Source: Geothrix sp. 21YS21S-4
Lineage (GTDB): Bacteria; Acidobacteriota; Holophagae; Holophagales; Holophagaceae
Assembly: GCF_030845995.1 (NCBI RefSeq)
Contig: NZ_CP132719.1
Span: 2,852,001-2,916,000, forward strand
Length of the DNA: 64,000 bases
Direction of reading: 5' to 3'
Numbering within the stretch: position 1 is the stretch's first letter; every line of letters begins with the position of its first letter. The notes beneath the pieces were generated by a model that saw nothing but the letters and a program-made list of their open reading frames with translations, ran no database searches and was not told where the DNA came from. Position numbers and translations under genes: made by a program. This document shows positions 1-64,000 of the stretch, piece by piece.

Positions 1-2
1 GC

Positions 3-1571
3 AGCCCCGAGCGCGCCGTGGAGACCTACCGGAAGGCGCTGGAGCTGGACCCGTCGGATCTCACCCTCATCGAAGCCGTGGTGGCGGTCCACCGGAGCAC
101 GGGGCACCTCACCAAGGTCCAGATGCAGTACGTCCAGAGCGCCCAGGCCGTGGTGCAGCTCGGGAAGAAGCGGGAAGCCTCGCACCTGCTGGATCTCGCC
201 GAGCAGCTGTTTCCCGGTTCCACCCGCATCCACCGGCTGACCCTGGGGCTGCCGGAACCCAACGCCTCGCGCCCGCCCGAGCCGCCCCAGCAGCAGCCCG
301 TCCAAGCCGCGGCTCCCGCGCCCCTTCCGGCCCCCCCCGCGGTTCCACCGAGCGACCTGGACATCCTCATCGCGCTCGACCTTCCGGATTTCGAGCCTCC
401 GCCGGTCCGGCTTTCGCCGCCCCTCTCCGCCCCGCTCCCGCCGCCCGCCCCGCTTCCGGCCTTCGACCTCATCCCCCTGGAGGAGCACCTTCCCCTCCTC
501 CCGCCGGATCCCTTCGCGGTGGCCGCGGAACTGGCCGCTGCGGAACCCGCTCCCCCGCGCGAGCTTCCGCCGCCCGTCCCGCCGCCCGCGCCCCTCGACG
601 ATGCCGACCTGAGCTGGATGGAGGACACCCTCACGGATCTGACGCCGCTGCCGGGTCCGCCGCCCTTCCTTCAGGAGGCCGCCGCGCCGCCGGAACCGGA
701 CCTGCCGGTGCCCGTTCCCACCCAGGCGCTTCCGGATCCGTCCATCTTCTCCGCGCCCACGGCGCCCCTTCCGCCCATGCCCACGGAGATCCTGGCGCCG
801 GACATCCTGGAGGCCCTGCCCTCCCTGTCCGCCGACGAGCCCGCGCCCTTGTCCGAGGAACTGGCGAGCTTCCTCGGCGACATCGACTTCCAGCTCGATT
901 ACGGCAGCCCCGAGGAAGCCAAGATCGAGATCGAGAACGCCCTGCTGCAGTTCCCGGCCCATCCCGAGCTGAAGGCGCGGCTGGAGCGAGCGGAGGCTGC
1001 CCTGGAGCGCCTGGGCCTGGCCGCCAAGGCCGCCGGCGCCCTGGACGAGAGCGACTTCGCGAACTCCTTCTTCGACCTCACGGACGTCCTGGGCACCGCC
1101 CTCCTCGATTCCGGCGAGGGCGAGGAGATGCACGACGCCACGCGGGTGGTGGAGAAGGTCCAGAGCGTGGACGAGCTGTTCAGCGCCTTCCGCGAGGGCG
1201 TGGAGAAGCAGGTCAAGGGCGACGACTACGACACCCACTACAACCTGGGCATCGCCTACAAGGAGATGATGCTCATCGAGCCCGCCATCGAGGAGTTCAA
1301 GATCGCCATGGGCGATCCCGAGCGCACCCTGGAATGCTGCTCGATGCTCAGCATCTGCGAGCAGGCCCGCGGCGACCTGGACGCCGCCGTCGCGTGGCTG
1401 GCGCAGGGCATCGAAGCGCCCGGCTTCCCGCCCGAGGACAGCATCGGCCTCCGCTACGACCTGGCCGAGATCTACCTCCAGCAGGGCCACGCCGCCCTCG
1501 CCGCTGCCGAGTTCAAGACCGTCCACGGGATGGACCCCGACTACCGGGACGTGGCCGCGCGACTGGCCTGA
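3..1571 (+). CDS. TPR protein with long Pro/Ala-rich linker (5' truncated)
   Basis: The reading frame is open to the left edge of the window, and its first codons already read as a TPR helix (ending YRKALELDPSD). The true start is therefore probably upstream, although a GTG at 18 is in frame. The product has an N-terminal TPR unit, then a low-complexity Pro/Ala/Leu linker of about 200 residues (residues ~80-285 counted from the GTG). A C-terminal TPR domain follows, containing THYNLGIAYKEMM and repeated Ala/Leu helical pairs. No membrane segment or signal peptide is visible in the part present. The architecture suggests a protein-protein interaction scaffold; the partner and process cannot be told from sequence. 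It converges on the cupin gene, with two palindromic repeats in the gap. Confidence 0.8.
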   Translation, partial: SPERAVETYRKALELDPSDLTLIEAVVAVHRSTGHLTKVQMQYVQSAQAVVQLGKKREASHLLDLAEQLFPGSTRIHRLTLGLPEPNASRPPEPPQQQPVQAAAPAPLPAPPAVPPSDLDILIALDLPDFEPPPVRLSPPLSAPLPPPAPLPAFDLIPLEEHLPLLPPDPFAVAAELAAAEPAPPRELPPPVPPPAPLDDADLSWMEDTLTDLTPLPGPPPFLQEAAAPPEPDLPVPVPTQALPDPSIFSAPTAPLPPMPTEILAPDILEALPSLSADEPAPLSEELASFLGDIDFQLDYGSPEEAKIEIENALLQFPAHPELKARLERAEAALERLGLAAKAAGALDESDFANSFFDLTDVLGTALLDSGEGEEMHDATRVVEKVQSVDELFSAFREGVEKQVKGDDYDTHYNLGIAYKEMMLIEPAIEEFKIAMGDPERTLECCSMLSICEQARGDLDAAVAWLAQGIEAPGFPPEDSIGLRYDLAEIYLQQGHAALAAAEFKTVHGMDPDYRDVAARLA

Positions 1572-1634
1572 ACGGTTCCGCGTCGGCGAAGCCCCGTATC
1601 CCTGGCTTCCCGGCCCCTGGGAAAAGCCATTCCC

Positions 1635-1714
1635 AAAGCAGAGGAGCACCGAGGGACGGAGAAAAGCAGAGAAAAAATTCCGCTTCTCTCCGCCCTTCCG
1701 CGCTCCTCCGCTTT
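1635..1714. repeat. imperfect 80-bp palindrome (family A)
   Basis: The left arm begins AAAGCAGAGGAGCACCGAGG at 1635 and the right arm ends CGCTCCTCCGCTTT at 1714. The two arms are near-complements over about 32 bp, around an AT-rich centre (GAAAAAATTC). It lies between the convergent TPR and cupin genes. It has no coding potential. It resembles short interspersed intergenic palindromes and could form a long RNA hairpin. Confidence 0.7.
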
Positions 1715-1773
1715 CATTCCTTGACCACGCGGATCCCCAACGCTCCGGGCCAAGAATCGCATCCATGAAGAGA

Positions 1774-1810
1774 GCTTTTCTTGATGTCTTGGTGGCGATC
1801 CTTCTTTCTT
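1774..1810. repeat. half copy of the CCAAG/CTTGG palindromic repeat (family B)
   Basis: The sequence reads GCTTTTCTTGATGTCTTGG followed by TGGCGATCCTTCTTTCTT. It matches the right arm of the fuller copies at 9848, 49602 and 58738. The left arm is missing. It lies 5 bp from the stop codon of the minus-strand cupin gene. Confidence 0.65.
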
Positions 1811-1815
1811 GAACG

Positions 1816-2178
1816 TCAGATCCACGCGTCCTGGGCCGCCGTCAGTTCTCCGCCCGCTTCGCCCGTGTTGACCACGCCGCGGGGCTCGACCAGGAGCACC
1901 TGGCATTCCGAAGCGGCGCGGGTGATGTGCTCGCGGCCCTTCGGCACCACGAACATCTCCCCGGCCCGCAGGGTTACGGCGCCGTCCCGGAAGGCGATCT
2001 CCATCTCCCCGTGGAGCACGAGGAAAACCTCGTCCGTATCCTCGTGCACGTGCCACACGAACTCGCCCTGGAACTTCGCCAGCTTGAACTGGGTGTCGTT
2101 CATCTCGGCGACCACCCGCGGCGCCCAGTGATCCTGGAAGCGGGTCAATTTCTCGGCCAGGTTGATGGGCTGGTACAT
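1816..2178 (-). CDS. cupin-domain protein
   Basis: This 120-residue protein is a single cupin barrel. Motif 1 is seen as [19 protein letters not shown] (residues ~43-61), with two His and a Glu suited to bind a metal. Motif 2 is around [13 protein letters not shown] (~73-85). The start is the ATG at 2178, preceded by GGAGG on the minus strand. Upstream extension of the frame only shadows fmt. It sits 11 bp after fmt, so it is probably the last gene of a def-fmt-cupin operon. Small single-domain cupins have varied roles (sugar isomerases, dioxygenases, ligand-binding), and no substrate can be assigned. Confidence 0.85.
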
Positions 2179-2189
2179 CGCGCCTCCGA

Positions 2190-3110
2190 TCAGCCCAGCG
2201 TTCGGCTCCCACTGGCGCCCCAGGGCTGGAGCGCCTGGAGGGCCGGCTGGACGGGCTTGCCAGGGCGCTGGAGGTGGGTGAGTTCCAGGGCGCCGTCGGG
2301 GGTGATGAGCCAGGCCCCCTCCTTGCCCCACACGAGCTGTCCCGGGTCGCGGTAGCAGGCGCGGAGCGCGCCGACGCCGCACACCTTGAGGGCCTGGTCG
2401 TCCATCCGCAGCTCGGAGCCGGGCCAGGGCCACAGGGCCCGCACCTGGCGATGGAGGTCCGCCGCGGGGCGCCGCCAATCCAGGCGGCCCATCTCCTTGT
2501 AGAGCTTCGACGCGTAGGTGGCCTGCTCGTGATGCTGTTCTTCGGGCTTGGCGCATCCGCACAGGAGCAGGGGCAGCTGGTCCATCAACAGCTCGGCCGC
2601 GTCCTGGGCCAGGGCCGCCAACAGGCCTTCCGCCGTGTCGGCCTGGCCGATGTCGCGGTGGGCGCGGGCCAGGACGGGGCCTTCGTCCAGCCCTTCGGTC
2701 AGGCGCATGAGGCTCACGCCCGTTTCCTCGTCGCCCGCGAGAAGCGCGTGGTTCACGGGCGCCGCGCCCCGCCACCGGGGCAGGAGCGAGAAGTGCAGGT
2801 TCCACACGCCCAGCGGGCAGGATTCCAGCATCCACCGCGGCAGAAGATGGCCGTAGGCCACCACCACCGCCAGGTCGATCCGGAGGGATTCCCACAGCTC
2901 GCGGGTTTCGGGCGCCTTCCAGCTCTGGGGCTGGTGGACGGCGAGGCCCCGGGCCAGGGCCGCGGTCTTCACCGGCGGCGCTTCCAGATGCCGACCCCGG
3001 CCGGCGGGACGATCCGGATTGCAGAACACGGCCTCGACGCCTTCCTCGGCCAGGGCCTCCAGGGCCGGGACGGCCGCGCGGGGGGTGCCGAGGAACGCGA
3101 TGCGGGTCAT
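2190..3110 (-). CDS. fmt: methionyl-tRNA formyltransferase
   Basis: The 306-residue length is normal for Fmt. The enzyme formylates the amino group of initiator Met-tRNA using 10-formyl-tetrahydrofolate. The N-terminal formyltransferase fold starts [20 protein letters not shown]. The folate-binding and catalytic signature is present as [16 protein letters not shown], with the downstream [11 protein letters not shown] segment carrying the conserved Asp. The C-terminal tRNA-binding domain is present though diverged. It lies 1 bp downstream of def on the same strand, the classic pairing in which Fmt adds and peptide deformylase removes the formyl group. Confidence 0.97.
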
Positions 3111-3111
3111 G

Positions 3112-3612
3112 TCACCGGCCCTGTTTCTGGTACTTGCGCTGGATGACCTGGCGCTTCACCGGGCCGAAGTACTCCACGAACAGCCGGCCGCGCAGGTGGT
3201 CGATCTCGTGGCAGAAGGCCCGGGCCAGGAGATCCTCGCCCACCAGCTCGTGCCAGCTTCCGTCCTGGGCGCGGTTGCGGAGCGTCACCTTCTGGGGCCG
3301 CTCCAGCACTTCCCGGATGCCGGGGATGGACAGGCAGCCCTCGGGGCCGACCTGGAGGCCCTCCTCCTGGGTGATCTCCGGATTGATCAGGACGATCCGC
3401 TGGTCGGGGTCCTCCCCGCAGGAGCAGTCGATCACCGCCAGGTTCAGGTTCACCCCGATCTGGGGCGCGGCGAGGCCCACGCCCTCCTCGGCGAGGGCGG
3501 TCTCGAACATGTCGGCCACGAGCTGCTCCAGCTCCGGCGTCCAGTCCTGGACGTCCAGGCTGTTCTTCTTGAGGCGGGGGTCCCCCCAGGTGAGCACGGG
3601 CAAAACGGCCAT
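3112..3612 (-). CDS. def: peptide deformylase
   Basis: This 166-residue metalloenzyme removes the formyl group from new polypeptides. All three family motifs are present: GVGLAAPQIG (residues 44-53), EGCLS (91-95, with the metal-ligand Cys 93) and HEIDH (135-139, two His ligands and the catalytic Glu). It is the first gene of the def-fmt-cupin cluster. It is divergent from the peptidyl-prolyl isomerase gene, with 77 bp between the two starts that must hold both promoters. Confidence 0.97.
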   Translation of the reverse strand: MAVLPVLTWGDPRLKKNSLDVQDWTPELEQLVADMFETALAEEGVGLAAPQIGVNLNLAVIDCSCGEDPDQRIVLINPEITQEEGLQVGPEGCLSIPGIREVLERPQKVTLRNRAQDGSWHELVGEDLLARAFCHEIDHLRGRLFVEYFGPVKRQVIQRKYQKQGR

Positions 3613-3689
3613 TCAACCACTCCAGCATTCCAGTGTAATCCATAGCCGTTCCCGAGGTAATCTGGGGGGTCCGCCCACCGGAGCCCCGC

Positions 3690-5591
3690 ATGCTGCGTTC
3701 CTTCCGCCAGGTCTTCAAATCCAACCGCACGCCCATGGCGGCCGTGATGATCGTCGTCCTCCTCGGACTGGTGGCCTACCTGGCCCCCTCCGGGCGGGTG
3801 GACACGCCGGACACTGTGGTGGCGCGGGTCTACGGGCGGGAAATCCTCCTCCGGGACCTCTCCGAGCACATGCAGGAGCTCTACCAGCGCTTCGGCAAGC
3901 AGGGGGACCTCGAGGCCCTCAAGCCCTTCGTCCAGTCCCAGGCCCTGCGCGACCTGATGAACCAGAAGCTGATGGAGGAACTGGCGGACCGCCATCACGT
4001 GGTGGTCACGGACGAGGAAGTGGGCGCCCGTCTCCGCGCCTTTCTCAAGCAGTACCCCGTTCTGCTGGACGCCCAGGGCAACCTGAAGTCCACCGCCGAG
4101 CTGAAGCAGATCTTCCAGGAGACGGGCTTCAACCCCGCCCTCCAGGAGCGGAACCTCCGCAACGAGCTGATGCGCACGAAGTTGATCCAGCAGGCCGCCT
4201 TCCAGATCCCCGTGGACGGAGCCTGGCTGGACGTGGAGCACCGGCTGCGCAACGAGAAGGTGGGCTTCCAGCAGGCCACCCTCGCCGTGGACGCCGCCGC
4301 CGTGGCCGATCCCGGGGACGCGTCCCTGGAAGGCTTCTACAAGACCGGCGGCGAGCGCTTCCTCCAGCCGCCCCGCCGCGTGATCCAGTTCGTGGCCGTG
4401 GACCGCGCCGCCCTGGGCAAGGACGTCCAGACGGACGAGGCCTCCCTCAAGGCCGCCTACGAAGCCCGGAAGGCGGACTACACCGAGTTCAAGGCCCGGC
4501 ACATCCTGTTCAAGGCCGAGGGCGACGCCCCGGCCCAGGAGGCCGCCGCCAAGGCCCAGCTCCTGCGCGAGCGCCTCGTGAAGGGCCAGGACTTCGCCAA
4601 GGCTGCGGAGGAACTGAGCGAGGATCCCAGCGCCAAGGGCAACGGCGGCGACCTGGGCTGGTTCAACGCCTCCAAGATGGTCAAGCCCTTCTCGGACGCC
4701 GCCGCGACCCTGAAACCCGGCGAGATCAGCCAGCCCGTGCGCACCGTGTACGGCATCCACCTCATCAAGCTGGAGGGCCGCCGCGAGAAGACGTTCGCGG
4801 ACGTGAAGGACCAGCTGGCCCAGGAGATCTCCGAAGGCCGCTTCACCGCCCGCGCCCAGGAGCGCCTCGAGCAGATCCGCAAGCGGGCCAACGGCGGCGA
4901 CCTCGCCTCCGCGGCCAAGAGCCTGGGCAGCCAGGCCCAGCTCAGCCAGCCCTTCGCCAACGAGCCCGGCGCCCAGTCCGAGGGCCTGCCCGAGCTGGCG
5001 CAGTTCGCTTCCGAGGCGTTCCGGCTGAAGGTGGGCGAGGTGTCCAAGCCCCAGCGCGCCGGCGACCGCTACATCCTGTTCCGCGTCCAGGAGGAGCTGC
5101 CCGAGGCCGTTCCCCCCTTCAAGGAAGTCCGCGCCAAGGTGCTCGCCGCCTACCGCGCCGAGGAGGCCCGCAAGCAGACCCTCGCCAAGGCCGAGCAGGC
5201 CCTGAAGTCCGGCGGCCTCGCGGCCGTGGGTCCGGTCACCGACCAGGCCGCGGCGCCCCTCAGCGGGCTGCGGGATCTGGCCGCCCACCCGGGCATCCGC
5301 AAGGCCCTGCTGGAGACCGCCGTCAACCAGACCACGCCCCTCCTGTGGACCCAGGACGGCAAGCTGTGGGTGGCGCGGATCACCTCTCGCGAGCCCGCCC
5401 CCGCCCTCACCTTCGAGACCCGCCGCAGCCTGATCCAGGAGATCCAGACCGGTGAGGCGCAAAAGCTGCTGTCTGCGGAACTCCAGTCCCTGGACCAGCA
5501 GGGCCGCCGCCGGCCCGGCTTCAGCAGCCTGTGGGGCCACCTGGGCGGAATCTACATCAGCGCCAGCGCCGTACAAGCGCCGCTGGAGTAG
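3690..5591 (+). CDS. PpiD-like membrane-anchored peptidyl-prolyl isomerase / periplasmic chaperone
   Basis: The 633 residues are close to the length of E. coli PpiD. An N-terminal cytoplasmic stub is followed by one membrane segment (~16-33, AAVMIVVLLGLVAYLA). A SurA-type N-terminal chaperone region follows (~40-200). One parvulin (rotamase) domain lies at ~267-360, with the motifs ARHILFK and GNGGDLGWF and ending near YGIHLIKLEGR. A C-terminal region covers ~380-633. The expected role is folding of exported proteins at the periplasmic face of the inner membrane. Its last 40 bp overlap the end of the convergent ABC-ATPase gene. Confidence 0.85.
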   Translation: MLRSFRQVFKSNRTPMAAVMIVVLLGLVAYLAPSGRVDTPDTVVARVYGREILLRDLSEHMQELYQRFGKQGDLEALKPFVQSQALRDLMNQKLMEELADRHHVVVTDEEVGARLRAFLKQYPVLLDAQGNLKSTAELKQIFQETGFNPALQERNLRNELMRTKLIQQAAFQIPVDGAWLDVEHRLRNEKVGFQQATLAVDAAAVADPGDASLEGFYKTGGERFLQPPRRVIQFVAVDRAALGKDVQTDEASLKAAYEARKADYTEFKARHILFKAEGDAPAQEAAAKAQLLRERLVKGQDFAKAAEELSEDPSAKGNGGDLGWFNASKMVKPFSDAAATLKPGEISQPVRTVYGIHLIKLEGRREKTFADVKDQLAQEISEGRFTARAQERLEQIRKRANGGDLASAAKSLGSQAQLSQPFANEPGAQSEGLPELAQFASEAFRLKVGEVSKPQRAGDRYILFRVQEELPEAVPPFKEVRAKVLAAYRAEEARKQTLAKAEQALKSGGLAAVGPVTDQAAAPLSGLRDLAAHPGIRKALLETAVNQTTPLLWTQDGKLWVARITSREPAPALTFETRRSLIQEIQTGEAQKLLSAELQSLDQQGRRRPGFSSLWGHLGGIYISASAVQAPLE

Positions 5592-6259
5592 CTTCCACCC
5601 GCCGCCAGATCGAGAAAGCGGTCGCCCAGCAGATTCAGGGCCCGGGGGTCGTGACTGGCCACCAGCAGGGCCGTGCCTTCGGCCTTGAGCTCCAGAAGCA
5701 GGGCCAGCAGGTGGCCCCCAAGGGTGGGGTCGAGGGCTGAGAAGGGCTCGTCCAGCACCAGCAGCGCGGGTTCCAACATGAGCGCCCGCGCCAGGCAGAG
5801 CCGCTGGGCCAGCCCGCCGGACCAGGCTTCGGGGTGCTGGCCCAGCGAGGCCTCCGGAAACTTCACCCGGGCGGCCATCCGGGCCGCGGCTTCCCGCCGG
5901 AACGTAGCATCTCCGCGCCGATGGATCTCCAGGGGTTCCTGGAGGATCTCCCAGCCGGTGCGATGGGGCGGCAGGCTACCCGCCGGATCCTGGAACACGG
6001 CCTGGATCCGCGGTCGCCGGGCCCGGCGCTCCCGTTCGGGAAGCGGCGACCAGGGCGCACCCTCCAGCCACAGTTGCCCTTCCGCGGGCTCCAGCAGACC
6101 CAACGCCAGGTACAGCAGGGTGGTCTTGCCCGATCCGCTGGGGCCCCTCACGCCGAGGGCCTCGCCCGGGGCGATCGAGAAGGCCACGTCCTTCAGGATC
6201 CAGTCCTCCTCGCGCCGGAAGCCCAGGCCTTCGGCGCGGAGAAGGGGCGCTGCCGTCAG
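5552..6259 (-). CDS. ABC transporter ATP-binding protein, probable CTG start
   Basis: This 235-residue ATPase has Walker A GPSGSGKTT, a Q-loop region around QAVFQDPAGSLPP, signature SGGLAQRLCLARAL, Walker B LLVLDEPFSALD and the switch His in VASHDPRAL. The pattern is closest to oligopeptide/nickel-type importer ATPases, but no permease is adjacent, so the substrate is unknown. No ATG, GTG or TTG lies at a sensible position. The frame starts plausibly at a CTG that overlaps the serS stop (CTGA), implying translational coupling to serS. Its 3' end overlaps the convergent isomerase gene by 40 bp. Confidence 0.8.
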   Translation of the reverse strand: MTAAPLLRAEGLGFRREEDWILKDVAFSIAPGEALGVRGPSGSGKTTLLYLALGLLEPAEGQLWLEGAPWSPLPERERRARRPRIQAVFQDPAGSLPPHRTGWEILQEPLEIHRRGDATFRREAAARMAARVKFPEASLGQHPEAWSGGLAQRLCLARALMLEPALLVLDEPFSALDPTLGGHLLALLLELKAEGTALLVASHDPRALNLLGDRFLDLAAGGSYSSGACTALALM

Positions 6260-7524
6260 CGGATGACCTCGACGCCCACGTAGGGCCGCAGCGCCTGCGG
6301 CACGACGATGCTCCCGTCCGGCTGCTGGCCGTTCTCCAGGAGGGCCACCCAGGTGCGGCCCACGGCGAGGCCGCTGCCGTTCAGGGTGTGAGCGAAAGCG
6401 GGCTTGCCCTCCTTCGCCTTGGCGCGGATGTTGGCGCGCCGGGCCTGGAAATCCCCGAACCAGCTGCAGGAGCTGATCTCCCGGTAGGTGTTCTGGGAGG
6501 GCAGCCAGACCTCCAGGTCGTAGGTCTTCTGGCTGCTGAAGCCCATGTCGCCCGTGCACAGCAGGACGCGGCGGTAGGGCAGGCCCAGGGCCTCCAGGAT
6601 GGCTTCCGCGTCGGACGTCAGCCGCTCCAGCTCGGCTTCGGCCTGGTCCGCGGCGGCGAAGGTGACCAGCTCCACCTTGTGGAACTGGTGCTGGCGGATG
6701 ATGCCCTTGGTGTCCCTGCCGTAGCTGCCCGCCTCACTGCGGAAGCAGGGCGTGAAGGCGCAGTGGCGCAGGGGCAGGGATTCCGCGGGCAGGATCTCGT
6801 CGCGGTAGAGGTTGGTGACGGGCACTTCCGCCGTGGGGATGAGGTAGAGCGGCGCGCCGTCCCCGCGCGACGTCTTGAACAGGTCCTGCTCGAACTTGGG
6901 GAGCTGGCCGGTACCGTACATGCTGTCGGCGTTCACCAGGTAGGGCGGGATCACCTCCGTGTAGCCCGCAGCAGTCTGCCGGTCGAGCATGAAGGCGATG
7001 AGGGCCCGCTCCAGCTTCGCGCCCAGGCCCTTCAGCACCGCGAACCGCGCGCCGCTGAGCTTGGCCGCGCGATCCAGATCGAGGATGCCGAGCGCCGTGC
7101 CCAGCTCCACGTGATCCTTCGGCTCGACGATCTCCGGCACCTGGCCCCAGCGCTTGATCTCGACGTTGGCGTGCTCGTCCCGGCCCGAGGGAACGCTGGC
7201 GTGGGGCGGATTGGGGAGCCCCGCCAGGAACTCCCGGAAGGCCCCTTCGATCTCCCGCTCCGCCGTTTCCAGCTCCTTCAGCTTGTCGCCCACTTCCCGC
7301 TGCTGCGCGATGAGATGATCCGCGTTCTCCTTGGCCCGCTTGAGGCGCCCCACTTCCTCGCTCACCCGGTTGCGCTCGGCCTTCAGCGCCTCGGCCTCCT
7401 GGAGCGCCGTGCGGCGGCGCTGATCCAGCTCCTGATACCGCGCCCGGTCCAGGGCGTAGCCCCGCTCGGACAGGCGGGCCGCCACGGCGTCGAGGTCGTT
7501 GCGCAGGAGGTTGGCGTCGAGCAT
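6256..7524 (-). CDS. serS: seryl-tRNA synthetase
   Basis: The 422-residue class II synthetase charges tRNA-Ser (and tRNA-Sec). The N-terminal antiparallel coiled-coil arm that contacts the tRNA long variable arm lies at ~30-100. The class II motifs are clear: TAEVPVTNLYRDEIL, FRSEAGSYGRDTKGI (motif 2) and the C-terminal GSGLAVGRTWVALLEN (motif 3). The ATG at 7524 gives the expected N-terminus MLDANLLRNDLDAVAARL. The ABC-ATPase gene begins within its stop codon. Confidence 0.97.
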   Translation of the reverse strand: MLDANLLRNDLDAVAARLSERGYALDRARYQELDQRRRTALQEAEALKAERNRVSEEVGRLKRAKENADHLIAQQREVGDKLKELETAEREIEGAFREFLAGLPNPPHASVPSGRDEHANVEIKRWGQVPEIVEPKDHVELGTALGILDLDRAAKLSGARFAVLKGLGAKLERALIAFMLDRQTAAGYTEVIPPYLVNADSMYGTGQLPKFEQDLFKTSRGDGAPLYLIPTAEVPVTNLYRDEILPAESLPLRHCAFTPCFRSEAGSYGRDTKGIIRQHQFHKVELVTFAAADQAEAELERLTSDAEAILEALGLPYRRVLLCTGDMGFSSQKTYDLEVWLPSQNTYREISSCSWFGDFQARRANIRAKAKEGKPAFAHTLNGSGLAVGRTWVALLENGQQPDGSIVVPQALRPYVGVEVIR

Positions 7525-7788
7525 GGTGTGGGTTTCCTGGAATTCAACAGTTTACTTGGCTTCCAGCGTCTTTGAGGCTGGGAGAGATCATTTGCCTGCC
7601 GAAGGCCAATCCGCAGAAGCCCCGCCTCTGTCCGGTTCAAACCGGCCCCGTACAAAGCGCAATGGAGCGCCGGAACCGCGCCAGATCCCGATTCCGGAAG
7701 TGGCCTCCGCGACGCCCACCCCATCCTCCGTGGTATCTCCGGGGGGAAAAACCGGAACCCCCGCCTCGGCCCGAATTCCGAATACCCC

Positions 7789-7832
7789 GCTTTTCTTGGT
7801 GTCTTAGCGTCTTGGTGGTGATCTTTTTTCTT
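7789..7832. repeat. half copy of the CCAAG/CTTGG repeat in a 315-bp gene-free gap
   Basis: GCTTTTCTTGGTGTCTTAGC followed by GTCTTGGTGGTGATCTTTTTTCTT matches the right arm of the family B palindromes. It ends 8 bp before the asparaginase stop codon. The remainder of the gap 7525-7839 holds the serS promoter region near its right part of the minus strand; no gene or clear promoter box was recognised. Confidence 0.65.
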
Positions 7833-7839
7833 CGCCCAT

Positions 7840-8847
<1,008 letters not shown>

Positions 8848-8939
8848 GCCTCCACCCTATCCAAGCCCGCGAATTCCCTCCACCCGGGGCCGGAGGTTCG
8901 CCAACGGGCCGGGGCGGATGATTTACTGGAGCAGGCCCC

Positions 8940-9836
8940 ATGCGTCGCATTCCCCGCTACCTCCAGATGATCGCTGCCCGGTATCTCCGCCGGCTTCTGG
9001 GAAATCGCCTGACCGGACATCAGCTCCAGACGGCGGTGGAGGCGGCCCTGGCCACCCTTCCCATCCAGGAGAAGCTCCTGGTGCGGGAGGGCTCGCTCCG
9101 GTCGGAATCCCTGAACCGCCAGCTCGCGTGGGCCATGGCCTTCGTGGCCGGCGCGGTGAACGCGGGCGGGTTCCTGGCGGTCAGCCACTACACCTCCCAC
9201 ATGACGGGCGTGGTCTCCTCCATGGCCGACGAACTGGCCGGCGGAGACCTGATCACGGCCCTGGCGGCCCTCGCCATGATGGTCAGCTTCCTCGCAGGGG
9301 CCTTCGTCTGCACCCTGCTGATCAGCTTCGGCCAGCGCCACCGGATGCGCAGCCGCTACGCCCTCACCATGGCCCTGGAGGCGGTGCTGCTGCTGGTCTT
9401 CGGCTTCATGGGCAACCGGCTGCAGCAGGAGATCCGCCTGACCCTGCCCACGACGGTGATGCTGCTGTGCTTCATCATGGGCCTTCACAACGCGGTGACC
9501 TCCATCATCTCCGGCGCGGCGGTGCGGACCACCCACCTGACGGGGACGGTGACGGACATCGGGATCGAGCTGGGCCGCCTGGCCTACGTGAACGTCCACC
9601 ATCGCCACGGGCGGGAGCGCATCGTCGCCAACCGCGCCAAGCTGAAGCTCCTCCTGCTGATCCTGGTCTCGTTCCTGGGCGGGGGCGTGATGGGCGCCCT
9701 GGGCTTCCGCCACATCGGGTTCAAGGTCACGGTCCCCCTCGCGGGCTTCCTGTGCTTCCTCGCGGCGCGCCCGCTCCTTCTGGAAATCCGGCTGCTCCTC
9801 CACCGCCTCGGGCGGGCGTGGGTGCCCGAGGACTGA
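8940..9836 (+). CDS. DUF1275 (YoaK-type) membrane protein
   Basis: This 298-residue protein has a ~60-residue cytoplasmic N-terminus followed by about six hydrophobic segments. The family pattern is clear from AFVAGAVNAGGFLAVSHYTSHMTG, with the later FIMGLHNAVTSIISGAAVRTTHLTGTVTD repeating the same T-H-x-T-G theme. DUF1275 proteins are inner-membrane proteins of uncertain function, sometimes labelled transporters. The long basic N-terminal extension before the first membrane segment is somewhat unusual. It is followed by a palindromic repeat and the convergent gene at 9966. Confidence 0.88.
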   Translation: MRRIPRYLQMIAARYLRRLLGNRLTGHQLQTAVEAALATLPIQEKLLVREGSLRSESLNRQLAWAMAFVAGAVNAGGFLAVSHYTSHMTGVVSSMADELAGGDLITALAALAMMVSFLAGAFVCTLLISFGQRHRMRSRYALTMALEAVLLLVFGFMGNRLQQEIRLTLPTTVMLLCFIMGLHNAVTSIISGAAVRTTHLTGTVTDIGIELGRLAYVNVHHRHGRERIVANRAKLKLLLLILVSFLGGGVMGALGFRHIGFKVTVPLAGFLCFLAARPLLLEIRLLLHRLGRAWVPED

Positions 9837-9847
9837 TACCCATAGGC

Positions 9848-9940
9848 GATCAAAACCAAGGTTTTCTTTTCACCACCAAGACACCAAGAAAAGCGATGGG
9901 GAGGCTCTGGGTTCCGGCTTGGTGAACTTGGTGGTGATCC
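9848..9940. repeat. full CCAAG/CTTGG palindromic repeat
   Basis: The left arm CACCACCAAGACACCAAG (9871-9888) and right arm CTTGGTGAACTTGGTGGTG (9918-9936) can pair over their length. Outer GATCAAAACC / GGTGATCC sequences flank them. The element fills the space between the 3' ends of the convergent genes ending at 9836 and 9966. Confidence 0.75.
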
Positions 9941-9965
9941 TTAACGTTTTGAATGCAAAGGGGAA

Positions 9966-10610
9966 TCAGACGGCGCTCACCGCCGTCTTGAGTTCGTCGA
10001 AGCCGTGGTCGCTGACGCAGCTCACCACCACGGCGCACTGGCCGGGCTGGCTGGGCGGCAGCTGGATGTCGCCCGCGAACCGGCCGTCGGCGTCCGTGCG
10101 GCCGGAAGCCAGGGCCATGGCCTTCTTGAGGCTGGAGACCAGTTTCACCGTCACCTCGGCCCCCGCCACGGGGCTCTGGCTCTGGCAGAGGCGCGCGGCC
10201 ACCTGCACCCGGAAGGGCGCCCCGAAGGCCGGCTTCAGGGGCTGATCCAGCACCAGCTCCAGGGTGTCGACCTCCCCTTCCTGCTGGAGGAACTCCAGGA
10301 TGGCCTGGTCCAGCGGCCGGTCATTGAAGGCCTGCTGCTCCATGGGATCCGGCGGCGTCTGGTCGTATTTCCCGTTCTTGATGTCGCGGATGACGGCGCG
10401 GTGCTGCTCGTCCATGCGGCCCTGGATGGCCGTCTCGGACAGGGGCGGCGCGGCCAGCAGGTCGTCGTAGGAGGAGCGGTAGCTGTCCAGGATCTCGCCG
10501 CCCACGTAGATCAGGGTCTCGATCTTGGGGTTGGACAGCCCCTTGTCCTCGGTCTGGACGTGGTAGATGCGGTTGCCGTGGCGGACATCCGTGTTGTAGC
10601 CCGTGATCAT
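9966..10610 (-). CDS. conserved protein of unknown function with C-terminal Ig/MG2-like region
   Basis: This 214-residue protein begins MITGYNTDVRHGNRIYHVQTEDKG, a pattern I recognise from uncharacterised proteins of Acidobacteriota and Deltaproteobacteria. Residues ~1-60 are the conserved N-terminal block and ~60-110 are helical. Residues ~115-214 look like a beta-sandwich: PFRVQVAARL, GAEVTVKLVSS and TDADGRFAGDIQLP resemble macroglobulin/Ig-like repeats. There is no signal peptide. It is 30 bp downstream of the response-regulator gene on the same strand, so the two are probably co-transcribed. No function can be assigned. Confidence 0.75.
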   Translation of the reverse strand: MITGYNTDVRHGNRIYHVQTEDKGLSNPKIETLIYVGGEILDSYRSSYDDLLAAPPLSETAIQGRMDEQHRAVIRDIKNGKYDQTPPDPMEQQAFNDRPLDQAILEFLQQEGEVDTLELVLDQPLKPAFGAPFRVQVAARLCQSQSPVAGAEVTVKLVSSLKKAMALASGRTDADGRFAGDIQLPPSQPGQCAVVVSCVSDHGFDELKTAVSAV

Positions 10611-10640
10611 GGGAGGAACCTGGAGGGCGGCGTCATGGGC

Positions 10641-11753
10641 CTACCTCTGCAATCTTCCCGCCAGGTCCGGCATGACCTCCCACGCGATCTCGCGCACCAC
10701 CTGATCGCCCATGCGCGCCACCACCGCCTTCACCAGGGCGTCCACCAGCACGGGATCGGCCACCAGCGCCTGGACCAGGGCTCGGGCCTGCTCCGCGGAG
10801 ACGGCCTCCTGACCGGGTGCGGCAGGGGACTGCCCGGCTGCGGCAGGCGCGGGATCAGAGTGGGGCACGGATTCGGGGGGGGCTGGGGCAGGTTCCTCGA
10901 CGGCGGGCGGCGCGGGCGCCCCCTGGGCCAGAAGGGCCGCCGCGGCCATCTCGGCAGAGGAGGAGGGGATCTCGTCGGCTTCCGACTCCACTTCGGGAAG
11001 GGGCGGCAGCTCCAGCTCGGAGGAAAGGGCGTCCAGCGCGTCCAGGTCCGGAAGGAAGGCCGCGTCCTCTTCGGGCGTGGCCGGCGGCGGTTCTCCGGGC
11101 GCCGGAGTGGGAACGTCCTCGTCGGGGACGAGATCCTGAAGGCTCTCCAGGTCCAGTTCCTCCAGCTCCAGGGGAATTTCGGCGGTCGGGACGTCGGGGG
11201 CCGGAACTTCGGCGGCGGTTTCCTCGGGCCACAGGTCGTCCGCCGTCAGCAGGAGGAGATCCTCTTCCGGTGCGGCGGGTTTCGAGTCGGGCGCTTCCGA
11301 GGCCGGCAGCAGGTCATGGACCGCGGTGGGCGGCAGCGTGCTGAACGGCGACGCTTCGGCCGGGGCGGAAGGCGGCGCAGGCACGGGCGTGACGAGGAGG
11401 GCCTTGACGCGGTCGCCCAGCTCCCGGAGTTCGATGGGCTTCTTGAGGAAGCCCTGGATGGGGGCCTTGGCCAGCTTGGCAGGATCCACGGGATCGAGGA
11501 CGCCGGCCATCACGGCGATGGGCAGCCGGGCGGTGGATTCCATGCCGCGCAGCCGGTCCAGCAGGGTCCAGCCGTCCATTCCCGGCATGGCGGTGTCCAC
11601 CAGGATCACGTCGAAGCGGTCGCCCTTCTCCAGCCGGCTGAGGGCCTCCGCGCCCGAATCGACGCACACCAGTTCCACGTCCGTGGGGGCGAGGAGGGAC
11701 TCGGCGATGCGATGGATGCTCGGGTTGTCGTCCACGAGGAGGAGGCGCGGCAT
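10641..11753 (-). CDS. response regulator with acidic/Pro-rich linker and conserved C-terminal tail
   Basis: This 370-residue protein starts at MPRLLLVDDNPSIHRIAESL; the frame upstream has no better start. The CheY-like receiver domain occupies residues 1-122, with acidic pocket DD at 8-9, phospho-acceptor Asp 53 (LVDTAMPGMDG) and conserved Lys 105 (FLKKPIE). A ~190-residue Glu/Pro/Ala-rich, probably disordered linker follows. The C-terminal ~55 residues include DQVVREIAWEVMPDLAGRL, a tail seen on receiver proteins in Acidobacteriota and Deltaproteobacteria. No DNA-binding or enzymatic output domain is present, so output is probably by protein interaction. No histidine kinase is adjacent. Confidence 0.85.
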   Translation of the reverse strand: MPRLLLVDDNPSIHRIAESLLAPTDVELVCVDSGAEALSRLEKGDRFDVILVDTAMPGMDGWTLLDRLRGMESTARLPIAVMAGVLDPVDPAKLAKAPIQGFLKKPIELRELGDRVKALLVTPVPAPPSAPAEASPFSTLPPTAVHDLLPASEAPDSKPAAPEEDLLLLTADDLWPEETAAEVPAPDVPTAEIPLELEELDLESLQDLVPDEDVPTPAPGEPPPATPEEDAAFLPDLDALDALSSELELPPLPEVESEADEIPSSSAEMAAAALLAQGAPAPPAVEEPAPAPPESVPHSDPAPAAAGQSPAAPGQEAVSAEQARALVQALVADPVLVDALVKAVVARMGDQVVREIAWEVMPDLAGRLQR

Positions 11754-11834
11754 CGGGAACCTCGGGAAACCGGGAGGAGGAAGGAGATGGCTGGGCACAA
11801 CGCTACCAGAAATGCTCACTTCCAACGCAATGGA

Positions 11835-13139
11835 TCACCGCAGGAGCTGCTTCAGGGCCCGCACCCGCTCGACCTCCACCAGCCGCACCAGGAGCACGCG
11901 GTCGCCCACCCAGATCCACGCCGCGCCCCGGGGTTCCCGCAGGGCCACTTCCGGCCCCCGCGGGAGCCAGCCCTTCACCGAAGCCCGGAGGCTGACCGCC
12001 GCGCGCCACTCCGGGCGGTAGGTCTCGAACAGGGCCTGCCGCTGGCGCTCCGGCGGGAGGGCGCTCTCGTTCCACCGCTGGTCCCAGGCGTCGAACGCCC
12101 CCGCGTCCCGCCAGGCCCAGGCCGGATCCCACGCGGGCCACGGGAGCGCCTCCTCGGCCACCGGGGCCCATTCCACCTGCGCCGCGGGCGTGGTGCGGCG
12201 GGCCATGCCTTCGTCGGCAAGCGGGGCGACGAGGGCCATCCGCTGGGGGGGATGGGCCGTCAGGAAACCCGGACCCGCGGCCCGGCGGCGCCAGCGGCCG
12301 TCCTCCAGCCACCAGGCCGTCCAGCCCTGGCTGCCGCCATGCCACAGGCGGTCGGCGCGGGGGAACCAGAGCCGATCCCCCGCGTGCCAAGGAATCACCA
12401 GGCGGGCGCCGCGCAGGTCCCGGCCATCGTCTGAGAGCGCCTCCGGTTTCGCAGCGACCCCGCGGGGAGCGGCAGGTAATCCCGCTTCGTCCCAGGCCGC
12501 GAGGGTGGGCTCGGCGCCGTCGCCCTCCAAGGGGAAGACCGTGAGCAGCAGCAGCGCGTCGCCCCGGCCGTCCCCGGGCTCCGCGAAGCCCACGAGCACC
12601 GCCCGGCCGTCCCAGCTGAACCGGCTCCAGGGGCCCGACTGCGTGGACCAGATCACCCGGCCCTCGGGAATCTCGATCAGCCGGGTCTCGAACCGCCCCG
12701 GGGCCATCCGCAGGGTGACCAGCAGGCGGTTGCCCTTTCCGGGATCCAGCCGGGCCGAGGACAGCGGCGCATCGAACCGGTAGCGGCGCCACTCCAGCCC
12801 CCGCCACAGCGCTACTTCGCTCCGTCCGCCGGGGCCGTTCAGCGCCAGCCCCTGGTCCGCCAGATAGGCAGAGGCCGGTTCCCAGGGCGTGCCGAACCCG
12901 CCCTCGAAGGGCCACGAATCCGACTGGTCCGGATCGAGGGCGCCCTGGAAGCGCGGCGACCAGCCGTCCTCCAGCCGCCATTCCGCCAGGGATTCGTAGC
13001 CGCCCAGATTCATGACCGCGGGCGCCTCCGAGGCCGTCACTCCGCCGGCGCTCACCGGGCGCGGAGCCTGGACCACCGCGAAGAGCAGCAGCATGGCGGC
13101 GATGAAGAGCGTGGCGATGATGTACCGTTGGGGAAGCAC
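11835..13139 (-). CDS. membrane-anchored protein of unknown function
   Basis: The 434-residue product has one N-terminal membrane segment (~7-22, IATLFIAAMLLLFAVV) and a large, presumably periplasmic, Trp-rich domain. Many short segments carry aromatic residues (SWPFEGGFGTPW, RVIWSTQSGPWSRFSWDG, RLWHGGSQGWTAWW), which suggests a beta-propeller or similar all-beta fold, but no family was recognised. The GTG at 13139 is chosen because upstream codons overlap the divergent CYTH gene and do not look coding. The ribosome-binding site is weak. It lies 81 bp upstream of the response regulator on the same strand. Confidence 0.7.
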   Translation of the reverse strand: MLPQRYIIATLFIAAMLLLFAVVQAPRPVSAGGVTASEAPAVMNLGGYESLAEWRLEDGWSPRFQGALDPDQSDSWPFEGGFGTPWEPASAYLADQGLALNGPGGRSEVALWRGLEWRRYRFDAPLSSARLDPGKGNRLLVTLRMAPGRFETRLIEIPEGRVIWSTQSGPWSRFSWDGRAVLVGFAEPGDGRGDALLLLTVFPLEGDGAEPTLAAWDEAGLPAAPRGVAAKPEALSDDGRDLRGARLVIPWHAGDRLWFPRADRLWHGGSQGWTAWWLEDGRWRRRAAGPGFLTAHPPQRMALVAPLADEGMARRTTPAAQVEWAPVAEEALPWPAWDPAWAWRDAGAFDAWDQRWNESALPPERQRQALFETYRPEWRAAVSLRASVKGWLPRGPEVALREPRGAAWIWVGDRVLLVRLVEVERVRALKQLLR

Positions 13140-13197
13140 GGGAGGCCCGGGGCAGCAGGTCCATGATGCCCCAACCCCGGCGGGAGGCCGGTCGGAG

Positions 13198-13722
13198 ATG
13201 AAGCGCAAACCCGAGGTGGAAACCGAGTTGAAGCTGCGCATCCCCGCCACGGGCCCGTTCCGGCCCCTCTTGGAGGCCCTGGGATTCCGGGAGACCACGC
13301 CGGCCCAGCCCGAGCTCAGCATCCTGTGGGACCGCGCGGGCGAGCTGCGCGCTGCGGGGTCGGCCCTGCGGACCCGCAACTACGCGGGAAGGACCCGGCT
13401 CACGTGGAAGGGCCCGAAGGTGGCCGATCCCGTCCTCAAGATCCGCCCGGAACAGGAGACGGGCATCGAGGACGGTGCGGCGCTGGAGGCCATCCTGCGC
13501 GCCCTGGGTTACGCGCCGGTCATGCGCCTGGAGAAGGTCCGCGCCGTGTGGGAGCGGGAGGACGTGGAGGCCTGCCTCGACGAGACCCCCTTCGGGTGCT
13601 ACCTGGAGCTGGAAGGCGACCCCCAGCCCATCCGCGCCGCCATGGAGAGCCTCGGCCTCGCCTATGACCGCGCCGAGCCCCGCAGCTATCCGGAGCTGTA
13701 CCGCGCGCACGGCCTGGGGTAA
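13198..13722 (+). CDS. CYTH-domain protein
   Basis: This 174-residue protein starts MKRKPEVETELKLRIPATGP, containing the ExExK-type motif (ETELKL) that defines CYTH phosphohydrolases. Alternating Arg/Lys and Glu residues along the chain (ALRTRNYAGRTRLTWKGP, LKIRPEQE, YLELEGD) are typical of the positively lined tunnel that binds triphosphates and divalent metal. Candidate activities are inorganic triphosphatase, thiamine triphosphatase or class IV adenylate cyclase; sequence alone does not choose between them. It is divergent from the membrane-anchored unknown gene and convergent with the PLP enzyme gene. Confidence 0.85.
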   Translation: MKRKPEVETELKLRIPATGPFRPLLEALGFRETTPAQPELSILWDRAGELRAAGSALRTRNYAGRTRLTWKGPKVADPVLKIRPEQETGIEDGAALEAILRALGYAPVMRLEKVRAVWEREDVEACLDETPFGCYLELEGDPQPIRAAMESLGLAYDRAEPRSYPELYRAHGLG

Positions 13723-13741
13723 GCCGGGAAGAGGAAAACCC

Positions 13742-13795
13742 GAAACCGCAGCTGGGAGCCCAAAAAAGCTCTTCTCTGCGTCCTCCGTGTTCCAG
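13742..13795. repeat. possible decayed palindromic repeat
   Basis: GAAACCGCAG (13742-13751) resembles the outer end of the repeat at 45472. CTTCTCTGCGTCCTCCGTGT (13771 onward) resembles the GCAGAGAA / GGAGGA words of the repeat at 1635. It sits in the 77-bp gap between two convergent genes. The match is short, so this is tentative. Confidence 0.35.
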
Positions 13796-13799
13796 TCCT

Positions 13800-14954
13800 C
13801 TAGACCTTCAGGACGTGCTCCAGATCCTCGATCAGGTCCTGGACGTCCTCCACGCCCACGCTGAGGCGGAGCAGGCTGTCGCTGATCCCCAGGCGGCGGC
13901 GGTCGGCTTCGGGCACGCTGCCGTGGGTCATGCTGGCGGGGTGGCAGACGAGGCTCTCCACGCCCCCGAGGCTCTCGGCGAGCGAGAAGACCTTGAAAGC
14001 CGAGGCCATGCGGCGGGTCCGCTCGGCATCGCCCGTGTCGAAGGTCACGATCCCCGAGAAGCCCTTCATCTGCTGGTGGGCCAGGGCGTGCTGGGGATGG
14101 GATTCCAGGCCGGGGTAGTGGACGGCCTTCAGGTCCTTCCGTCCCTCCAGCCACCGCGCGATCCGAAGGGCGCTGGCGTTGTGGCGCTCCATGCGGAGGT
14201 GCAGGGTCTTGGTGCCCCGCAGGATCAGCCAGGATTCCATGGGCGACAGGATCCCGCCCGCGGCCTTCTGGTGGAACCGCAAGCCCTCGGCGATGTCCTC
14301 GCGGCTGGTGATGGCGATGCCGCCGATGGAGTCGCTGTGGCCATTCAGGTACTTGGTGGTGGAGTGGAAGACCAGGTCCGCCCCCAGGTCCAGGGGCCGC
14401 TGGTTGTAGGGCGTGGCGAAGGTGTTGTCCACGGCCAGCACCGCCGTGCAGCCCGCCTCCGCCATGGCGGCGCGGACGCCCGGGATGTCGGTGATCCCCA
14501 GCATGGGATTGGTGGGCGTCTCCAGCATCACGAGCTTGGTCTGGGGGCGCAGGGCGGCCCGGAAGGCGGTCAGATCGCCGGTGTCCACCTGGGTGTAGGT
14601 CAGCCCGAACCGCGTCATCACCTTGTCGAGCAGGCGGAAGGTCCCGCCGTACACGTTGTCGCCCAGGACGACGTGGTCGCCCGCCGACAGCTGCTCGAAG
14701 ATGGCCTGGACCGCCGCCATGCCCGACCCGAACGCCATCCCGTGGGCGCCCCCCTCCAGGGCCGCCAGGTTGGCTTCCAGGGCGTCGCGGGTGGGGTTGC
14801 GGACGCGGGCGTAGTCGAAGCCCTTGTTGATGCCCAGCCCCTCCTGCACGTAGGTGCTGGTGAAGAACACGGGCGTCATGATGGCGCCGCTGGTGGGATC
14901 GGGCGCCTGGCCGGCGTGGATGCAGCGGGTGTCGAAACGGGCCTCGGGATTCAT
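13800..14954 (-). CDS. Cys/Met metabolism PLP-dependent enzyme (cystathionine gamma-synthase/lyase type)
   Basis: The 384-residue length fits the trans-sulfuration family. Key segments are CIHAGQAPDPTSGAIMTPVF, YARVRNPTRDALE (the Tyr-Arg that touches PLP phosphate of the partner subunit), GSGMAAV, and the PLP Lys in FHSTTKYLNGHSD. The C-terminal SLGGVESLVCHPASMTH and GISDSLLRLSVGVED are standard. Reaction specificity (cystathionine gamma-synthase, gamma-lyase or O-acylhomoserine sulfhydrylase) cannot be settled by eye. The ~384-residue length and GVESLV motif favour cystathionine gamma-synthase or gamma-lyase. A cysteine-synthase-type gene occurs further on at 36477. Confidence 0.9.
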   Translation of the reverse strand: MNPEARFDTRCIHAGQAPDPTSGAIMTPVFFTSTYVQEGLGINKGFDYARVRNPTRDALEANLAALEGGAHGMAFGSGMAAVQAIFEQLSAGDHVVLGDNVYGGTFRLLDKVMTRFGLTYTQVDTGDLTAFRAALRPQTKLVMLETPTNPMLGITDIPGVRAAMAEAGCTAVLAVDNTFATPYNQRPLDLGADLVFHSTTKYLNGHSDSIGGIAITSREDIAEGLRFHQKAAGGILSPMESWLILRGTKTLHLRMERHNASALRIARWLEGRKDLKAVHYPGLESHPQHALAHQQMKGFSGIVTFDTGDAERTRRMASAFKVFSLAESLGGVESLVCHPASMTHGSVPEADRRRLGISDSLLRLSVGVEDVQDLIEDLEHVLKV

Positions 14955-14996
14955 GGGACCATCCTTCCTGATCCACCAGTGTGAGGGGGAGCCGCC

Positions 14997-15422
14997 ATGA
15001 GGAGAAGCGCCGCGCTCGCCCTTCCCGCGCTCGTCGCCCTTGCGGCCTGCCGCCCCGCCGGCCCCGAGGCTCAGGTGCGCGCGGCCTTCGAGACCTGCCG
15101 GAAGGCCGTGGAGGCGGGGGACGCCGCCGGAGCCACGGAGCTGCTCGATCCCGCGTTCCGGGGCCCCGAGGACATGGATCGGGGCGCTGCCCGCCTGTTC
15201 CTGATGGGGGTGTTCCGGCGCGAGAAGGTGGGCGTCACCGTCCTGCGGAACGACGTCGCCGTGCGCGGCGGCGAGGCCCGCCAGGAAGTGGAGCTGGTGC
15301 TCACCGGCGGAAGCGGCGGGCTCCTGCCCCGGGACGCCTCCCGCCGGATCTTCCAGCTTCGCTGGCGGAAGTCCGGCGGGGACTGGCGGCTGGTCTCGCT
15401 GGAAGGCGATGCCTCCACCTGA
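14997..15422 (+). CDS. small predicted lipoprotein, unknown function
   Basis: This 141-residue protein has a signal peptide ending in a lipobox (VALAAC, Cys at ~19). The mature part is an alpha+beta domain with QVRAAFETCRKAVEAGDA and later strands QEVELVLTG and FQLRWRKSGGDWRLVSLEG. The helix-first, strand-rich layout resembles NTF2-like/DUF4440 folds, but the match is only by eye. It begins 42 bp from the divergent PLP-enzyme gene and ends 6 bp before the convergent kinase gene. Confidence 0.75.
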   Translation: MRRSAALALPALVALAACRPAGPEAQVRAAFETCRKAVEAGDAAGATELLDPAFRGPEDMDRGAARLFLMGVFRREKVGVTVLRNDVAVRGGEARQEVELVLTGGSGGLLPRDASRRIFQLRWRKSGGDWRLVSLEGDAST

Positions 15423-15428
15423 GCCGCG

Positions 15429-16721
15429 TCATTCCGCCGAGCGCAGAAAGGCCAGGAACTCCTGGTGCTGGTCCAGCGGCAGGCGGCAGGCGCGCTCCTC
15501 CTCTTCCGCCAACTGGGCGCAACGCGGGATGGCCCGCAGCGCTGAGGAAGAGATGCCGCGGTCGCGGGCGTGGCGGAAGGTCTGCATCATCGCGTCCAGG
15601 CGCCCCAGGCGGTAGAGGGTCACCAGCAGCAGCGCGTGGGCGCGGACGTTGCGAGGATCGAGGTCGATGGCCTGCAGGAGCTGAAGCCGGGTGGTCTCCA
15701 GAACGTCGCGCCGGACTTCCGCCTTGGGATCGCCCTTCGCCGGCACCGGAGAAGACGAAGGGGAGACCGGAGGCACGGCGGCGGCCGGCCGGAGCGCTGC
15801 CAAGGGCAGGCCCTTGGGAGGCGTGGGCAGCGCCGTCCGGGCGGCCGAGGGCGCCGGATGGAGCGGCAGGGCCGTGGTGGGCCGCTCCTGGTTCCACCGC
15901 CAGAGGGGATCCTTGGCGCGGCGGAGGGCGGAAGCCAGCTCCTCGGCGGTCTGGAACCGCTGGGCGGGATCCTTGGCCAGGGCGCGGTTCAGGATTCCCT
16001 GCACTTCCCGGCTGATCCCGCGATAAGCGGTGGGAGGAAGCGGCGGCGGCGTCGCGTGGAGCAGGCGGTAGATCACCGATCCCGGACTCGGCCCGTCGAA
16101 GGGGGGCAGGCCCGCGAGGGCCTCGTACAGGATCACGCCCACCGCGAACAGGTCGCTGCGCGAGTCCGGCCGGCCGCTCTGCAAGTACTCCGGCGCCATG
16201 TAGTTCACGGTTCCGAAGACCGTGCCCTCGTCGGTGGTGTCGGAGTTGAGGATCTTGGCCACGCCGAAATCCAGGATCTTGGCCTGGAGGAGCGTCCCGT
16301 CCCACACCACCCGCAGGTTCGACGGCTTGAGGTCCCGGTGGAGCACCTTCTGGCGGTGGGCGACGGCCAGTCCGTCGCAGACCTGGGCCAGGACCTCCAG
16401 GGTGTCCCGGGGCGACAGCGTCCCGGCGCGGATGAGGGTGCCCAGGTCCTCGCCCTTCACCAGCTCCATGGCCAGGTAGAGCACGCCCTGGTCCTCCCCC
16501 ATCTCATGGATCGTCACGATGTTGGGATGGTTCAGCGCGCCCGCCGCGCGGGCCTCGGTGGCGAAGCGCTCCCGGGCGGCGGCGCCCACGCTGGCGGAAG
16601 GGTGGATGACCTTGATGGCCACTTCCCGGTTCAGGATCGGATCCCGCCCCACGTAGACCTCGCCCATGCTTCCCTGAGCCAACAACTGGACGATTTCGAA
16701 CTTGCCAAGGTGCGTCAGCAC
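15429..16721 (-). CDS. Ser/Thr protein kinase, soluble, with C-terminal helical tail
   Basis: This 430-residue protein has a Hanks-type kinase domain at ~8-270: glycine loop LAQGSMGEV, ATP Lys 37 (VAIKVI), catalytic HRDLKPSN (129-136 region), DFG (151-153) and MAPEYL. A Pro/Ala-rich linker (~275-340) leads to a short helical region with TPR-like spacing (DPRNVRAHALLLVTLYRLGRLDA). No membrane segment is visible, unlike many bacterial PknB-type kinases. The start is a GTG at 16721. It is downstream of ligA on the same strand with a 67-bp gap. The substrate is unknown. Confidence 0.9.
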   Translation of the reverse strand: MLTHLGKFEIVQLLAQGSMGEVYVGRDPILNREVAIKVIHPSASVGAAARERFATEARAAGALNHPNIVTIHEMGEDQGVLYLAMELVKGEDLGTLIRAGTLSPRDTLEVLAQVCDGLAVAHRQKVLHRDLKPSNLRVVWDGTLLQAKILDFGVAKILNSDTTDEGTVFGTVNYMAPEYLQSGRPDSRSDLFAVGVILYEALAGLPPFDGPSPGSVIYRLLHATPPPLPPTAYRGISREVQGILNRALAKDPAQRFQTAEELASALRRAKDPLWRWNQERPTTALPLHPAPSAARTALPTPPKGLPLAALRPAAAVPPVSPSSSPVPAKGDPKAEVRRDVLETTRLQLLQAIDLDPRNVRAHALLLVTLYRLGRLDAMMQTFRHARDRGISSSALRAIPRCAQLAEEEERACRLPLDQHQEFLAFLRSAE

Positions 16722-16788
16722 AGGGTTTCCGGGAGAGGGAACCCCGATGATCGACGCCCGGGGCGGCGCCGTCCAGGGGTTTCTGGGC

Positions 16789-21753
<4,965 letters not shown>

Positions 21754-21754
<1 letters not shown>

Positions 21755-22242
21755 CAGCGCCCCCGCGGCGCGGGCTGCAGGTGCGTCAGGCGCCAGGCGG
21801 CCCATCCCCACAGGGGAAGCGTGAGCCCGGTCCACAGCCAATCCCAGCCCCAGGGATGGGCGCCGGACGCGAGCCGCACCGCCCCGTGGACGAGGAGGGT
21901 ATGCAAAACGAGCAGCGAAGCCAGGCGCGCCAGCCAGCCCTTCAGCGTTTCCAGGGGCCACCGCCCCGCCATCCACGCGGCGAAGAGCGCCACGGTCAGG
22001 TCGGCCCAGGCCGTCCCCCCCAGGCGGGGCGTGAGGCGGAGGCTGGCTTCGAGGACCCACCCCCCGGCGGCGGCCCACAGGACCGTGAATAGAGGCGAGC
22101 CCGGGCGCGGCGCCAGGGCGAGGACCAGCAGGACGTGGAGGACCGGCTGGAGCCGGGGGAACGGCGCGGCCAGCACCAGAAGGCCGAGGACGGCGGCGCA
22201 CAACAGCGCCTGGCGGAACGCGGAGGGGGCGGCGGACCTCAT
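21754..22242 (-). CDS. mreD: MreD, rod-shape-determining membrane protein
   Basis: This 162-residue protein is strongly hydrophobic, with about five membrane segments (e.g. ALLCAAVLGLLVLAAPF and LHVLLVLALAP). Sequence conservation in MreD is low; the call rests on length, topology and position between mreC and mrdA. The ATG at 22242 overlaps the mreC stop by four bases. The protein links the MreB cytoskeleton and MreC to the wall-synthesis enzymes in the inner membrane. Confidence 0.88.
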
Positions 22243-23123
22243 GGCGCCCCCTTCTTCCGCGGCGGCTTCTGGTCGGGCGCCACGAAGGGGGGCTGGACTT
22301 CCAGCGGAGGCTGCGACGGCAGGATCAGTACTGCCGACAGGCGGTCCAGGGGCGCCGACAGGTTCACGATCACGCGGAGTTCGAGGTCGCCCGGCGCCAC
22401 CTCGGCCACGTAGCCCACCAGCAGACCGCGAGGGAAGACCCGGTCCAGGCCCGAGGTGAGGACGGCCTCGCCCACCTGCACCACTTCCTGGTTGCTCACG
22501 TAGCGGATCAGCGCCCGTCCCGAACCCAGCCCCTGCAGGACTCCCGTCGCGCGGCTCCGCATGAGCATGACGCCCACGGAGGCGTTGGGCGCGTCCGCGG
22601 GCAGGACCTTGGACTGCGCGGCGCCCACGGACCACAGCCGGCCCACGATGCCTTCGGGCGCCAAGACGCCCTGGTCCTGCACCAGTTCCAAGTCGCGGCC
22701 CCCGTCCAGAATCAGCCCGCCGAAGGCTGCGGGGCGCGTGCTGAACACCACCCGGGCGGCCTTGAGGTCCAGGGGGATCTGCCGCTTGAGACCCAGGAGG
22801 CGCACGGCTTCATCGGCTTCCGCCAGGCGCGGACCCTCCTGGGCCGCGAGGGTCCGCGCCTGGGCCAGGTCCGCCGACAGGCGGGCATTCTCGGCGCGGG
22901 TCTCCGCGAAGCTGCGCGCGACCTCCCGGCGAGCCGCCCGCCAGGTGGTCCACCGGACGGCGAGGCCCTGGGAGGGGCGGGAGACGGCGTCCGCCACGGT
23001 CCAGGCGCGGCCCGACCGCAGCCCGGCCACCACCCACGCGCCGTGGCCCAGCCAGAGAAGGAGCACGGCGTGGCGCTGCCACCCCGTGGGATTCCATCCC
23101 CATTTGGACGTGCGGAAGCTCAT
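22239..23123 (-). CDS. mreC: MreC, rod-shape-determining protein
   Basis: The 294-residue protein has one N-terminal membrane segment (~19-35, AVLLLWLGHGAWVVAGL), a periplasmic coiled coil (~60-100, ENARLSADLAQARTLA) and a double beta-barrel domain. Typical MreC sequence is seen at VVFSTRPAAFGGLILDGG, GVLAPEGIVGRLWSVG and AVLTSGLDRVFPRGLLVGYV. The C-terminus is Pro/Lys-rich (PDQKPPRKKG). It follows mreB after 17 bp. It scaffolds PBP2/RodA in the periplasm. Confidence 0.95.
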   Translation of the reverse strand: MSFRTSKWGWNPTGWQRHAVLLLWLGHGAWVVAGLRSGRAWTVADAVSRPSQGLAVRWTTWRAARREVARSFAETRAENARLSADLAQARTLAAQEGPRLAEADEAVRLLGLKRQIPLDLKAARVVFSTRPAAFGGLILDGGRDLELVQDQGVLAPEGIVGRLWSVGAAQSKVLPADAPNASVGVMLMRSRATGVLQGLGSGRALIRYVSNQEVVQVGEAVLTSGLDRVFPRGLLVGYVAEVAPGDLELRVIVNLSAPLDRLSAVLILPSQPPLEVQPPFVAPDQKPPRKKGAP

Positions 23124-23140
23124 GGCCCTCCCGGCGGGGG

Positions 23141-24184
23141 CTAGTCGAGGATCTGGATGCGGCGCAGGAGGGGGATGTTCTCCAGCAGCAGGGCGGTGCC
23201 GCGGACCACGGCCGTCTGGGGATCCTCCGCCCGGAAGACCGGGAGGTGGGTCTCCTTCCGCAGGCGCTCGTCCAGCCCCTGGATCAGCGAGCCGCCGCCG
23301 GTGAGGCAGATGCCGCGGTCGATGAGGTCGGCCGCCAGCTGGGGCGGGGTCTCGTTGAGGGCCTTGCGGACCAGGTCGATGATCGCGTTGATGGGCTCGG
23401 CCAGCGCCTCGCGGATCTCGGCGTCGTTCAGGGTGAGGGTCTTGGGCAGGCCCTCGAACTGGTCCCGGCCACTCACTTCCATGGTGCGGGTCAACTCGGA
23501 CGGCGAGGCGGAACCCAGGTTCCACTTCACCTCCTCCGCGGAGGCCTCGGAGATCAGCACGTTGTACTTCTCGCGGATGTACTTGATCACCGCCTCGTCC
23601 ATCTCGTCGCCGGCGATGAGGATGGAATCGGAAAAGACCTTCCCGTTGTAGCTGATGACGGCCACGTCCGTGGTGCCGCCGCCGATGTCGACGATCATGC
23701 ACCCGCGCTTCTCGTTGATGGCGAGGCCGGCGCCGATGGCCGCCACCATGGTCTGGTCCACGATGAAGACCTCGCCGGCCTTGGCGTCGTAGCAGACCTG
23801 CTTCACTGCCCGGCGGGCCACCTGGTGGGCCCGGGGGGGGACGCTCACCACGATGCGCGTGCGGGCGATCCCGCGGTTGGGCCGCGCCTTGGCGATGAAC
23901 TGCGCGAGCATCTTCTCCGCCGCGTCCACCTCGAAGATCATCCCGTCCTTCATGGGGCGGATGGTCCGCACCCCCTGCGGCGCCCGGCCGAGCAGCTGCT
24001 TGGCCTCGTCGCCCACGGCCTCCACTTCGTGCGTGACCGTGTTCACCGCGACGATGGAGGGCTCATAGATGACGATCCGGCCGGCCTGTTTCGTGTGCAC
24101 CAGCGTGGAAGCGGTGCCCAGGTCGATGGCGAGGTCCGAATTGAAGAGGTTGGACCAGAACTGGCTGGAAAAAAGACTGGCCAC
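23141..24184 (-). CDS. mreB: MreB, actin-like cell-shape protein
   Basis: The 347-residue actin homologue directs lateral wall synthesis. Phosphate-1 motif DLGTA is at 21-25 (LAIDLGTASTLVH). Phosphate-2 is CMIVDIGGGTTDVAVIS and the adenosine motif is GICLTGGGSLIQGLDE. The N-terminal hydrophobic/aromatic stretch (LFSSQFWSNLF) may be a membrane-binding helix. The start is a GTG at 24184 with GGGAG upstream. It is the first gene of the mreB-C-D-mrdA-rodA-ligA run; the 82 bp upstream to the glutaredoxin gene on the same strand may carry a promoter or permit read-through. Confidence 0.97.
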   Translation of the reverse strand: MASLFSSQFWSNLFNSDLAIDLGTASTLVHTKQAGRIVIYEPSIVAVNTVTHEVEAVGDEAKQLLGRAPQGVRTIRPMKDGMIFEVDAAEKMLAQFIAKARPNRGIARTRIVVSVPPRAHQVARRAVKQVCYDAKAGEVFIVDQTMVAAIGAGLAINEKRGCMIVDIGGGTTDVAVISYNGKVFSDSILIAGDEMDEAVIKYIREKYNVLISEASAEEVKWNLGSASPSELTRTMEVSGRDQFEGLPKTLTLNDAEIREALAEPINAIIDLVRKALNETPPQLAADLIDRGICLTGGGSLIQGLDERLRKETHLPVFRAEDPQTAVVRGTALLLENIPLLRRIQILD

Positions 24185-24266
24185 AGGCGGCTCCCGGAGA
24201 ACCTCCTAGAGTGCCATGAACCGCCCCCGCCAGCCACCGCAAGGGCCGGGAGAATCCGAAGCGGCT

Positions 24267-24560
24267 CTAGGCTCCCGCCGCCAGCAGCTCCTCCACCAGC
24301 AGGTCCCCATCCAGGCGCTGCGGAAGCTCCTTGTGGTAGCCGCGGACCCACTGCTTCCCCCCCACCAATATGAACGGAATGGCCCGCTTGCCCGTCTCGG
24401 CTTCCAGCTTTTCCGCGGCGCCGGGATCGGCTTCGATGTCCACCTTGCGATGGGCGACGCCGTGCTCGGCCAGCCAGGCCTCCAGCCGCCGGCAATCGGG
24501 GCACCACGTGGCTCCGTAGACCGCGAGATCCAATCCGGCCAGCGCTTCGATTCGGCTCAT
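24267..24560 (-). CDS. glutaredoxin-family protein
   Basis: This 97-residue thioredoxin-fold protein has redox motif CPDC (GATWCPDCRRLEAWL) at ~20-23, a cis-Pro segment (KRAIPFILVGG) and the C-terminal GYHKELPQRLDGDLL helix. The length is typical for the small glutaredoxin/NrdH-like group. CPDC rather than CPYC is common in uncharacterised bacterial members. It is divergent from the SurA-like lipoprotein gene. A clear GGGAGG ribosome-binding site precedes the ATG. Confidence 0.9.
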   Translation of the reverse strand: MSRIEALAGLDLAVYGATWCPDCRRLEAWLAEHGVAHRKVDIEADPGAAEKLEAETGKRAIPFILVGGKQWVRGYHKELPQRLDGDLLVEELLAAGA

Positions 24561-24615
24561 GGGTTCCTCCCGGACCTGTCATTCTGGAGCCTTTGATGCG
24601 CTTCGGAGGGAATCC

Positions 24616-25230
24616 ATGTCCAAAATGCTCTTTCGCGCCGGCCTGACTGCGGGAGCGGCTTTCGCCTTGGTCGCCGCGGGCGGCCTCGTGGGATGCAGCA
24701 AGGGGAAGCCCGACGCCAGCCGCGTGATCGCCAACATCGGCGGAGACAAGCTGACCGAGGCCGAGTTCCAGGACGTGGTGAAGAGCCTCTCGCCCGACGC
24801 CAAGGAAGCCCAGACCTTCCTGACGGATCCCGCCGCCCGCGAGGAGCGCGCCCAGCTCGCCGGCCGGATCGCCATGTCCAAGGCCATCACCTCCTACGCC
24901 CACCAGACCGGCCTGGACCAGGATCCCGTGGTGAAGCGCCAGATGGAGCAGCAGCTGGCCAACGTCTACTTCCAGGCCCTCATGCAGCGGCGGCTGGCCA
25001 AGGCCGAGCCCACGGAGGAGCAGCTCCTCGCCTTCTACAAGGAGCGCGTGGCCATGCTCCAGGCCCAGGGCCGCAGCCAGGGCGTGCCCCCCTTCGAGAC
25101 CGTCAAGGGCCAGCTCCCCGAACTGTGGAAGCAGCAGCGGGCCCAGACCCTCAGCCAGGAAATCCAGAAGGAGGTCAAGGCGAAGGTGCCCGTGACCCTG
25201 GCGGACGACTACCGGCCCGCGGCGGAATAG
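24616..25230 (+). CDS. SurA-N-like lipoprotein without PPIase domain
   Basis: The ATG at 24616 has a good CGGAGG site. The 204-residue product has a signal peptide and lipobox (LVGCSKG, Cys ~28). The mature protein starts with VIANIGGDKLTEAEFQDVVK, the first-helix pattern of SurA/PrsA/PpiD chaperone domains, and stays helical to the end (KRQMEQQLANVYFQALMQRRL). The parvulin domain that normally follows is absent; the gene stops normally after a helical tail. It is followed by a perfect terminator hairpin. The likely role is a periplasmic chaperone or a remnant of one. Confidence 0.8.
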   Translation: MSKMLFRAGLTAGAAFALVAAGGLVGCSKGKPDASRVIANIGGDKLTEAEFQDVVKSLSPDAKEAQTFLTDPAAREERAQLAGRIAMSKAITSYAHQTGLDQDPVVKRQMEQQLANVYFQALMQRRLAKAEPTEEQLLAFYKERVAMLQAQGRSQGVPPFETVKGQLPELWKQQRAQTLSQEIQKEVKAKVPVTLADDYRPAAE

Positions 25231-25242
25231 CCTCGCCTCCAT

Positions 25243-25277
25243 CGCAACGAGGGCCCCGAATCGGGGCCCTCGTTGCG
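25243..25277. terminator. bidirectional intrinsic terminator
   Basis: Perfect 17-bp arms, CGCAACGAGGGCCCCGA and its exact complement, are separated by one base and followed by TTTGGG. It lies between the convergent genes ending at 25230 and 25284. Confidence 0.85.
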
Positions 25278-25283
25278 TTTGGG

Positions 25284-25856
25284 TCAGCCCTTCCCCAACC
25301 GGGCCGATTGATCCAGGACCTCCTTCAGGGCCTTTTTCGCGGCCGCGGGCTGGCGCTTCTGCTGCGCTTCCCGGAATCGCGCCAGGGAGGCTTCGAGCCC
25401 CGGCCCCGCCGCCGGATACAGGGCCACCACCGGCTTGAAGGGGGCATCCACGCCGGGGATCAGGTTCCACTGGCCATCGTCCACGGCGCACCACGCCATC
25501 ATCGCCATCCGTTCCGCCTGGCGCACATCTTGATCCGCCGATTTCGCCTGCCGGCCCGCCAGGGTGTTCGCCAGCCCCAGCGCTCCCACGGCCTGCTCGC
25601 GGGGCTTCATGGTCCCCATCGCCTTCACCTGCCGGTCGAACGCCGTCACCTCCGCCGCGGACAGGGTCTTGCCTAGGCCCGGCTTCGCGCGCTCCCACGC
25701 GGCCTTTCCCTGCGCGATCAATCCGCGCATGGCGCCACGGCGCCCTTCCACCAGCGCCCGGGCCACCGCTTCGAACGAGCCCTGAGCCTCCGCCAGCGCG
25801 GGCGGCCCCGCAGGCGCCTGAACGACCTGGGCGGGAGGAACGAGCAGCAACACCAT
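25284..25856 (-). CDS. hypothetical exported protein
   Basis: This 190-residue protein begins MVLLLVPPAQVVQAPAGPPALA, which looks like a short or degenerate signal peptide. The rest is helical and basic near its end (KRQPAAAKKALKEVLDQSARLGKG). A GGAGG site lies 7 bp before the ATG. No family was recognised. It lies downstream of tRNA-Phe on the same strand, separated from it by the tRNA terminator. Confidence 0.6.
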   Translation of the reverse strand: MVLLLVPPAQVVQAPAGPPALAEAQGSFEAVARALVEGRRGAMRGLIAQGKAAWERAKPGLGKTLSAAEVTAFDRQVKAMGTMKPREQAVGALGLANTLAGRQAKSADQDVRQAERMAMMAWCAVDDGQWNLIPGVDAPFKPVVALYPAAGPGLEASLARFREAQQKRQPAAAKKALKEVLDQSARLGKG

Positions 25857-25970
25857 GGGGGCCTCCGAAGCTCCACCTTAACAAAGGCGGAATGAGCGCC
25901 TGGCTGAAGCTCCTCAGGAGTTCCGCCCTGTCCGTGCCTGGAGAGGGCTGTGATTCCGATCCCGTCTCAC

Positions 25971-26005
25971 CAAAACAAAGGCCCCGAAAGGGGGCCTTTG
26001 TTTTG
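25971..26005 (-). terminator. intrinsic terminator for tRNA-Phe
   Basis: The arms CAAAACAAAGGCCCC (25971-25985) and GGGGCCTTTGTTTTG (25991-26005) are exact complements around the loop GAAAG. On the minus strand it starts within the encoded CCA end of tRNA-Phe and carries T-rich arms. Confidence 0.8.
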
Positions 26006-26079
26006 GTGCCTGGAGACGGAATCGAACCGCCGACACATGGATTTTCAGTCCATTGCTCTACCAACTGAGCTACCCAGGC
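26004..26079 (-). tRNA. tRNA-Phe (GAA)
   Basis: The 76-nt cloverleaf reads from GCCTGGGTAGCTCAGTTGG to GGCACCA on the minus strand. The anticodon stem ATGGA/TCCAT encloses loop CTGAAAA, giving anticodon GAA. The T arm contains GGTTCGATTCC. The 3' CCA is encoded. A terminator follows immediately. Confidence 0.96.
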
Positions 26080-26089
26080 GGGAAGACTC

Positions 26090-26117
26090 AGAATAGCAGG
26101 CACAGCCGCATTTTCAA
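26090..26117 (-). promoter_or_regulatory. probable sigma-70 promoter of tRNA-Phe
   Basis: On the minus strand there is a -35 box TTGAAA (26117-26112), a 16-bp spacer and a -10 box TATTCT (26095-26090). The -10 box lies 10 bp upstream of the first base of the tRNA. Confidence 0.65.
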
Positions 26118-26184
26118 GTGCGGAGAGCGAGAGGATTGGTGCATCCTCTATGGTTCGAGTTCCGTTCGGAAGCAGAGGTTCGCC

Positions 26185-26865
26185 ATGGCCCGTGCCCCCA
26201 AAAACCGTGAGATCCAAGTCCAGAAGCCCGCCCAGAGCCTGGCGCACTTCCAGACCAAGCTGGGGAGAGGGGAAGAGGAGACCGGGAACCTGCTGAAGCC
26301 GGTCCTCATCGGGGCGGGTTCCCTCGTTGCGCTGGGACTGCTCTACGGCGGATGGAGCGCCTACCGCACCCAGGCCGCGGAGAAGCACGAGGCCGCGGTG
26401 GCCGCCCTCCAGATGGAGGTGGAAGGCGACGGGATCACGCCCGTGCCCGCCGCCGAAGTGGAGAAGCGGATGCGCGAGCGCGTGAGCCGCCTGGAGGCGC
26501 TCGCCGCCTCGGCGCCCTCCTCCGGCAAGGCCGCCACCGAGGGCCTGCTGGCCAGCTGGCGCCTGGCGCTGGAGGGCAAGGCCGCGGCACCTGCCACGGC
26601 CACCGATCCCTGGAGCCGCATCCGGCTGGCTCAGCGCGCCGTGGCTCTGGGCCAGGCCGCCGCGGCCCGCGCGCAGCTCGATTCCCTTCGCGCCTCCGCC
26701 CAGCCCGGCGAAGCCTGGGCCGAGGCGTTCTGGTCCTGCCAGATGGAGGCCAACCGCCTCGCCGGCGACCGCGCCCAGGCCCTGAAGGACCTCGCGGAGT
26801 ACAAGGCCCGCTTCAAGGGCCGCGGCGACGCTGATTCCATGGAGCGCCTGGTCCAGAGCATCTGA
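26185..26865 (+). CDS. membrane-anchored helical (TPR-like) protein of unknown function
   Basis: The 226-residue protein starts MARAPKNREIQVQKPAQSLAHF, giving a basic cytoplasmic stretch. One membrane segment follows (~38-56, VLIGAGSLVALGLLYGGW). A long helical, Ala-rich domain then alternates in a TPR-like way (IRLAQRAVALGQAAAARAQLDSLRA; LAGDRAQALKDLAEYKARF). The topology resembles YfgM-type ancillary SecYEG proteins, but sequence identity cannot be judged here. It lies 29 bp upstream of the nucleoside phosphorylase gene on the same strand. Confidence 0.75.
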   Translation: MARAPKNREIQVQKPAQSLAHFQTKLGRGEEETGNLLKPVLIGAGSLVALGLLYGGWSAYRTQAAEKHEAAVAALQMEVEGDGITPVPAAEVEKRMRERVSRLEALAASAPSSGKAATEGLLASWRLALEGKAAAPATATDPWSRIRLAQRAVALGQAAAARAQLDSLRASAQPGEAWAEAFWSCQMEANRLAGDRAQALKDLAEYKARFKGRGDADSMERLVQSI

Positions 26866-26893
26866 GCCGCGCCGTCTGAAAGGGGGACATCCC

Positions 26894-28195
26894 ATGCGGA
26901 TGTACGACCTCATCTATACGAAGAAGCTCGGCGGCGCACTGACGCCCGGACAGATCGCCTTCTGGGTGAAGGGAGCCGCCGACGGCACCATCGCCGATGA
27001 GCAGAGCGCGGCCCTCCTCATGGCCATCTGCTGGCGCGGGATGACCACCGAGGAGACCCTGGCCCTCACCCTCGCCATGCGCGATTCCGGAACGCGGATG
27101 GACCTGTCCTCCGTCCCCGGAATCAAGGTGGACAAGCACAGCACCGGCGGCGTGGGCGACAAGACCACCCTGATTCTCGGGCCCATCGTCGCCGCCTGCG
27201 GCGTCCCCTGCCCCATGTTCAGCGGCCGGGGCCTGGGCCACACGGGCGGGACCATCGACAAGTTCGCCTCCATCCCGGGCCTGAAGGTGGAACTCACCGA
27301 CGCGGAGTTCCTGCGCAGCCTGCGGGAGACGCGCTTCGCCAACTCCGCGCCCACCGGCGACATCGCCCCCGCCGACAAGAAGCTCTACGCCCTGCGCGAC
27401 GTGACGGCCACGGTCGAGAGCATCCCCCTGATCACCGCCAGCATCATGTCGAAGAAGCTGGCCGGCGGCGCGGACGCCCTGGTCCTGGACGTGAAGTGCG
27501 GCCCCGGCGCCTTCATGAAGACCCTGGAGGAGGCCCGCACGCTGGCCGAAAGCATGGTGGCCGTCGGGAAGGCGCACGGAATGCGGATCCGCGCCCTGAT
27601 CACGCGCATGGACGCGCCCCTCGGCTGGGCCATCGGGAACGCCCTGGAGGTCATGGAGTCCGTGGAGATCCTCCGCGGCGAGCACGCCGACTCCGAGCTC
27701 GCCCAGATGAGCTTCCGCCTGGCCGCGGAGATGCTGCTCCTGGGCGGCGCCGCGACCACGCTCGAAGAGGCCGAAACCAAGGTCCAGACCACCCTCCGCG
27801 ACGGCTCCGCCCTGGAGACGCTCCGCCGCTTCGTGGCCCTCAACGGCGGTGACGCCAAAGCCCTCGACGATTTCAGCCGCCTCCCGCAGCCGGGCCAGGC
27901 GATCGAAGTCCGCGCCGACCGCGCCGGCTACATTCAGGCCATCGACGGCCGCGCCCTCGGCCTCCTCGCCATGGAACTGGGCGCCGGCCGGAAGGACCGC
28001 AACGACGTGCTGGACCTCGGCGTGGGGATCCGCGTGCATGCGGCCGTGGGGCAGGAGGTGAAGGAAGACGATCTTCTTTTCACCCTCTTCACCAAGGCGG
28101 GCGCCCAGCCTGACCACGCCGCCTACCAGGCGACCATCCAGTGGAATGAAGGGACGATCAGCCCTTCTTCTTGGTTGTTGGCAACCATCGCCTAA
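26894..28195 (+). CDS. deoA: pyrimidine-nucleoside / thymidine phosphorylase
   Basis: The 433-residue protein matches the pyrimidine/thymidine phosphorylase family, which cleaves thymidine or uridine with phosphate to the free base and (deoxy)ribose-1-phosphate. The N-terminal helical domain begins MRMYDLIYTKKLGGAL. The phosphate-binding and signature region is IKVDKHSTGGVGDKTTLIL, followed by SGRGLGHTGGTIDKF. The nucleobase site includes SIMSKKLAGGADALVLDVK. The C-terminal barrel domain (RADRAGYIQAIDGRALGLL) is present. The MRMxD start and overall pattern are closer to the Firmicutes Pdp type than to E. coli DeoA, so substrate range (uridine or thymidine) is open. Confidence 0.94.
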   Translation: MRMYDLIYTKKLGGALTPGQIAFWVKGAADGTIADEQSAALLMAICWRGMTTEETLALTLAMRDSGTRMDLSSVPGIKVDKHSTGGVGDKTTLILGPIVAACGVPCPMFSGRGLGHTGGTIDKFASIPGLKVELTDAEFLRSLRETRFANSAPTGDIAPADKKLYALRDVTATVESIPLITASIMSKKLAGGADALVLDVKCGPGAFMKTLEEARTLAESMVAVGKAHGMRIRALITRMDAPLGWAIGNALEVMESVEILRGEHADSELAQMSFRLAAEMLLLGGAATTLEEAETKVQTTLRDGSALETLRRFVALNGGDAKALDDFSRLPQPGQAIEVRADRAGYIQAIDGRALGLLAMELGAGRKDRNDVLDLGVGIRVHAAVGQEVKEDDLLFTLFTKAGAQPDHAAYQATIQWNEGTISPSSWLLATIA

Positions 28196-28451
28196 TCAGG
28201 ATGTTGCAGATGCAAGACGCGCGAGATGCGGCATTCTGAAGGATGGTTCCCGAAATTTCGTCGGAATGAAGAATTTTCTTCCTCGTTCTGGTACTGTTAC
28301 GCGTCTGTCCCTCTTCCGATCTTTCCCAGCCTCACGCCCAAACTGGATTCCCCCCTTCCCTTAGGCCAATCCATCTGCTGTTGTGCCTGAGGTTTCGCTG
28401 TTCTTACCTCGGGTCCCCCCCATCCGGGTTCCCGATTTTCTGGAGGATGCT

Positions 28452-31367
28452 ATGCATCTCTTGAACAATCGCCTGGGCCGTCTCACGGCTCTCATCGCCC
28501 TGGGCGGGGCGGCTCTGTACTCGCAGGGCACCCAGACTGCCAACGTCACCGGCACGGTCGTCGATTCGGCCGGCGCCCCCCTCGCGGGCGTCACCGTCCG
28601 CTTGACCTCTCCTTCCCTCCAGGGCGTCCGCACCTACGTCACGGATGCCACCGGCAAGTTCATCGCCCGCCTGCTGCCTCCCGGCTTCTACACCATCCAG
28701 TACACCAAGGATGGCCTTGAGACCCGCAAGATCACCGAGCAGCTCGGCATCGACCAGACCTTCAGCCCCAAGGTCACCCTCTCCAAGGTGGGCGGCGCTG
28801 TGGTTGAAGTGATCGCGGCCGCTCCCGCCGTCGACAAGACCGACATCAAGACCGCCACCAACTACCGCGCTGACAGCGTCGACATGCTGCCGAACGCTCG
28901 TACCCAGGAAGGCGTGGCCCTCCTTACCCCGGGCGTGACCTCGGGTGTCGGCGGTCGCGTCCAGATTCGCGGCGCCCAGACCTCCGGCAACCTCTACCTG
29001 CTGGACGGCCAGAACATCGCGGACAACGCCTACAACAACCGGGGCGTTACCCTCATCGATGACTCCATCGAAGAGACCCAGGTCGTCACCGGTGCCATGT
29101 CCGCCGAGTACGGCGATGTCGATGGCGGCGTCATCAACTCCATTACCCGCTCCGGCAGCAACGAGTTCTCCGGCTCCCTCCGCTGGGAACTGAGCGATGC
29201 CGCCTGGAACGCCATGGCCCCCATGCAGGCGCGGGCCGCCGTCAACAACATCATGAACGAGACAAAGACCCTTTTCTTCAGCGGTCCCATTCTCAAGGAT
29301 AAGCTCTGGTTCGCGGCGTCCTATTTCACGACCAAGAACACGGTGGCCAACAATATCGCTGCGGCCGCCATCGTCCCCGTCACCGCTCTTTCCGGTGCCA
29401 CGCCGAATTCCCCCGACGGCGCCAATGCGGGTTATTCCCAGGCCAACGCCGAGATCCGCCGCCAGGCGAAGCTGACCTGGTCCATCAATCAGGACCACAC
29501 CCTGGTCGCATCCTACATGCGGAATGCCAACAACCAGACGAATCGTAATTATTCGTCCGGCGAACTGCTGTCTCTGGTGCCCCAGATCAGCACGTCCGAC
29601 TTCCTCAACATCGCCCTGCGGTCCGCTTGGGCCAGCAATCTCACCACGGAACTCCGCTACGGCAAGAAGCACCAGAACCTCTCCGCCGGTGGTGCCGCCA
29701 ATGGCCAGAGCCCTTTTTACAACGATGACACGGGCTATTACTACAACAACGGCATCTTCAGCAGCAACGACGGTGGCGACGAGCGCGACAACCAGACCCT
29801 GAACCTCAAGGCCAGCCTGTTCTGGAATGGCGCCGGCAGCCACCAGACCGACTTCGGCATCGACTACTACGAGGGCAAGCGCCAGGCCAAGAACGCTCAG
29901 ACCCCCACCGGCTACATCATCGAAGCGAGCGACCTGAACCTCAACGCTCGCACCGCCGTTGGAGGCGCTATCTGGACCTACCAGAACGGGGAAGGGTCCG
30001 CCAAGAACGATTCCTATGGCGTCTACGTCAACGACAAATGGAGCCTGGACCAGCACTGGAACTTCCAGTTCGGCGTGCGCTTCGACAAGTACGAAGCCAA
30101 GAGCGAGAGTGGCAGCAAGACGGCCGGCGCCAATGGCATCAGCCCCCGCCTCGGCGTGAAGTACGACCTCTTCGGCGACAGCAAGCATATCTTCGGCGTG
30201 AGCTTCGCCCGCTACAACGCCAAGGTGCTGGAAGGTATCACCAATTCGGTCACCAGTCAGGGCAACCCCACTGAGATCGATTACCTTTACTCCGGTCCTG
30301 CCGGTGCCCAGAGCTTTGCCGTCTTGCAGAACCTGAGCAACTACAACATTTCCCCCAGCGGTATCGCTTATTACAACGACCCCAAGCTGAATGTCCGCCT
30401 TTCCGACAAGCTGAAGGCCCCCACCACGGATGAGATCCAGGCCAGCTACGCCGTGTCCTTCAACTTGGGCGCCATGGGCGACGGCTACCTGAAGGTGACT
30501 GCGGTCGACAAGAAGTGGAAGAACCTCATCGACTACAGTGTCGGCAACAACGGTACGGTCAGCGATCCCACCGGGACGCCCATCTACGTGAAGGTTTGGG
30601 ACAACAACTCGGAAGCCAAGCGGACCTACAAGGGCCTGGAACTGGAATCCCAGTACAACGTCAATCAGTGGAGCCTCCTCGGCAACATCACCTGGAGCCA
30701 GCTGAAGGGCAACTACGAGGGTGAAGGCACCAGCACCCCCGCCCGCGGAGAAGGCCTCCACAACTTCGACGTCCAGAGCGGCGTGGCTTTGTATGACCAC
30801 AACTGGACCACGCCCTACGGCTACCTCACGGGCCACGTGCCCATCCGTTCGCGCATCACTGGCAGCCGCACCTTTAACAACGAATTGGGCAAGACCTCTG
30901 TAGGTCTGATCTATCGCTTCGATTCCGGCGCTCATTACAACAATACCCGTGTAATCTCTGCCGTTGATAATCCCAATACGGCCGCTAACGAAGCCCGTCT
31001 GGGTGGCTCGACCATGTCCAGCCAGTTTGGGACCAGTGGCACGCAGTACATGAATCAGACTCGCGGCGACGGTGTGTTCATGGCCTCGTCCTACCTGGAT
31101 CTGGCTATCACCCATGACTTCCCTCTCTTCAAGGTGGGAAGCCGGGATGTGACCGCCTTCGGTAAGCTGAACATCAGCAACGTGCTGAACCACCAGCAAC
31201 AGGTTTCCTTCAGCACCACGTATGCAGCTGCCACCGGCACTTATGGCCAGCCCAACGGCGGGGTGAACTCTCCCTGGGTGCCTACTTCCACCTTCGGAAA
31301 GCCCACGGGTACCACCAACTACGGTACCGCCCGAACCATCACTGCTTCCGCTGGCTTCCGCTTCTAG
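28452..31367 (+). CDS. TonB-dependent receptor, Oar-like with carboxypeptidase-regulatory N-domain (copy 1)
   Basis: The ATG at 28452 follows GGAGG closely. This 971-residue outer-membrane protein has a signal peptide (~1-26) and an N-terminal CarboxypepD_reg/Ig-like domain (~30-110, VTGTVVDSAGAPLAGVTVRL). The TonB plug includes NARTQEGVALLTPGV and VQIRGAQTSGNLYLLDGQ. A large beta-barrel ends with Phe (SAGFRF), the usual outer-membrane sorting signal. No TonB box was confidently located. The relatives are numerous Oar/OmpA-like receptors of Acidobacteriota, whose substrates are mostly unknown. The barrel uses more A/T-ending codons than neighbouring genes. It is the tandem paralogue of the gene at 32023. 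Confidence 0.92.
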   Translation: MHLLNNRLGRLTALIALGGAALYSQGTQTANVTGTVVDSAGAPLAGVTVRLTSPSLQGVRTYVTDATGKFIARLLPPGFYTIQYTKDGLETRKITEQLGIDQTFSPKVTLSKVGGAVVEVIAAAPAVDKTDIKTATNYRADSVDMLPNARTQEGVALLTPGVTSGVGGRVQIRGAQTSGNLYLLDGQNIADNAYNNRGVTLIDDSIEETQVVTGAMSAEYGDVDGGVINSITRSGSNEFSGSLRWELSDAAWNAMAPMQARAAVNNIMNETKTLFFSGPILKDKLWFAASYFTTKNTVANNIAAAAIVPVTALSGATPNSPDGANAGYSQANAEIRRQAKLTWSINQDHTLVASYMRNANNQTNRNYSSGELLSLVPQISTSDFLNIALRSAWASNLTTELRYGKKHQNLSAGGAANGQSPFYNDDTGYYYNNGIFSSNDGGDERDNQTLNLKASLFWNGAGSHQTDFGIDYYEGKRQAKNAQTPTGYIIEASDLNLNARTAVGGAIWTYQNGEGSAKNDSYGVYVNDKWSLDQHWNFQFGVRFDKYEAKSESGSKTAGANGISPRLGVKYDLFGDSKHIFGVSFARYNAKVLEGITNSVTSQGNPTEIDYLYSGPAGAQSFAVLQNLSNYNISPSGIAYYNDPKLNVRLSDKLKAPTTDEIQASYAVSFNLGAMGDGYLKVTAVDKKWKNLIDYSVGNNGTVSDPTGTPIYVKVWDNNSEAKRTYKGLELESQYNVNQWSLLGNITWSQLKGNYEGEGTSTPARGEGLHNFDVQSGVALYDHNWTTPYGYLTGHVPIRSRITGSRTFNNELGKTSVGLIYRFDSGAHYNNTRVISAVDNPNTAANEARLGGSTMSSQFGTSGTQYMNQTRGDGVFMASSYLDLAITHDFPLFKVGSRDVTAFGKLNISNVLNHQQQVSFSTTYAAATGTYGQPNGGVNSPWVPTSTFGKPTGTTNYGTARTITASAGFRF

Positions 31368-31387
31368 TTCTGGCAAATTCCAACAAT

Positions 31388-31417
31388 AAACCGGGGCCCG
31401 CAAGGGTCCCGGTTTTT
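31388..31417 (+). terminator. intrinsic terminator after receptor 1
   Basis: AAACCGGGGCCC, loop GCAA, then GGGTCCCGGTTTTTATA forms a strong hairpin with a single mismatch (G-T side) and a T-tract. It lies 20 bp after the receptor stop codon. Confidence 0.85.
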
Positions 31418-32022
31418 ATATTTCACGAAAAGTCGCTAAATCAAATAAGGACATCAGCCACACCAAAAGGTGAACTAATTACCCTCTATCCATGAAAGAG
31501 AGCAAAGTTAAACCTAATGATTGACTCAAACGGAAGTGAGATTTTCATCGAAAACTGAATTTTTTATATCATTCATTTTTATTAATCCCATTCAGGGATC
31601 CCCCATAAGCCAAATATTCTTTAATAATCTGCTTGAGAAGGAGGAAAATCCCCCCTACTGATCTAATCGATTCTCCCAAACACTTTTTCTCCTGAAATAG
31701 CAATCCCAAGGGAAGGCCTTATTTAGGAGATTGGCTTCATCCACTCGTTCGTTACTATAATCTGTCAAGCAAAACCGCAAAAAGACGATCATTAAGTCAT
31801 CTATACGCATCGCATAGTGATGTTACTTGTGAGTGTCTGGGAAAAAAAGTTTGTGTGATCAGGGGAACTTGCCCTATCCTTTCGGCATCCCCCTGATCTT
31901 TGGCCCACCTCAGGTATTGAGGCCGGACATTCCATATGTCCGGCCTCAATTCATAGGGAAGGGTCAGATGTCTTTTGCCCGTGGCGGTCCCCCCAACCGC
32001 TCCACTCTCTTAAGGAGTTTCT
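31418..32022. other. AT-rich gene-free island between the two receptors
   Basis: About 600 bp with no credible gene. The stretch 31501-31560 is only about one third G+C, against roughly two thirds in the flanking genes. A TATAAT lies at 31756-31761, but a well-spaced -35 box is weak (TTGGCT at 31731, 19-bp spacer). Near the receptor-2 start, GATCAGGGG (31857) can pair with the CCCCCTGATC run at 31889, and a second perfect hairpin lies at 31916. The region probably holds the promoter and 5' leader of receptor 2. Confidence 0.6.
31916..31950 (+). promoter_or_regulatory. perfect 15-bp hairpin in the leader of receptor 2
   Basis: ATTGAGGCCGGACAT (31916-31930) and ATGTCCGGCCTCAAT (31936-31950) are exact complements around TCCAT. 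There is no T-tract after it, so it is not a simple terminator. It ends 72 bp before the receptor-2 ATG. It could be an operator dyad or an RNA leader structure. Confidence 0.55.
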
Positions 32023-35010
32023 ATGAATCGTGTCTTCACCCGGCTCGGCTTTACGGCCGCAGCGCTAGTCGCTGGGAGCGGCATGGTCGCGCACGCCCAG
32101 ACGGCCACGACAGGCGCGGTGTCCGGCGTGGTCTCCGACAAGGGGGGTGCACCCCTCGCCGGAGCGACCGTGCGGCTCAGTTCCTCCCAGACCTCGCGGA
32201 CCTACATCACGGGAACGGACGGCAGCTTCCGGATGGGACTGCTCAATCCCGGCGCGTGGACCGTCGAAGTCACCAAAAACGGATTTCAAAAGATTAGCCA
32301 GGCCGTCACGGTGCTGGTGAACCAGACCCAGCCTCTGACCTTCAAGATGGCGGGTGAGGCGGCAACGGTGGTCGAGGTACTGGGGACTGCCACTACCGTG
32401 GACACCACCACCACTCAGACCGGCCTCACCACCACCATGGATACCCTGTCGGCGATTCCCAAGGGACGCGATATGAGTTCCATCGCCTTCCTCGCGCCGG
32501 GCGTGGTTTCCGGTGGCTTCAATGGCCGCAACGATCCGTCCATCGGCGGCGGTTCCGGTGCTGAAAACGCTTACATCGTGGACGGCTTGTCTACCACCAA
32601 CAGCAGCCGCGGCTTCCAGGGAACTCAGCTCGTCACGGACTTTATCGACCAAGTCGAAGTCCAGACCGGCGGGTTCAAGCCCGAATTCAGCGCATTGGGC
32701 GGCGTATTCAATGCCGTAACCAAGTCGGGCACGAACGAGATCAAGGGATCCACTTGGCTGACTTGGGACGCCATCGGCATCCAGGCGGTGGCCAAGAAGA
32801 GCAAGTACTCTCAGCCCACCACTCAGGCCGTGAACAGCCGCTACGACATCGGCGCTGAAATCGGTGGTCCAATCCTGAAGGACAAGCTGTTCTTCTTTGC
32901 CGGTGTGGACGCCAACATCACGGAAGCTCCGGGCAGTGTCCCCAACAACAACGGGCTGGTGGACAGCAAGCGGAAGATCAACGCCCTGCAGGCGCTCGCC
33001 AAGTTGAACTGGTACATCACCCAGGATCACCAGATCACCTTCTCGGCCAACATCAATGACACGAAGGATGATTACCCTACCCGCTATCCCGTGACCGGCA
33101 ACGGCAACCTCGGGTATAACGACAAGAGCACGGTCCAAAACTTCGTCATCAACTATGACTGGACGATTTCTCCCTCTTTGTTCTTCAGTGCCAAATTCGG
33201 CACCACAGAGTTCAAAGATGAAAACACCCCGTCCGACATGACGAACATCGCGGTAACCGACAATGTCTATTACACCGCGGGACCCGGGGCGGCCAGCCGT
33301 CCCGACTTGGCCGGACTCGCATACCGCTCCGGAGGAGCGGGATATTCGGCCACTGCTGCGCTGGATAAGGTCACGTCGGACCAGCTCAGGGCAGATCTCA
33401 GCTGGTTCCTGGGCTCACACAACATGAAGTTTGGCATGTCCCAGCTGGAGTCCAAATACACCGAACTGGCCGCCACCTCAGGGGGCGAGCGCGTGACCAT
33501 CCGCGCCACCACCTCCGGCGCCTTTAACGGCGTGGATCGCCAGTTTCTGAGCACGAATGCCACCGTGAAAGCCATCTTCACGGCCTTCTACGCCCAGGAC
33601 ACATGGGACGTGGGCAACGGCCTCAAGCTGATGTATGGCGCCCGCTACGAGATCCAGGATCAGCGTGACTTGAACGACAAGAGCTTCATGAAGTTCAGCA
33701 ACTTCAACGATCAGCTCCAGCCGCGCCTCGGCTTCACCTGGGACGTGAACCAGGATGGAAAGACGAAGGTTTCCGGCAGCTATGCTCGCTACTTCGAATC
33801 CATCCCGCAGCGCCTCGCGATCCGCGTCTACGCAAATGAGATCTACCTCCGGTATCGCTATGGAACCAGTGGATCGACCTATAACGCGGCTACGGGAGCC
33901 TATGCCATCACCAGTGCAACCCCGAGCAGCATTACGGACTTCGCCACGCCCTTCAGCTTCGATCCCATCGCCGAAGGCGTGAAGCTTCCCCAGCGCAACG
34001 AGTACATCCTGGGCCTGGATCACACCTTTGCGAGCGGATGGACTGCCGGTATCCATGCCAAGTACCGCGAATTGAAGAACCCGATCGAGGACATGGTCTT
34101 CACTGACAGTGCTGGAAATCCCTACGATGAAGGTCCGTCCATCTCCTTCACCGGCACGGGAACTCCCACCGGGGGCGCAGGCGCCGCGGTGATCGGTAAT
34201 CCCGGGGCCTTCCAGCAGTGGCGTCCCAACGCCAAGAGCATGACGCTCTACCTGTTGGGGCAGGGAACGACGACCAATAACTACGGCATCAACATGCTGC
34301 AGTACTACAATCCTGCCACCGGCCTCTTTACCGTCCAGGACACCGGTTTCACCAAGGCGGGCAACAAGTTCTCCAGCATCGACTTCACCCTCGACAAGAA
34401 GACGGATCGCGATGTCTTCAGTTTCAGCTACACCTGGAGCCGGCTCGAAGGCAACTACGAGGGCGTGGTGTCCAGCTCCAATGGCCAGGCGGACGGCAAC
34501 ATCACCGCTTCCTTCGACTACTACCCCTACGTAGGCTATGGCCTGCTTCCCAATGACCGCACGCACGTGGTCAAGCTCTTCGCCAGCCACCGCTTCGATT
34601 TCCTCGGCGGGGATCTGAACGTGGGCGCCAACTGGACCTATCAGAGCGGCACCCCCATCAGCCTCTTCGATGACGGTTCCACGAGCGAAGGCCATGCCCC
34701 GGGAAGCGGCAGCTCTCTGGACATCGGCGGCTACGGCAATGCGGTTCCCGCCAACGGCCAGTTGGGACAATACGGCCGCACGCCCGCCCTCAACAATGTC
34801 GATTTCCATCTCGACTGGGCCTACAAGCTCGGCAAGCGCTACAAGCTGATCCCCAGCGTGGACGTGTTCAACGTCTTCAACACGCGGTATGCCACCGCGG
34901 TCTACCAGCAGGCCACCGACGCGAGCGGCACCCGGGCCGTCAACTACGGTCAGGCCAGCGACTGGCAGGTGGGCCGTCGCTACCGGTTCGGCGTGAAGTT
35001 CCAGTTCTAA
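32023..35010 (+). CDS. TonB-dependent receptor, Oar-like with carboxypeptidase-regulatory N-domain (copy 2)
   Basis: The ATG follows AAGGAG. The 995-residue product has a Sec signal peptide (~1-25, ending AHAQ), an N-terminal CarboxypepD_reg domain (GVVSDKGGAPLAGATVRLSS) and a plug region (FLAPGVVSGGFNGRNDPSIG, AYIVDGLSTTN). The large barrel ends RFGVKFQF, the outer-membrane Phe signature. Late segments such as PSVDVFNVFNTRYATAVYQ are typical of this receptor class. It shares layout with copy 1 but has diverged widely in the barrel, so the two may import different ligands. The leader has hairpins at 31857 and 31916. A terminator follows. Confidence 0.93.
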   Translation: MNRVFTRLGFTAAALVAGSGMVAHAQTATTGAVSGVVSDKGGAPLAGATVRLSSSQTSRTYITGTDGSFRMGLLNPGAWTVEVTKNGFQKISQAVTVLVNQTQPLTFKMAGEAATVVEVLGTATTVDTTTTQTGLTTTMDTLSAIPKGRDMSSIAFLAPGVVSGGFNGRNDPSIGGGSGAENAYIVDGLSTTNSSRGFQGTQLVTDFIDQVEVQTGGFKPEFSALGGVFNAVTKSGTNEIKGSTWLTWDAIGIQAVAKKSKYSQPTTQAVNSRYDIGAEIGGPILKDKLFFFAGVDANITEAPGSVPNNNGLVDSKRKINALQALAKLNWYITQDHQITFSANINDTKDDYPTRYPVTGNGNLGYNDKSTVQNFVINYDWTISPSLFFSAKFGTTEFKDENTPSDMTNIAVTDNVYYTAGPGAASRPDLAGLAYRSGGAGYSATAALDKVTSDQLRADLSWFLGSHNMKFGMSQLESKYTELAATSGGERVTIRATTSGAFNGVDRQFLSTNATVKAIFTAFYAQDTWDVGNGLKLMYGARYEIQDQRDLNDKSFMKFSNFNDQLQPRLGFTWDVNQDGKTKVSGSYARYFESIPQRLAIRVYANEIYLRYRYGTSGSTYNAATGAYAITSATPSSITDFATPFSFDPIAEGVKLPQRNEYILGLDHTFASGWTAGIHAKYRELKNPIEDMVFTDSAGNPYDEGPSISFTGTGTPTGGAGAAVIGNPGAFQQWRPNAKSMTLYLLGQGTTTNNYGINMLQYYNPATGLFTVQDTGFTKAGNKFSSIDFTLDKKTDRDVFSFSYTWSRLEGNYEGVVSSSNGQADGNITASFDYYPYVGYGLLPNDRTHVVKLFASHRFDFLGGDLNVGANWTYQSGTPISLFDDGSTSEGHAPGSGSSLDIGGYGNAVPANGQLGQYGRTPALNNVDFHLDWAYKLGKRYKLIPSVDVFNVFNTRYATAVYQQATDASGTRAVNYGQASDWQVGRRYRFGVKFQF

Positions 35011-35033
35011 TCGGGACGCATGTCGCAGAGGAG

Positions 35034-35057
35034 AGCGGGCCCGCAAGGGCCCGCTTT
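35034..35057. terminator. intrinsic terminator after receptor 2
   Basis: AGCGGGCCC, loop GCAA, then GGGCCCGCTTT forms a perfect 9-bp stem. It lies between the convergent receptor and cobalamin adenosyltransferase genes. The loop GCAA is the same as in the terminator at 31388. Confidence 0.8.
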
Positions 35058-35076
35058 CCCGTTCGGTCGGCCCTCT

Positions 35077-35634
35077 TCAATCCTTGGGGACCCACAGCAC
35101 ATCCCCCACCCCCCCCACCGCGTTTTCCGCCCGCGCGAGCGCGAAGAGCCAGTCGCTGAGGCGGTTGAGGTAGGCGACGACGGCGGGGTTCAGGGATTCT
35201 TCTTCCGCGAGGGCGACGGCTTCGCGTTCGGCGCGGCGGCAGACGGTGCGGGCGACGTGGGCGTGGGCGGCGGCCGGGGTGCCGCCGGGGAGGACGAAGG
35301 CCGTCATGGGAGGCGCCAGGGCCGTCAGGCGGTCGATGTCGGCCTCCATGGCGGCCAGGTCCCAGGTGGGCCGCGTCATGCGGGCTCCCAGCAGCTCCTG
35401 GCGGTCGGCCGGGGTCGCCAGGATGGCGCCCAGGACGAAGAGGTCGTGCTGGATTTGTTGGAGCAGCTCCGGGTCCACGCAAACAGGCGTGGCGTGGAGG
35501 CGAAGAACGCCGATGACGCTGTTCAGCTCGTCCAGTGAGCCGTAGGCCCGCAGCCGTCCGTGCGACTTGCTGACCCGCTGGCCGCCGAACAGGCCCGACG
35601 AACCGTCGTCTCCCGTGCGCGTGTAGAGCTTCAT
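35077..35634 (-). CDS. cob(I)alamin adenosyltransferase, PduO type
   Basis: This 185-residue enzyme transfers the 5'-deoxyadenosyl group of ATP to cob(I)alamin, making coenzyme B12. The N-terminal ATP loop is KLYTRTGDDGSSGLFGG. The Arg-rich helix and C-terminal motif are HVARTVCRRAEREAV and YLNRLSDWLFALAR. The ATG at 35634 has a strong GGGAGGAAG site; the upstream extension of the frame is unlikely to be used. It is not in a cobalamin cluster. The adjacent receptor on the opposite strand shows no B12 riboswitch signature. Confidence 0.94.
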   Translation of the reverse strand: MKLYTRTGDDGSSGLFGGQRVSKSHGRLRAYGSLDELNSVIGVLRLHATPVCVDPELLQQIQHDLFVLGAILATPADRQELLGARMTRPTWDLAAMEADIDRLTALAPPMTAFVLPGGTPAAAHAHVARTVCRRAEREAVALAEEESLNPAVVAYLNRLSDWLFALARAENAVGGVGDVLWVPKD

Positions 35635-35835
35635 GGCCGCTTCCTCCCGAGAGATCCCGATGGGCGGGCGTGTGGAGCAGAGCACCGGATGTTGCCGCCG
35701 GTGGGGTTGTTCAGCCCGATGACTGGGGATGGGTCCCCCAGGCCTGCCGTGATTGTAGAAGTGCGATCAGACCTTGAGGGCGAGCTACTCCGCAGCCGCG
35801 CGGCATCATTACGCCGCGATGACGACCAAGCAGGC

Positions 35836-36477
35836 CTACGCTCCCCCGTGGGCCCGGCTCCACGCGGCGGTGTCGGCCCGCCAGGCGCCGAGGGCGGCGA
35901 AGCCCGCGGCATCCACCACGCCCTGGGCCTCCGCTTCTTCGGCGAGGACATCGAAGGAGCTGAGGGTCTCGAAGCCGATTCCGGCTTCCGCGAAGGCGCG
36001 CTCCGCCTGGGGTAGGCCGTAGCTGAACAGGGCCAGCACCGCGGGCACGTCGGCCCCCTCCGCCTTGAGGGCCTCCGCGCACTTCAGGCTCGACATGCCC
36101 GTGGAGATCAGGTCCTCGATGAGGAGCGCGCGGTGGCCCTTCGCCAGCGGCCCTTCCACCTGCCGGCCCATCCCGTGGTTCTTGGGCGTGGGGCGGACGT
36201 AGGCCATGGGCAACTTCAGGCGGTCGGCCACCATGGCGGCCCAGGGCACGCCGGCCGTGGCCGCGCCCGTGATGAGGGTGGGACGGAACTCCACCGAGCG
36301 GGCCGCCAGGGCCGCCACGATCCGGTCGCGGATCTCCTGAAGGCCCAGCAGCTGCCGGTTGTCGCAGTAGATCGGCGACTTCAGGCCGCTGGCCCAGGTG
36401 AAGGGATCCTGCGGCTGGAGCTTCACGGCTCCCGCCTTCAGGAGGCAGGCGGCGAGATCCCGGGGGGGGAAGTCCAT
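35836..36477 (-). CDS. pyrE: orotate phosphoribosyltransferase
   Basis: The 213-residue enzyme of UMP synthesis converts orotate and PRPP to OMP. It shows FTWASGLKSPIYCDNRQLL (orotate site), ITGAATAGVPWAAMVADRL, VRPTPKNHGMGRQVEG (catalytic loop) and PRPP motif HRALLIEDLISTGMSSL. The ATG at 36477 shares a base with the cysK-like stop (TGATG), so it is coupled to that gene. The 201-bp gap before the adenosyltransferase shows no feature that I can support. Confidence 0.95.
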   Translation of the reverse strand: MDFPPRDLAACLLKAGAVKLQPQDPFTWASGLKSPIYCDNRQLLGLQEIRDRIVAALAARSVEFRPTLITGAATAGVPWAAMVADRLKLPMAYVRPTPKNHGMGRQVEGPLAKGHRALLIEDLISTGMSSLKCAEALKAEGADVPAVLALFSYGLPQAERAFAEAGIGFETLSSFDVLAEEAEAQGVVDAAGFAALGAWRADTAAWSRAHGGA

Positions 36478-37415
36478 CACAGCTCCAATTCGGCGATGGG
36501 CTGCTTGGACAGATAGCGCTCGGCGCCGTCGGGGAAGAGGGTCACCACGCGGGAACCCGCGGGGAGGGTCTTCGCGAATTCGCGCGCGGCCCAGGCATTG
36601 GCGCCGCTGGAGGCCCCCACCAGGCAGCCCTCGGTGGCGATCAGTTCCCGCGCCGTGGCCAGGCTGTCCGCGTCGGCCACGTCGATGATCCGGTCCGCGA
36701 GCTCCAGATCGAGGCTGGCGGGAATGAACCCGTTGCCCACGCCTTCCACCGCCCATTCGCCCAGAGGCGCGCCGCAGTAGACGGAGCCCACGGGCTGAAC
36801 CACCACCGCCTGGATCGCGGGGTTCTTCTCCTTCAGGAAGCGCGCGATCCCCGTGAAGGTGCCGCCGCTGCCGGCCCCGAGGACCACCGCATCCACCTTC
36901 CCATCCATCTGCGCCCAGATTTCGGGGCCGGTGGTGGCGTAGTGGCTGTCGGGATTGCTGGGGTTGTCGAACTGCTGGGGCACGAAAGCGTCGGGGATGC
37001 TGGCGGCCAGCTCCTGGCACTTGGCGATGGCGCCCTTCATTCCCTGCTCCTTGGGGATCAGCACCAACTCGGCGCCCAGGGCCTTCATCAGCATCATCTT
37101 TTCGCGGCTGTACTTCGTCGGGACGCACAGGATGCAGCGGTAGCCGAGGGCCTTCGCCGCGATGGCGAGGCCCACGCCGGTGTTGCCCGCGGTGGGCTCG
37201 ATGATCGTGCTGACCCCGGGTCGGATCTGGCCCAGGGCCTCGGCGGCGCGGATCATCCCCACCCCGATGCGGTCCTTCACGCTGCCGCCGGGGTTCAGGT
37301 ACTCGAGCTTGGAGAACAGCTGGAGCCCAGGCGCGAAGCGGGTCATGCGCAGGAGGGGCGTGTTCCCCACCAGGTCCAGGACGGAATCGACGACGGAAGG
37401 AAGCGCTCTCGCCAC
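36477..37415 (-). CDS. cysK: PLP-dependent cysteine synthase family protein
   Basis: The 312-residue fold-type II PLP enzyme has the PLP Lys 47 in NPGGSVKDR, the substrate loop PTAGNTG and the phosphate loop GAGSGGT. The C-terminal CLVGASSGANAWAA is the other family segment. The expected reaction is O-acetylserine plus sulfide to cysteine. An O-acetylserine-dependent cystathionine beta-synthase is a real alternative: the loop reads EPTAGNTG, where CysK usually has TSGNTG. Together with the Cys/Met enzyme at 13800 it would complete reverse trans-sulfuration. It lies 4 bp after leuS and overlaps pyrE. Confidence 0.88.
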   Translation of the reverse strand: MARALPSVVDSVLDLVGNTPLLRMTRFAPGLQLFSKLEYLNPGGSVKDRIGVGMIRAAEALGQIRPGVSTIIEPTAGNTGVGLAIAAKALGYRCILCVPTKYSREKMMLMKALGAELVLIPKEQGMKGAIAKCQELAASIPDAFVPQQFDNPSNPDSHYATTGPEIWAQMDGKVDAVVLGAGSGGTFTGIARFLKEKNPAIQAVVVQPVGSVYCGAPLGEWAVEGVGNGFIPASLDLELADRIIDVADADSLATARELIATEGCLVGASSGANAWAAREFAKTLPAGSRVVTLFPDGAERYLSKQPIAELEL

Positions 37416-37419
37416 GGGA

Positions 37420-39846
37420 TCAGCCTTTCACCACGATGCTCACCAGCTTGCCGCCGGGAGGCAGGACCACTTTCACGATCTCCTTGCCCGCCAGGTGCGG
37501 CTGGGCTTCCGCGCAGGCCAGGGCGGCTTCGCGGCGGCGATCCTCACCGGCGGCGGCGGGCACCGTGATCCGGCCCCGGACCTTGCCGTTCACCTGGACC
37601 ACCACCAGGACCTCGTCGGCTTCCAGAAAGGCGGGATCGGCCTCGGGCCAGGCGGCCTGCATGCACAGGCCCTGCTTCCCGAGCTGCGCCCACAGCTGCT
37701 CGGCGAGGTGCGGCGCCACCGGCGACATCATCCGCACGAAGGCGTCGAGCGCGTGCTGCATCACGGCGGCGCGGTGCGGGGCGTCCGCAGGGAGGTCGGC
37801 GAGGGCGTTGGACAGTTCCATGAGCCCCGAGACCACGGTATTGAACTGGTAGCGGCGCTCCAGGTCGTCCGTGAGACGCGCCACGGTCTGGTTGAGCTTG
37901 ATGAGAAGCGCCTTCTCCTCGGCGCTGAGCTGGTCCTTGGCGGGAAGGGCGTCGGCTGCGACGCCGTGCTCCTCCACCATGCGGGTGATCCGCTTGAGGA
38001 AGCGGCTGGCGCCCTCGATGCCCTCGAACCCGGTCCAGTCGATCTCCTTCTCGATGGGCGCGGCGAAGATCATGAATAGGCGCAGCGCGTCGGCGCCGTA
38101 CTTCGAGATCACCTCGTCGGGATCCACGATGTTTCCCTTGGACTTGCTCATCTTCGAGCCGTCCTTCAGCACCATCCCCTGGCAGATCAGCTTCTGGAAG
38201 GGCTCGGGGCCGGAGGCCAGGCCCAGGTCGCGCAGCACCTTGTAGAAGAAGCGGGCGTAGATCAGGTGCATGGTGGCGTGCTCGATGCCGCCCACGTAGA
38301 GGTCCACGGGCATCCAGGCGTCGCTCTCCGCCTTGGCGAAGGGCAGCACCGCATTCTTGGGATCCAGGTAGCGCAGCCAGTACCAGCTGCTGTCCACGAA
38401 GGTGTCCATGGTGTCGGTTTCGCGCCGGGCCTTCGCGCCGCAGTTCGGACAGTCCGTGTCCAGGAAGGAACGGGACGTGGTCAGCGGAGAGGGTCCCACG
38501 CCCGTGAATGCCACGTCCTCCGGGAGGCGCACGGGCAGGTTCTCGGCCTTTTCGGGCACCACCCCGCAGGCCGGGCAGTGGACCGTCGGGATGGGCGTGC
38601 CCCAGTAGCGCTGGCGGCTGAGGCCCCAGTCCTTGAGCTTGTAGGTGGTGGTCTTGGCGGCGCGGCCACCCAGTTTCGCCACCATGGCGTCCACGGCGGC
38701 TTGGCTCTTCATCCCGGTGAATTCGCCGCTGTTGACGAGGGTTCCCAGGTCCCACTCGCTGTCAGCCTCGATGACCTGGGGGATCGGCAGGCCGTACTTC
38801 TGGGCGAATTCGTGGTCGCGCTCATCGTGGGCGGGCACGCCCATGACGGCCCCCGTGCCGTAGTCCATCAGCACGTAGTTGGCGGCGAACACCGGGACCT
38901 TCTCGCCCGTGAAGGGATGCACGACGGACAGGGCCGTGCGGTGGCCCAGCTTCACGTCGCTGGTCATGCGCTCTTCGCGGCTGACGGCGGCCACCTGATC
39001 GCAGAAGGCCTTCAGGCCCGCATCCATCTCCGCGGCCTTCTCGATGACGGGATGCTCGGTGCTGAGGGCCATGAAGGTCACGCCGAACAGCGTGTCCAGG
39101 CGCGTGGTGAAGACTTCGACTTCGCCGCCGCCGTCGAGGTCGAACGCGAGGCGCGCGCCCTCGGAGCGACCGATCCAGTTCCGCTGCATGGTCTTCACGT
39201 TGTCGGGCCAATCCAGGCCGTCGAGGGAGGCCAGCAGCTCGTCCGCGTACTTCGTCGTCTTGAAGAAGTACTGCTCCAGGGGCTTCTGCACCACGGGGAA
39301 GCCCGTGCGCTCGTCCTTGCCGTCCACCACCTGCTCGTTGGCGAGCACGGTGCCCAGCTCCTCGCACCAGTTCACGGTGCGCATGGCGCGGAACACGTCG
39401 CCCCGCTCCCACATCTTGAGGAACAGCCACTGGTTCCAGCGGTAGTAGTCGTCCTGGAAGCTCGCGATCTCGCGCTCCCAGTCGTAGCTGATGCCCATCT
39501 TCTGGATCTGGCCCTTCATTTCCTCGATGTTCTTGCGGGTCCAGATGGCGGGGTGGATGCCGTGCTTGATGGCGGCGTTCTCCGCGGGCAGCCCGAAGCT
39601 GTCCCAGCCGAGGGGATGCATCACCTCGTAGCCCCGCATCCGGCGGAACCGCGCCGTCACGTCGCCCAGGGTGTAGTTCCGGACGTGGCCCATGTGGATC
39701 CGGCCGCTGGGGTAAGGCAGCATCACCAGCATGTAGAAGGTCTTCGATTCCGGCAGCAGCTCCGCAGCCCGCTTGGCGCGGAAGGCGCCGGACTCGAGCC
39801 AGCGGCGCTGGATCTCGGGTTCCTGGGTCAGGGGCTGGAAGGGCAT
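37420..39846 (-). CDS. leuS: leucyl-tRNA synthetase
   Basis: The 808-residue class Ia synthetase shows the HIGH motif as HMGHVRNYTLGD and the KMSKS loop as DGSKMSKSKGNIVDP. The CP1 editing domain is recognisable (DYGTGAVMGVPAHDERD, the conserved Thr-rich and Asp region that hydrolyses mischarged Ile/Val). Zinc-type Cys pairs occur (CPACG and CPNCG). The anticodon-binding and C-terminal domains are present. It starts a leuS-cysK-pyrE cluster. It is divergent from the outer-membrane barrel gene of the kdp locus. Confidence 0.97.
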   Translation of the reverse strand: MPFQPLTQEPEIQRRWLESGAFRAKRAAELLPESKTFYMLVMLPYPSGRIHMGHVRNYTLGDVTARFRRMRGYEVMHPLGWDSFGLPAENAAIKHGIHPAIWTRKNIEEMKGQIQKMGISYDWEREIASFQDDYYRWNQWLFLKMWERGDVFRAMRTVNWCEELGTVLANEQVVDGKDERTGFPVVQKPLEQYFFKTTKYADELLASLDGLDWPDNVKTMQRNWIGRSEGARLAFDLDGGGEVEVFTTRLDTLFGVTFMALSTEHPVIEKAAEMDAGLKAFCDQVAAVSREERMTSDVKLGHRTALSVVHPFTGEKVPVFAANYVLMDYGTGAVMGVPAHDERDHEFAQKYGLPIPQVIEADSEWDLGTLVNSGEFTGMKSQAAVDAMVAKLGGRAAKTTTYKLKDWGLSRQRYWGTPIPTVHCPACGVVPEKAENLPVRLPEDVAFTGVGPSPLTTSRSFLDTDCPNCGAKARRETDTMDTFVDSSWYWLRYLDPKNAVLPFAKAESDAWMPVDLYVGGIEHATMHLIYARFFYKVLRDLGLASGPEPFQKLICQGMVLKDGSKMSKSKGNIVDPDEVISKYGADALRLFMIFAAPIEKEIDWTGFEGIEGASRFLKRITRMVEEHGVAADALPAKDQLSAEEKALLIKLNQTVARLTDDLERRYQFNTVVSGLMELSNALADLPADAPHRAAVMQHALDAFVRMMSPVAPHLAEQLWAQLGKQGLCMQAAWPEADPAFLEADEVLVVVQVNGKVRGRITVPAAAGEDRRREAALACAEAQPHLAGKEIVKVVLPPGGKLVSIVVKG

Positions 39847-40016
39847 GGGGCGGCTCCGGGCGAACCCTTGATTCTACAGGAAGCTCGGGCGTTCCCGGCC
39901 CCCCTGCCCGGGCCAGAGGAGCCTCGCGGGAACTTCCCCCAACTCCTAACGCCGTCTTAACGCGCGGGGTGGCCATCTTATCGGGCCGGCTCGATCCGCC
40001 GGCGCCCGGAGCCCCG

Positions 40017-41381
40017 ATGAAAGCCGCGTCCTTCCCGCTGATTCTCGCCTGCCTGCCGATGCTGGCCCAGGCGCCCTCCCCCGCCGCGCCCCCGGTTCTT
40101 CCGCTTCCCGGCCCCTCCAAAGCCGCCGAACCCTTCGCCTTCGCCGATTTCACGTGGCTCAACGGCAACCCCCGCACGAAGGAGGCCGTCCTCGATTCCA
40201 AGTGGTTCACCGGCGAGTTCCGGGCCGACGTGAACGCGGTCTACGACTTCAACCATCCCCAGGACCACACCCTGGTGGGCTCCAGCGAATTGGGGCGCAC
40301 CGACGAGGTCCACGTCCAGCAGTTGGGGATCGGGGGAGATTTCCACTGGGACAACGTCCGGGGCCGCCTCATGACCCAATTCGGGCTGTATTCCACGATG
40401 ACGCCGCGCAACGACGCCAGCTCCGCCAAGGGCCAGTGGCGGACGGACGACGCCTACCGCTACGTGTCCGAGGCCTACGGCGGCTATCACTGGGACGCGC
40501 TGAACGGCATCAACCTCGACGCGGGCATCTTCATGTCCTACATCGGGCTGTTCAGCTACTACAACTTCGACAACTGGGCCTACCAGCCGTCCTACGTCTC
40601 GTCGAACACGCCGTGGTTCTTCAACGGGCTCCGCCTGCAGGTCTTCCCCACCGACAAGCTCAAGCTGGAGCTCTGGCTCACCAACGGGTGGCAGTCCTAC
40701 AACATGTTCAACCGCACCCCCGGCGTGGGCACGTCGCTCACCTGGCGCCCCACCGGCGACCTCAGCTTCATCTCCAACAACTACCTGCTGGGCGCCGACA
40801 CGCTGGGGAACGCGAAGCGCACGCGGCGCCACACGGACAACAGCCTCCAGTGGAAGTACTGGGATCGGCCCGGCAGTTTCGTCTCGAAGATGGCCGCCAG
40901 CTTCACCTTCGACCTGGGTGACGAGCAGGGTGGCGGGGTCAGCCGCAGCGGGACGGCTTCCGAGCCGAAGCAGTACTTCGCGGGCTGGATGGCCTACCAG
41001 CGGTTCTGGTTCGCCCAGGACCGCCACGCCCTCACCCTGGGCGGGGGCGCCATCACCAATCCCAGCCGCTACCTCGTCCTGGTGCCGCCCATCAACGGGG
41101 CCACCGCGGCGTCGGGCACGCCCTATTTCACCGCCAATCCGGGAGAGCCCTTCCGCGCCTGGGACTGGTCCGCGACCTACGACTACATGCCCAGCCAGTT
41201 CATCACCATGAGGGCCGAGTTCAACCGCCGCGGCGCCAGCGTGCCCTACTTCGCGGGGCCCGGCGGCGTGACCCCTCCCGGGGGAAACCAGGGGGCGCCG
41301 GGTTCCGTCGTGGCCGGCTGGGCTCCCGACCTCCGCAAGACCGAGAGCCGCCTGACGCTGGCTCTCCTGGTGAAGCTCTGA
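40017..41381 (+). CDS. outer-membrane beta-barrel protein of the kdp locus
   Basis: This 454-residue protein has a signal peptide (~1-20, LILACLPMLAQAPS). The rest is a beta-barrel of alternating aromatic strands (GLYSTMTPRN, YVSEAYGGYHWDALNGINL, FSYYNFDNWAYQPSYV, LKLELWLTNGWQSYNMF), ending LALLVKL. The ATG at 40017 follows GGAG. It is 20 bp from the small membrane protein that precedes kdpF. Outer-membrane barrels beside kdp genes are known from other Gram-negative bacteria, and a role in letting K+ reach the KdpFABC pump is inferred from position. No structural motif proves K+ selectivity. Confidence 0.8.
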   Translation: MKAASFPLILACLPMLAQAPSPAAPPVLPLPGPSKAAEPFAFADFTWLNGNPRTKEAVLDSKWFTGEFRADVNAVYDFNHPQDHTLVGSSELGRTDEVHVQQLGIGGDFHWDNVRGRLMTQFGLYSTMTPRNDASSAKGQWRTDDAYRYVSEAYGGYHWDALNGINLDAGIFMSYIGLFSYYNFDNWAYQPSYVSSNTPWFFNGLRLQVFPTDKLKLELWLTNGWQSYNMFNRTPGVGTSLTWRPTGDLSFISNNYLLGADTLGNAKRTRRHTDNSLQWKYWDRPGSFVSKMAASFTFDLGDEQGGGVSRSGTASEPKQYFAGWMAYQRFWFAQDRHALTLGGGAITNPSRYLVLVPPINGATAASGTPYFTANPGEPFRAWDWSATYDYMPSQFITMRAEFNRRGASVPYFAGPGGVTPPGGNQGAPGSVVAGWAPDLRKTESRLTLALLVKL

Positions 41382-41401
41382 GCCCCCGCCGCAGGCCCGC
41401 C

Positions 41402-41590
41402 ATGCACCTTCTCCTGCCCTGGTTCCTGCCCGCCGCCGCCCTGGTGGGGTGGCTCGGCACCGCCAGCGCCCGCACCCTCGCGCCCGGTGGCCGGCAGGGG
41501 CGGGACCGGGTCGCCCTGCTCGCCGTGGCCTGGAGCCCTCTGCTGATCTGGCTGCTCGCCCAATTCGTCGATCCCGGGAGAAACCCATGA
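41402..41590 (+). CDS. small two-helix membrane protein upstream of kdpF
   Basis: This 62-residue product has two hydrophobic segments ([17 protein letters not shown] and [19 protein letters not shown]) with a basic loop (GGRQGRDR) between. Its TGA overlaps the kdpF ATG (ATGA), so it is translated in the operon. It is not one of the standard Kdp subunits and I recognise no family. Confidence 0.7.
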
Positions 41591-41679
41591 GCCCCGTCCT
41601 CGTCATCGCCGCCCTGCTGGCCCTGGGCCTGCTCGCCTACCTGGCGTTCGCCCTGCTCAAGCCGGAGGCGTTCCAGTGA
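41587..41679 (+). CDS. kdpF: KdpF, small stabilising subunit of the K+ pump
   Basis: This 30-residue, single-helix peptide ([24 protein letters not shown]) ends with the KPExF signature typical of KdpF. It stabilises KdpFABC in the membrane. It overlaps the upstream small protein (ATGA) and kdpA (GTGA). Confidence 0.9.
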
Positions 41680-43378
41680 CCCACGCCTGGATCCAGAACC
41701 TCTTCTGCCTCGCCCTGCTCCTGGGGGCGGCGGTGCCCCTGGGGGCGTTCATGGCGCGGGTGCTGGAGGGGGAGCGCACCTTCCTCCATCCCCTCCTCCG
41801 GCCCGTCGAGCGCGGCCTCTACCGCGCGATGGGGATCCGCGAGGAGGAGGACATGGGCTGGAAGGCCTATGGGTGGTCCATCACCCTCCTCAAGCTCGTG
41901 GGGCTCGCGGCGGTCTTCCTGCTGATGCGGGCGCAGGCGGCGCTGCCCTTCAATCCCGAGCACCGGGCGGGCGTCGACGCGGCCCTCTCGTTCAACACCG
42001 CCGTCAGCTTCATCACCAACACCAACTGGCAGGCCTACGGCGGCGAGGCCACCCTGGGCTACTTCGTCCAGATGGTGGGACTGGCGGTGCAGAACTTCCT
42101 ATCGGCCGCCACGGGGATCGCCGTCCTGGCGGCCCTGATCCGGGGGTTCGCGCGCCGCAGCGCGAAGGGGCTGGGCAACGCGTGGGTGGACGTGGTGCGC
42201 AGCACCCTCTACATCCTCCTGCCGCTGTCCTTCGTCTTCGCCCTCTTCCTGGTGTCCCAGGGCGTGATCCAGAACCTCTCGGCCTACGTCCGCACCGCGG
42301 GGGGACAGGTGCTCGCCATGGGGCCCGTGGCTTCCCAGGTGGCCATCAAGATGCTGGGCACCAACGGCGGCGGGTTCTTCGGCGCCAACGCGGCCCATCC
42401 CTTCGAGAACAGCTCGCCCCTGTCGAACTTCATCCAGACTGTGAGCCTCCTCCTCATCCCCGCCGCCCTGTGCCTCTCCTTCGGGCGGATGGTGAAGGAC
42501 CGGCGGCAGGGCTGGGCGCTGCTGGCGGCCATGACCGTCCTCTTCACCGGCTCCCTGGCCGTCTGCACCTGGGCGGAGGTGAAGGGCAACCCGGCCCTGG
42601 CCGTGGCCGGCGCCGACCAGACCTCCACGGCCCGGAGCGCGGGCGGAAACATGGAGGGCAAGGAGCTGCGGTTCGGCCCGGGGCCGTCCGCCCTGTGGGC
42701 CACCGCCACCACCGCGGCCTCCAACGGGTCCGTGAACGCCATGCACGACTCCTTCACGCCCCTGGGCGGCCTGGTGCCGCTGTGGCTGATGCAGCTGGGC
42801 GAAGTGGTCTTCGGCGGCGTGGGCTCCGGGCTCTACGGCATGATCCTGTTCGCCCTGGTGGGCGTGTTCGTGGGCGGGCTCATGGTGGGCCGGACGCCGG
42901 AATACCTGGGCAAGAAGGTGGAGGCCTTCGAGATGAAGATGGCCGCCATCGCCATCCTCCTGCCCTGCGCGACGGTCCTCATCGGCACCGCCGCCTCCGT
43001 CCTGTCGCCCGCGGCCGTCGCCTCGGTCAGCAATCCGGGCCCCCACGGCTTCACCCAGATCCTCTACGCCTGGAGCAGCTGCGCCAACAACAACGGCAGC
43101 GCCTTCGCCGGGCTGGCGGCCAACACCCCCTTCTACAACTACGGCCTGGCCGCCGCCATGCTCCTGGGCCGCTTCGGCGTGATCTGGCCCGTCCTGGCCC
43201 TCGCCGGCTCCCTGGCGGGAAAGAAGCACACGCCCGCCGGCGCGGGGACCCTCCCCACCCACACCCCGCTCTTCGCGGGCCTGCTGGTGGGCGTGGTGCT
43301 GCTGGTGGGCGCCCTGACCTTCATTCCCGCCCTGGCCCTGGGGCCCGTCGCCGAACACCTGACTTCGCGGAGCGTCCG

Positions 43379-43382
<4 letters not shown>
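41676..43382 (+). CDS. kdpA: KdpA, K+-transporting ATPase potassium-binding subunit
   Basis: This 568-residue polytopic protein contains the four pore-loop selectivity regions of the K+ channel-like subunit. Seen are [46 protein letters not shown] and [19 protein letters not shown]. The start is GTG overlapping the kdpF stop. It works with KdpB (energy coupling) to import K+ with high affinity when external K+ is low. Confidence 0.97.
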
Positions 43383-45454
<2,072 letters not shown>

Positions 45455-45471
45455 AAAGAGGGAACAACATG

Positions 45472-45552
45472 GAACCGCAGATACACGCCGATGAAAGACA
45501 TCCTCCGCATCGTCGTTCCGTCATCTGCGCCATCGGCGTCATCTGCGGTTTC
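45472..45552. repeat. 81-bp palindromic repeat inside the kdp operon (family C)
   Basis: The left arm GAACCGCAGATACACGCCGATG (first 20: GAACCGCAGATACACGCCGA) spans 45472-45493. The right arm CATCGGCGTCATCTGCGGTT spans 45531-45550 and is its near-complement. It lies in the 130-bp gap between kdpB and kdpC. It resembles a widely dispersed bacterial repeat with CCGCAGAT words. It is not coding. Confidence 0.75.
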
Positions 45553-45584
45553 TTCTTTCGCCCCTGTTTCTCTTGAGTGACCCC

Positions 45585-46196
45585 ATGAACCTCCAGCTCC
45601 GCGCCGCCCTCGTCTCCTTCCTCGCCCTGACCGCGGTCACGGGCATCGCCTATCCCTTCGCCGTCACCAGCGTGGCGCGGCTCATCTTCCCGCGCCAGGC
45701 GGAGGGCTCCCTCCTCCGCCGCGAAGGAAAGGTCATCGGCTCCGAGTGGATCGGGCAGTCCTTCACGTCGCCCCGCAACTTCTGGGGCCGCCCCTCCGCC
45801 ACCGTGGACGCGGACGGGAAGCCCCTCCCCTACAACGGGGGCAACAGCGGCGGCTCGAACCTGGCGCCCAGCAACCCGGCCCTGGCCGAGGCCGTCCGCG
45901 CCCGCATCGCCGCCCTCCGCGCCGCGGATCCCGGCGCCGCGGGACCGGTGCCCGTGGACCTGGTGACGGCCTCGGGCAGCGGGCTCGACCCCCACATCAG
46001 TCCCGCCGCCGCGGAGTTCCAGGTCGCCCGCGTGGCCCGCGCCCGGGGGCTGGCCGAGGCCCCCGTGCGGGAGCTGGTGGCCGCCCACACCGAAGGCCCC
46101 CAACTGGGATTCCTGGGCGAAGCCCGGGTGAACGTCCTCCAGCTGAATCTCGCCCTGGACGCGCTTCCCCGGGCGGACGGCGGCGGTTCCCGCTAG
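45585..46196 (+). CDS. kdpC: KdpC, K+-transporting ATPase subunit C
   Basis: The 203-residue subunit has one N-terminal membrane helix ([19 protein letters not shown]) and the periplasmic domain motifs [31 protein letters not shown] and [19 protein letters not shown]. The ATG at 45585 aligns with other KdpC starts. An in-frame TTG at 45573 would add four residues. It is separated from kdpB by the repeat, unlike the tight overlaps of the rest of the operon. Confidence 0.93.
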
Positions 46197-46205
46197 CGTA
46201 CCGGC

Positions 46206-48880
46206 ATGGCCCCTTCCCGCCCCGATCCCGACGCCCTCCTCCGCGCGGTCCAGGAGGCCGAGACGCGGGCGTCGCGCGCCAAGCTGAAGGTCTTCTTCGG
46301 CGCCGCGCCCGGCGTGGGGAAGACCTTCGCCATGCTCTCCGAGGCCCGCGAACTGCGACGCGAGGGCATCGATGTCGTCGCGGGCGTGGTGGAGACCCAC
46401 GGCCGGAGCGAGACCGCCGCCCTGCTGGAGGGCCTGGAGCGCCTGCCGCCAGCGGAGCGCGCGTACGCCGGCCGCTTCCTGCCGGAGTTCGACCTCGACG
46501 CGGCGCTGGCCCGCCGCCCGGCGCTGATCCTGGTGGACGAGCTGGCCCACTCGAACGTGATGGGCTCGCGCCACGCCAAGCGCTGGCAGGACGTACTGGA
46601 GCTGCTGGACGCGGGAATCGACGTCCACACCACCCTCAACGTCCAGCACCTGGAGAGCCTGAAGGACGTGGTCGCGCAGATCACGGGCGTGGTGGTGCGG
46701 GAGACCGTGCCGGACACCGTCCTGGAGCGCGCGGACGAAGTCGAGCTGGTGGACCTTCCTCCGGAGGATCTCCTGGCGCGGCTGAAGGAGGGGAAGGTCT
46801 ACCTGCCCGAGCAGGCCCGCCACGCCCGCGACCACTTCTTCCGGAAGGGCAACCTCCTCGCCCTGCGGGAGCTGGCGCTGCGCCACACGGCGGCCAGCGT
46901 GGACGCGCAGATGCGGCGCTACATGGCGTCCGAAGGTATCCGCCGGACCTGGGCGGCGGGGGAGCACCTGCTGGTGTGCGTGGGCACCGGCTCCCTGTCG
47001 GAGCGCCTGATCCGCGGCACGCGGCGGCTGGCGGCGGCCCTCGGCGCGCCCTGGACCGCCCTCCACGTGGAATCCCACCGGCGGCTGCGGGTCACGGATG
47101 CGGACCGCGCGCGCCTGGAGGCCCACCTCCGGCTGGCGGAGAAGCTGGGCGGCGAGACGGCGGTCATCGAAGGCGGCGGCCCGCTGGAGGAGGACATCCT
47201 GGCCTTCGCCCGCGACGGGAACATCACTAGGCTCGTGGTGGGGAAGCCCTCCCGCCCCCGCTGGCTGGAGGTGATCCTGGGGTCGCCGGTGGACAACCTC
47301 ATCCGCCGCAGCGGGGACATCGACGTGTGCGTGATCACCGGCGATCCCGACCGCGGGACGGCACCGGCCCTGCTGCCTCGCCCGCTCACCAGCCCCGCCC
47401 GCAACTACCTGCTCAGCGCGCTGGCCGTGGCCGCCGCCAGCGCCGCGGCGGCGCTCGTGTTCCGCCGCACGGAGCAGGCGGACATCATCATGGTCTACCT
47501 CCTCGGCATCCTGGTCGTCGCCACCCGCTTCGGCCGCGGCCCGTCGCTCCTGGCCTCCCTCCTCAGCGTCGCGGCCTTCGACTTCCTGTTCGTCCCGCCC
47601 TACTACACGTTCGCGGTCACGGACTTCCGCCACGTCGGGACCTTCGGGATCATGCTGCTGGTGGGCGTGGTGATCGGGAGCCTCACGGAGCGGATCCGCG
47701 CCCAGGCCCGCCTGGCCCGGGGCCGCGAGCAGCGCACCCGCGCCCTCTACCGCCTGGGTCAGGAGCTGGCCCGCGGGGGAGATCCGGCCGCCCTCGCGGA
47801 GGCGGCCGTCCGGAACGCCGCCGCCCAGTTCCACAGCCGCGCGGCGGTCCTCCGGCCGGATTCCCATCGCCGGCTGGCGCCCCTCCCCGCGGACTTCCCC
47901 CTGGAGGAGCAGGAACTGGCCGTCGCCCAGTGGGCCTTCGACCACGGCCAGCCCGCGGGGCTCGGCACCCCCACCCTCCCGGGCGCCCGCGCCGCCTACC
48001 TGCCCCTCCTCGGCGCCGGAGGGCCCATCGGGGTCCTGGGCCTCCTGCCCGAGGGAAATCCCGCCTGGCTCGAACCGGATCAGCGGCAGCTCCTGGACGC
48101 CTTCGCCACCCAGACGGCGCTGGCCCTTGAACGCGCCGCCCTTGCGGAGGAAGGGGCCCGGGACCGGCGCCGGGCGGACGAGGAGCGGCTCCGGAACGCC
48201 CTGCTGAGCTCCGTCTCCCACGACCTCCGGACGCCGCTGGGCGTCATCACCGGCGCGGTGAGCGCGGCCCTGGAGACGCCGGACCTGGGCGATGCCGACC
48301 GGCGCGAGCTCCTCCAGTCCGCGCAGGTGGAAGCCCAGCGCCTCCATCGGCTGGTGAGCAACCTCCTGGACATCACCCGCCTGGAGTCCGGCGCGCTGGA
48401 CCTCCGCACGGAATGGATGCCCGTGGAGGAGATCGTGGGCGCGGTCCTCAACCGCCGCGAGCTCGCCGGGGAAGCGGCCCGGATCCGCGTGTCCCTGCCG
48501 CCGGACCTGCCGCTGGTGGCCCTGGACGGCGCCCTGATGGAGCAGCTCCTGTTGAACCTCCTGGACAACGCCCTGAAGTACGCTCCCCCCGCCTCGCCCG
48601 TGGACATCAAGGCCTGGGCGGCGGGGAAATCCCTCACCCTGTCCGTCGCGGACCGGGGACCCGGCCTCGCGCCCGGAGAAGAGGCGCGGATCTTCGAGAA
48701 GCTGGCGCGGGGCGAGGCAGCCGCGGGCCGGCCCGGCGCGGGACTGGGCCTCGCCATCTGCCGCGGCATCGCCCTCGCCCACGGCGGGCGGATCCAGGCG
48801 GTCAACCACCCCCAGGGCGGCGCCCAGTTCCTGGTCACTCTCCCGGTGGGCACGCCGCCCCCGGTGCCCGAGGAGGCGCC

Positions 48881-48884
<4 letters not shown>
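46206..48884 (+). CDS. kdpD: KdpD, K+-responsive sensor histidine kinase
   Basis: The 892-residue protein has the KdpD N-terminal domain with Walker A (GAAPGVGKT), AELAHSN-type Walker B (ILVDELAHSNVMGSRH) and DVHTTLNVQHLESL. A universal-stress-protein-like domain (~250-370), four membrane segments (~400-500), a GAF region, and a kinase core with His in SVSHDLRTPLG and the N-box NLLDNALKYAP follow. It senses low K+ or turgor and phosphorylates KdpE. It starts 10 bp after kdpC. Confidence 0.96.
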
Positions 48885-49573
<689 letters not shown>

Positions 49574-49601
49574 CGGCTGGGGTGAATGATCCGAAGGGAT
49601 C

Positions 49602-49684
49602 AAGATCATCGCCAAGCCGCCAAGGGCACCAAGAAAAAATCCCGGCTTTTCTTGGCGTTCTTGGTTTCTTGGCGGTGATCTTTT
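49602..49684. repeat. full CCAAG/CTTGG palindromic repeat
   Basis: The left arm starts AAGATCATCGCCAAGCCGCC (49602) and the right arm ends GTTTCTTGGCGGTGATCTTT (49664 onward). They pair over about 35 bp around a TCCCGGC centre, and the right arm ends in a T-tract. It lies between the convergent kdpE and FMN-binding protein genes. Confidence 0.75.
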
Positions 49685-49748
49685 CTGCAGAGTTCGGAAT
49701 CCGACGTTCTGCTCCGGGCGCCGTTGGATGCGATCCCAGCGATGGCCG

Positions 49749-50240
49749 TCAGCGCCGCGCCTTCCCCGTGACGCGCTCGACGTCGATGCGGAGGACGGCC
49801 GTGCGGAACAGGTCCTTGCCGATCCCGCGGTCCACCTGCTCCAGGTGCTGCGGCGCAAAGCGCTCGCCGAAGGCGCGGAGCGCGGCGCGGCGGGCGTCCT
49901 CGTCCTCCAGCCGCACCGCCCGGCCGAAGGCCACGGCGCTCTCGTAGCGGGTGGACAGCTCCAGAGGGACGGTTTCCGCCTCCGTGACCACGCAGTAGGA
50001 CACCTGGTCGTTGAAGGCCAGGTTGTCCAGCTTGTGGCCGGCGGTGGCGCAGTGGATGATCAGGGCGCCGTCCACCAGGGCGTGGTTGACGGGCACGGCG
50101 TAGGGCCAGCCCTCGGCGTCCACCGTGGCGAGAACGCCCCACTCCGCCTTCGCCATCACCGCGTGGGCTTCCGCTTCCGTCAGCGCCCGGTCGCGGCGGC
50201 GCATGGGGTGGGAGGGCGGCGTTCCGGCGGAGGATTCCAT
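49749..50240 (-). CDS. pyridoxamine 5'-phosphate oxidase-family (FMN-binding) protein
   Basis: This 163-residue protein has a split-barrel flavin-binding fold: GVLATVDAEGWPYAVPVNHAL, LIIHCATAGHKLDNLAFND, and ESAVAFGRAVRLEDEDARRAALR near the end. The pattern fits the NimA/PPOX-like group (5-nitroimidazole reductase or FMN-binding), not the PdxH vitamin B6 enzyme. The N-terminal ~15 residues (SSAGTPPSHPMRRRDRALTE) precede the core. The substrate is unknown. It is 58 bp upstream-adjacent to the RND operon end on the same strand. Confidence 0.85.
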   Translation of the reverse strand: MESSAGTPPSHPMRRRDRALTEAEAHAVMAKAEWGVLATVDAEGWPYAVPVNHALVDGALIIHCATAGHKLDNLAFNDQVSYCVVTEAETVPLELSTRYESAVAFGRAVRLEDEDARRAALRAFGERFAPQHLEQVDRGIGKDLFRTAVLRIDVERVTGKARR

Positions 50241-50297
50241 GCAGCCAGTGTATGGCGAAGGCCGGGGCGCGGAACGGCTCCCGCGCCCCGGCCTTCC

Positions 50298-53200
50298 TTA
50301 GCCGAGACCGCCGTCCGCGCCCGCCTTCGGCCCTCCCACCCACGCGTAGAAGCTGGGCAGGGCCAGCAGGGTGAACAGGGTGCTGGTGACGAGGCCGCCC
50401 ACCATGACCAGGGCCAGGGGCCGCTCCAGCTCGCTGCCGCCGAAGCCCAGCAGCATGGGGAGGAGGCCCAGGATGGCGCTGCCGGCGGTCATGAGCTTGG
50501 GCCGGACGCGGCCCAGGCTGGCCTCCTTCAGGGCATCCAGGAAGGGGAGCCCCGCGGCCGTGAGCTGCCGGGCCTGGGTGATCAGCACGAGGCTGTTCTG
50601 CACCGCCACCCCGAACAGCCCGATCATCCCGACGATGGAGCTGATGTTCCAGCTCTCGCCCGCCAGCCACAGGGCCAGCAATCCGCCCGCGAAGGCGTCC
50701 GGCAGGGTGAGGACGACGACCATCACCTCGCGCCAGCGGCCCAGCGCCAGGTAGAGCAGGCCCACCACCAGGGCGAGGGCCGCGCCGACGGCGATCGTCA
50801 GGCGCTTCTGGGTGTCCCGGGCCTCCTCCAGCTTGCCGCCGAGCTTCACGACGGTGCCCTTGGGGAGATCCAGGCTCCGCAACGCGCGCTCCACCCGCTT
50901 CCCCGTTCCCCCGAGGTCCCCGGCGGTGCGGACGTTGAGGGCGAGGCGCCGCTGGGCGGCTTCCCGGCGGATGAGGCTGGGCGTGCCTGCCTCCTCGAAC
51001 CGGGCCACTTGGCCCAGCTCCACCACCCGGCCGCCATCCAGCACCAGCGGCAGGCGCTGGAGGCTCTCGGGGCTGGTGCGGCCGTCGTCGGGAAAGCGCA
51101 CCACCCGCCCGATGTGCTGGGGGCCGTCGAACCGGGGCGCCGCGTCCAGGCCCTGGAGGGCCGCCCTCAGCGTGGTGGCGATGAGCGTCCGCGGCACGCC
51201 CAGGCGGCGGAGGGCCTCCTCGTCGGGAACCACGGTCCACTTGGGGAGGACGCCCGCCCCTTCGGGCGTGATGGAGGCCACCCCCGGCACCTTCGACAGC
51301 GCCTCCTGGAGCGCCGGCAGCCGCGCCTGGAGGAGGGCGAGATCCGGGTGGAACAGCTTCACCTGGATGTCCGCGGGCGTGCCGCCGATGCCTTCGGAAA
51401 TGCGCATCTGCATGGGCGTGGTCAGCTCCACTGGATAGGGCATCGCCTCCGCGATCTCGCCCGCCTCCCGCTGCACTTCGGCGGTGGGCCGCGATCCGTC
51501 CAGGATCACCATCACGTCGGAGATGGTGTGGGGCATGGGGTCCTCGGTCAGTTCGGACCGCCCGGTGCGGCGGTAGACCGACGCCACGCCGCGCAGCCGC
51601 GCCAGCCGCCCTTCCAGCTGGAAATTGGCCTCGTCCACCGCCGCCAGGCTCGTCTCCGCAGGCAAGATGCTGTTCAGCATCAGCGCGCCTTCGTCGAGGG
51701 GAGGCAGGAAGTTGGTCCCCAAGCGTAGCGCCAGCCACAGGCTGGGCACGGTCAGGCCGAGGGCCAGGATCCGCACCACGGCGCCGTGACGGAGCGCCCA
51801 GCGCAGCGCTGGCTCGTAGGCCCGCTTCAGGGCCCGCACCAGCCGGGGCTCCTCCAGGGCGGCCCCCGGCGGCAGGAACCGCTCCACCAGCGCCGGCACC
51901 AGCGTGAAGCTCAACACCAGGCTGAGGGTCATGGCGGCGGCGATGGCGACGGCCAAGGGCGCATACAGCCGCCCGGCGAGGCCCCCCAGCGCGAGCAGCG
52001 GAATGAACACCGCCAGGATCACCAGGACCGCCGTGAGGATAGGCACGCCCACCTCCGCGGCGGCGCGGGTGAGGACGACCCGCCGGCTCGCGACGCCGCC
52101 GTCCTCCCGGTGGAGGCGGTGCGCCAGGTTCTCCACCATGATCACGGCGGCATCCACCAGCAGGCCCACGGCGATGGCGAGACCGCCGAGGGTCATGGCA
52201 TTCAGGCCCAGCCCCGCGGCCCGCAGCGGGATCGCCGCGCCGAAGGTCGCCAGGGGCAGCACCGCGATCACGATCAGCGCCCCCCGCAGGTTGCCCAGCA
52301 GGGCCACCAGCACCAGCGCCACGAAGATCCCGCCAAGGAGCAGGGCCCAGGTCACGCCATCCAGGGCGTGCGTCACCAGCTTTCCCTGGTCGTACATCAG
52401 GGTCAGCTCCATGCCCGCGGGCAGGCTCCCGCGCAGCTCGTCCAGGGCGGCCCGCGTGCCTTGCGCCACCGCCAGGGTCTCGGCAGTGGGCTGCTTGACC
52501 ACGCGCAGGCTCACGTCCTCGTGCAGCAACTCCTCGGGGCGGGAAGCGTCCGCGCCGCCGGGCCCGTGTCCCAAGTGGCGCGCCAGGCCCCGGCGGAAGG
52601 CGGCGCCCTCGCGCACCTCCGCCAGCTCGCCGAGGGAGACCATCCCCCGGGGCGTGGCCAGGGGCAGCCGCTTCACGGCCTCCGGCGTGGCGGCGAGGCC
52701 GCCGACGGTGATGAACCAGCCCTTGTCCTGGATCTCCATCACGCCCGCGGCGGTGTCCTGGTGGCTGCCGTCCAGCGCTTCCATTACCTCGCGGAGGCTG
52801 ACGCCCTGGAGCCGCATCCGCTCGGGCTGGACGATCACCTGGAGCTGGCGCTCCTCGCCGCCGAGGCGCTCCACCCGGGCCACGCCCGGCACCGCCTGGA
52901 GGCGCGGGATGAGCACCTTCTCGGCGTGGTCGCGGAGGGTGATGGGATCGACGGCGGGGCCCTCCAGGACGATTTCCTGGATCTCCTGCAGGCGGCCCGC
53001 GGCGCTGGACATCAGCGGAGCGCGGGTCCCTTCGGGGAAGGCCGCCGTGACCCCGGCAAGCCGCTCGGCCACGAGCTGCCGGGCCCGCCATGGATCGGTG
53101 CCACCCCCGAAGGCCAGCACCACCTGGACCACTTCGGCCTGGACGCTGCTCACCACGCGCTTCACGCTGGGAAGGCCGCCCAGGGCCTGCTCCACGGGCT

Positions 53201-53432
53201 GGGCCACGGTCAGTTCCAGCTCCGGGGCGGCCCGGCCAGGGCTCTGGATCAGGAGGGTGAGGCTCGGCAGCGTGAGATCCGGGAACAGGTCGCGTTTGAG
53301 GCTGCCGAAACTGGCGACCCCAGCGGCCAGCCACAGGAGCGCCAGGGCGAAGACCCAGGCCTTGCGCGGCAACAGCCAGTCGAACCACCGCTGGAGGAAA
53401 CCCGGACGGGGAACGCGGGGCTCAGTGGTCAT
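50298..53432 (-). CDS. heavy-metal-type RND efflux pump (inner-membrane transporter)
   Basis: The 1044-residue RND transporter has twelve membrane segments in two halves, each followed by a large periplasmic loop. The TM4 region AVGLLVDAAVIMVENLAHRLHRED carries the acidic residue and VEN element of the heavy-metal efflux subfamily (CzcA/CusA-like). Other segments are FLPPLDEGALMLNSI and GMIGLFGVAVQNSLVLI. The ATG at 53432 has GGGGGAG upstream and overlaps the adaptor gene by 11 bp. The metal is not decided by sequence; Cu/Ag, Zn/Co/Cd remain possible. The His-rich adaptor supports a metal. Confidence 0.92.
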   Translation of the reverse strand: MTTEPRVPRPGFLQRWFDWLLPRKAWVFALALLWLAAGVASFGSLKRDLFPDLTLPSLTLLIQSPGRAAPELELTVAQPVEQALGGLPSVKRVVSSVQAEVVQVVLAFGGGTDPWRARQLVAERLAGVTAAFPEGTRAPLMSSAAGRLQEIQEIVLEGPAVDPITLRDHAEKVLIPRLQAVPGVARVERLGGEERQLQVIVQPERMRLQGVSLREVMEALDGSHQDTAAGVMEIQDKGWFITVGGLAATPEAVKRLPLATPRGMVSLGELAEVREGAAFRRGLARHLGHGPGGADASRPEELLHEDVSLRVVKQPTAETLAVAQGTRAALDELRGSLPAGMELTLMYDQGKLVTHALDGVTWALLLGGIFVALVLVALLGNLRGALIVIAVLPLATFGAAIPLRAAGLGLNAMTLGGLAIAVGLLVDAAVIMVENLAHRLHREDGGVASRRVVLTRAAAEVGVPILTAVLVILAVFIPLLALGGLAGRLYAPLAVAIAAAMTLSLVLSFTLVPALVERFLPPGAALEEPRLVRALKRAYEPALRWALRHGAVVRILALGLTVPSLWLALRLGTNFLPPLDEGALMLNSILPAETSLAAVDEANFQLEGRLARLRGVASVYRRTGRSELTEDPMPHTISDVMVILDGSRPTAEVQREAGEIAEAMPYPVELTTPMQMRISEGIGGTPADIQVKLFHPDLALLQARLPALQEALSKVPGVASITPEGAGVLPKWTVVPDEEALRRLGVPRTLIATTLRAALQGLDAAPRFDGPQHIGRVVRFPDDGRTSPESLQRLPLVLDGGRVVELGQVARFEEAGTPSLIRREAAQRRLALNVRTAGDLGGTGKRVERALRSLDLPKGTVVKLGGKLEEARDTQKRLTIAVGAALALVVGLLYLALGRWREVMVVVLTLPDAFAGGLLALWLAGESWNISSIVGMIGLFGVAVQNSLVLITQARQLTAAGLPFLDALKEASLGRVRPKLMTAGSAILGLLPMLLGFGGSELERPLALVMVGGLVTSTLFTLLALPSFYAWVGGPKAGADGGLG

Positions 53433-54573
53433 GGCCTTCTCCCCCGCTCTTTCGCTTGATCTGGAGGGCCTTGAGCAGGTACGCCCCTTCGCCCGCCACG
53501 GTCTCACCGGGCCGCACGCCCTCGATCACCATCACGCCGGTCCCCACTTCCGCGCCGCGGCGCACGGGGCGGAACTCGGCCTCCTCCCCTTCCTTCACGA
53601 AGACCCCCCACACGCCTTCCACCTGCTGGAGGGCGGCCTGGGGCAGGACCACCGCCGTCGCCAGCGGGACGCGCACTTCCAGCGGCGTGCCGGGCATGGG
53701 CAGGGCGCCGCCCTGGAGGCGCAGGCGGTACGCCAGGCGGTGGGTGTCCGGCGTCAGGACGCTGGGCGTGCCCTCCAGCCGGGCCTTCCACCGCTGCCCG
53801 TCGGCGCGGCGGACGTCCGTCACGGAGCCCGGCCGCCAGTCCAGCGGCGCGGGGGGCGTGAGTTCCAATCGGACGAGGGCGGCGGACGCGGCCTGGAAGC
53901 CGCCCAGGTCCTGCCCCGCCTCGATGCCCTGGCCGAGCTGCACCCGGTAGGCGGTCACGGCCCCGGCCTTGGGCGCCCGGACCGTCAGCACCGCCCCGGC
54001 GGTCTCGGCAGCGGCGCCCCGGGCCTCCAGCGCCAGACGGGCGGCCTCCTCGTCGGCGCGGGCGGTGGCGGCGTCGCTGTGGGCCGCCTCCAGCTCACGC
54101 CGGGAGCCCGCCTGCGCCTGGAACAGCCGCACTTCCCGGGCGGCCTCGGCCTCGGCGCGGTCCCGCCGCGCCCGCGCGGACAGCCAGTCCGCCTTCAGCC
54201 GGGCCAATTCTGGACTCCTAATCGAGACCAGCGCTGCACCAGCGCCCACGCGCTGCCCGGGGGCGACCAGGATCGCCGACACGATGCCCTTCACGGGGCT
54301 GCTGAGGATCGCCTGGGCCGACTCGTCGCCGATGGCCTCGGCGGGATACCAGCCGCCCTCGGCGCGGGGCTCGGGCACCGTCAGGAACCGCAGCCCGCGG
54401 ACATCCTTGAGGGGAATGTGGAGGCCTTCGCCGGCCTCGGCGGCGTGATCGCCGTGGGCGTGCGCCTCTTCGGGATGGCCGTCCGCGTGGGGATCGGCGC
54501 CCTTGCGGCCGCAGGCGGCGAGGCCCACCAGGGCCAGGGCCAGGGCCAGAAGGGCGGGTCGGAGGAAAGTCAT
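53422..54573 (-). CDS. RND periplasmic adaptor lipoprotein with His-rich ends
   Basis: This 383-residue membrane-fusion protein has a lipobox (VGLAACGRKG). Just after it is a His/Asp-rich stretch (ADPHADGHPEEAHAHGDHAA), and the C-terminus is GGEGHDH, both suited to bind metal. The adaptor has the lipoyl-like domain (SPVKGIVSAILVAPGQRVGAG), a helical hairpin (~130-190) and a barrel (ALVRLELTPPAPLDWRPGS). It shares four bases with the TolC-like gene (ATGA) and 11 with the pump. It joins the inner-membrane pump to the outer-membrane channel. Confidence 0.9.
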   Translation of the reverse strand: MTFLRPALLALALALVGLAACGRKGADPHADGHPEEAHAHGDHAAEAGEGLHIPLKDVRGLRFLTVPEPRAEGGWYPAEAIGDESAQAILSSPVKGIVSAILVAPGQRVGAGAALVSIRSPELARLKADWLSARARRDRAEAEAAREVRLFQAQAGSRRELEAAHSDAATARADEEAARLALEARGAAAETAGAVLTVRAPKAGAVTAYRVQLGQGIEAGQDLGGFQAASAALVRLELTPPAPLDWRPGSVTDVRRADGQRWKARLEGTPSVLTPDTHRLAYRLRLQGGALPMPGTPLEVRVPLATAVVLPQAALQQVEGVWGVFVKEGEEAEFRPVRRGAEVGTGVMVIEGVRPGETVAGEGAYLLKALQIKRKSGGEGHDH

Positions 54574-55742
54574 GGGGTCACCCCTTCGGTGAGGGCCTGG
54601 AGTTCGGCGGAAAGGAGATGGGCCGTCCGGAGGCGGCGGTACGCCGCGGCCTGGACGTCCAGCAGTTGGCGGCGGATGGGGAGGGCTTCGGAGGGGCGCT
54701 CGCGGCCCTCCCGGAGGCGCAGCTCCACGGCCTGGAGCGCGGGATCGAAGGCGGCGAACGCCCGGGGCGGAGCGGCCGGAAGCCGCGCCATCGCGGCCTG
54801 GAACCGGGCGTCCAGCTCCTCCAGGGCCAGTTCCCCTTCGCGGCGGCCGGCCTGGAGCGCCGCCTCGGTCTCGCGGCGCAGCGCGGCTGCCTCGCCGGGG
54901 CGGGCGAAGCGGTAGGCCAGCCCGACCCGGCCCACGCGCTCCTCGCCCTCCCGGGCATAGCTTCCCCGGAGGCTCCACCGGCTGGCGGCCAGGGCCTCCT
55001 GGTGGCGCAGCGCCTGCTGCTCCAGGTCCGCCTGGGCCAGCAGGGCCCGGCGCAGGGTCCCCGCCTCGTAGCGGGCGCGCAGCCCGTCGGGAAATCCACC
55101 CGGAGGATCGCCGGGCTCTGTCAGAGGCGCGGGCGCGGCGGGCACCTCGGCCAGGTGGCGGAGGGCGGCCCAGGCGGCCGCGCGCTGCTGCCGGGCCTCG
55201 TCCAGGTCGCCCTGGGCGCGGAGCAGTTCGCCCTCCACCAGGGCCGCCTGGAAGGCCGGATCGGCGCCGGCCTCCAACCGGGCGCGGGCGGCCTGGAGCC
55301 AGGTCTCCACCGTGGCGAGGTCGCGCTCCCGCAGGTGCAGGAGCCGCTCCGCCAGCCAAGCGTCGAGGTAGGCCCGGCGCAGCTGGAACCGGGCCTCGAT
55401 CCCGCCCGCGGATCGCAGCAGCGGATCCGCCTCCCCCAGCGCCGCTTCCAGGCGGCGCCGGACGCCGGGCGACAGGAACAGTGGAAGGTCCACCTCCACG
55501 GCCCGGTCCGTGAAGGTGGGGGCGCTCGGCTGGGCGCGGGGTCCCGCGGACAGAGCGAGGGCGGGGCCCTCCCGCAGGAAGCCGCCGGTTCCCGCCAGGG
55601 CGCGGTGGCGCTCGGCCAGCAGGGCCTCCGCGCGGTACTGGGCCGGACCGCTCCGGGCCCGGGAGAGGATGTCGTCGAACGAAAGGGGCGGCGCCTGCGC
55701 GGCCAGCACGCAGGGCAGCGCCCCCAGAAGAAGGGGTCGCAT
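54570..55742 (-). CDS. TolC-family outer-membrane efflux protein
   Basis: This 390-residue protein has a signal peptide (~1-16, LLLGALPCVLAAQ) and the TolC-family pattern of long helices with Ala/Leu/Arg. Examples are LDEARQQRAAAWAALRHLAEVP and AALRRETEAALQAGRREGELALEELDARF. It is shorter than the classical ~450-residue TolC but in range for CusC-like proteins. It is the first gene of the efflux operon proper. It is read 73 bp after the small Cys-rich protein. Confidence 0.87.
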   Translation of the reverse strand: MRPLLLGALPCVLAAQAPPLSFDDILSRARSGPAQYRAEALLAERHRALAGTGGFLREGPALALSAGPRAQPSAPTFTDRAVEVDLPLFLSPGVRRRLEAALGEADPLLRSAGGIEARFQLRRAYLDAWLAERLLHLRERDLATVETWLQAARARLEAGADPAFQAALVEGELLRAQGDLDEARQQRAAAWAALRHLAEVPAAPAPLTEPGDPPGGFPDGLRARYEAGTLRRALLAQADLEQQALRHQEALAASRWSLRGSYAREGEERVGRVGLAYRFARPGEAAALRRETEAALQAGRREGELALEELDARFQAAMARLPAAPPRAFAAFDPALQAVELRLREGRERPSEALPIRRQLLDVQAAAYRRLRTAHLLSAELQALTEGVTP

Positions 55743-55814
55743 GGAAACCTCGAAGGAATTCGCGGAAAAGCACGCAGGGCTTCGCCCCCCGTGCGCGGAC
55801 GGACGCTCAGCGCC

Positions 55815-56141
55815 CTAGGCCCGCGGCGGTTCCTTCTCGGGTTCGACGGTCAGGCTGACGAGGGACTGGGCCCGCGGCACCGCGAACCGCGGGTGGAGCC
55901 GCCGCGGCGCCGGAGGCGGAACCGGCGCCTCGGGCACCGGCGCCGTCGCGCAGTCATCCCCGCACAGCAGATGGCAGGCCGGCGCGCACCCCGCGGGCGA
56001 CGTGTCAGGACACACCTCCCGCCCCGCCGCCCCCAGATAGAGCCCCATCAAGCAGAGCAGCAGCGCCGCCACCCACCGCCGCACCCTCGCCCCGCCCCGC
56101 CGAGGGACACCGCCGGAGGGCTGTCGGGACGACATGGCCAT
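55815..56141 (-). CDS. small Cys-rich membrane-anchored or exported protein at head of efflux operon
   Basis: This 108-residue protein has a basic N-terminus, one hydrophobic segment (~24-39, VAALLLCLMGLYLGAAG) and a short Cys cluster (CPDTSPAGCAPACHLLCGDD, then one more Cys). A Pro-rich tail follows. Five Cys and a His in 22 residues suggest metal or disulfide binding in the periplasm. No family was recognised. It lies on the same strand as the efflux genes and is divergent from the BlaI-like gene. The start (56141 or 56135) is not decided; no strong ribosome site is seen. Confidence 0.55.
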   Translation of the reverse strand: MAMSSRQPSGGVPRRGGARVRRWVAALLLCLMGLYLGAAGREVCPDTSPAGCAPACHLLCGDDCATAPVPEAPVPPPAPRRLHPRFAVPRAQSLVSLTVEPEKEPPRA

Positions 56142-56200
56142 CGGGCCATGCTACACGACGGGAAAGAAAAACCTGGAAAGGGACGGCCCCCACTAAACCT

Positions 56201-56244
56201 TCTACGAACCCCCTCGTTGACATCTACGAAACATGTCGTATCTT
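56201..56244 (+). promoter_or_regulatory. probable promoter and BlaI-type operator
   Basis: TTGACA (56217-56222), a 16-bp spacer and TATCTT (56239-56244) form a good promoter. The spacer holds the dyad TACGA-N6-TCGTA (56225-56240), overlapping the -10 box. TCTACGAA occurs twice (56201 and 56223), 22 bp apart. A BlaI-family repressor binding here would control its own gene. It could also affect the divergent small Cys-rich protein gene. Confidence 0.6.
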
Positions 56245-56274
56245 TTCGGCATTCCTTCTCTGGAGCCCGATCCC

Positions 56275-56658
56275 ATGCAGCCTTCCCCCAAGCCGACCGA
56301 CGCTGAACTGGCCATCCTGCGGGTGCTGTGGGCCCGGGGGCCGAGCACGGTGCGGCAGGTGTTCGAGGTGCTGTCGGCGGAGCGGGAGCTGGGCTACACG
56401 ACGGTCCTGAAGATGCTCCAGATCATGGATGAAAAGGGGCTGGTGCAGCGCGACGCGGCGGACCGGGTCCACATCTTTTCCGCCACGGAGACCCAGGTCC
56501 AGACCCAGCGGCATCTGCTCGACGACCTGCTGGACAAGGCGTTCGGGGGTTCGTCCCTCAGCCTGGTGATGCAGGCCCTCGCCACCCGCAAGGCCAGCCA
56601 CGAGGAGCTGGCCGAGATCCGCAAAATGCTCGATCAGGCCGAAGGAGGTCCGCGATGA
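56275..56658 (+). CDS. BlaI/MecI/CopY-family transcriptional repressor
   Basis: This 127-residue protein has a winged-helix DNA-binding domain (~8-70): TDAELAILRVLWARGPSTVR, YTTVLKMLQIMDEKGLV and the Arg-rich wing. A C-terminal helical dimerisation region follows (~75-125). The ATG at 56275 follows GGAG and aligns with family starts; an earlier ATG at 56233 lies within the promoter. It overlaps the M56 protein gene by four bases (ATGA), the standard repressor-protease pairing. In the family the repressor is released or cleaved when the membrane metallopeptidase is activated. Confidence 0.92.
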   Translation: MQPSPKPTDAELAILRVLWARGPSTVRQVFEVLSAERELGYTTVLKMLQIMDEKGLVQRDAADRVHIFSATETQVQTQRHLLDDLLDKAFGGSSLSLVMQALATRKASHEELAEIRKMLDQAEGGPR

Positions 56659-58712
56659 CGTCCCTGCTGCCGTGGCTCCAGACTCCCTCGGCTCAGGCCC
56701 TGGGCTGGACCCTCCTTCATTTCCTGTGGCAGGGCGCCGCCCTGGGGCTGATGGCTTGGCTGGGAATGGCCCTGCTCCGGGGCGCCAGCGCGAAGGCCCG
56801 CTACGGCACCGCCTGCGCCTTCCTGGTGCTGATGGTCGCGGCGCCGGTGGCCACGTTCCTCTTCCTCCAGCGGCAGGTCCCGGCCGTTCCCGCGGCGCTG
56901 GAAGGAACTCTGGCAGCCGCGGCATCCGCGCCGCGGATCGACGCGCCGCTGAGCCTCCGGATCAAGGCCGCACTGGATCCCGCCCTCCCCTGGCTGCTGG
57001 GCGGCTGGGCGGCGGGCGTCCTGCTGCTGTCGGGGCGCTTCCTGGGCGGCTGGGCGCGGATCCAGCGGCTGCGGCGACGCAGCGCGTCCCCGGCGCCCGC
57101 GGAATGGCACTTGGTGCTGTCCCGCCTCTGCCGGGAGTTGAAGGTCTCGCGCACGGTGCGCCTGCTCCAGTCCGCGGCGGTGGAAGTGCCCACGGTCCTG
57201 GGCTGGCTGCGGCCCGTGATCCTGCTGCCGGCCTGCGCCCTCGCGGGACTGGCCCCGGCCCAGCTGGAGGCCATCCTCGCCCACGAATTGGCCCACATCC
57301 GCCGGGGCGACTTCGCCGTGAACCTGCTCCAGTCGCTGGTGGAAGTGCTGCTGTTCTACCACCCCGCCGTGTGGTGGCTGTCCGCCCGCATCCGCGCCGA
57401 GCGCGAGCTCTGCTGCGACGACGTGGCGGCAGCCCTCTGCGGCGATCCCCTGCTCCTGGCCCGTGCGCTCACCGACCTCGAGGCCCTGCGCGAGCCCGCG
57501 TCCCTTCCTTCCCATCGCCTGGCCCTGGCCGCCAACGGAGGCTCCCTCATGCACCGCGTCCGACACCTGCTCCAGCCTTCGCTCCCCGCCTCGGGCGGCG
57601 CGCGGGCCGCCGCCCTCGCGCTCCTCGCCGCCTCGCTTCTCGGGGCCGCGGGCGCCGTTCTCCAGGAGAAGGCCTCCGATTCCAAGTCTCAGCACAGCAC
57701 GCGGCTGAAGGTCCTCGACGGCGACCGCCAGATGGACGTCCAGGTGAAGGGCGACGTCCGCCTGGACGCCACGGCCCGCGAGCCGGTGGCCGTGCCCGGC
57801 GACGGCAGCTTCCGCGTGGAGGAGAAGACCGGCGGGAAGACCCGCGCCTACAGCGCCTCCAAGGACAAGCGGACCTACACCGTGGACGGCCAGGAGAAGG
57901 AACTGGACGCCGAGGGCGAGGCCTGGCTGCGCGGCGCCGTGAAGGACACGGCCCAGGCCCAGACGGGCCGCGAAACCGCCCGCAAGCTGCGGATCCGCAC
58001 CGCGGGGCTCGACGACCATACCCGCGACCTGGCCCGCCAGACCCGGGAGCTGGAGGCCCAGCTGCGCTCCATCCAGGCCAACCCGGATCTGAGCTCCGAA
58101 GCGCGCGCCCGCACTCAGGCGGACGTAGAGAAAGCGCGAATAGAGATCGAGAAGAACCGCGCCGAGCTGGAGAAGGCCCGCGCGGAGGTGGAAAAGCACC
58201 GCGCCGAGATCGATCGGGCCCGCGCCGAGGCTCGGAAGATCCGCGTGCAGGTGACGAACGAGGGCGACAGCGCCGAAACCGTGATCGTCCGCGACCGGGT
58301 CCACCCCAGGACCGGAACGGACAAGCGCCTCCAGGTCCTGCGGAAGCACGCCGCGGACAAGGACGGGGACGAGGACATCGATTTGGATCTCGACCTGGAC
58401 CTCGATGTCGACCTGGACGAACTGGCGAACCTCCAGATCCCGCCCATCGCGCCCGTCCACCTCTCCAAGCTCCACGTCCAGCCGGACCCCCACGCGGAGA
58501 TCCAGGCCCTGCAGTCCGCCATGAAGTCCCTCCAGAAGCGGCTCGACCAGCTCCAGGCGCGGGCGGCGGCCCAGCCCCGGCCCTTGAAGCCCCTCAAGCC
58601 GGCCACCCTCAAGAGCGTGCCGCCCCCCCCTGTCCCTCCGCCCGCCCCAGGCTCCCGGCCCGTTCCTCCCACCCCCCCGGCGCCGCCCGCGCCGCCGGTT
58701 CCCGAGGATTGA
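56655..58712 (+). CDS. BlaR1-like M56 metallopeptidase with unusual C-terminus
   Basis: This 685-residue membrane protein has four or five membrane segments, at ~16-40, 50-70, 110-128, 222-240 and 318-335. The M56 zinc site is HELAH (210-214) followed by ERELCCDD (249-256). No penicillin-binding sensor domain (SxxK...KTG) is seen. After the last membrane segment comes a beta-rich part (~345-425), then a charged coiled coil (~440-535). A DLDLDLDLD-type Asp-Leu run (574-590) and a Pro-rich tail (~640-685) follow. The inferred role is signal-responsive control of the BlaI-like repressor. The signal is unknown. Confidence 0.88.
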   Translation: MTSLLPWLQTPSAQALGWTLLHFLWQGAALGLMAWLGMALLRGASAKARYGTACAFLVLMVAAPVATFLFLQRQVPAVPAALEGTLAAAASAPRIDAPLSLRIKAALDPALPWLLGGWAAGVLLLSGRFLGGWARIQRLRRRSASPAPAEWHLVLSRLCRELKVSRTVRLLQSAAVEVPTVLGWLRPVILLPACALAGLAPAQLEAILAHELAHIRRGDFAVNLLQSLVEVLLFYHPAVWWLSARIRAERELCCDDVAAALCGDPLLLARALTDLEALREPASLPSHRLALAANGGSLMHRVRHLLQPSLPASGGARAAALALLAASLLGAAGAVLQEKASDSKSQHSTRLKVLDGDRQMDVQVKGDVRLDATAREPVAVPGDGSFRVEEKTGGKTRAYSASKDKRTYTVDGQEKELDAEGEAWLRGAVKDTAQAQTGRETARKLRIRTAGLDDHTRDLARQTRELEAQLRSIQANPDLSSEARARTQADVEKARIEIEKNRAELEKARAEVEKHRAEIDRARAEARKIRVQVTNEGDSAETVIVRDRVHPRTGTDKRLQVLRKHAADKDGDEDIDLDLDLDLDVDLDELANLQIPPIAPVHLSKLHVQPDPHAEIQALQSAMKSLQKRLDQLQARAAAQPRPLKPLKPATLKSVPPPPVPPPAPGSRPVPPTPPAPPAPPVPED

Positions 58713-58737
58713 AGAGAACGGCGCGATCTTCGCCGGC

Positions 58738-58830
58738 GATCATCCCAGACACCAAGGGCACCAAGAATGGCGTAGGAGAACGACCTGCCCTTCTTGGTGC
58801 CTTTCCGTCTTGGTGGTGATCTTTTCCCTT
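58738..58830. repeat. full CCAAG/CTTGG palindromic repeat
   Basis: GATCATCCCAGACACCAAGG (58738 onward) pairs with CTTGGTGCCTTTCCGTCTTG (58793 onward) and TGGTGATCTTTTCCCTT. The T-tract is on the right. It sits between the convergent M56 and dinG genes. The rest of the 198-bp gap has no recognised feature. Confidence 0.75.
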
Positions 58831-58910
58831 TCTCAACCCTCGGTCCGGCGCACGCAGAATGATCAAGGCCGCTGATCTTCAGGCTTCCTTTTTTTGAACG
58901 CGAATCCGCC

Positions 58911-60959
58911 TCAGAGCGCCGCCAGGAAGGTCTCCACGCGCTCCCAGTCGCGGGTCACGGGAAAGGGCGGGAGGGCGGCGCGGACCTGGGCGGCGTAGCG
59001 CTTGCCCAGGCGGTCCTCGCTGGGGAGCATCAGGCGCGGGTCGAGGACGGCCACCACGCCGCGGTCGCCGCGGGTGCGGATCAGGCGGCCGATGCCCTGC
59101 TTCAGCTTCAGGGTCATCTGGGGCACCTGGATCCCGATGAATCCGAGCCCCTCCCGCTGGGCGTCCGCCTCGCGGATCCGCGCCTGGAGGACGGGATCAT
59201 CCGGCGGCGCGAAGGGGAGCGCCGAGACCACCACCAGGGTGAGGGCGTCGCCGGGCAGGTCCACGCCCTGCCAGAAGCTGGCGAGGCCCAGCAGCGCCGC
59301 CGACGGCGTGGCCCGGAACCGCTCCAGGAGCTGGGTGCGCGAGAGGCCCTCGCCCTGCACGAAGAACGTGAACTGGGGCAGGGCCTCCTCCAGGCGCGGG
59401 CGGAAGGCGGCCAGCATCTTGCGGCTGGTGAACAGCAGCAGCGCCCGGCCGCGGCTGGCGCGCAGCATCCGCTCCATGGCGGCGAGGGAGGCCTCCACCC
59501 AGGCGGGATCGCCCACGCCTCCGCCGCCCGCGCGGCGCTCCGGCAGGCCCGGCGGGATGAACAGCAGCCCCTGGGCCTCGAAGTCGAAGGGGCTGTCCAC
59601 GTGCTCGGCGACCTCCACCTCGGGCTTCGTCAGTCCCAGGCGCAGGCCCAGGCCGTTGAAGCCGCGGCCGTCCCGCAGCGTCGCGCTGGTGAGCACCACG
59701 CTCTCGAAGCCGCGCCGCACGTGCTGGTGGAAGAAGGGCCGCACGTCCACGGGGTTCGACTTGAAATGGACGAGGTGGGCGCCCTCGCGGCTGAGGGTGG
59801 AGACCCAGCCCTCGGGCTGGGCGAAGATCTGCTCCATGCGCGAGAAGGCCGTCCCCACGCGCTCCGCCAGGCGCATCCACAGCGGGTTCTCGGGATCGGC
59901 GCTCGCCAGCCGGCGAGTCTCCAGCCACAGCGGGTGGCCCGCCTCCACCCAGGCGCCCACGGCATCGGCCAGGGCCTTCATCTCGGGGCCCGGCGACAGC
60001 AGGGGGAGGACGCCACCCTCCAGCGGCACCCACGCGATGAGTTCCCCCCAGGCCCGCTCCCAGGGCTCCAGCAGGGCGAGCAATCCGGCACCGGAGCCCT
60101 TCGCCGCCTCGCGCAGGTCCGTGAACAGCAGGCTCATGGCGCGGCTGGACCAGGTCTCGGCGCAGCTCTCGGTGAGCTGCTCCTCCAGGTCGTGGGCCTC
60201 GTCCAGGATCAGCACCGGCGCGTCGGGGAGCACCTGGCCGAAGGCGGATTCCCGCAGCACGCGGTCCGCCAGGAGGAGGGCGTGGTTCACGATGATCAGG
60301 TCGGCCTCGGCCACTTCCGCCCGCAGCTTCGTGAGGAAGCAGTCCTCGAACCGCGGGCACTGGCGGCCGGTGCAACGCTCGGCGCGGGCGTTGATCTTGT
60401 CCCACAGGGGCGATTCGCCCTCGCCGAACCGGCCCAGGCCCTCCCGGTCGCCGTCCTGGGTCTCGCGGGTCCACCGCTGGAGCGCCAGCCACAGCTGCTG
60501 GTCCGCCCGGGTGAACTCCAGGTGGGGATCCGCCGCCACGGACTCCCAGGCGGTGCGGCACAGGTAGTTGGCGCGGCCCTTGGCCAGCACGGCCCGGACG
60601 GGCCGCCCGAGGATCCCGGCGGCGCGGGGGACGTCCTCTTCGAGCAACTGCCGTTGGAGCTGCTTGGTGCGCGTGGCCACCAGGACCGGATGGCGGCCGG
60701 CGGCCAACGCGGGCACCAGGTAGCCCAGGCTCTTGCCGGTGCCGGTGCCAGCTTCCACAGCCTGGATCACCGCGTTGGGCCGGGACTCGGGCTCGCCGCC
60801 CTGGTCGCGCCAGCCCTGGAAGCGGGCGGCGCCCTCCACCACGGCGTTGTGGACCAGTTCCGCCATCCGGCGCTGGCCGGGCCGGTCCTCCGCGCCGGGA
60901 AAGCACGCGAAGATCCGGCCCTCCGGCGGGGCGAAGAAGCGGTCCATGGGATGCGCCAT
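58911..60959 (-). CDS. dinG: DinG/XPD-family ATP-dependent DNA helicase
   Basis: This 682-residue helicase has Walker A EAGTGTGKSLGY and the DEAH box (VLILDEAHDLEEQL). Four Cys ligate a probable 4Fe-4S cluster (YLCRTAWE; RCTGRQCPRFEDC). The late motifs are GLASFWQGVDLPG and LKQGIGRLIRTRGDRG. DinG-type enzymes unwind DNA with 5'-3' polarity in repair and R-loop or D-loop removal. The ATG at 60959 has GGAGG almost touching it. A second ATG 12 bp inside is possible. It lies 32 bp after rlmH. Confidence 0.92.
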   Translation of the reverse strand: MAHPMDRFFAPPEGRIFACFPGAEDRPGQRRMAELVHNAVVEGAARFQGWRDQGGEPESRPNAVIQAVEAGTGTGKSLGYLVPALAAGRHPVLVATRTKQLQRQLLEEDVPRAAGILGRPVRAVLAKGRANYLCRTAWESVAADPHLEFTRADQQLWLALQRWTRETQDGDREGLGRFGEGESPLWDKINARAERCTGRQCPRFEDCFLTKLRAEVAEADLIIVNHALLLADRVLRESAFGQVLPDAPVLILDEAHDLEEQLTESCAETWSSRAMSLLFTDLREAAKGSGAGLLALLEPWERAWGELIAWVPLEGGVLPLLSPGPEMKALADAVGAWVEAGHPLWLETRRLASADPENPLWMRLAERVGTAFSRMEQIFAQPEGWVSTLSREGAHLVHFKSNPVDVRPFFHQHVRRGFESVVLTSATLRDGRGFNGLGLRLGLTKPEVEVAEHVDSPFDFEAQGLLFIPPGLPERRAGGGGVGDPAWVEASLAAMERMLRASRGRALLLFTSRKMLAAFRPRLEEALPQFTFFVQGEGLSRTQLLERFRATPSAALLGLASFWQGVDLPGDALTLVVVSALPFAPPDDPVLQARIREADAQREGLGFIGIQVPQMTLKLKQGIGRLIRTRGDRGVVAVLDPRLMLPSEDRLGKRYAAQVRAALPPFPVTRDWERVETFLAAL

Positions 60960-60991
60960 TCCTCCAGTGTGGCGGAAAAAGAGCGAATGGC

Positions 60992-61450
60992 CTATTTGTG
61001 GTACTCCTTCCCGCGGAGGATCGTGAACGCGCGGTACAGCTGCTCCAGGAGCATCACGCGGCTGAGTTCGTGGGGGAAGGTGAGCGGCGACAGGCTGAGC
61101 TGCTCCCGGATCTCGCCCTTCAATCCCGGATCGAATCCGTGGCTGCTCCCCAGGGCGAAGGCCAGGCTGTCGCCGCGGTCCATCCGCTCGCCCAGCCACC
61201 GGGCGAGGGCCTCGCTGTCCCGGAGTTTTCCTTCCGGCGTCAGCAGCACGGGGCACTTCACGGCCTTCAGTTTCGGACGGAGGCGCTCGGCCTCCTCCTT
61301 CAACTGGCGGACCGGATCGCCCTTCCCTTCCGCCAGCTCCGTCACGTCCATCCGGGCATAGGGCCGGAGCATGTCCAGGTAGTGGCGTTCCAGGTCCCGA
61401 CAGGGTTCCAGACGCAGGCGGCCGAAGGCAATGAGCCCGATGGGATACAT
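60992..61450 (-). CDS. rlmH: 23S rRNA (pseudouridine1915-N3)-methyltransferase
   Basis: This 152-residue SPOUT-family enzyme shows the knotted SAM site LAFALGSSHGFDP and the conserved C-terminal block LSRVMLLEQLYRAFTILRG ending in YHK. RlmH methylates pseudouridine 1915 in helix 69 of 23S rRNA. The usual glycine-rich loop (GGxxG) reads GSSHG here, a mild variation. It is first in the rlmH-dinG pair. Confidence 0.94.
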   Translation of the reverse strand: MYPIGLIAFGRLRLEPCRDLERHYLDMLRPYARMDVTELAEGKGDPVRQLKEEAERLRPKLKAVKCPVLLTPEGKLRDSEALARWLGERMDRGDSLAFALGSSHGFDPGLKGEIREQLSLSPLTFPHELSRVMLLEQLYRAFTILRGKEYHK

Positions 61451-61540
61451 GAGGACATTGTGAGCAATTCCCCTTGGCAGCGCAGCGGGATGGTTCCACC
61501 ATCCTCTTCATCCCGATCATCCTGTCCGGAGGTAATTCCT

Positions 61541-62149
61541 ATGCGACGTTCACTCATGCTGCCCCTCGCGAGTCTGATCCTCGTGCCCGCGTTCGTCGGG
61601 TGCGGCGGCAACGAGATTCCCACCACCGCCCCGGCCGCCGCCAAGGAGCCGGCCGACATCCTGTACCACCTGCAGTACATGGTCGTGCGCAAGGACTACA
61701 AGCACATCGCCACCATCGCCCCCATCACGCCCGACGTGGTCTACCCCTCCGCCATGCACTTCCACAAGCAGGCCAAGGAAATGGGCCTCACCCTGACGCC
61801 CGAGGAACTCAAGGGCCTGGGCGTCGAGCACCTGGCCGCCAAGCTGGACGACCTGCCGGGCGGGCCCACGGACGACTACCCGGTGAAGGACGCGCGCCTG
61901 GCCTTCAACGCCGGCATCTACCGCCTGCTGAAGGGCATCACCGAGAAGTCCTGGGGCAAGATGCAGCACATGGGCATCGTGGACAACAACGCCGGCCGCC
62001 AGTTCGGATCCAACGCGGTGGTGAAGGACATGGCCCTGGGCTTCGACGGGACCAAGGTCCTCACCGTGAGCTGCCTCAAGAAGCCCGACGGCACCTGGGG
62101 CGTCTCCTACCTGCGCTACGACGTGGCCCTCAAGAACCTGAAGCAGTAG
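61541..62149 (+). CDS. predicted lipoprotein, unknown function
   Basis: The ATG at 61541 follows CCGGAGG. This 202-residue protein has a signal peptide and lipobox (AFVGCGG, Cys ~21). The mature part is mixed alpha/beta: ILYHLQYMVVRKDYKHIATI, TPEELKGLGVEHLAAKL, then late strands KVLTVSCLKKPDGTWGVSYL. It resembles NTF2-like or small stress lipoproteins only by general layout. No family was recognised. It is divergent from rlmH. Confidence 0.75.
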   Translation: MRRSLMLPLASLILVPAFVGCGGNEIPTTAPAAAKEPADILYHLQYMVVRKDYKHIATIAPITPDVVYPSAMHFHKQAKEMGLTLTPEELKGLGVEHLAAKLDDLPGGPTDDYPVKDARLAFNAGIYRLLKGITEKSWGKMQHMGIVDNNAGRQFGSNAVVKDMALGFDGTKVLTVSCLKKPDGTWGVSYLRYDVALKNLKQ

Positions 62150-62170
62150 CGACATTCTTTCCCTCCCGCC

Positions 62171-62195
62171 GCGGCCCCGGAAGACCCGGGGCCGC
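62171..62195. terminator. GC-rich hairpin, possible terminator
   Basis: GCGGCCCCGG (62171-62180) and CCGGGGCCGC (62186-62195) are exact complements around AAGAC. It lies 22 bp after the lipoprotein stop. No T-tract follows it, so termination is uncertain. Confidence 0.5.
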
Positions 62196-62303
62196 GCTGC
62201 GCCTGGGTTCCCCCCTTCGCGGTGGATTTTGGCGGGGGCGCCTGGGAAAATACCCAGTTGGTCCGGCGGGGGCGTCCCGAAGAAAGCCGGCCTGGGAGGA
62301 TGC

Positions 62304-63359
62304 ATGTCCAACAAGAACATCGTGCACGTGGTCGGCACGGGCACCATCGGGGAACCTCTGATCGGCCTGCTCACCGAGTACAAGAAGGAACTGGGCATCG
62401 ACGAGGTCACGTTCCACAAGAACAGCGTCAGCGACCGCCCCAAGGTGAAGGCCCTCCTCAAGCGCGGCGCCAAGCTGGTGGTCGACGCCGACAAGGTGGA
62501 CGGCTTCAAGGCCTGGGGAATCGAGCCCGCCATGCTGCACGACCAGGCCCTGGAAGAGGCCACCGCGGTCATCGACTGCAGCCCCAAGGGCATGGACATG
62601 AAGGAGCGCTTCTACACGAAGTACGAGCACAACACGAAGGGCTTCATCGCCCAGGGCAGCGAGTTCGGCTTCGGCACCATGTACGCCCGCGGGATCAACG
62701 ACGACGTCCTGAAGCAGAGCGGCCAGTACGTGCAGGTCGTGAGCTGCAACACCCACAACCTCTCCTGCATCATCGACACCCTGGCCCTGGGCGACGGCGA
62801 GGACAACCTGCTCGAAGGCAGCTTCGTGTGCATGCGCCGCGCCAACGACATCAGCCAGGTGAAGGACTTCTGCCCGGCGCCCCAGGTGGGTACCCACAAG
62901 GACGGGAAGTTCGGCACCCATCACGCCCGCGACGCCTACCACCTGTTCCAGACCAAGGGCCTCGAACTCAACCTGTTCAGCAGCGCCGTCAAGCTGTCCA
63001 CCCAGTACATGCACAGCCTGTGGTTCGACCTGCGCCTCAAGCGCCCCACCACGCTGGAGGCCCTCAAGACCCGCATCAAGGCCAACGACCGGATCGCCAT
63101 CACCGAGAAGAAGGACGCCAACACCGTGTTCTCCTTCGGCCGCGACCAGGGCCACTTCGGCCGCATCCTCAACCAGACCGTGATCCCCCTCAGCACCCTC
63201 ACCATGCCCAGCGAGACCCGCGTGGTGGGCTTCTGCTTCACGCCCCAGGACGGCAACAGCCTGCTGTCCAGCGTGGCCGCCGCCCTCCGCTTCATCCACC
63301 CCGAGGATTTCGAGGAGCGCATCCAGGTCCTGAAGCCCTACTTCTTCGACGAAGTGTAG
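62304..63359 (+). CDS. type II (archaeal-like) glyceraldehyde-3-phosphate dehydrogenase-like protein
   Basis: This 351-residue protein has an N-terminal Rossmann loop GTGTIGEPL (11-19). A catalytic-type Cys 148 lies in VVSCNTHNL, matching the VVSCNT-T motif of archaeal (type II) GAPDH. The segment IDCSPKGMDMKERFYTKYE then FIAQGSEF parallels the archaeal order. The ATG at 62304 follows GGGAGG. Type II GAPDH oxidises glyceraldehyde-3-phosphate with NAD(P)+. The enzyme has not been shown here to be active, and related non-GAPDH oxidoreductases are possible. A strong terminator follows. Confidence 0.78.
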   Translation: MSNKNIVHVVGTGTIGEPLIGLLTEYKKELGIDEVTFHKNSVSDRPKVKALLKRGAKLVVDADKVDGFKAWGIEPAMLHDQALEEATAVIDCSPKGMDMKERFYTKYEHNTKGFIAQGSEFGFGTMYARGINDDVLKQSGQYVQVVSCNTHNLSCIIDTLALGDGEDNLLEGSFVCMRRANDISQVKDFCPAPQVGTHKDGKFGTHHARDAYHLFQTKGLELNLFSSAVKLSTQYMHSLWFDLRLKRPTTLEALKTRIKANDRIAITEKKDANTVFSFGRDQGHFGRILNQTVIPLSTLTMPSETRVVGFCFTPQDGNSLLSSVAAALRFIHPEDFEERIQVLKPYFFDEV

Positions 63360-63374
63360 CCGCCGGACGCCGAC

Positions 63375-63403
63375 GAAAAGGGCCCGCGGCGCGGGCCCTT
63401 TTC
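63375..63403 (+). terminator. intrinsic terminator after the GAPDH-like gene
   Basis: GAAAAGGGCCCGC (63375-63387) and GCGGGCCCTTTTC (63391-63403) are exact complements around GGC. The right arm carries the T-tract. Confidence 0.88.
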
Positions 63404-63434
63404 ATGGAACGCTAGGTTCATCGCAGGAACGCCC

Positions 63435-63911
63435 ATGCACATCTCCGCCCAGTACACCCTGACCCCCGAGGAGGCCCTCCGGGGCGTCCGCGCCTTCAAG
63501 CGGGTCCGCTATCAGATCTCCGTGGGCGCGGGCCTCGCCCTGATCCTGCTGGGGCTCGGGGCATTTCTCTTCGCGCCGGGGCAGCGGGTTCCCGGTGGCT
63601 TCATGGTCCTCAACGGGCTGGTGTTCGCCCTGGTGCCCGAGGCGGTCCTCCGCCTCGCCCGGCGCCGGCGGGGCAGCGACGCCTACGCCCCCGTGGAGGT
63701 CCTGTTCGACGACGAGGGCCTGGCCCTCCGCACCGACGGCAGCGAGGGCGGCCTGCCCTGGTCCGCCTTCGCGAAGATCGACCGCCACAGCGGGTTCTGG
63801 CTCTTCCGCAGCGGCCCCTCCCAGGCCGTCCTCCTGCCCGATCGCGCCCTGGATTCCGCCGCCTCCGCGGAACTGGAGGCATTCCTCCGCGCCCGGAAGC
63901 TGATGAAGTGA
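63435..63911 (+). CDS. YcxB-like membrane protein
   Basis: This 158-residue protein has two hydrophobic segments (ISVGAGLALILLGLGAFLF and GFMVLNGLVFALVPEAVL). A C-terminal domain follows (EVLFDDEGLALRTDGSEGGL, PWSAFAKIDRHSGFWLFRS), the pattern of YcxB-like C-terminal domains. Function in this family is not established. Its TGA overlaps the GTG of the next frame (GTGA), so the two are co-translated. Confidence 0.75.
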   Translation: MHISAQYTLTPEEALRGVRAFKRVRYQISVGAGLALILLGLGAFLFAPGQRVPGGFMVLNGLVFALVPEAVLRLARRRRGSDAYAPVEVLFDDEGLALRTDGSEGGLPWSAFAKIDRHSGFWLFRSGPSQAVLLPDRALDSAASAELEAFLRARKLMK

Positions 63912-64000
63912 AGGACCTCGCCCGACGCGTGGATGAGGTTGCCCGCGGGCTGGTGGGCGATCTGCTGATGCGGGACGACGTCACCCTCCGGATCACCGAA
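63908..64000 (+). CDS. start of a coupled gene, truncated at the window edge
   Basis: The GTG overlaps the stop of the YcxB-like gene (GTGA), and the frame runs open to the end: VKDLARRVDEVARGLVGDLL and then MRDDVTLRITE. Codon use is like the neighbours. Only 31 residues are visible, too few for a family call. Confidence 0.55.
   Translation, partial: MKDLARRVDEVARGLVGDLLMRDDVTLRITE

Follow-up and report, generated by a model that had tools for sequence, protein, structure and literature searches.

The blaI gene and the adjoining M56 protease gene in the analysed stretch of Geothrix DNA (64,000 nucleotides, hereafter the window) probably form a self-repressed envelope switch that has a few unlinked targets and is separate from the metal pump encoded next to it, a reading to which we give a probability of about 0.6. 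BlaI would occupy two operators in its own promoter, one over the -35 element and one in the spacer. The ectodomain of the M56 protein, made up of a beta domain and a coiled coil, would respond to an event outside the inner membrane, whereupon the cytosolic zinc protease would be activated and BlaI removed, and the blaI-M56 pair and a few unlinked targets would then be expressed. The comparisons themselves show the operators, the gene pairing, the unlinked sites and the absence of a conserved linkage to efflux genes; the proteolysis of BlaI, this direction of control and the nature of the signal are what we infer. As to that signal, the unit most likely monitors the cell envelope or the peptidoglycan, since its candidate targets are a PF00144 hydrolase encoded beside genes of cell-wall-recycling type and a DUF5700 peptidase. 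The sequence comparisons point to the unit's own operon as its most likely target, with an enzyme of cell-wall type encoded at another place in the chromosome as a further possible one.

The blaI-M56 operon and its promoter

The blaI gene (56275..56658, forward strand) encodes a BlaI-type repressor of 127 residues (Penicillinase_R, PF03965, 92 bits against a Pfam cut-off of 22.6) and forms one operon with the M56 gene (56655-58712). For both genes the coordinates, frames and features given in the preliminary description were verified, and the BlaI orthologues at 24 same-genus loci are 78-91% identical. A second BlaI, for which the same dyad may be a binding target, is encoded in the same genome. 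Geothrix is a bacterial genus of soil and sediment, and a literature search returned no recognisable paper on its BlaI-M56 pair.

A promoter scan placed a -35 element, TTGACA (56217..56222), and a -10 element, TATCTT (56239..56244), before blaI on the forward strand (10 of 12 matches, 16-bp spacer; shuffles gave a mean of 0.0). Comparison of promoters revealed two candidate operators on the same strand: O1, TACGAACCCCCTCGTT (TACGA-N6-TCGTT, 56203..56218), overlaps the -35 element, and O2, TACGAAACATGTCGTA (TACGA-N6-TCGTA, 56225..56240), fills the spacer between -35 and -10. The dyad described earlier on the repressor promoter is thus O2; it had been taken for a single site, and the second operator, O1, had been overlooked. 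O1 is exact in all 25 same-genus blaI promoters, that of the window among them, and O2 in 23; L042 and L055 each deviate from O2 at a single position, and auto-repression of the blaI-M56 operon is therefore very likely on comparative grounds. No conserved operon partner of the pair was found among the orthologous loci compared, and any upstream ORF family within 3.5 kb was common to at most 3 of 21 loci.

The M56 protease and its ectodomain

The M56 gene (56655..58712, forward strand) encodes a membrane metalloprotease of 685 residues (Peptidase_M56, PF05569, 96.4 bits against a Pfam cut-off of 31) with an N-terminal part like that of BlaR1 and an ectodomain not of the penicillin-binding kind. 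The zinc-site motif HELAH (residues 210-214, 57282..57296) aligns to H201EXXH of BlaR1, E251-xxx-D255 (57405..57419) to E242XXXD, and D219 to Asp210 (BlaR1 numbering from PMC9834060); the protein thereby carries both motifs that mark a gluzincin, HExxH and ExxxD, in its membrane-embedded domain. The modelled residues 16-296 superimpose on S. aureus BlaR1 (8exs) with Z 10.4 and an rmsd of 6.8 over 234 aligned residues. At a column that corresponds only putatively to BlaR1 Tyr261, as the BlaR1 alignment stops short of it, the window protein and 22 orthologues have Leu, and several paralogues have Tyr. Pfam reported no penicillin-binding or beta-lactamase domain at E <= 0.1, and the blaR1_generic model matched residues 116-256 only, with 82.8 bits against a cut-off of 400. 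The earlier claim of an M56 protein that is paired with BlaI and has no penicillin-binding sensor is borne out by these searches.

The ectodomain contains a beta-sheet domain of about residues 347-416 (57693..57902), recognised from AlphaFold models and a profile match. Modelled alone, residues 344-450 reached a mean pLDDT of 80 and a pTM of 0.69; the full-length model is of low confidence (pLDDT 66.5). A long coiled coil follows at residues 419-527 (57909..58235), moderately conserved and variable in length, consisting of modelled helices 419-475 and 481-527; in structure comparison many unrelated coils match it at similar Z. Alignment and model place a second, conserved short helix or coil at residues 612-638 (58488..58568), and the alignment shows a Pro-rich tail conserved in character (58617..58709). 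The coiled coil and the Pro-rich tail of the preliminary description are consequently both real. Its Asp-Leu run is also present, but across the window protein and 22 orthologues the columns of the run mostly have low identity and gaps, and we have dropped it as a functional signature.

The profile of the beta domain found matches in 33 of 297 Acidobacteriota genomes. The domain occurs in other Acidobacteriota M56 proteins too, and it persists alone at loci that have lost BlaI and M56. Foldseek gave no match at E <= 0.001, a PDB sequence search no relative below E 0.038, and the best VIA match, the Plk4 polo box (Z 7.0), lies inside the tool's stated noise range. As a tentative and somewhat doubtful proposal, the beta domain might be an unnamed cell-envelope sensor module of Acidobacteriota which stands where BlaR1 has its penicillin-binding sensor, connects BlaI-M56 pairs to trans-acting hydrolases of peptidoglycan peptides, and can be excised as an exported protein where protease and repressor are lost.

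The neighbouring efflux cassette

On the reverse strand lie genes for an outer-membrane efflux protein (OEP), a CzcB-type adaptor whose ends are rich in His, and a CusA/CzcA-type RND permease (50298..55742), and directly before the OEP gene one for a small Cys-rich protein (55815..56084), putatively exported as judged by eye, whose conserved start is probably GTG 56084 rather than 56141. All of these are neighbours outside the BlaI unit. A Cys-rich homologue stands directly before OEP in all 19 other cassettes fetched.

The preliminary description tentatively made the M56 protein a sensor of metal or envelope stress and placed this adjacent efflux operon under BlaI control. The two units are divergent and adjacent in the window's genome, a copper-answering pair of BlaI/BlaR1 type exists in cyanobacteria (PetR/PetP, PMC7896320), and the window's cassette has no ArsR-like gene before it, whereas one precedes the cassette in 12 of 19 other genomes, making a new regulator conceivable; for the same reason an effect of BlaI on the window's cassette is possible. 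However, at 25 other orthologous loci no match to CzcB, OEP or the Cys-rich protein was found beside blaI (upstream sequence of at least 6 kb at 21 loci, 2.2 and 3.1 kb at two, and almost none at two), so that within the genus the relatives of the M56 protein are without these efflux neighbours, a pattern which the preliminary description had named as refuting its proposal. Conversely, neither BlaI nor M56 adjoins the cassette in 19 other genomes (flanks of up to 1.5 kb), and the dyad was absent before all 19 of these cassettes at <=2 mismatches within up to 800 bp upstream (487 bp at L170 and 110 bp at L174). The operators are the ancestral ones of blaI, fitted to the blaI promoter, and a simple scan found no sigma-70-like promoter toward the efflux genes. 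By motif, 7 of the 19 other cassettes, none of them adjoining BlaI, also have no ArsR-like ORF (absent at L167, L171 and L172; remnants by eye at L168, L170 and L182; L174 cut near a contig end), and loss of ArsR is therefore not special to the window's genome. Two of the 25 loci, L048 and L108, do have an RND permease at distances from blaI of about 6 and 4 kb, respectively, but it is another one, with 23% identity to CzcA.

The metal signal is likewise not supported. CopY/TcrY copper repressors have a cysteine metal site; the Geothrix BlaI has no cysteine and, in the CopY equivalog test, scored 48 bits, far under the cut-off of 121.95, and we consider metal sensing by BlaI itself to be out. 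Control of the efflux operon by a metal- or stress-sensing pair is accordingly very unlikely, the neighbourhood comparison having led us to reject efflux co-regulation, and the cassette appears to be a unit separate from the BlaI switch, its linkage not conserved and its role as a target not supported by the comparisons.

Unlinked sites and comparison with known systems

The exact dyad occurs three times in the window's 3.08-Mb genome (none for a reversed-pattern control). Across the genus, 24 of 47 genomes have it, with 47 places in all (13 for the reversed control), and the other 23 genomes lack it. Promoters of the BlaI-M56 pair under study account for 23 of the places and a second BlaI-M56 type for 19 (8 read, 6 placed by coordinates, 5 unchecked); the other five comprise two before PF00144 genes, two before DUF5700 genes and one that, as judged by eye, is intragenic. 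Single sites prove little, because the chance rate is about 0.28 (reversed control) to about 0.6 (base-composition estimate) per genome. A scan for weaker operators with one mismatch, confined to the window's genome, gave fewer strand hits than the reversed control (31 versus 52), and we therefore did not use it to define a regulon.

In 20 of the 24 dyad-bearing genomes exact dyads are restricted to sites of BlaI-M56 type, the 5 unchecked second-type sites included. Together with the missing conserved operon partner, this could be taken to mean that the pair is a closed autoregulatory one whose output is the amount of M56 protease, cleaving other membrane or envelope substrates. We regard this as unlikely, as the dyad is found on PF00144 and DUF5700 promoters in several species; the search for weaker sites, moreover, covers the window's genome only.

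In the window's genome the dyads indicate the PF00144 hydrolase and the DUF5700 putative zinc peptidase as candidate targets. The PF00144 gene, of beta-lactamase/DD-peptidase fold, sits between amgK-like and murU-like genes (NCBIfam AmgK E 1.6e-23 and MurU E 1.9e-4, both under cut-off). All six orthologous promoters carry the dyad with 0-2 mismatches of 10 (orthologues 70-100% identical), a murU-like gene lies beside all six, and an amgK-like gene beside five, the sixth being at a contig cut. Since only 6 of 47 genomes have an orthologue, the hydrolase is not the ancestral main target. Among eight other PF00144 homologues checked, one has the dyad. For DUF5700, the dyad precedes two of four genes (a partial fifth homologue, G012, excluded) and is lacking in the G029 and G020 homologues. 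In a distant family, M56 of the same type and BlaI are divergent from a fusion of PF00144 with Peptidase_M15 (D-Ala-D-Ala dipeptidase), a neighbour seen at 1 of 10 beta-domain M56 loci read with wider flanks.

The hydrolase (PF00144, 214.6 bits) contains SxxK (SSTK) and HxG (HSG) motifs, and class C beta-lactamases are among its NCBIfam matches. It might thus be a beta-lactamase, with beta-lactams sensed directly or indirectly as by BlaR1; a peptidoglycan dipeptide makes the BlaI-DNA complex of B. licheniformis less stable (PMC3305447). Against this, Pfam found no penicillin-binding domain in the M56 protein, and the hydrolase is under the curated cut-off of each of the best 25 of 46 matched NCBIfam models, including that for class C beta-lactamase (75.3 bits, cut-off 415), with D-aminopeptidase the best among the matches listed. 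We find beta-lactam sensing quite improbable.

Other bacteria also have BlaI-M56 pairs that lack a penicillin sensor, but signal and targets are known for few of them. With an operator defined by comparison of 25 promoters, a short target list and an ectodomain family named, the question becomes testable in culturable Geothrix strains. The adjacency to an efflux operon in a single genome was a misleading guide to control.

The winged-helix family is common to the Geothrix BlaI (48 bits) and the CopY/TcrY repressors, although the former is cysteine-free and far under the CopY cut-off of 121.95. PetR-PetP of cyanobacteria likewise combines a BlaI-family factor with a BlaR1-family protease in a non-antibiotic use with a small regulon, according to PMC7896320, but it answers copper and controls plastocyanin/cytochrome c6, whereas the likely targets in Geothrix differ and a metal role is not supported. 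The M. tuberculosis BlaR1 homologue, as described in PMC9834060, is also an M56 protease without an equivalent sensor domain; the Geothrix protein, in contrast, has a large extracytoplasmic domain of its own, and the likely targets differ. Geothrix shares with BlaI-BlaR1 of S. aureus and B. licheniformis the arrangement of a BlaI-family repressor beside an M56 gluzincin, the zinc-site motifs of the latter, a similar modelled N-terminal part, candidate operators on the unit's own promoter and a beta-lactamase-fold gene among the likely targets. Unlike in BlaI-BlaR1, where the ectodomain is a penicillin-binding sensor, that of Geothrix, in which no such sensor was found by Pfam, consists of a beta-sheet domain and a coiled coil. 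The Geothrix unit differs further in that its candidate hydrolase gene is not linked to it and in its operator, TACGA-N6-TCGTA.

The BlaI-M56 pair and its promoter

The window's genome (3.08 Mb, one contig) carries the BlaI gene (56275-56658) and the M56 gene (56655-58712) with a four-base overlap between their frames, and the encoded proteins belong clearly to PF03965 and PF05569, respectively. Genes for a Cys-rich small protein, an OEP, a CzcB-type adaptor and a CusA/CzcA-type permease are found on the opposite strand. The genes and the dyad TACGA-N6-TCGTA of the preliminary description are confirmed. The BlaI-M56 unit is real and well conserved, and its repressor-protease core is ordinary; the new aspects are the ectodomain and the likely targets. 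Residue 268 of the M56 protein (window 57456-57458), possibly the counterpart of BlaR1 Tyr261, is Leu in 23/23 aligned proteins of system A (the window's pair and its same-genus orthologous loci), and Tyr in several paralogues.

A simple scan of 55700-56500 (10/12 matches; mean for shuffles 0.0) gave the blaI promoter as the sole promoter, with TTGACA (56217-56222) as -35 and TATCTT (56239-56244) as -10 element. The dyad that had been described as a single site is present as O2 (TACGAAACATGTCGTA, 56225-56240) and occupies the spacer, but it is not alone, since a second operator, O1 (TACGAACCCCCTCGTT, 56203-56218), reaches onto the -35 element with its end. Promoters were compared for the window, 20 other loci and four more (n=25); in locus L056 the contig ends before blaI. 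O1, as TACGA-N6-TCGTT, is exact in all 25, and O2 is exact in 23, with one mismatch each in L042 and L055. Within the 120 bp 5' of blaI, 17/25 promoters contain CTAAAYC or CTAAYC; in the window a CTAAACC element (56193-56199) lies immediately 5' of O1, with counterparts at other system-A promoters. No more than 3 of 21 loci share an ORF family in the 3.5 kb upstream, and because upstream neighbours thus vary among species, O1 and O2 are predicted to be operators of blaI-M56 itself, where BlaI would bind.

The efflux genes beside blaI

The preliminary description had linked the pair to the efflux genes, a claim that did not survive comparison in either direction. In the 25 system-A loci outside the window (L039-L058, L060, L107-L110) the cassette was never found: CzcB, OEP and the Cys-rich protein gave no match, and the sole CzcA matches were to distant permeases, one in L048 and one in L108 (23% identity). 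A DinG-like helicase gene follows the pair 3' on the opposite strand in 21 of these loci, and in the other four (L052, L053, L058, L060) the contig stops within or right after the M56 gene.

OEP homologues are present in 26/47 same-genus genomes, and the 19 best loci outside the window's genome were examined. The Cys-rich gene directly precedes OEP in all 19 (L167-L185), or 20/20 with the window's own (55815-56084); its product has a Cys/His cluster similar to CAPxCHxxCxDxCAT. Neither BlaI nor M56 was found beside any of the 19 cassettes in flanks of up to 1.5 kb. The dyad, allowing at most two mismatches, was likewise absent from the sequence ahead of the Cys-rich match, of which up to 800 bp was scanned (487 bp in L170, 110 bp in L174). 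In 12/19 outside cassettes the Cys-rich gene begins where an ArsR-like gene (HTH_5, 36.1 bits, in the one member tested) ends. No close copy of the ArsR-like gene occurs in the window's genome (best elsewhere 30% identity), which speaks for some rewiring of the cassette there; by motif, the ORF is absent from 7/19 outside cassettes too. The neighbourhood comparison proposed earlier for this M56 ectodomain type in other Acidobacteriota likewise gave CzcA or CzcB in none of 10 M56 loci read with wider flanks (E <= 1e-3; some contigs short). The efflux genes thus appear, on comparative grounds, not to be partners of BlaI-M56.

The dyad elsewhere in the genus

The exact dyad occurs at 47 places in 24/47 same-genus genomes, versus 13 for the reversed pattern. 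System-A promoters account for 23 places, and another 19 are assigned to promoters of a second kind of BlaI-M56 pair (8 by reading, 6 by coordinates, the other 5 presumptively). This second type (L099:6494-7810, similar loci L100-L106) has an operator of the form TACGAA-N4-TTCGTA, and the L099 ectodomain is TonB-C-like by eye. In another genome, three BlaI-M56 pairs are clustered in about 6 kb (L070, G006:C7:44000-60000).

Of the remaining five dyads, the window's genome has two, and G032, G020 and G029 have a single one each, that of G029 apparently inside another gene (by eye). PF00144 serine hydrolase genes lie 3' of the dyads at 100157 (window's genome) and 2000166 (G020), and DUF5700 putative zinc peptidase genes 3' of those at 1623851 (window's genome) and C102:33743 (G032); the window-genome genes were assigned by Pfam (214.6 and 82.2 bits, respectively), those of G020 and G032 by tblastn. 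The hydrolase has five orthologues in the genus (70-78% identity), and the dyad is found in all six promoters, with 0, 1, 2, 1, 1 and 1 mismatches; given the near-identical flanks of G002/G033 and G026/G018, these are not six independent events. It also precedes 2/4 well-matched DUF5700 genes, a partial fifth match (G012) being left out, and 1/8 other PF00144 homologues checked. At several PF00144 promoters the dyad is preceded by CTAAYCC, similar to the CTAAACC element. The hydrolase is flanked by murU-like (6/6) and amgK-like (5/6) genes, named from NCBIfam matches under curated cut-offs. AmgK and MurU have a part in cell-wall recycling.

The M56 ectodomain and known relatives

The model of the whole M56 protein was modest (mean pLDDT 66.5); its N-terminal part matched cryo-EM structures of BlaR1 (8exs; Z 10.4, rmsd 6.8, 234 aligned). 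After the last membrane helix the model has a beta-sheet domain (residues 347-416), a long coiled coil (419-527) and a short helix (612-638), followed by a Pro-rich tail. Modelled alone, the beta domain was good (pLDDT 80, pTM 0.69), and structure and sequence searches gave no clear structural relative.

The beta-domain profile matched in 33/297 Acidobacteriota genomes. Among 13 loci read beyond the main orthologue list, including L203 of same-genus system A, HExxH lies in the domain's frame in ten; the other three have no Pfam M56 match, and two of them were read by eye as having a signal-like start and helical repeats. A Cys-rich-protein match at L221 (E 5.7e-4) falls within the frame that encodes M56. 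OEP matched weakly (E 8.7e-4) at L228, one of the three loci without M56. At the M56 locus L219 (2230-7586) a gene fusing PF00144 (217 bits) to Peptidase_M15 (114.7 bits), the D-Ala-D-Ala dipeptidase family, is divergent from BlaI-M56; tandem CACCATATGGTG-like palindromes lie between them, and the M56 protein there seemingly has the beta domain twice. Aquaporin- and arsenate-reductase-like genes were seen by eye upstream at the M56 locus L217.

At the position of the system-A pair, five Holophagaceae (L160-L164) encode a protein of 301-308 residues that starts at the counterpart of M56 Met299 and retains the membrane helix, beta domain, C-terminal coil and Pro tail. BlaI and the M56 protease domain gave no match in four loci with wider flanks (L061-L064), and in the two with long enough contigs (L062, L063) the stand-alone gene precedes the same DinG gene as in system A. 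Its pN/pS of 0.34 (0.26-0.43, 10 pairs) hardly differs from the median values of regions in full M56 proteins (0.32-0.38); the gene is therefore not decaying, and the stand-alone ectodomain is evidently under purifying selection. This suggests that the domain has a function of its own, e.g. in binding a wall or envelope ligand.

Comparison of sequences establishes the motifs, gene pairing, predicted operators, unlinked sites and independence from the efflux genes. An envelope signal would then cause the M56 protease to remove BlaI. BlaR1, with H201EXXH and E242XXXD, is described as acting on BlaI (PMC9834060), which undergoes regulated proteolysis by BlaR1 (PMC7593790) and can be loosened from DNA by a peptidoglycan dipeptide (PMC3305447). 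A BlaI motif has been reported in mycobacteria (PMC12565901), and copper can be served by a BlaI/BlaR1-type pair (PMC7896320).
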